From: a virus
Virus record (IMG/VR): IMGVR_UViG_3300010389_000110
Location: 1-26,210 of that record
Reading direction: 5' to 3' (one strand)
DNA length: 26,210 nucleotides
Positions 1 through 26,210 of the stretch are shown here, one piece after another (position 1 is the stretch's first letter; the number at the start of each line of letters is the position of its first letter). The translations under genes were made by a program, and so were the position numbers. The notes below the pieces were generated by a model. The model was not told the origin of the DNA. It searched no databases and saw only the letters and a list, made by a program, of their open reading frames with translations.

Positions 1-1
1 A

Positions 2-3000
2 GGTTGGGATACTACAACAGGATTCTTAAATGATAAGAGTCAGAGAATTCAAGACAGTTTCTATTATCAGTATTTCTCATATGATTTAAAGTCAAAAACT
101 CAATTCTCAGAATGGGATGACGCAGTATCTAGTTTAAATCATGTATCTGGATTTAAAAAGTTTTCAACTTTTGAAGTGGAATCTTCAACGGAAACTGCCA
201 ATCCAGTTAGTATTTCATACTCAGAATTAAATTCAGTTTCAGATTTAATCTCTATAGTTGATTTGAATTCTTATGTTGATTTTGACATGGTTTCTGAAAA
301 TTCATATCTTCTTGATGGTAGAGTCGCATCTGACCAAATTATATTTAATACAATTCCAATTCAAGATTATGCCGAATCTATCGGGAATAGAGTCTTAATG
401 ATAGATGATTTTAGTGGAGAATTTAATAATCTTCCAAGAGAAGAAAGATTTGTTGTTGCTGATAGATTCCCAATTTTCCAAACTAGATTTAGAAAGTATT
501 TTACATATGTTAAGGATAAACTATTCTTCAATGAGAGGCAGTTTGGGATAATTACAGTAATTCATGATAATCTGGAAGGTTATGTCTCTCAATATGGTAG
601 ATTAGATACTGTAGGTGAATTAGGAAACTTTGAATTTAAGATTAATGGAAATTTTGGAGAAATTACTTTCAATCCATTTGATTATGAATTTAATGACTTT
701 GATATTGAGTTAGTATCATATAGTTTATTTGATACTTTTGTTGGTTTGGGTTCTACTACTCAAGAATTTTATAATCTTGGTGATATTGTTATATTCAATA
801 ATCAGACTTCACAAATTCCTAGCGGAACGACATCGACAGTTGGAATTTCTACAATAAGTTCTTCATATAGATCTTCCAAGATTTTAGTTACTTTAAATGA
901 TAATAATGGACAATTTAGAGAATCTGTCGAATTAAATGTCACACATGATGGATCAGAAGTTTATATTTCAGAATATGGAAAAATATACACAGAATCTATT
1001 AATCCTCCGATAGGATTTGCAACTTATAGTGGGGTTATTTCTGGATCAAATATTATCATTAATGCAACTCCAACAGTTGCTTATGGATCACCTTTAGAGA
1101 TTAATACTTTCAATATTTCTATTGGCAATATTACAAAAACAACTCCCGGAATCTTAGCATTAAGTAACACAAGATTAGAATCTGGTTATGTTGATATAGG
1201 AGCAACTCCTACTCCAGTTCCTGTTGAAATACACGAACATACTCTTGTTTATGGAGGATCTTATTATTACTTATCTATTGAGGACCAAACATTTGGTAAT
1301 TCAGTTTTTAATTCACTGGAACTTACTACTGTCAATAATGATACTGACGTATATCAAACTGAATTTGGAAATGTAATTAGTGACAATTCTTTAACTGAAC
1401 TTGGAACTTTTGAGACTCAAATTGTTGGTAACAGATGCAAACTATTCTTTACGCCATTACCCGATAGAAATATTGCTGTTAGATATTATTATCAGGGAGT
1501 AAAAACTATTACCGAAAACCCAGAAACTCCAGGTGAATTAATTCTATCCCTCAACGAATCTCAAATTAACTCATACACAACTGATTATATTGGAACAGAA
1601 AATGCTATAAGAAGATCTTTTGAACTCTATCATAAAAATCTTAGAATTCTTAGAAGAGTATTTAATGCATCAAGTTTTACTTCTGTCAATTTAACCGAAG
1701 ATACTATTAGAATTCCAAATCATTATTTTGTTACTGGTGAGGAAGTTGTATATGATACGAATGGTGATGATCCTATTGGAATAGCAGCTACTGATATTCC
1801 TGGAATTGGGGTTACTACTGTATTGCCATCAACTCTTTACATTGTTAAGGAGAATGATTTGTTTGTAAGAGTTGCCGCGTCAGCATCTCAGGCATTAAAG
1901 TCTGTTCCCGATTATCTGAATTTGACTTCTTATGGAACTGGAACAAATCATACATTCACGGGCAAAAATGGAAATCCAAGATCTCTGATTACCATTGATA
2001 ATATGATTCAACAACCCATAGTTCCGACTTCATTTGAGACGACAATATCACAACCTGTGGGATTGAAAGATGTTAGAGTCAAAGTCGAAAATCCTGAAGT
2101 GTTTATTGGTGGAGATATATTCAGAGTTGATAACGAAATCTTAAGAGTTAAAGTCGTTGGATTTGGTGCAACAAATACTCTATTGGTCAATAGATTTTGG
2201 TTAGGATCTCTCCCAGGAGTTCATACTGTTGGAGCTGCTTGTACCAAGCTAACAGGAGACTATAATATTGTCAACAATACAATTTACTTCTATGATCCCC
2301 CATATGGACCAATTCCAATCACTCCAACTAATCCAAAACCAGATGAGGTTGATTTTGTTGGAATTGCTACAGGATCTTCATTCTCGGGAAGAATATTTAA
2401 TAAATCTGGACAAATTAATGGTGAAAATCCAACATATTCTGATAATGTATTATTTGATGGACTTTCTGAACAGTTTACTGGAATTAGAAGTGAATTTACG
2501 TTAACGGAGAGTGGATTATCGGTATCTGGAGTTTCGACATCAAATCTGTTTGTTTTAGTGAAGAATATTCTTCAAGTTCCGTTTGACGAACAAAACAGTC
2601 CAAATGGAGCATTCACCCTTGGCCAATCTCTTGATGGAGGAACTTCAATTATCTTCAAACAAGAGGAAGAAGTTTCAAATCTTGATGATATAAACTCAAC
2701 AAATCTTCCTGCAAGTGGAATAATCGTAAGCACAGGATCTACATTTGGGGCAGGATATCAACCATTGAGAACTCCTGGTGCATCTATAACAATTGCTGAT
2801 GATGGATCAATCTCAAATGTAACAATTGGGACGACTGGAAGTGGATATAGACTAGTTGGTGGAAAAGAAATTTTAGTTACAACTTCTTCTGGAATTTCTT
2901 CGGGATCTGATACTATATCTCTCAATGAAGAGAGAGGATTGTTTGATAAACTGGCATACTCATCTTCTTCAGTATGTAGTATTGGAGTTGGTACAATTTA

Positions 3001-5884
3001 TAATGATGTTCAGATTATCGGATTTGATCAAATAAGTTCTACAATAACTCTTTCGGAAAACCTAGATGTAGATCTTCCAGCAGATTCTCAAGTTTTAATT
3101 AAATTGAACGATTTAAATACAGAATTGGTTGATATTGGAATTAGAACAGAAAGTCAATCAGACTATGATGTGACTTATCTTGGATTTACTACAGTTATTA
3201 ATGGTTCTATTTCATCAACTTTGAATTTGGTTAATCCTGGAATAGCTTTAACTGCTTTCTATGATATTTTCGAAACTCGTGCGTCACAATCAGTTTCTGT
3301 AGGATCTACAGTAGTTTACGTTAATAGTATTAGAAATATTAATAATATTAACAATTATATTACAATAAATTCCAATTTTAATGTAAAGATTACTGGAATT
3401 GGAAATACTTTTATTACTGTCGATACTCCATTAGCATCTATTGCGGAAAATGATGTTGTAACTATTAGAAGATATTCCCCTCCAGAAATTGTATTTGATT
3501 CTCCTGTCGGTTACTCCGATATTCCATTAATTTATAGTTCGGATTCTGGATCTTCTGGAATTGGGTCAGGAGCAAAACTTGATTTGGTGGTCGGCGGCGA
3601 TGGTAGTGTTATTGACTTTAAATTCAAAAATAATGGATATGGATATAGACCGTTTGATGTGTTGACAGTTCCTACTGGTGGATTAACTGGAATTCCAACA
3701 GATCCTTCGCAGACATTTAGTGAGTTTAAAATATTTGTTGATGATGTATATGATACTAAGTTCTCATCTTGGTCTATTGGAGATCTTCAAGTTATTGATA
3801 ATTTTGATGATTTATTTGATAACACAAGACAAATTTTCCCAATAAAAATTAATGGAGAAACAAAATCTCTTAGGGCGAAAAAGGGATCTAGTATTGATAT
3901 TCAGGCAACCTTATTGGTTTTATTTAATGATATTCTTCAGGTTCCTGGCGAAGGATATACATTTAGGGGTGGAAGTATTATTTACTTCCCAGAACCACCA
4001 AAATTCGGAGATACTGTTACTATAATATTCTATAGAGGAAATGGAGATGTTGATGTTTTGGATGTTGATGTTTTAGAGTCAATTAAAGTTGGTGACTCAT
4101 TGAACATAGTTAGTGATGTTAAGAGACTAAATCAAACAGAAAGAATCGTTTCAGAGATTGTATCTTCTGATTATGCAAATACTTTAATTTATTCGGACAG
4201 AGGAATTGTCAACGACTTTAATTTCTTGAGACCCGTTATTTTATCTAAACAAACTGTAGATGCTGTTATTGATGGTCAATTTGTTGGAAAGGATAGAGTT
4301 TACTATGAATCAAATATATTCCCATCGGCAAAATTAATATCAAATATAACTGGAGTCTCTTCATCATTTTATATTGATAGCTTAAAACCATTTTTTGACA
4401 ACGCGGCAGAAATTATTGAAGATAGAGAAAGAAATAGGATTAAAATTATAGACCAAACACAAAAATCTGCTGCCAGAGCAACCTGTCAAGTAACAGATGG
4501 TGAAGTTACCTCAATCAATATTGTTGATGGGGGTGAGGGATATGTTACAGCACCTAATGTTTCAATTGAATATCCATATTTCTCAAATCCATCTCCAATA
4601 GGTATAGCATTAACAAATATTGACACCCTAATTGGAACAATATCCTCTACAGGTATTTCAACTGCGATTATTGGTGAATTTTTATCTGGTCAAAATAGTG
4701 GTGCCTCAGCAATTCTTGCTGGAATAACTACTGATAATTATATTGAGATTCTGCCAATTAACTTGAATAGATTTCAAGTGGGTGAAAAAATAAATCTCTT
4801 TGAAAGTGGATTTAGTGCGGACATTCTTAGCGTAGATTCTACAGAATTTGCTACGGCAACAGCAACAATATCTTCAGGATCAGTTGATTCAATTACAATA
4901 ACAAATCCAGGAATTGGATATACTTATGGACCAATCGAGCAGTTGCAAGTCACATCAAATGGTTCTGGATATCCGGCAACTCTGAATGAATCTAATAGTA
5001 CATTTACTTCTGCAAGACTTAAGTCTAAGACTGGAATTGGTAAAAATGCTTCAGTGGATATCAACTTAATTGTTGATCCAATTACCGAAAATTTTGCAAT
5101 TGACATAAACAATCTCAATATTACTTCAAAAGGATTCAAATATTCTGTTGGGGATATTTTAGAAGTTGATGTTTTTGATAATCCTGGGATTGGAGAAACT
5201 TTTAGAAATTATCCTTTGAAAAATCCATTTAGATTTGAAGTTGTGAAAATAGAATCTCCAAAAATAACCATTGATCCTCCAACAACAAAAACTGAAATAA
5301 TTCCTGATGTTTCATATGCTTCTGGAGATTTTGGTGTTGTTGTTGGAGTTAGTAATATTGACAGAGTTATTGTTGGAAGTATTGATCCACCAGCAATTGT
5401 TTTTGATATGTATATTCCAGAAGATTCTATTCTAAGAGATGAAGATTTTATTGGAAATACTGTTGTTGGATCTGCAATAACAATTTCTCAATTACAAACA
5501 GGAGATTATTTCTCAATTTCCAATTCAACAGTTGGAAATATTCCAAATACATCTTACAGTATTGATGGGCAAGTTGTTGGTGTATCCACGAATTTGAATA
5601 ACATTTACCAGGTACTTTTCTCGCAAATTATACAAATAAATCATCCAAAATATGGTTTAATTTATATAAATCGAGTTTCATGTCCTATACAGAATTTAAC
5701 TAGTGAGTTTGATGGAACTTTGGGACAAAGTGATATTGCAGAGTTTAGTTGGGGCAAAATTTCAAACCTAGATAAAAGAATTTTTCCAAAAGAATTTAGT
5801 GTGGACTTAACTTCCGCTCAAAATCATCCAATTATTCAAAGATATAATCCATTGAAAATTGCAAATTATGTTTATTCTTCCTAA
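2..5884 (+). CDS. Giant modular baseplate/structural protein in the gp7 position (5' end missing)
   Basis: The reading frame is open from the left edge, so the true start lies upstream; 1960 residues are visible. A GTG at 176 is only an internal codon. The first visible residues carry a motif with DSFYYQYFSY, a W and a HVSGFKKF stretch, which I associate with large cyanophage structural proteins. Three diverged repeats follow (about 470-760, 845-1140 and 1230-1515), each centred on a (S/T)E(Y/F)G or SQYG core. Further on are an H-x-F-x-TG module (1693-1990), an RG-type module (2040-2290), two ILQVP modules (2551 and 3932), several GxGY repeats (2816-4985) and an SGA-type module (4631-4830). 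The C-terminus has an FSWGKI motif and ends near NPLKIANYVYSS. It lies directly upstream of gp8, where T4 carries gp7 (1032 residues, baseplate wedge), so a wedge/baseplate role is likely. The alternative is the VrlC-like protein of cyanophages. Homology to T4 gp7 itself is not visible by eye. Confidence 0.7.
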   Translation, partial: GWDTTTGFLNDKSQRIQDSFYYQYFSYDLKSKTQFSEWDDAVSSLNHVSGFKKFSTFEVESSTETANPVSISYSELNSVSDLISIVDLNSYVDFDMVSENSYLLDGRVASDQIIFNTIPIQDYAESIGNRVLMIDDFSGEFNNLPREERFVVADRFPIFQTRFRKYFTYVKDKLFFNERQFGIITVIHDNLEGYVSQYGRLDTVGELGNFEFKINGNFGEITFNPFDYEFNDFDIELVSYSLFDTFVGLGSTTQEFYNLGDIVIFNNQTSQIPSGTTSTVGISTISSSYRSSKILVTLNDNNGQFRESVELNVTHDGSEVYISEYGKIYTESINPPIGFATYSGVISGSNIIINATPTVAYGSPLEINTFNISIGNITKTTPGILALSNTRLESGYVDIGATPTPVPVEIHEHTLVYGGSYYYLSIEDQTFGNSVFNSLELTTVNNDTDVYQTEFGNVISDNSLTELGTFETQIVGNRCKLFFTPLPDRNIAVRYYYQGVKTITENPETPGELILSLNESQINSYTTDYIGTENAIRRSFELYHKNLRILRRVFNASSFTSVNLTEDTIRIPNHYFVTGEEVVYDTNGDDPIGIAATDIPGIGVTTVLPSTLYIVKENDLFVRVAASASQALKSVPDYLNLTSYGTGTNHTFTGKNGNPRSLITIDNMIQQPIVPTSFETTISQPVGLKDVRVKVENPEVFIGGDIFRVDNEILRVKVVGFGATNTLLVNRFWLGSLPGVHTVGAACTKLTGDYNIVNNTIYFYDPPYGPIPITPTNPKPDEVDFVGIATGSSFSGRIFNKSGQINGENPTYSDNVLFDGLSEQFTGIRSEFTLTESGLSVSGVSTSNLFVLVKNILQVPFDEQNSPNGAFTLGQSLDGGTSIIFKQEEEVSNLDDINSTNLPASGIIVSTGSTFGAGYQPLRTPGASITIADDGSISNVTIGTTGSGYRLVGGKEILVTTSSGISSGSDTISLNEERGLFDKLAYSSSSVCSIGVGTIYNDVQIIGFDQISSTITLSENLDVDLPADSQVLIKLNDLNTELVDIGIRTESQSDYDVTYLGFTTVINGSISSTLNLVNPGIALTAFYDIFETRASQSVSVGSTVVYVNSIRNINNINNYITINSNFNVKITGIGNTFITVDTPLASIAENDVVTIRRYSPPEIVFDSPVGYSDIPLIYSSDSGSSGIGSGAKLDLVVGGDGSVIDFKFKNNGYGYRPFDVLTVPTGGLTGIPTDPSQTFSEFKIFVDDVYDTKFSSWSIGDLQVIDNFDDLFDNTRQIFPIKINGETKSLRAKKGSSIDIQATLLVLFNDILQVPGEGYTFRGGSIIYFPEPPKFGDTVTIIFYRGNGDVDVLDVDVLESIKVGDSLNIVSDVKRLNQTERIVSEIVSSDYANTLIYSDRGIVNDFNFLRPVILSKQTVDAVIDGQFVGKDRVYYESNIFPSAKLISNITGVSSSFYIDSLKPFFDNAAEIIEDRERNRIKIIDQTQKSAARATCQVTDGEVTSINIVDGGEGYVTAPNVSIEYPYFSNPSPIGIALTNIDTLIGTISSTGISTAIIGEFLSGQNSGASAILAGITTDNYIEILPINLNRFQVGEKINLFESGFSADILSVDSTEFATATATISSGSVDSITITNPGIGYTYGPIEQLQVTSNGSGYPATLNESNSTFTSARLKSKTGIGKNASVDINLIVDPITENFAIDINNLNITSKGFKYSVGDILEVDVFDNPGIGETFRNYPLKNPFRFEVVKIESPKITIDPPTTKTEIIPDVSYASGDFGVVVGVSNIDRVIVGSIDPPAIVFDMYIPEDSILRDEDFIGNTVVGSAITISQLQTGDYFSISNSTVGNIPNTSYSIDGQVVGVSTNLNNIYQVLFSQIIQINHPKYGLIYINRVSCPIQNLTSEFDGTLGQSDIAEFSWGKISNLDKRIFPKEFSVDLTSAQNHPIIQRYNPLKIANYVYSS

Positions 5885-5892
5885 TTATGCTT

Positions 5893-5900
5893 TATAAATA
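5893..5900 (+). promoter_or_regulatory. T4-type late promoter box TATAAATA upstream of gp8
   Basis: A perfect TATAAATA lies in the 34-base gap between the gp7-position gene and gp8, 18 bases before the gp8 ATG. T4-like late promoters consist of this box about 6 bases before the transcript start, so the predicted leader is only about 13 bases. It would be read by host polymerase with a phage gp55-like late sigma factor, which is not in the window. Confidence 0.7.
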
Positions 5901-5918
5901 ATCAAAAAATGTTAAAAA

Positions 5919-7436
5919 ATGTCGGCAATTATAACTGACCAACTTAGAATATCCAATGCTCTTGGATTTATTGAAAAAGTTAATTCTGAGAATGAAGCAT
6001 ACTATGTGTTTTTGGGTCTCTCAAATTCGACCGAGTACTTATCTACTTGGGAAGAGTTACCTCCATTTCCAAGAGATAATTTTAATGAGGAGAATAAAAT
6101 ATGGGACACTATGTTTTCCCTCAAAAAGATATCACCAGGAGATGTTTCTCCTGTTGTGAGGAGAATTAATTGGGAATCTGGAAGAACTTATGATATGTAT
6201 CGTCATGATATAAGTATTGATAAGCGTACCAATCAAACAGATTCCACTTCATTATATTCTTCTGATTATTATGTTGTAACTCAAGATTATAGAGTTTACA
6301 TTTGTCTTCAAAACGGAACTTCTCCAGAATCTTCTAAAGGAAATCCTTCGTTAGATGAACCAACATTTACTGATTTTGAACCTAGATCTGCTGGTACTAG
6401 TGGAGATGGATATGTTTGGAAGTATCTTTATACAATAAGACCTAGTGAGATTACAAAATTTGATAGTACTAACTTTATTCCAGTTCCTAGAGACTGGAAG
6501 ACCAATCCCGACTATTCCGGTGTTATTGAAAATGCCTCAACAAGTGGACAATTAAAAATTGTCAATATTTTGGATAGAGGAACAAATTTAGGTGCTCCTG
6601 GTTTATATCAAAACATACCCATTAAAGGTGATGGAAGTGGAGCAACGGTGACTATTATTGTTGGAAGTGATAGAACAGTTGATAGTATATTTGTTTCAAA
6701 TGGTGGAAGTGGATATACTTATGGAACTGTTGATTTAGAAAACTCTGGATTATTTGATACTGATCCGCCAAAGTTTGACGTAATAATACCTCCAAAAGGA
6801 GGACATGGTGCAGATATTTATAGAGAGTTGGGAGCAACAAATGTATTGCTTTACTCTAGAATTGAGAATGATATTGGAGATCCTGATTTTATAGTTGGAA
6901 ATAAGGTTGCAAGAGTCGGAATTGTTCAAAATCCTGAGGCATTTGATTCAACTTCAATTCTAAACAAAGAGAAGGCAAGTTCTCTATATGCTCTTAAATT
7001 GAAAGAAAACTCAGCAAATATTTTACCAAATCTATCATTTACTCAAGACATTGCTGGAGTAGGAACTGCTGTTGGTAGAGTCGTTTCTTATAATAATGAA
7101 ACAGGAGTTTTAAAGTATTGGCAAGATAGAACTCTATATGGATATACAACATCTGGAATTTCTACATCATCTTCAAATGGATACAATCAAATTCAATTTA
7201 CTACCGAAGATAACATTGAAGTAAATTCGATTATTGTTGAAATTGATGATACTTTTAGCGGTATATCTACCACCATAAATAATGGTACTGTATACCTTGG
7301 TCAAAATTTTGAAAGTGGATTTGCTAACCCCGAAGTAAAAAAATATACAGGAGATATTATCTACGTTGATAATAGACCCTCAATTAGCAGATCTTCTAAT
7401 CAGAAAGAGGATATTAAAGTCGTTTTACAATTCTAA
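5919..7436 (+). CDS. 8: Baseplate wedge protein gp8
   Basis: 505 residues against 334 in T4 gp8. It is a subunit of the baseplate wedge, assembling around the tail hub in the infected cell. Recognisable gp8 signatures are the PPFPRD region (48-53), IWDTMFSLKKI near 61-71, the RRINW and YDMYRHDI block (81-98), GDGYVWKYLYTI (162-173) followed by FIPVP, and a C-terminal GDIIYVDNRPSISR stretch with a final hydrophobic VVLQF. T4 gp8 has GDGYVWEYLF and GEMIYMENRPPI in the same places. The extra length sits between these conserved parts and includes a GSGYT-type repeat near residues 254-275 and a fragment resembling the SGA-type module near 375-395. The ATG at 5919 is chosen because an earlier ATG at 5909 is in another frame and meets a stop after nine codons. 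No strong Shine-Dalgarno is visible; the leader is A-rich. DUF4815-type gene follows after 6 bases. Confidence 0.93.
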   Translation: MSAIITDQLRISNALGFIEKVNSENEAYYVFLGLSNSTEYLSTWEELPPFPRDNFNEENKIWDTMFSLKKISPGDVSPVVRRINWESGRTYDMYRHDISIDKRTNQTDSTSLYSSDYYVVTQDYRVYICLQNGTSPESSKGNPSLDEPTFTDFEPRSAGTSGDGYVWKYLYTIRPSEITKFDSTNFIPVPRDWKTNPDYSGVIENASTSGQLKIVNILDRGTNLGAPGLYQNIPIKGDGSGATVTIIVGSDRTVDSIFVSNGGSGYTYGTVDLENSGLFDTDPPKFDVIIPPKGGHGADIYRELGATNVLLYSRIENDIGDPDFIVGNKVARVGIVQNPEAFDSTSILNKEKASSLYALKLKENSANILPNLSFTQDIAGVGTAVGRVVSYNNETGVLKYWQDRTLYGYTTSGISTSSSNGYNQIQFTTEDNIEVNSIIVEIDDTFSGISTTINNGTVYLGQNFESGFANPEVKKYTGDIIYVDNRPSISRSSNQKEDIKVVLQF

Positions 7437-7442
7437 TCAATC

Positions 7443-10400
7443 ATGCCACAAGAAACTAATTTGAATGTAACTCCTTATTTTGATGATTTTGACGACAAAA
7501 AAAATTTTTACAAAGTTCTTTTTAAACCAGGATATCCAATTCAATCTAGAGAATTAACTACTTTACAGTCAATTCTACAAAATCAGATTGAAAAGTTTGG
7601 ATCTCATATTTTTAAGGAGGGTTCTCCTGTTCTTGGTGGCAATGTAGTTTATAACAACTATTTTGAAGGAATTCAGGTAGAACCAAACTATCTTGGAATT
7701 TCTGTAGATTCTTATTTGAACAATTTTATCGGAAAATATCTTATTGGACAAGATTCTCAAGTAAAAGCAAGAGTTGAACTTATTTTGCCTGCCAATGAGT
7801 CTCCAACTGGTAATACTATAATATATGTTTCATATAGGGATTCAAATTCATCACAAAACACACGAGAATTTAATTCCGGAGAAGTTCTCTTATCTCAGGA
7901 TGATGTCCCCATCGTTTCTGGTGGATTCACTACGATTCAATCTGGACAGGGAGTATCTAGAGTTACTTCGGAAAATTCTTCTATTGTTGGTTCTTCCGTC
8001 ACGATTGCTGATGGAGTTTACTTTATTAGAGGATATTTTGTAAATATTAATAGCGAAACTTTAATATTAGATCCCGTTGCAAATAATGTAAATTATAGTA
8101 TTGGATTAAAGATAAGTGAAGATATTGTCACATCCGATGATGATGAATCTTTAGTAGATAACTCACAAGGATTTACAAACTTTGCTGCACCTGGTGCAGA
8201 TAGACTTTCAATTACAGCATCTTTAACAAAATATTCATTTTCAGAATCTCAAGATGAAGGATATATTGAGTTATTTAAAGTTGTAGACGGATCTCCTGAT
8301 AGAGTTCAAAGAGATGCTGAGTATAATCTTCTTGCAAATGAGTTTGCTAGAAGGACTTATGATGAATCTGGAGACTATTATGTTGCTCCATTTAAAGTTG
8401 ATGTAAGAGAATCTCTTGATAATTTAAAGGGAAATAAGGGAATATTCAAAGAAGGTCAAACAACTTATGGTAATAATGTTGCTGATGAATCTCTAGGAAT
8501 TTATAAAGTATCTCCTGGAAAGGCATACATTAGAGGATTTGAAGTAGAAATTCCAAATCCAACCTTTATAGATTTTCCAAAACCAAGATTAACTAAAACA
8601 CTAAAAAATCAAAGTATTGTTTATACAACCGGATCAACTTTTACACTGAATAGAGTTAATGGAAATCCTTCTTTAGGAATTTCGACAGATTATACAGTAA
8701 CTCTAAGATCCGAAAGATTGGGAGTAGATGATAATATAGCACCAGGAAAGGAAATTGGTCTTGCTAGGGTCTATGATTTTGCTTTAGAGTCAGGGTCATA
8801 CAATAGCTTGTTCCCAAATTCCAATGAGTGGGATATTACTCTTTTTGATGTTCAACCATATATTGAATTTGAACTGAATAATCCAGTTACCTTGCAGGTT
8901 CCAACTTTTATTAAGGGTAGTTCTAGTGGTGCTTCTGCATATTTAAGAGAATCTATTACAAACTCTGGAATTGTTACTGCATATAATGTAGAAGGAAAGT
9001 TCTTAAGAGGTGAAAGACTAAGTTTTGATGGTATTCAAAATAATAGGATTGTAAAATCATTCACTCAATATGATGTAAATGATTTTAAATCAATTTATGG
9101 AGAACCAGTCGGATCTGGAGCAACCTTTAGTGCTGATTTAATACAGACAGTTAAAGCATTTGCTGGATTTGTTTCTATTTCTCCCGTAGTTGGTGGTATC
9201 AGTACAGTAACAAGTTCCGATTTCACATTCTCCGGCAAATCAAAGATCGATGATATTGTAGCATATTCAACTCCGGGCAATGTTGTACCAACATATGCAA
9301 AGGTATCATCTATTTCTGAAAGACAGTTGGAAATTGAAGAAGTTACTCCTGTTAGTGGAGTTTGCGTATCTACACTTCCTGCTTCAGAACTCTCTGTATC
9401 AGATTTTAGAATTTTAAAGTCTGGTCTTCAAAGTTCTACAGACAATACTTTATTTACAGTATTTCCAAAAGATAAAATATCTTCACTTAACTTAGAGAAT
9501 TCTGAATTAATAGTTAGAAGGCAAACTGTTATTAATATTTCTGGGAATAGTTCTCAAGTAATCGTATTACCAAATGATGAGAGATTTTTACCCTATGATG
9601 AAGAAAGATATTCCGTATTTTATCCAGATGGAAGTACCGACCCATTAAGAGAAGATAAATTATCCTTCACATTGGGATCTCAGAATCTAAGAATTAATGG
9701 ATTATCTGCTTCTACTGGAACTGCGGTTTTAACATATACAGTCAAAAAACTAAATGTATCTGCAAAGATAAAGAATAGAAATAGAGTTAATTCTATTGTT
9801 GTTGACAAATCGAAATATAATTATTCTGGAATTGGACAAACCACTGTCAATGATGGATTAGAATTTGGAAATTATCCATACGGAACAAGAGTTCAAGATG
9901 AAGACATTTGTTTAAGATATCCAGATGTTACAAAGTTGTTGGGAGTTTTTGAAACATCGGGCATTATTGGTACACCAGAACTTCAGTCTATTACTTTAGA
10001 TCTTAATACTCTTACAACATCTAATTTAATACTGGGAGAAGAAATTGTAGGACAGGAAAGTAAGTGTGTTGCTATTTTAGTAGAAAGAGTTAATACTAAT
10101 ACGGTCAGTTATATCAGTTTAAATTCGGCAGAATTCATTTCTGGCGAAGGAGTTCAATTTAAAGATTCTAATGTTGTTTCAACTATTTCTTCTTTAAATA
10201 GAGGAAATTGTAAAGATATTACTAGAGATTTTGTATTTGACAATGGGCAAAAAAATACTTTTTATGATTATGCAAAAATAACCAGAAAAGATAGGTCTAG
10301 AGAACCACTTAAAAAGTTAAAAATTGTTTTTGAATCAACTTCAATAAATTCTGCTGATGATGGAAGTTTTTTCTCGGTTGATTCTTATAGTCAATTTGAC

Positions 10401-13400
10401 TACTGCAATATTCCGTCTTTCCAAGGAATAAAAAATTATAATATTCTCGATTTAAGACCTAGAGTTTCTCCATATATCGTATCTGAAGGTGTAAGGTCAC
10501 CATTTGAATCATTATCAAATAATTTTGTCAATGTAGACAACCAAAATACTCCCATTTTGGCATCTGATGAAGATATTATTTTAGATTTTTCATATTATCT
10601 TCCTAGAATTGATAAGATTGTTCTTTCGAAAGAAGGACAATTTGAATTGATGATTGGTGATCCAGCAGAAAATCCTCAAGCACCATTAAATCTTTCAGAA
10701 TCTTTAGACATTGCTACTATCACTCTTCCTGCGTATTTCTGTACTAATGATGAGGTTGGAGTTAGCTTATCTCAGCATAAGAGATATAGAATGTCTGATA
10801 TTAAAAAACTTGAAGATAGAATTAAAAATCTTGAGTATTATACAACTCTTTCTTTATTGGAAAAAGAAACTGCTAACTTTACTATCAAAGATGCAAATGG
10901 ACTTGATAGATTTAAGTCTGGATTTTTCGTTGACAACTTTACAACACTAATTTCACAAAAATCTTCTGCAATTGCCAAAAATGCTATAGATGTTGAAAAT
11001 TCTCAGTTAAGACCCTCAGTATACACAACTTCAATTGATTTAATTCTTGGACATACTAATTCTAGAGGTAATATAAACTTCAATGATGAGGATTTTGATT
11101 ATAAGTCAAATCAATCTATTATTGGTGATAATGTTAAAAAATCTGTTGGTCCTGTTGGAAAAGGAATACTAACTCTCGATTACTCAGAAACTGAGGAAAT
11201 TATTCAACCATATGCAACCAGAGTTGAGAATGTAACTCCATACCTGGTTACTTTTTACGGTGGAATTGCATGTTTAAATCCAGGATCTGATATTTGGTTA
11301 GATCCTGTCGTTCTAGATCCTATCAATCTAGGCGTCAGTGAAGGAGAAACTCAAGTTGTCGATGTTCAATTAGATGATGTACCCGATCCAAATTCGGGAT
11401 GGTGTCCAGTTATATTCGGTGCTTGGGAAACTTCTTGGACAAATGTATCAGCACCAAGAGAAGTTTCTAGAGGTCCAAAGTATGAGAAGGATGGAAAGTG
11501 GTATCAGGATGTTGTTTACGCAAAAGATAAGGAAGGTTATAAGTCTAGAGTAGGTCAAACAAATAGAATTACATTTTCAGATACTCCTGTATCTTATGGT
11601 ACAAATCTGGTTAGTATTGATATTGCCACTTACTGCAGGTCAAGAAATATTGAAATTATATCTAAAAAGTTAAAACCATATACTCAGATGTATGCGTTTT
11701 TTGATGGACAAAGTGTTGATGCATTTATGGTTCCAAAACTATTGGAAATTGAAATGTTATCTGGAGTGTTCCAAATTGGAGAAACTGTTAGAACATTAAA
11801 ATTAGTAGATGGTGAAGGTAAAGCAAATATTCGATTCCGTCTTTGTCAACCAAATCATAGAGAAGGTAGATATGATTCTCCAACAGCAACTTATTTCTTC
11901 AATCCATACGATAGAACTCAAAATATTCCAACAAGTTACTCAGAAGCATCTGAATTTTTAAATATTGATACTTTCCTCTTATCCGAAGAAGCAATTGGAG
12001 AATCTTTTGGATATGTTTCATCTGGAATGGTTCTAATCGGAAGTTCAAGTGGTGCTACTGCTAGAGTTAAGCCTGTAAGATTGATTACTGACAATGTTGG
12101 AACATTGATTGCTTCTCTTTATATTCCCGACCCATCTATTCCAAGCAACCCTAGATTTAATACTGGAGAAAAAGTCTTTAGATTATCAAGTCTACAGAGT
12201 AACTCAACTGTTCCTGGATTACTAAACAGTTTAGCAGAATCCACTTTCTTTGCTAAGGGAACTGTTAAAACAACTCAGGAAGCTTATGGTTATATAAGAA
12301 ATAGATTGAAAGAAGTAGGGACTCTATCGGAATCTTTACCAATATCGACAACGGATTTTTCACAACCTATTACCGTTGAAGTTCCTGGTCCACCACCAAA
12401 ACCAGAACCAACCCCATATCCAACACCAGAACCAGAACCTTCTCCTGAACCAAAACCTTCTCCTGGACCAAAACCCACTCCTGGTCCAAAACCAACTCCT
12501 TCCCCATCTCCTGGTCCAAGACCTTCTCCTGGTCCTTCACCATCTCCTGGTCCAAGACCTTCTCCTGGTCCAAAACCAGCATCCAAAAAAATTGAACAAT
12601 TTAAGTTATATACAACTCCAGGAACTTATACATTTACTGTTCCAAAAGGTGTAACTTCTATTGAGGCTTCTGGAGTTGGTGCTGGCGGTGGAGGCGGATA
12701 TGGAAAAGGTTCAAGATCAGGTGGAGGTGGCGGCGGCGGCGGAGTAGCTTCCAAATCAATTTCAGTAAATCCGGGTGAAGTTTTAACAATTGTTGTTGGT
12801 GCTGGAGGAAAAGGAGCTTCTTCAGATAATAAAGCAACCGATGGAGAACCAAGTTATGTACTGGGTAAGAATATACTTGCTAGAGGTGGTGTAGGTGGTT
12901 CGAGCACATCTAAAGGTAGAGGTGGAGATAATAGCGGTGGAGGTGGAAAAGGTGAAGATGGAAGATATGATAGAGATGATGATGATAAAAAAGGTGGATA
13001 CGGTGGAGGTGCTGGTTTAATCGGCGGCGGAAACTGCGGACACCCAAATTCAGAAGACTGTGGTGGAGGACTTCAAAGAGGCGGGGCAGGTGGAAATGGT
13101 ATAAAATTTGCTGGTTCTGGTGGAACTGATGGTGAAGTACCAGATTGTGGAAACACAACTGGCGGAAGAGGCGGCACCTATGGTGGTGGCGGTGGTGGTG
13201 GAATTGGTAATGGTTCTGGAGCAGATGGATCTCCCGGAGCATTCCTATTAAAGTGGAAAGAGTCAAAAGATTCAGCATCTACAGATCTAATTCCCCCTAT
13301 TGGATTGGATCCATTAGCACAATCCTTTACTATTAATTCTCCCGATGGAAGATTTGTGACTGCTATTGATCTTTTCTTCCAATCTAAAGATGATTCTCTC

Positions 13401-15812
13401 CCCATTATTGTAGAACTAAGACCAATGTCACTTGGTCTACCTACTGGAGAAATTTATCCATTCTCCCAAGTAATTGTTTATCCAGAAGATATTGAAATTT
13501 CTGAAGATGCTTCTGCTGCCACAAGAATTCAATTTGATGCTCCAGTTTATCTACAAGGAGATGCAGAGCACGCGGTTGTAATTAAATCAGATTCCACAAA
13601 CTATTATGCTTGGATCTCTAGACTCGGGGAAGTTGATATTACCACAGCATCTCTACCAGAATCTGGAAGAACTATTATCGCAAGTCAACCAGATATTAGT
13701 ACAGTTGGATCTTTATTTAAATCACAAAATGCTTCTACTTGGACTCCAAGTCAATTTGAGGATCTTAAGTTCACTTTATATTCAGCAGTATTTGTGCCTA
13801 ATGGAAGCGTAAGTTTCTTTAATCCAGATTTAACAAAGAAAAACAAACAGTTTTCATCACTGCCTAATAATCCTTTAGAAATTTTCTCAAGAAAAATAAA
13901 GGTTGATATTTCAGAAACTCTCAATGATTCTGGATTTACACTTGGTAATACAGTTGTTCAAACTGTTACTGGTGCGACAGGAAATTATGTTGGTGCTACT
14001 GGTGCGGTATCAAGTATATCAATTACCAATAGTGGAATTGGATATACCCCATCAAATGGAACATCGTTCACTTACTTTGGAGTACCTTTAGAAAATTCTT
14101 CTTCTGAAGGCAGATTGGCAACTGCGGACATCACAATTGGAAGGGAAATTCTACCTAATGGAGATTTTAATGATGGAGTCGCAATCGCAGCAACTATATC
14201 AACAAGAGGAACTGGGTATCAAAAGGGAGATGTTTTATCTGTTGCTCAATTGGGAGACCAAACTCTTGGTAGAAACTTATTATTGACTGTTGATGATGTT
14301 ACAGATTTCAATCAAATCATTATTGATAATGTACAAGGAAACTTCTTAACTGGAATTGGATATACTTTAATGTATACCAATTCATCAGAAATTAATGTGA
14401 ATATTAATGATGGAGTAACAGTGCCAATTTATATCGACAATATCACAGAAATAACTGATGGATTACACATTAAAGTTAATCATCAGAATCACGGAATGCA
14501 CTCTGAGGTTAATTTTGTTGAATTGTCTAACGTAAAACCAGATACTAATCCCACAACCCTAATTGGAAATATTTCTTTTGATGCAGCATTGTCCTCAATA
14601 GAATTATCATCAACTTCGGGATTTACAACTTTTGAAAATGCGCCTGTAAGTGTATCAAATCCTGGTTATATTTTAATCGATAGAGAAATACTTAGCTATA
14701 CTGGCGTTTCTGGAAACCAATTGACGGGAATTACTCGGGGGAATGTGATTGGTAGTAGTGATGGTTGTATTATACCAAGAGCTTTACCACACTTTGAAGG
14801 TGAGGAAGTTTATAAGTATGAATTGAATGGAGTTTCTCTAAGAAGAATCAATACAACTCATACACTCCAGGATGCCTCCGTTTTAGAACCAATCGGTCTT
14901 GACTACTACATTCTTTATATTGATACTGTAAGACCAGATCCTTCACTGAAACCTTTATATTTCTCAGAAACTAAGTCTACAGGAGGATCTACTGTCCAAG
15001 CATCCAGTAATATTCAATTTGAAATTATTAAGCCAAATGTTGAAACTTTCATTCCACCAAAAACAAGTATATCAGCAGATTTAAGAACAGTTTCTGGAAC
15101 TAGTGTTAGTGGAGTTGAACCTTCATTTGTAGATCAAGGTTATCAAAGAGTTGATTTGAATGTTGATAATTATATGAACACTAGTAGACTAATCTGCTCT
15201 AAGATAAATGAAACCACTTATCTTACAGATCAACCTGCAAATAAATCTTTAGAACTCAGAACTTTCTTAACAACTGAAAATGATAGATTGACTCCTGTAA
15301 TTGATTTGGATAGAGTTGGAGCAATTCTAATTTCAAATAGAGTTAATAGACCTATTGAAAACTATATAAATGATTCAAGAGTTTCAACTTTACAAAAAGA
15401 TCCAGTTTCGTTCTATTATGCCACAAAACCAATTTCTCTTGAAGTTCCAGCAACTTCTCTGAGAACTTATATTGCCGCATATATTAATAGAAATGCTGAC
15501 ATTAGAGCATTCTATGCTTTAATGAAGGATCCAACAGAGACTCCAATTTATTATCCATTCCCAGGATATTCAAATAAAATTACTTCTGGTGAAATTATTG
15601 ATATCAATAACAGTGATGGAACTTCGGATAAATTTGTTCCGAATAATGAATTATTTGGAAATGGTAATACTGAAAATTACTTCAAAGATTATGAATTCAG
15701 CATTGACAATTTGGCAGAATTCAGATATTTTAGCATCAAGATATCAGTTTCTTCGAATATTCAAGTTTATCCACCGAAACTAAGAGACCTAAGAGTAATC
15801 GCTTTAGCATGA
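7443..15812 (+). CDS. DUF4815-type giant virion structural protein with Pro-rich linker and Gly-rich insert
   Basis: 2789 residues. The N-terminus (TPYFDDFDDKKNFYKVLFKP, then the SRELTTLQSILQNQIEKFG region and GGNVVYN) is the signature I associate with DUF4815 proteins of cyanomyoviruses, found in virions and probably part of the baseplate or its fibres. Residues 1-600 are this domain. SGA-type modules lie near residues 485-540, 860-910 and 1525-1580. Residues 1648-1712 form a proline-rich linker of PSPGPKPTPG-like units. Residues 1721-1940 form a glycine-rich domain that begins with a YTFTVPKGVTSIEASGVG strand and runs into long glycine tracts. The conserved structural part resumes at DPLAQSF (about 1956) and continues through LFKSQNASTWTPSQFEDLKF (2091-2110). 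GxGY repeats (about 2188 and 2252), an RG-type module (2380-2453) and a conserved end, PPKLRDLRVIALA, follow. It occupies the place of T4 gp9-gp12 and wac, none of which is recognisable here. The stop overlaps the next start (ATGA). The exact role is inferred. Confidence 0.85.
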   Translation: MPQETNLNVTPYFDDFDDKKNFYKVLFKPGYPIQSRELTTLQSILQNQIEKFGSHIFKEGSPVLGGNVVYNNYFEGIQVEPNYLGISVDSYLNNFIGKYLIGQDSQVKARVELILPANESPTGNTIIYVSYRDSNSSQNTREFNSGEVLLSQDDVPIVSGGFTTIQSGQGVSRVTSENSSIVGSSVTIADGVYFIRGYFVNINSETLILDPVANNVNYSIGLKISEDIVTSDDDESLVDNSQGFTNFAAPGADRLSITASLTKYSFSESQDEGYIELFKVVDGSPDRVQRDAEYNLLANEFARRTYDESGDYYVAPFKVDVRESLDNLKGNKGIFKEGQTTYGNNVADESLGIYKVSPGKAYIRGFEVEIPNPTFIDFPKPRLTKTLKNQSIVYTTGSTFTLNRVNGNPSLGISTDYTVTLRSERLGVDDNIAPGKEIGLARVYDFALESGSYNSLFPNSNEWDITLFDVQPYIEFELNNPVTLQVPTFIKGSSSGASAYLRESITNSGIVTAYNVEGKFLRGERLSFDGIQNNRIVKSFTQYDVNDFKSIYGEPVGSGATFSADLIQTVKAFAGFVSISPVVGGISTVTSSDFTFSGKSKIDDIVAYSTPGNVVPTYAKVSSISERQLEIEEVTPVSGVCVSTLPASELSVSDFRILKSGLQSSTDNTLFTVFPKDKISSLNLENSELIVRRQTVINISGNSSQVIVLPNDERFLPYDEERYSVFYPDGSTDPLREDKLSFTLGSQNLRINGLSASTGTAVLTYTVKKLNVSAKIKNRNRVNSIVVDKSKYNYSGIGQTTVNDGLEFGNYPYGTRVQDEDICLRYPDVTKLLGVFETSGIIGTPELQSITLDLNTLTTSNLILGEEIVGQESKCVAILVERVNTNTVSYISLNSAEFISGEGVQFKDSNVVSTISSLNRGNCKDITRDFVFDNGQKNTFYDYAKITRKDRSREPLKKLKIVFESTSINSADDGSFFSVDSYSQFDYCNIPSFQGIKNYNILDLRPRVSPYIVSEGVRSPFESLSNNFVNVDNQNTPILASDEDIILDFSYYLPRIDKIVLSKEGQFELMIGDPAENPQAPLNLSESLDIATITLPAYFCTNDEVGVSLSQHKRYRMSDIKKLEDRIKNLEYYTTLSLLEKETANFTIKDANGLDRFKSGFFVDNFTTLISQKSSAIAKNAIDVENSQLRPSVYTTSIDLILGHTNSRGNINFNDEDFDYKSNQSIIGDNVKKSVGPVGKGILTLDYSETEEIIQPYATRVENVTPYLVTFYGGIACLNPGSDIWLDPVVLDPINLGVSEGETQVVDVQLDDVPDPNSGWCPVIFGAWETSWTNVSAPREVSRGPKYEKDGKWYQDVVYAKDKEGYKSRVGQTNRITFSDTPVSYGTNLVSIDIATYCRSRNIEIISKKLKPYTQMYAFFDGQSVDAFMVPKLLEIEMLSGVFQIGETVRTLKLVDGEGKANIRFRLCQPNHREGRYDSPTATYFFNPYDRTQNIPTSYSEASEFLNIDTFLLSEEAIGESFGYVSSGMVLIGSSSGATARVKPVRLITDNVGTLIASLYIPDPSIPSNPRFNTGEKVFRLSSLQSNSTVPGLLNSLAESTFFAKGTVKTTQEAYGYIRNRLKEVGTLSESLPISTTDFSQPITVEVPGPPPKPEPTPYPTPEPEPSPEPKPSPGPKPTPGPKPTPSPSPGPRPSPGPSPSPGPRPSPGPKPASKKIEQFKLYTTPGTYTFTVPKGVTSIEASGVGAGGGGGYGKGSRSGGGGGGGGVASKSISVNPGEVLTIVVGAGGKGASSDNKATDGEPSYVLGKNILARGGVGGSSTSKGRGGDNSGGGGKGEDGRYDRDDDDKKGGYGGGAGLIGGGNCGHPNSEDCGGGLQRGGAGGNGIKFAGSGGTDGEVPDCGNTTGGRGGTYGGGGGGGIGNGSGADGSPGAFLLKWKESKDSASTDLIPPIGLDPLAQSFTINSPDGRFVTAIDLFFQSKDDSLPIIVELRPMSLGLPTGEIYPFSQVIVYPEDIEISEDASAATRIQFDAPVYLQGDAEHAVVIKSDSTNYYAWISRLGEVDITTASLPESGRTIIASQPDISTVGSLFKSQNASTWTPSQFEDLKFTLYSAVFVPNGSVSFFNPDLTKKNKQFSSLPNNPLEIFSRKIKVDISETLNDSGFTLGNTVVQTVTGATGNYVGATGAVSSISITNSGIGYTPSNGTSFTYFGVPLENSSSEGRLATADITIGREILPNGDFNDGVAIAATISTRGTGYQKGDVLSVAQLGDQTLGRNLLLTVDDVTDFNQIIIDNVQGNFLTGIGYTLMYTNSSEINVNINDGVTVPIYIDNITEITDGLHIKVNHQNHGMHSEVNFVELSNVKPDTNPTTLIGNISFDAALSSIELSSTSGFTTFENAPVSVSNPGYILIDREILSYTGVSGNQLTGITRGNVIGSSDGCIIPRALPHFEGEEVYKYELNGVSLRRINTTHTLQDASVLEPIGLDYYILYIDTVRPDPSLKPLYFSETKSTGGSTVQASSNIQFEIIKPNVETFIPPKTSISADLRTVSGTSVSGVEPSFVDQGYQRVDLNVDNYMNTSRLICSKINETTYLTDQPANKSLELRTFLTTENDRLTPVIDLDRVGAILISNRVNRPIENYINDSRVSTLQKDPVSFYYATKPISLEVPATSLRTYIAAYINRNADIRAFYALMKDPTETPIYYPFPGYSNKITSGEIIDINNSDGTSDKFVPNNELFGNGNTENYFKDYEFSIDNLAEFRYFSIKISVSSNIQVYPPKLRDLRVIALA
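12384..12579 (+). repeat. Proline-rich repeat linker inside the DUF4815-type protein
   Basis: About 65 codons made of tandem P-x-P units (PEPEPSPEPKP, then PSPGPKPTPGPKP, then PSPGPRPSPGP). At DNA level a TCTCCTGGTCCA-like unit is repeated several times. Such segments form extended, stiff or polyproline-II linkers, and here one separates the upstream structural part from the glycine-rich domain. Slippage between units could change its length. Confidence 0.85.
12603..13262 (+). other. Glycine-rich domain encoded within the DUF4815-type gene
   Basis: Begins with a short beta-rich lead (TTPGTYTFTVPKGVTSIEAS) that often introduces glycine-rich domains in phage tail and bacterial surface proteins. 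It then carries glycine tracts of up to nine residues broken by charged patches, including DRDDDDKKGG, and two CG or NCGH cysteine spots. The tracts use GGC and GGT codons (for example 12729-12742) and are locally GC-rich against the AT-rich surroundings. This suggests a module acquired or expanded separately from the rest of the gene. Polyglycine folds of this kind occur in the receptor-binding adhesin of T-even phages, but equivalence is only a guess. Confidence 0.75.
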
Positions 15813-16030
15813 TGGAATATAGTAAAGTAAAGGGGCACGAAAATTTAGTTCGTGATGAAAACACAAAATCAATCATCAATACAAATATTAATGAATACGA
15901 AAATTACATTAAATTGAGAAATATTAAACAAACTGAAGTGGAAAGAATTCAAAGTATTGAAAGTGACTTGATGAGATTAAAAAATGACATTAGTGAAATT
16001 AAATCTTTACTGGTGAATGCTTTAAAATGA
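15809..16030 (+). CDS. Small coiled-coil protein, unknown function
   Basis: 73 residues, beginning with ATGATG. The first ATG overlaps the stop of the DUF4815-type gene in an ATGA arrangement, so translation is probably coupled. The C-terminal half (about 38-72) shows a heptad-like spacing of hydrophobics (V, I, I, L, L, I, I, L) typical of a short coiled coil. It is hydrophilic with no signal or membrane segment. I think small genes at this position between the baseplate block and gp13 occur in other cyanomyoviruses, but I cannot name a function. Possibly a minor virion part or an assembly factor. Confidence 0.75.
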   Translation: MMEYSKVKGHENLVRDENTKSIINTNINEYENYIKLRNIKQTEVERIQSIESDLMRLKNDISEIKSLLVNALK

Positions 16031-16203
16031 TTAATCCCGAAGACATTATCTTAGAAGATATTTCAAAAATGTTTTCTTTTGAAAAGATATCAAGAGACAT
16101 AGATAGTATAGAAAGTATTGAAGATGCTAAAACTATGTGTAAGGCATTCGCTAAATTATACTTATGTCAACAAGAAGCAGTATCTAATCTGGCTAGAATC
16201 TAA
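16027..16203 (+). CDS. Very small conserved-type protein, unknown function
   Basis: 58 residues starting MINPEDIILEDISKMFSFEK and ending LYLCQQEAVSNLARI. The start overlaps the stop of the 73-residue gene (ATGA), and its TAA stop shares one base with the gp13 ATG (TAATG). That tight chain argues for a real, translationally coupled gene despite its size. The sequence is predicted largely helical, with acidic N-terminal residues and one cysteine in each of the motifs TMCKAF and LYLCQQ. The function is not recognised. Confidence 0.7.
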   Translation: MINPEDIILEDISKMFSFEKISRDIDSIESIEDAKTMCKAFAKLYLCQQEAVSNLARI

Positions 16204-17036
16204 TGGCAAAACCATCTACAAGGCAAGAATTAGTTGATTATTGCCTAAGAAAACTTGGGTATCCAGTTCTGGAAATAAACATTGCTGATGAGCAAATTGA
16301 TGACCTTGTAGATGATGCTCTTCAGTTCTTTTATGAAAGGCATTTTGATGGTGTAATACAGAATTATTTGAAATATCAAATAACTCAAGATGATATTGAT
16401 AGAGCAAAGGGTCAAGTTGGGGTTACAACTTCAACTGTAAACAATACAATAAATGGTATTCAGACTCAATATGATTTTAAAGAAAATAGTAATTATTTAC
16501 CAATACCCCCAAACGTAATTGGGGTTAATAAGATTTTTAAATTTGAGGGTGCTAATTCAATTTCAAGTGGAATGTTCAGTGTCAAATATCAACTGTTCTT
16601 AAATGATTTTTATTATTGGGGCAATCTAGAGCTTCTTACATACTCAATGATAAAAACGAAACTTGAAGACATTGAATTTTTACTGAATACGGATAAGCAA
16701 ATAAGATTTAATAAGAGACAAGATAGATTATATTTAGATGTTGATTGGAATACTCTTAGAGAGGGTCAATGGTTAGTTATTGATTGTTATCAAATAATGG
16801 ACCCAAATAATTATAGTGAGGTTTGGAATGATTCATTCTTAAAACCATATTTAACAGCACTTATGAAGAGGCAGTGGGGATACAATATTTCCAATAAATT
16901 TAGAGGTCTTAAACTTCCTGGTGGTGTTGAATTGGATGGAAGAACTCTTGTTGAAGATGCTCAAAGGGAAATTGATTCTCTAATGGATAAAATGTCATCA
17001 ACATACGAACTTCCACCTTTAGATATGATAGGATAA
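16203..17036 (+). CDS. 13: Neck protein gp13 (head completion)
   Basis: 277 residues, close to T4 gp13 (309). Together with gp14 it forms the neck that closes the packaged head and accepts the tail. Conserved features are the N-terminal helix (RQELVDYCLRKLGYPVLEIN, then IADEQIDDLVDDALQFFYERHFDG), an aromatic central part (FYYWGNLELL), and a C-terminal block with WNDSFLKPYLTALMKRQWG, KLPGGVELDGRTLVEDAQRE and PPLDMIG. T4 gp13 has matching LPGGV and PPLDF motifs. It follows the 58-residue gene with a one-base overlap and precedes gp14 by 4 bases, so neck genes are co-translated. There are no inserted beta modules, unlike gp14. Confidence 0.93.
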   Translation: MAKPSTRQELVDYCLRKLGYPVLEINIADEQIDDLVDDALQFFYERHFDGVIQNYLKYQITQDDIDRAKGQVGVTTSTVNNTINGIQTQYDFKENSNYLPIPPNVIGVNKIFKFEGANSISSGMFSVKYQLFLNDFYYWGNLELLTYSMIKTKLEDIEFLLNTDKQIRFNKRQDRLYLDVDWNTLREGQWLVIDCYQIMDPNNYSEVWNDSFLKPYLTALMKRQWGYNISNKFRGLKLPGGVELDGRTLVEDAQREIDSLMDKMSSTYELPPLDMIG

Positions 17037-17040
17037 AAAT

Positions 17041-18450
17041 ATGCTCAATCCATTTTTACTTAACGGTTCAAAAAGCGAGCAAGGTCTGATGCAAGACCTG
17101 ATAAATGAGTCATTAAGAATGTATGGGATTGATGTATATTATTTGCCAAGACAATTTATAACCGAGAAAACAGTAATTAAAGAAGTAGTAGAGTCTGAGT
17201 TTAATTCTGCATTTGCAATTGAGGCATATGTTGAATCTTATGATGGTTATTCTGGACAGGGGACAATACTTTCAAAATTTGGAATACAAGAACTTGATGA
17301 TTTAACTTTGACAATATCAAAAGAAAGATATGAAAATTATATTCAAAATCTGATTAAAAATATGCCAGATTCAAAATTGACTTCTAGACCTAAAGAAGGC
17401 GATTTAATCTACTTCCCTCTTGGAGAAAGGATATTTGAAATTAAATATGTTGAACACGAAAAACCATTCTATCAACTTCAAAAAAATTATGTGTATCAAT
17501 TAACTTGCGAACTCTTCAGATATGAAGATGAAATTATTGATACTGATATTGATGAAATTGACGAACTTCTTCAGGATTATGGATACATTCAAACACTTTC
17601 AGTTGTTGGTGCTGGAGTAACTGCTGAAGCATACACATCTATAGTTGATGGTGGTGTAAATTCAATAACGGTAGTTAATAGAGGAAGAGGATATACTAGT
17701 ACTCCTGAGGTTAGATTCTCACTTCCACCATCTGGAGGAGTTAGAGCAACTGCAGTTGCTGAAATGATTGATGGTATAATTGACCTTTGCGAATCTGACC
17801 CAAATCTCAAGAGAGTCCAAAGAGTTTTGATTACAAATCCAGGTGCTGGATATACAGTTCCCCCCGAAATAAAATTTATTGGTGGTGGTGGATATGATGC
17901 TAAAGCAGTTGCTACTATTGCTGATGGAATAGTAGGAGTTATAACTGTAACAAATCCTGGTTCTGGATATATAAATCAACCAAGTATTACCTTCACTGGA
18001 ATATCTTTAGTATCTGCTGCTGCAACTGCTGTATTGAACAATGGTTCAATAAGTGCGATTCAGATTATAAATGCGGGTGCTGGATATACTTCAGTTGATA
18101 TTGAAATTAGTTCTCCTGATGTTGTTTCCGGTGGTGGAAGTTTTGAATTCAACGAAGTTATTGTTGGAAGTATATCTGGAACTACTGCTAGGGTTAAGTA
18201 TTGGAATATTACTTCAAAACAATTAGAAGTATCTAATCTTGATGGTAGATTTAGAGTTGGAGAAAATATTACTGGACAAGAATCTGGAGCATCATATGTT
18301 CTAACTGATATAAGCGAAGATAATCTTCAGGACAATCAGTCTCTAAATAATTCAAATACTGGCGATAAATTTGCAAATAATCTTGAAATTGAAACTGAAG
18401 CAGATTTGATTTTAGATTTTAGCGAAAAAAATCCATTTGGAACTCCATAA
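17041..18450 (+). CDS. 14: Neck protein gp14 with large internal beta-repeat insertion
   Basis: 469 residues against 256 in T4. Residues 1-175 align by eye with T4 gp14: LNPF start, IDVYYLPRQFI (30-40), an EAYVESYDGYSG region (61-72), then KFGIQELDDLTLTI, and the hallmark PKEGDLIYFPL (117-127) and PFYQLQKN (142-149). The C-terminal tail SEKNPFGTP parallels the end of the T4 protein. Between about 183 and 430 lies material with no T4 counterpart. It comprises four GxGY repeats (NRGRGYTSTP 213-222, NPGAGYTVPP 266-275, NPGSGYINQP 305-314, NAGAGYTSVD 344-353) and one SGA-type module (372-421). The insertion probably forms a beta-rich decoration protruding from the neck. A weak AGGA-type ribosome site overlaps the end of gp13. 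Confidence 0.92.
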   Translation: MLNPFLLNGSKSEQGLMQDLINESLRMYGIDVYYLPRQFITEKTVIKEVVESEFNSAFAIEAYVESYDGYSGQGTILSKFGIQELDDLTLTISKERYENYIQNLIKNMPDSKLTSRPKEGDLIYFPLGERIFEIKYVEHEKPFYQLQKNYVYQLTCELFRYEDEIIDTDIDEIDELLQDYGYIQTLSVVGAGVTAEAYTSIVDGGVNSITVVNRGRGYTSTPEVRFSLPPSGGVRATAVAEMIDGIIDLCESDPNLKRVQRVLITNPGAGYTVPPEIKFIGGGGYDAKAVATIADGIVGVITVTNPGSGYINQPSITFTGISLVSAAATAVLNNGSISAIQIINAGAGYTSVDIEISSPDVVSGGGSFEFNEVIVGSISGTTARVKYWNITSKQLEVSNLDGRFRVGENITGQESGASYVLTDISEDNLQDNQSLNNSNTGDKFANNLEIETEADLILDFSEKNPFGTP

Positions 18451-18464
18451 TTTAAGAGGTTAAG

Positions 18465-19484
18465 ATGTTTGAATATTACTATAACGAAATATTTCGTAAA
18501 ACAATTATTGGATTTGGAACTTTATTCAATGGAATTGATGTAAAACATTTTGATGAATCCGGGAATGTAAGTTCTGTAATAAAAGTACCTCTGGCTTATG
18601 GACCAATTCAAAAGTTTTTGGCAAGAATTGAGCAACAACCAAATCTGAATACTCCTGTTCAAATGACTCTTCCAAGAATGTCATTTGAATTCGTTGGTCT
18701 TTCTTATGATACTACAAGAAAGTTGACAACAACTCAAACATTTATATCAAAGTCTCCAACCGACAGTTCGGACTTGAAGAAAACTTATATGCCCGTTCCA
18801 TATAATATGCAGTTTGAACTTAGTATTATGACTAAGTTAAATGATGATATGCTTCAAATTATTGAACAAATATTACCATATTTTCAACCTTCTTACAACT
18901 TGACAATTGATTTAGTAAAAACAATTGGTGAAAAAAGAGATGTATCGATTGTTTTAGAGTCAATTAATATGGAAGATAATTATGAAGGAGATTATTCTAC
19001 TAGAAGAGCTTTAGTTTATACTTTAAGATTTAACGCAAAAACTTATCTTTTTGGTCCAACATCTTCCGCAAGCAAGGATATCATCAAGAAAGCATCTATC
19101 ACTCTTGTTTCCGGAGATTCGAAATCAACCTCAAGAGATCTTACATATTCTTCCACACCTGTAGCAACAAAGAGTTATAGTAACTTACAAATTGCTACAT
19201 TATTATCCAATATGTCAGAATCAACAACAGAGGTTACTGTTTCGCAAGCAGCAAATATTCCCATCAATTCTTATGTTACAATTGATAATGAAACACTGAA
19301 AGTCGTAGATAAAATTGATAGGACTGATGTAATTAATCAAGATACTTTAGTTCTTGCTAGAGGACAATATGGGACACCTATTACAACTCACGTAAGTGGA
19401 ACACCAATAGAATTGATTACAGAAGCTGATAATGCTCTTATTCAACCAGGAGATGACTTTGGATTTGATGGGAATCTATTTTAA
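18465..19484 (+). CDS. 15: Tail terminator / sheath stabiliser gp15
   Basis: 339 residues against 272 in T4 gp15. It caps the tail tube and sheath and joins the tail to the neck. The start MFEYYYNEIFRKTIIGFGTLF matches the T4 MFGYFYNSSFRR start. Further shared stretches are TLPRMSFEFVGLSYD, YNMQFELSIMTK, the near-identical DDMLQIIEQILPYFQP, then KRDVSIVLESINMED and a STRRALVYTLRF block. The C-terminal extension (about 245-330) is an RG-type module with VTIDNETLKV, LARGQYGTPITTHVSGTP. The ATG is preceded by AAGAGGT, a good ribosome site, 4 bases before it. Confidence 0.94.
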   Translation: MFEYYYNEIFRKTIIGFGTLFNGIDVKHFDESGNVSSVIKVPLAYGPIQKFLARIEQQPNLNTPVQMTLPRMSFEFVGLSYDTTRKLTTTQTFISKSPTDSSDLKKTYMPVPYNMQFELSIMTKLNDDMLQIIEQILPYFQPSYNLTIDLVKTIGEKRDVSIVLESINMEDNYEGDYSTRRALVYTLRFNAKTYLFGPTSSASKDIIKKASITLVSGDSKSTSRDLTYSSTPVATKSYSNLQIATLLSNMSESTTEVTVSQAANIPINSYVTIDNETLKVVDKIDRTDVINQDTLVLARGQYGTPITTHVSGTPIELITEADNALIQPGDDFGFDGNLF

Positions 19485-19492
19485 TTGAACCT

Positions 19493-19942
19493 ATGAAAGA
19501 ATTTGATAAGTTGGATGATATGTTTAATGTTTCGGGTGAAATTGTACCTAAGGTAGTTGATGTTGAAGTTGAAATAGAACAAAAGAAAGTTGATGATAAA
19601 CCTGTTGAGAATAAGAGGTCTTTGGATGTTGAAAAAGATTATGAATATGCCAGAGGTACAATATACTCTCTCTTGGAAAAAGGAAGAGAAGCAATTGATG
19701 GTGTATTAGAACTTGCACAAGAAACAGAATCTGCTAGAGCATATGAAGTTGCCGGGCAAATAATAAAGAGTGTTTCTGATACGGCAGATAAACTTATGAA
19801 TCTTCATAAGGATGTTAAAGATGTTCAAAATGAAAAGGGAAAAGGTCCTACAAATGTTACAAACAACGCATTATTTGTTGGGTCAACTGCTGAATTGTCA
19901 AAACTTCTAAAGCAACAATCTAAGGAAAATTCTGAAGAATAA
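19493..19942 (+). CDS. 16: Terminase small subunit gp16
   Basis: 149 residues, against 164 in T4. The small terminase forms rings that regulate the large terminase ATPase and nuclease during headful packaging. The N-terminus EFDKLDDMFNVSGEI resembles the T4 gp16 pattern with an LDDxFN motif. A linker rich in valine and acidic or lysine residues follows, then a helical core (KDYEYARGTIYSLLEKGREAIDGVLELA and ARAYEVAGQIIKSVSDTADKLM). The position after gp15 matches T4. The large subunit gp17, which follows directly in T4, is not in the window. The gene ends inside a late promoter box that drives the next gene. Confidence 0.88.
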   Translation: MKEFDKLDDMFNVSGEIVPKVVDVEVEIEQKKVDDKPVENKRSLDVEKDYEYARGTIYSLLEKGREAIDGVLELAQETESARAYEVAGQIIKSVSDTADKLMNLHKDVKDVQNEKGKGPTNVTNNALFVGSTAELSKLLKQQSKENSEE

Positions 19943-19945
19943 ATA
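19938..19945 (+). promoter_or_regulatory. Late promoter box AATAAATA overlapping the gp16 stop
   Basis: AATAAATA fits the relaxed NATAAATA late box of T4-like cyanophages. It overlaps the gp16 TAA and lies 19 bases before the next ATG, nearly the same spacing (18) as the TATAAATA box before gp8. It would start a separate transcript for the fibre block. Confidence 0.5.
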
Positions 19946-19964
19946 GTTAGAAAGAGTACAAAAA

Positions 19965-20324
19965 ATGTCGATTGCTCAAATTAATAACATAACTATTGAG
20001 AGAGGAACCGATTTTGAAGTAACTTTTGATATTTTTACTGAAGATTTTGGTCCAAATGTTTTTGGTTTGGATTATTCTGGACTTTTTTCTATAAAAAAAT
20101 ATCCTGGTGCAACTACGGCATTTGAAAAATCTGCTGTATTTGATCCTGGAACAAATGAAATAAAAGTTTCTTTAGCAAAAACTGAAACTTCAACTTTAAA
20201 ACCCGGTAGAAATTACTTCCAAGTAAGTATTTTATCCTCACCGGCATCAGGGTCACTTACGAATAGAGTTGTAGAGGGTACCATTATAGTTTCCGAGGAA
20301 ATTACTAATTATGTCCAACTTTAA
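19965..20324 (+). CDS. Small beta-rich protein, possible fibre/baseplate-attachment domain
   Basis: 119 residues. The pattern is IERGTDFEVTFDIFTED near the start, alternating hydrophobic strands, a LKPGRNYFQVSI motif near 84-95, and VVEGTIIVSEEIT at the end. It resembles the immunoglobulin-like or BppU N-terminal type of domain (RGDTF ... L.PG.Y.Y.V ... G.V.V...VT) common at the base of phage fibres. This is pattern recognition, not an alignment. The next gene overlaps its 3' end by 14 bases, so the two are probably made together. It is driven by the box at 19938. Confidence 0.72.
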   Translation: MSIAQINNITIERGTDFEVTFDIFTEDFGPNVFGLDYSGLFSIKKYPGATTAFEKSAVFDPGTNEIKVSLAKTETSTLKPGRNYFQVSILSSPASGSLTNRVVEGTIIVSEEITNYVQL

Positions 20325-20640
20325 TGTCAAGTTAAAATCATCAAAAAGATTTAAAGTAATATCAAATATTGGAGGTATTCAAGTGCCAGCAAGATTTCAA
20401 GATTTAATTGATTTTGATGATGGAAATAGTGGCAATGGTGCTCCGGATACTTTTGTTTTAATGTATAATGCATCCACTCAAAAATGGACGGCAGTAAATC
20501 CTGATGATATTCTATCAGCAGCTGCAACTGATCAATACCAAACTCCAACTAGTGGAACAGTTGGACTTTCGACTGCATTCTTAGATAGAATTGATATAGA
20601 TCTAGATGATCGTGTTGATGTTGACGCAGGAAGTTTTTAA
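20311..20640 (+). CDS. Short acidic fibre-associated protein with DAGSF end
   Basis: 109 residues; the start overlaps the preceding gene by 14 bases and is preceded by a GAGGAA ribosome site. The middle has ARFQDLIDFDDG and FVLMYNASTQKWTAVNPDDIL, a strand-turn-strand pattern frequent in fibre N-terminal regions. The end is very acidic (DIDLDDRVDVDAGSF). The last five residues, DAGSF, nearly match the DAGTF end of the 708-residue fibre protein just downstream. It may be an adaptor or a truncated fibre tip of the same system. I do not recognise a named family. Confidence 0.7.
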   Translation: MSNFNVKLKSSKRFKVISNIGGIQVPARFQDLIDFDDGNSGNGAPDTFVLMYNASTQKWTAVNPDDILSAAATDQYQTPTSGTVGLSTAFLDRIDIDLDDRVDVDAGSF

Positions 20641-20641
20641 A

Positions 20642-20649
20642 ACTAAATA
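20642..20649 (+). promoter_or_regulatory. Late-promoter-like box ACTAAATA before the 708-residue fibre gene
   Basis: ACTAAATA differs from the T4-type late box at the second or third base, but the CTAAATA core is a variant I associate with cyanophage late promoters. It lies 39 bases before the ATG and just after the upstream stop. A hairpin begins at its end. Confidence 0.35.
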
Positions 20650-20667
20650 ATAATAGTAAAATTATTA
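20648..20667 (+). repeat. 7-bp A/T inverted repeat in the leader of the 708-residue fibre gene
   Basis: TAATAAT (20648-20654) pairs perfectly with ATTATTA (20661-20667) around a 6-base AGTAAA loop. All pairs are A-T, so stability is low, and there is no T-run after it, so it is a poor terminator. It sits between the CTAAATA box and the ribosome site. Confidence 0.4.
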
Positions 20668-20680
20668 GGTAATAGTAAGC

Positions 20681-22807
20681 ATGGCTACACCCGTAATTCA
20701 GTTTAAAAGGGGTAGTGCAGGAATTGCGGGAACAGTCCCTGCACTACGACCAGGTGAACCAGCGTTTTCAACAAATAATTTTGACTTTTTTATTGGATTT
20801 GACACTTCTGTATCTGGAAACAAATTCTTTGGTTCTCATCGTTATTGGGATAGAGAAGATGGAACAAATTCTCTTGGACTTAATTTTGTCGATAAAAATG
20901 GATCTAAGTTTATTCAGATAAAATCTGAAAACACACTTGTAGGATCTGGATATACATTAACTCTTCCTCCGACTCAGGGAGCAGAATCAACCGTTTTAAC
21001 TAATGATGGTCTTGGTAATCTATCTTGGTCTAGTGGTTCATTAAATGCTATATTTACTGGAATTACAACAGTAAATGGAGATTTTCTTGATGTAAATACT
21101 CCTGCTGATTTTTCAGGTATTACAACTTTCAGTAACATTGACGTTAATGGCGGAAATATTGATGGTACTGCAATTGGTGCAGCAACTTCTAGTACAGGTG
21201 TTTTCACAACTTTAAATGCGGGTACTACAGAAGTCTCTAGTTTAAAAATTAATGGATCTGGAACATATACTGACATTGATACAGATTTATCTACCGTTTC
21301 TGGTGGTCACGATACTTTAGTCTCAGCAAAAGCAGTTAAGGATTATGTTGATACTACGGTTGGACTTTCAAGTTTAACATTTGATGGAGATTTTGGTGGA
21401 GAATTTACTATCGATTTAGATAGTGAGACCTTTACTATTGCAGGTTCTCCGAATGAAATCTTCACCACAGGAGCTGGTACTAGCCTTACTGTTGGACTTG
21501 TAGATGATGTCCAGATAACATCTTCTCTTGTTGTTGGTTCGGCTACAACATTAGATTCTAGTGGAATTCATGTTGGAGTTGGTTCAGTTACAGCTCAGTC
21601 ACTTTATGGAACTCTTAAAGCTTCTGATTTAGATATTGTTACTGGTGGTCTCAATCCAAGTGCTTCTTTAGTTTCTGGGGATATATTTGTAGTATTTGAT
21701 GCTGATGATACTATTAATAAAACAGTTACGGCTGAAGTTATTGGTGAATTTGTTTATTCAAATATTACCGGTGATGTAGTAATCAGTGCTGGTGGTACTG
21801 CTACAATTCAACCAGATTCTGTTGGTCTTGGCACTGATACTGTTGGTCAGTATGCTAAAACCATTACTGGTGGTTCTGGTCTAAGTGCCACCGCAGCAAA
21901 CGCCGATGACAGCACTGAGTATACAATTGATGTTAATGTTGGAACTGGAATTACCATTACATCTGATGCAGTTACATTAAAAGGAGCAGCATCCTTAACT
22001 GATAATTACCTGCCTGCTTGGGATGCTGTAAATGGACAACTTATTAATAGCGCAGTAGAGTATACTGTTGGTGGTGGTACGACTATTAATAGTAATCTTC
22101 ACATAACTGGAACTGCTAATATTGGAAGTATTAGTGGTACTGCTTCAACATCAATTCGTTCCCAAACAGTAGATACAACTGGTACTGCTACTGATGCAAC
22201 TTATTATATGCTCTTTGCTGATGACTCAACCAGTCAGACAGGTGAAACTGTAAGAGTTAGTGCTGCTGCTTCACTAAATCCAAGTGGATCTGGTACTTTC
22301 AGTGTAGGAACTATTCGGGCAGATTCAATTAAGTCCTCAATAGGATCTAGTTCAATTACCATTAATAATTCTGGAACTGTTGCGTTTTCGACAGATGTTA
22401 CCATTAATGGAGATCTTTTTGTAACTGGAAATACAACTCAAGTAAATACTTCGGAAATTACGGTTGAAGATCGTACTATTGAACTTGGAGTTGTTGATGG
22501 ACAACTTCCAACAGATACCACTTGGGATCTTGGAATCTTAATGAATTATGGCGAATCTGGAGTTGGAAAGACTTCTGCTCTTATTTGGGAGTCATCCAAC
22601 TCAAGATTTAAACTTGCTTCCAATATTGGAGAAGCTGTTGGAATTAATACAAATACTCCACAAATTACAGTTTCTACATATGCTCCACTTGAGGTTTCGG
22701 AATTGTGGATTAATAATGCTTGTACTGGTGGTGACGTAAAGGTTATTGGATGTGTAGGTTCTGAACTTCAACTTCAGAATATAACTATTGATGCTGGCAC
22801 ATTCTGA
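20681..22807 (+). CDS. Tail fibre-like protein
   Basis: 708 residues. Residues 1-45 (IQFKRGSAGIAGTVPALRPG then EPAF and a FFIGFD strand) resemble the N-terminal domain shared by many phage fibres and the Mtd tropism determinant (IQLRRGT ... LAEGE). An LPPTQGAESTVLTNDGLGNL motif follows, then long Thr/Ser/Gly-rich, beta-alternating regions typical of trimeric shafts. Near residues 590-650 is a conserved-looking TSEITVEDRTIELG, WDLGILMNYG and SALIWESSNSRFKLAS block seen in cyanophage fibre proteins. The end is ITIDAGTF. It probably acts in host attachment or as a baseplate-linked fibre; the receptor cannot be read from the sequence. A terminator follows. Confidence 0.85.
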   Translation: MATPVIQFKRGSAGIAGTVPALRPGEPAFSTNNFDFFIGFDTSVSGNKFFGSHRYWDREDGTNSLGLNFVDKNGSKFIQIKSENTLVGSGYTLTLPPTQGAESTVLTNDGLGNLSWSSGSLNAIFTGITTVNGDFLDVNTPADFSGITTFSNIDVNGGNIDGTAIGAATSSTGVFTTLNAGTTEVSSLKINGSGTYTDIDTDLSTVSGGHDTLVSAKAVKDYVDTTVGLSSLTFDGDFGGEFTIDLDSETFTIAGSPNEIFTTGAGTSLTVGLVDDVQITSSLVVGSATTLDSSGIHVGVGSVTAQSLYGTLKASDLDIVTGGLNPSASLVSGDIFVVFDADDTINKTVTAEVIGEFVYSNITGDVVISAGGTATIQPDSVGLGTDTVGQYAKTITGGSGLSATAANADDSTEYTIDVNVGTGITITSDAVTLKGAASLTDNYLPAWDAVNGQLINSAVEYTVGGGTTINSNLHITGTANIGSISGTASTSIRSQTVDTTGTATDATYYMLFADDSTSQTGETVRVSAAASLNPSGSGTFSVGTIRADSIKSSIGSSSITINNSGTVAFSTDVTINGDLFVTGNTTQVNTSEITVEDRTIELGVVDGQLPTDTTWDLGILMNYGESGVGKTSALIWESSNSRFKLASNIGEAVGINTNTPQITVSTYAPLEVSELWINNACTGGDVKVIGCVGSELQLQNITIDAGTF

Positions 22808-22828
22808 AATCCAATCTAATTAATTAGC

Positions 22829-22836
22829 AATAAATA
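22829..22836 (+). promoter_or_regulatory. Late-promoter-like box AATAAATA before the 63-residue gene
   Basis: AATAAATA lies 28 bases before the ATG at 22864 and overlaps the left arm of the terminator hairpin. If used, the transcript would begin within the hairpin. Overlap with the terminator makes its use uncertain. Confidence 0.4.
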
Positions 22837-22863
22837 CACTCAGGAAACTGTGTGTATTTTTTT
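22832..22863 (+). terminator. Rho-independent terminator after the 708-residue fibre gene
   Basis: AAATACAC (22832-22839) pairs with GTGTATTT (22852-22859), and CAG (22841-22843) with CTG (22848-22850), around a GAAA tetraloop with one T-T mismatch. A run of seven Ts (22857-22863) follows and directly abuts the next ATG. The tetraloop and T-run make this the clearest terminator in the window. Confidence 0.8.
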
Positions 22864-23055
22864 ATGTCTGAAGAAGATTTAAAATTAGTTTTGGCAAAAT
22901 ATCAACAAAAATCTTTTGACCTTTTTAATAAAACAATTGTTCTAGAGACTCAGGTTGAAACTCTCACACAAACAAATTTATCATTACAAAATGAAATTGA
23001 GAAATTAAAAAAATCAAAGAGAACTATTAAGTCAGAGTCTGAAGATTTTCAATAA
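22864..23055 (+). CDS. Small coiled-coil protein, unknown function
   Basis: 63 residues from the ATG at 22864. A GTG at 22852 in the same frame would add four residues (VYFF) but lies inside the terminator stem, so the ATG is preferred. Residues about 7-50 show heptad-like leucine, isoleucine and valine spacing (LVLAKYQQKSFDLF, IVLETQVETL, LSLQNEIEKLKK), indicating a coiled coil. The C-terminus is Lys/Ser/Glu-rich and polar. No Shine-Dalgarno is evident because the T-run precedes the start. It may be a trimerisation or assembly helper for the neighbouring fibres, by position only. Confidence 0.65.
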   Translation: MSEEDLKLVLAKYQQKSFDLFNKTIVLETQVETLTQTNLSLQNEIEKLKKSKRTIKSESEDFQ

Positions 23056-23071
23056 TTTAATATCATTTGTC

Positions 23072-23079
23072 TATAAATA
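23072..23079 (+). promoter_or_regulatory. T4-type late promoter TATAAATA before the beta-helix fibre gene
   Basis: Perfect TATAAATA preceded by C, 52 bases before the ATG at 23131 and 16 bases after the upstream stop. The predicted transcript start (about 23085) falls at the left edge of a perfect palindrome. Confidence 0.7.
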
Positions 23080-23083
23080 ATAA

Positions 23084-23103
23084 AGACTCTTATATAAGAG
23101 TCT
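23084..23103 (+). repeat. Perfect 20-base palindrome at the 5' end of the beta-helix fibre transcript
   Basis: AGACTCTTAT is followed immediately by its exact reverse complement ATAAGAGTCT. As RNA it would form a stem with the central bases as loop. No T-run follows, so it is not an ordinary terminator for upstream genes. It could be a 5' stabilising hairpin for the late transcript or a protein-binding site. Confidence 0.7.
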
Positions 23104-23130
23104 CTGCGGTAAATACCATAATGAGGTTGA

Positions 23131-24996
23131 ATGGCTGATCCAAACATTAGGATAAAAAGATCTTCGGTTCCTGGTAAGAGACCAACAATAGAGCAGCTGA
23201 GTTCTGGGGAACTAGCTTTAAATACTTATGATGCCGAATTATTTTCCCGCAGAGAAAGAACAGGTATTGGTACTGATGTTGTAAGAATCGGTGCCGGAGC
23301 AACAGTTACTAATGTTTTATATGTCACAAAAGACGGAAGCGACACCAATACAGGAAAAAAACTCGGAGACGCAAAAGCAACAATTAAAGGAGCCCTTGAA
23401 ATCGCAGAAGAGGGATCCATTATTAGAGTTAGTGCTGGATCTTATATAGAAGATAATCCTTTAACTATTCCAAGGCAAGTTTCAATAGTTGGAGATAGTT
23501 TAAGAGAAGTTACAATCACTCCACAGAATTCAAATCAAGACCTTTTTTATGTTAGAGAAGGTGTTTATGTTACAGAAATGTCTTTTAAGGGATCGGTAGA
23601 TCCTGGAAAGGCTTGCTTTAGATTTGATCCACATTCCGTTGGGTTTACTTCACAATCACCATATATCAGAAACTGTACAAATTTTATTTCTAATAGTATT
23701 GGGTTAAAAATTGATGGTTCTGATGTGATTGGAAAGTTAAAGAGCATGGTTACAGACTCTTTTACTCAATATAATCAAGGTGGTATTGGAGTTTCTATTA
23801 CAAATGAAGGATATGCTCAGTTAGTTTCATTATTTACTATTTGTAATGATATTTCAGTTTATTGTGGTAGTGGTGGTGCTTGCGATCTAACCAACTCAAA
23901 CTCTTCTTTTGGCAACTATGCATTAGTTGCAGATGGCATAGGACCAAGAAAATATACTGGAATTATTACAAGCGCAGCAGCAGCAAATTCTGATACATTC
24001 GTACTGGATTTGAATGTTCCAACATTAAATGTAACTAATGCCAGTTATGATAATGTGACTGGATTAACTACAATCACAGTTGATTCGACTCACAATTTTA
24101 ATGTTGGGATGGGAGTTACAATTTCTGGTCTTGGATTTACTTGTGCTTCTGATGGGGGGATTACTACAGTTACCTATCCCTCAGGAAATAAAGGATATAT
24201 TTTTGAAGTAAATGCGATTCCAAGTTCAACATCATTTGAAGTATATGTTGGGGCATCAACTTTACCTCACACATATACATCTGGTGGCACTGTAAAAATT
24301 AATGCAGTAAGACCTTTTGATGGTCAAGTTGTTTATTTTGGAGAACTTTTTTATACAGTAGAGAATGTTGAGATTACTTCCGGTGGAAGTGGATATACTG
24401 AAAATGTTTCAGTAACTTTTGAAAGTCCATCTACTAATTGGGGTGTTCCAGCAACTGGAGTTGGTCAAGTTGAGAATGGTCAGGTGACGAGTGTAGAAAT
24501 AGTTTCTAATGGTAGAGGATATACTCATACACCAACTGTAACAATTTCAGGTCCGCCAGGAGCAGGTTCAACCGCAACAGGAACAGCAGTTTTAATTCCA
24601 ACTTATTATGCCGTTAGAGAGTCGACACCAGTAGTTTCTGGAATTTGTACAATTACTATTACAGAAAATCTACCATATTCTGTTGGAGTTGGAACTGAAG
24701 TTCCATTCTTCAAACAAAGTAGAGTTCTTGCCTCTGGACATTCTATGGAATACATAGGAACAGGAACTAATATTGATTCTGCTTTCCCCCAAGCTGGAGG
24801 AGTTCCTATTCAAGAAAATGAAACTGATATGAGAAATGGTGGATTAGTTGTTTATACTTCAACAGATCAAGCAGGTAATTTTAGAATAGGTGATGGTGTT
24901 GTTGTTGACCAATTAACAGGCACTATTTCTGGAAGATTTTATTCTAAGAGTCTTTTCTCAACATTAACACCATTTATTCTAGCATTAGGAGAATAA
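23131..24996 (+). CDS. Beta-helix tail fibre-like structural protein
   Basis: 621 residues. Residues 1-40 (PNIRIKRSSVPGKRPTIEQL, then SSGELALNTYDAELF) parallel the N-terminal fibre domain of the 708-residue protein. Residues 62-270 look like a right-handed parallel beta-helix of pectate-lyase type: YVTKDGSDTNTG, DAKATIKGALEIA, IIRVSAGSYIEDNPLTIP, then VSIVGDSLREVTITP. Residues 300-390 hold a module with an H-N-F-N-VGM start and a PHTYTSGG end. GxGY repeats are at 417-422 and 460-464. The C-terminus (GHSMEYIGTGTNID, YTSTDQAGNFRIGDG, LFSTLTPFILALGE) is a signature I associate with cyanophage structural proteins. The ATG has a GAGGT ribosome site 3 bases upstream. The helix may bind or cleave surface sugars, but no catalytic residues can be assigned. 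Confidence 0.87.
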   Translation: MADPNIRIKRSSVPGKRPTIEQLSSGELALNTYDAELFSRRERTGIGTDVVRIGAGATVTNVLYVTKDGSDTNTGKKLGDAKATIKGALEIAEEGSIIRVSAGSYIEDNPLTIPRQVSIVGDSLREVTITPQNSNQDLFYVREGVYVTEMSFKGSVDPGKACFRFDPHSVGFTSQSPYIRNCTNFISNSIGLKIDGSDVIGKLKSMVTDSFTQYNQGGIGVSITNEGYAQLVSLFTICNDISVYCGSGGACDLTNSNSSFGNYALVADGIGPRKYTGIITSAAAANSDTFVLDLNVPTLNVTNASYDNVTGLTTITVDSTHNFNVGMGVTISGLGFTCASDGGITTVTYPSGNKGYIFEVNAIPSSTSFEVYVGASTLPHTYTSGGTVKINAVRPFDGQVVYFGELFYTVENVEITSGGSGYTENVSVTFESPSTNWGVPATGVGQVENGQVTSVEIVSNGRGYTHTPTVTISGPPGAGSTATGTAVLIPTYYAVRESTPVVSGICTITITENLPYSVGVGTEVPFFKQSRVLASGHSMEYIGTGTNIDSAFPQAGGVPIQENETDMRNGGLVVYTSTDQAGNFRIGDGVVVDQLTGTISGRFYSKSLFSTLTPFILALGE

Positions 24997-25000
24997 TAAA

Positions 25001-25330
25001 ATGGCATTAGCACTTAATGTATTTCAGACTATCACAGCAGTAGTATCACTTTCAGATGATGAAGTATATACAGCACCAACTGGATATACTGGTGTTGTTT
25101 TATTATGTCAAGTTGCAAATATTGGATCGACAACTGAATCTGTTGATTTGATTCATAGAAGAAGTTCTACTGATACCGAGTTACTTAAGAATTTTCCCAT
25201 TTCTGGAAATGATACTGCCAATCTTCTTTCTGGAAAATTGGTACTTGAAAGTGGAGATAAATTAGTATTATCAGGCAGTGATGGATCAAATTTAAAATTT
25301 GTTGCAAGCATTTTAGAATCATTAAATTAA
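25001..25330 (+). CDS. Small beta-rich virion-type protein, unknown function
   Basis: 109 residues. An AGGAGAA ribosome site overlaps the last two codons of the fibre gene and lies 7 bases before the ATG, so the genes are read from one transcript. Alternating strands (VVSLSDDEVYTAPTGYTGVVLLCQVANIG, split by turns), a RRSS patch, and a C-terminal LESGDKLVLSGSDGSNLKFVASILESLN suggest a compact beta-sandwich. I think similar short proteins accompany fibre genes in cyanomyoviruses. A minor virion part or fibre accessory is plausible but not shown. Confidence 0.72.
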   Translation: MALALNVFQTITAVVSLSDDEVYTAPTGYTGVVLLCQVANIGSTTESVDLIHRRSSTDTELLKNFPISGNDTANLLSGKLVLESGDKLVLSGSDGSNLKFVASILESLN

Positions 25331-25342
25331 TAGTTTAAACTA
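25331..25342 (+). repeat. 12-base palindrome before the collagen-like fibre gene
   Basis: TAGTTTAAACTA is a perfect palindrome in the 18-base gap between the small protein gene and the ATG at 25349. No T4-type late box is seen here. It is short enough to be chance in AT-rich DNA. Confidence 0.4.
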
Positions 25343-25348
25343 ATAGAA

Positions 25349-26210
25349 ATGTCAAAATATCTCAGCAATCGCCAAAAAAATCTCAAAGTCGGTATATCTT
25401 CTTATTCTGAGGATAAAACGACAATAGAAGTTATTGGAAAAGTTGGCATTGGGACTGAATCGGCAGGTGCTGATTTGGATATTAATGGTGATCTGAGACT
25501 TCGTGGAGGGTTTTATGATAAAGATAATCAAGTTGGAAATCAGGGGCAAGTATTAGTCTCTACTGGAGCAGGTGTAACTTGGACAACTATTGATAATATT
25601 TCAGCAATAGAAGAAATTATTAATACAACTTTAACTGGTGTTGCTGTTGAAGAAGAAAGTGTTGGTATTGGTACATCATTCACAACTCTTAATTTTGTTG
25701 GTCTGGGAGTTACTGCAACTGGAGAAGGTTCAAAAGCAACTATCACCTTTAGTCAACAAGTAGGACCACAGGGTATTCAAGGAATCACAGGAACTCAGGG
25801 TATACAAGGAAGACAAGGAACTACAGGTACTCAAGGTATTCAGGGAACTCAAGGAGTCCAAGGTGTTCAAGGAATACAGGGTACACAAGGTGTTCAAGGT
25901 ATTCAAGGTACACAAGGAACTCAAGGAGTCCAAGGAGTCCAAGGTGTTCAAGGTATCCAAGGAACTCAAGGAACTCAAGGAGTCCAAGGTGTTCAGGGCA
26001 TTCAGGGCACTCAAGGTGTTCAAGGTATCCAGGGAACTCAAGGTGTTCAAGGTGTTCAAGGTATTAGTGGTGGAATTGGTGGTATAGGTCCTCAAGGTAT
26101 TCAAGGTATTCAAGGTATTCAGGGAACTCAAGGTGTTCAAGGTATCCAGGGTACTCAAGGAACTCAAGGTGTCCAGGGAGTTCAAGGTATTCAGGGAACT
26201 CAAGGTATTC
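25349..26210 (+). CDS. Collagen-like tail fibre protein (3' end missing)
   Basis: 287 complete codons are visible; the frame is open at the right edge. The N-terminal part has a [22 protein letters not shown] motif, split across residues 31-53, and [19 protein letters not shown] (64-82), both typical of phage fibre N-terminal or repeat regions. From about residue 139 (25763) the protein is an unbroken Gly-X-Y series, about 49 triplets, mostly GIQ, GTQ and GVQ. Only a few differ ([24 protein letters not shown]). A trimeric collagen-like shaft is expected. Proline is nearly absent from the X and Y positions, unlike animal collagen. No clear ribosome site; it follows the 109-residue gene by 18 bases. 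The receptor-binding tip would lie beyond the window. Confidence 0.85.
25763..26210 (+). repeat. Tandem 9-base DNA repeat encoding Gly-X-Gln triplets
   Basis: GGT-ATT-CAA, GGA-ACT-CAA and GGT-GTT-CAA units follow one another to the right edge, with higher-order blocks such as GGAACTCAAGGTGTTCAAGG recurring. The units stay in frame throughout, and synonymous codons vary (GGT/GGA/GGC, CAA/CAG). This points to coding selection plus expansion by recombination or slippage. Reads through this region could be misassembled. Confidence 0.9.

Follow-up and report, generated by a model that had tools for sequence, protein, structure and literature searches.

The gene at the end of the present window (the whole stretch of 26,210 nucleotides that was analysed, positions 1 to 26,210 of the IMG/VR virus record IMGVR_UViG_3300010389_000110) raises the question of what kind of protein carries a long collagen-like repeat with hardly any proline, and of what might hold such a repeat together. 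Collagen stability is usually explained by proline and hydroxyproline or by charge pairs; frequent imino acids (in microbes, charge pairs) are a usual collagen trait, which lies outside the definition of the repeat itself.

The collagen-like shaft and its gene

The features on which the analysis draws are the following.

16203..19484, + strand: neck and tail-completion genes, namely Ad2 (gp13), Hc2 (gp14) and the gp15 tail sheath stabiliser (PHROG and Pfam matches)
23131..24996, + strand: tail fibre protein, 621 aa (phrog_17885, 1.1e-198)
25001..25330, + strand: 109-aa virion protein, found ahead of the fibre gene in relatives as well (46% identity to an S-SCSM1 protein in the equivalent place)
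25349..26210, + strand: start of the collagen-fibre gene, truncated by the contig end (open reading frame with 287 readable codons; closest relatives continue)
25349..25762, + strand: N-terminal non-collagen domain, residues 1-138, with a conserved 19-residue start and then a beta-rich module, VGIGT...VSTGxGxxWT (relatives, alignment, model)
25763..26209, + strand: Gly-X-Gln collagen-like shaft of 49 triplets and a partial one, continuing beyond the edge (repeat count, Pfam, composition)
26060..26095, + strand: weak patch within the shaft, 12 residues, register kept (sequence)

The fibre reading frame (25349-26209, + strand) starts with ATG, encodes 287 aa and is open at the contig end. Residues 139-287 consist of Gly-X-Y repeats, 49 full triplets followed by “GI”, in which glycine occupies the first position 49 times out of 49. 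This long unbroken run matches Pfam Collagen (PF01391) at 3.5e-24, with 84.8 bits against a curated cut-off of 27.2, and it is the sole run of at least six Gly-X-Y triplets in any of the six frames of the window. The Y position holds Gln in 44 triplets, Thr in 2, Ile in 2 and Ser in 1, and the X position holds Ile in 15, Thr in 15, Val in 14, Pro in 2, Gly in 2 and Arg in 1, so that the fraction of Gln in Y and that of Ile/Thr/Val in X are both 0.898 (44/49 each). The 98 X and Y places contain two prolines (2.0% imino) and one charged residue (1.0%); the imino acids and charge pairs that are usual in collagens are thus not frequent here. An earlier note had read the stretch from 25763 as a phage shaft of about 49 uninterrupted triplets with Gln almost always in Y, beta-branched residues in X and nearly no proline, and each element of this description is confirmed: the triplets are in register with the weak patch included, the composition is as stated, and the Pfam match and the T4-like gene neighbourhood agree with a collagen-like shaft of a phage. 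A separate reading frame, 7443-15812, which encodes a 2789-aa structural protein, contains a long proline-rich stretch (PGPKPTPGPKPSPSP...) and then a Gly-rich one (window 12384-12600); the phage therefore uses proline-rich extended segments elsewhere.

The matches to Ad2 (gp13), Hc2 (gp14) and gp15 identify the phage as T4-like, and a baseplate wedge protein is also matched in this structural cluster (PHROG and Pfam). Among Synechococcus phages, the three that match the window gp15 best are 54.9-57.8% identical to it. The gene order of Synechococcus phage S-SCSM1 runs from two neck genes through gp15, the small terminase and the long tail fibre to a 112-aa virion protein and a tail fibre. The window agrees with this order at the places tested (the 109-aa protein, the 621-aa fibre, which aligns piecewise to the long tail fibre of S-SCSM1, and the N-terminal domain), so the fibre gene lies in a T4-like structural cluster arranged as in a cultured cyanophage. 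The tail fibre in the equivalent slot of S-SCSM1 (QFG06284.1) has an N-domain of 40% identity and a C-terminal Peptidase_S74, a likeness that for the C-terminus applies to relatives of the window gene, which is itself cut off; it differs in being 711 aa long and in having no collagen run, and the fibre slot can therefore dispense with the shaft. The succession of virion protein and fibre gene is common to the relatives L240 and L241 as well.

The N-terminal domain has 38 relatives in viral contigs, and an alignment of 16 of them has 33 invariant columns. It matches 30 of 50,697 phage records, all of them Synechococcus, Prochlorococcus or marine, and it is shared between the window gene and annotated tail fibres. 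The marine origin that the earlier note gave to the phage would rest on these T4-like cyanophage relatives, from which its host and habitat would likewise have to be read.

Composition of the shaft and its maintenance

The evaluation of whether a triplet composition is unusual requires a sample that is not selected for that composition. Such a “composition-blind” sample was obtained from viral contigs with a pattern of 21 successive Gly codons in which nothing but the GG is specified; 80 loci, all of which were analysed, were drawn from at least 120 stretches. The fraction of Gln in Y has a median of 0.13 and a maximum of 0.753 in this sample and exceeds 0.5 in 5 of the 80 loci, compared with 0.90 in the window; neither the window's X=Ile/Thr/Val of 0.898 nor its Y=Gln of 0.898 is reached by any of the 80 viral loci listed. 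The top Y residue is most often Thr (30/80) and the top X residue most often Pro (26/80). Low imino and charge content (at most 3% of each) occurs in 8 of the 80 loci, which are of Ser/Thr/Tyr/Ala types and do not exceed 0.10 in Y=Gln. The loci L142, L150, L156, L167 and L195 represent a separate class of viral Gly-X-Y rods, mostly Gly/Ser/Thr and likewise nearly free of proline. According to Table 4 of PMC3368898, Gln makes up 13.0% of Y and Pro 22.1% of X in viral collagens, and from the blind sample and these tabulated figures together it follows that the bias of the window shaft is extreme, as the earlier note had held.

The shaft is nevertheless not unique, since viral contigs commonly contain proline-poor shafts with Gln in Y. 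When the shaft was used as the query, at least 419 relatives were confirmed among at least 600 stretches, and the best-scoring 80 of these, a set which is hence biased towards the query, include 79 with a + strand run of at least 15 triplets. Y=Gln reaches 0.85 or more in 15 of these 79 best-scoring loci, in 14 of which X=Pro stays at or below 0.05, and in 2 of the 14 the X position is also at least 0.8 Ile/Thr/Val. Among the longest of this set are L046, with 622 triplets in a single unbroken run, and L043, with 884 triplets and Y=Gln of 0.98. A pattern of 14 successive Gly-X-Gln triplets also finds matches in cellular genomes. Among the matches listed, X=Pro is at least 0.3 in 21 of the 79 cellular loci analysed, many others of which are Gly-Gln-Gln or Gly-Arg-Gln, and X=Ile/Thr/Val is at least 0.8 in 2 of them; for the 80 viral loci analysed the latter number is 6, with 14 more at 0.6 or above. 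No description of a Gly-X-Gln collagen class was found in the titles, abstracts and text passages searched, a body of literature that excludes most subscription journals, and no imino-free Gly-X-Gln chain is evident among the names of the 39 PDB matches listed, the best of which was aligned. That match, 8zxl/9ius, was rejected as a solved Gly-X-Gln rod, for it has a GAP-GSQ-GLQ repeat with proline and was matched through composition bias. A tblastn search of phages with the shaft as query yielded no match, probably because of the low-complexity filter. Host-guest stability values, which were also sought in the literature, were not found.

Within the N-domain family, shafts of at least 15 triplets are present in 27 of the 38 relatives and missing from 11. 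The count of triplet types across relatives that the earlier note had proposed gives Y=Gln of at least 0.85 in 10 of the 15 distinct shaft-bearing relatives, 9 of which have X=Pro no higher than 0.05. By this comparison, most relatives conserve Gln in Y strictly. It is not indispensable in every lineage, since Y=Gln is 0.42-0.44 in L023-L028, and in some relatives Thr in Y is about as frequent. The X position varies: Thr/Ile/Val in the window's branch, Ala/Pro/Thr/Ser in L004, and Leu/Thr/Asn in L018 and L026.

The codons make it possible to separate selection on the protein from the composition of the DNA. In the 15 distinct shaft-bearing relatives, all 1482 CAN codons in Y are CAA or CAG and none is CAT or CAC, while the third bases of the shaft Gly codons are A in 978 cases, T in 893, C in 112 and G in 38. 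Changes between purine and pyrimidine are therefore tolerated where they are silent and do not occur where His would take the place of Gln, and, judged by these codons, Gln in Y is kept by selection at the level of the protein. Base composition was rejected as the cause of the Gln, because Y=Gln shows no dependence on GC content (rho 0.09). X=Pro follows it weakly (rho 0.34), and AT-rich DNA would thus account in part for the low proline content.

A probable modular fibre and the alternatives to it

The earlier note had held that a break of the reading frame soon after the edge would speak against a genuine shaft. None is seen in the relatives; those with 80% N-domain identity continue past the point at which the window stops. 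One of them, L240 (a 108,871-base record), has a closed reading frame of 4370 codons with an N-terminus as in the window. It contains six shafts of 79, 124, 77, 89, 64 and 25 triplets, 458 in total, separated by repeated modules of 163-549 aa, and its X and Y places over the 458 triplets are 0.7% imino and 2.0% charged. A W-[TV]-D-P segment precedes five of the six shafts and AGSA[NE]QVVYK follows five. Motifs of this kind before and after the shaft occur at 22 and 18 of 27 loci of the N-domain family versus 6 and 3 of 79 shaft-query loci; a general shaft-flanking code was accordingly rejected, the motifs being largely confined to the N-domain family. Near the C-terminus of the L240 protein, at residues 4256-4317, lies a PF13884 Peptidase_S74, which is matched also in L245 (together with collagen), S-SCSM1 and S-CAM9; no S74 match was obtained in the closed relatives L018 and L020. 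The window gene, cut by the contig end, would presumably end as L240 does. With the collagen rise of 0.286 nm per residue, the 458 triplets of L240 would correspond to about 390 nm of shaft; for EPclA, a passage of PMC3368898 gives 2.88 angstrom per residue.

Contigs with identical N-domain DNA (0/417 differences; L005-L010 and L240/L241) differ by whole triplets in their shafts, with 79/74, 124/123/138 and 64/55. The last pair reflects L241, which resembles L240 and has 55 triplets in shaft five instead of 64. Such differences may be real variation in length, or they may come from collapse of repeats or errors of assembly within them.

The reading that best fits these results, with a probability of about three in four, is that the gene cut off by the window's end encodes a giant tail fibre, modular and trimeric, of a T4-like (Kyanoviridae-type) aquatic phage, in which collagen-type segments serve as spacers and the first of these shafts is where the window stops. 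An alternative is that the Gly-X-Gln stretch forms polyglycine-II/polyproline-II bundles, non-twisting or single-chain, instead of a collagen superhelix. Such a bundle is the fold of the snow flea antifreeze protein, and period-3 glycine with little proline is common to the polyglycine-II fold; a structure of this type exists in a phage fibre, the S16 adhesin (PDB 6F45, as given in a passage of PMC11869133). That fold is built of short helices joined by turns, however, and the window shaft has no turn-like breaks, and in L240, with runs as long as 124 triplets, a chain would find no turn at which to fold back. The S74 chaperone of L240 points to a trimer as well, and the bundle is unlikely. 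A beta fibre, whether beta-helix or amyloid-like, which the earlier note had named as the outcome that would count against a triple helix, is suggested by composition alone (Ile, Val, Thr and Gln). Beta strands alternate with a period of two residues, into which a strict period-3 glycine does not fit. Single-chain AlphaFold2 models have mean pLDDT values of 45.4 and 40.7, and confidence is highest in small beta segments that precede a shaft (in the window N-domain, strands 67-72 and 75-80, pLDDT around 80). The shaft itself is modelled as coil at a pLDDT of about 26, which is uninformative, so that the lack of predicted strands there counts against a beta fibre at low confidence. Such a fibre is very improbable.

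It might also be supposed that the repeat arose incidentally, through slippage in an AT-rich 9-bp repeat, and serves as a disordered linker whose amino acid content has no structural meaning. In favour of this, repeats with periods of 9, 27 and 36 nt are detected, the number of triplets varies between contigs of identical N-domain DNA as described above, and X=Pro is weakly related to GC content. Against this, Gln in Y is kept despite silent change elsewhere in the codons and independently of GC content, glycine is missing from none of the 49 triplets, and the order of X residues is essentially aperiodic, with 26 nt as the longest exact DNA repeat, on which ground a perfect tandem array was rejected. 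The slippage reading is decidedly unlikely, a little more so than the polyglycine-II bundle.

For the modular trimeric fibre we infer a triple helix, a trimer, attachment to the virion, receptor binding and a stabilising role for Gln. The conserved N-terminus would attach the fibre to the virion, the long Gly-X-Gln stretches would be collagen-type triple-helical spacers, and short beta-rich modules flanking each shaft would keep the three chains in register. S74 chaperones have a trimerising role, and the C-terminal one would act as an intramolecular chaperone that drives trimerisation of the host-contacting end. With almost no proline and almost no charge, the shafts most likely owe their stability to the sum of many weak effects: the amides of Gln in Y may bond to the backbone, to a neighbouring chain or to water, beta-branched X residues may promote an extended conformation of the backbone, and each shaft may be clamped as a trimer at its two ends. 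We hypothesize that Gln is the main stabiliser, which is supported by its strict codon-level conservation in most relatives together with the near absence of imino acids and charges, and is weakened by the use of Thr in Y about as often in some of them. A broader proposal is put forward tentatively, with rather less than even confidence: that aquatic T4-like phages evolved a collagen which needs neither imino acids nor salt bridges, in which hundreds of Gln in Y, in combination with X residues that are beta-branched or else small or hydrophobic, replace proline and hydroxyproline, and in which beta modules between shafts of 25-124 triplets keep the register along some 390 nm of shaft per fibre.

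Known systems and significance

The closest described system is that of the E. coli prophage protein EPclA and its relatives, which, according to passages of PMC3368898, share with the window gene a Gly-X-Y shaft that sits beside further fibre domains in the tail-fibre protein of a phage, a preference for Gln and Thr in Y, and the lack of prolyl hydroxylation. From the same source, Pro accounts for 48.1% of X in the EPclPs, and Arg/Lys for 31.0% and Gln for 14.5% of Y, whereas the window shaft has Pro in 2 of 49 X positions, one charged residue and Gln in 44 of 49 Y positions; the other domains and the type of phage differ too. The fibres of S-CAM9 and DSL-LC02 belong to Kyanoviridae phages and have collagen runs, and one stretch in each matches the window N-domain, but X is mostly Pro/Gln and Y Thr/Lys in the former, and the latter has Thr/Ala in X, Thr/Gln in Y and shorter runs. 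Directly after the collagen-bearing tail fibre of S-CAM9, in which X is proline-rich, are two 2OG-Fe(II) oxygenase genes (L250 10411-11576), candidates for a phage-encoded prolyl hydroxylase; for the window prolyl hydroxylation was rejected, as no such gene was identified there and the shaft has few prolines in any case. In passages of PMC7029224, structural proteins of T4-like marine phages (pelagimyophage and cyanomyophage) that probably bind receptors are said to include some with triple collagen repeats; these passages describe neither a triplet composition nor a giant multi-shaft architecture. Staphylococcus phage 80alpha has a predicted collagen-like segment in its baseplate fibre FibU, but, as passages of PMC7048315 describe it, this segment is short (residues 178-208), with only twelve copies resolved, and the phage is of an unrelated type.

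What holds the window shaft together may differ from what does so in the collagens studied to date. If a triple helix forms, the shaft would be a natural test of the minimal chemistry that holds collagen together, and recombinant collagen materials could draw on it for a design that needs no hydroxylase. For the biology of these phages, the results point to a very long modular fibre, in which the spacer is optional and differs between lineages.
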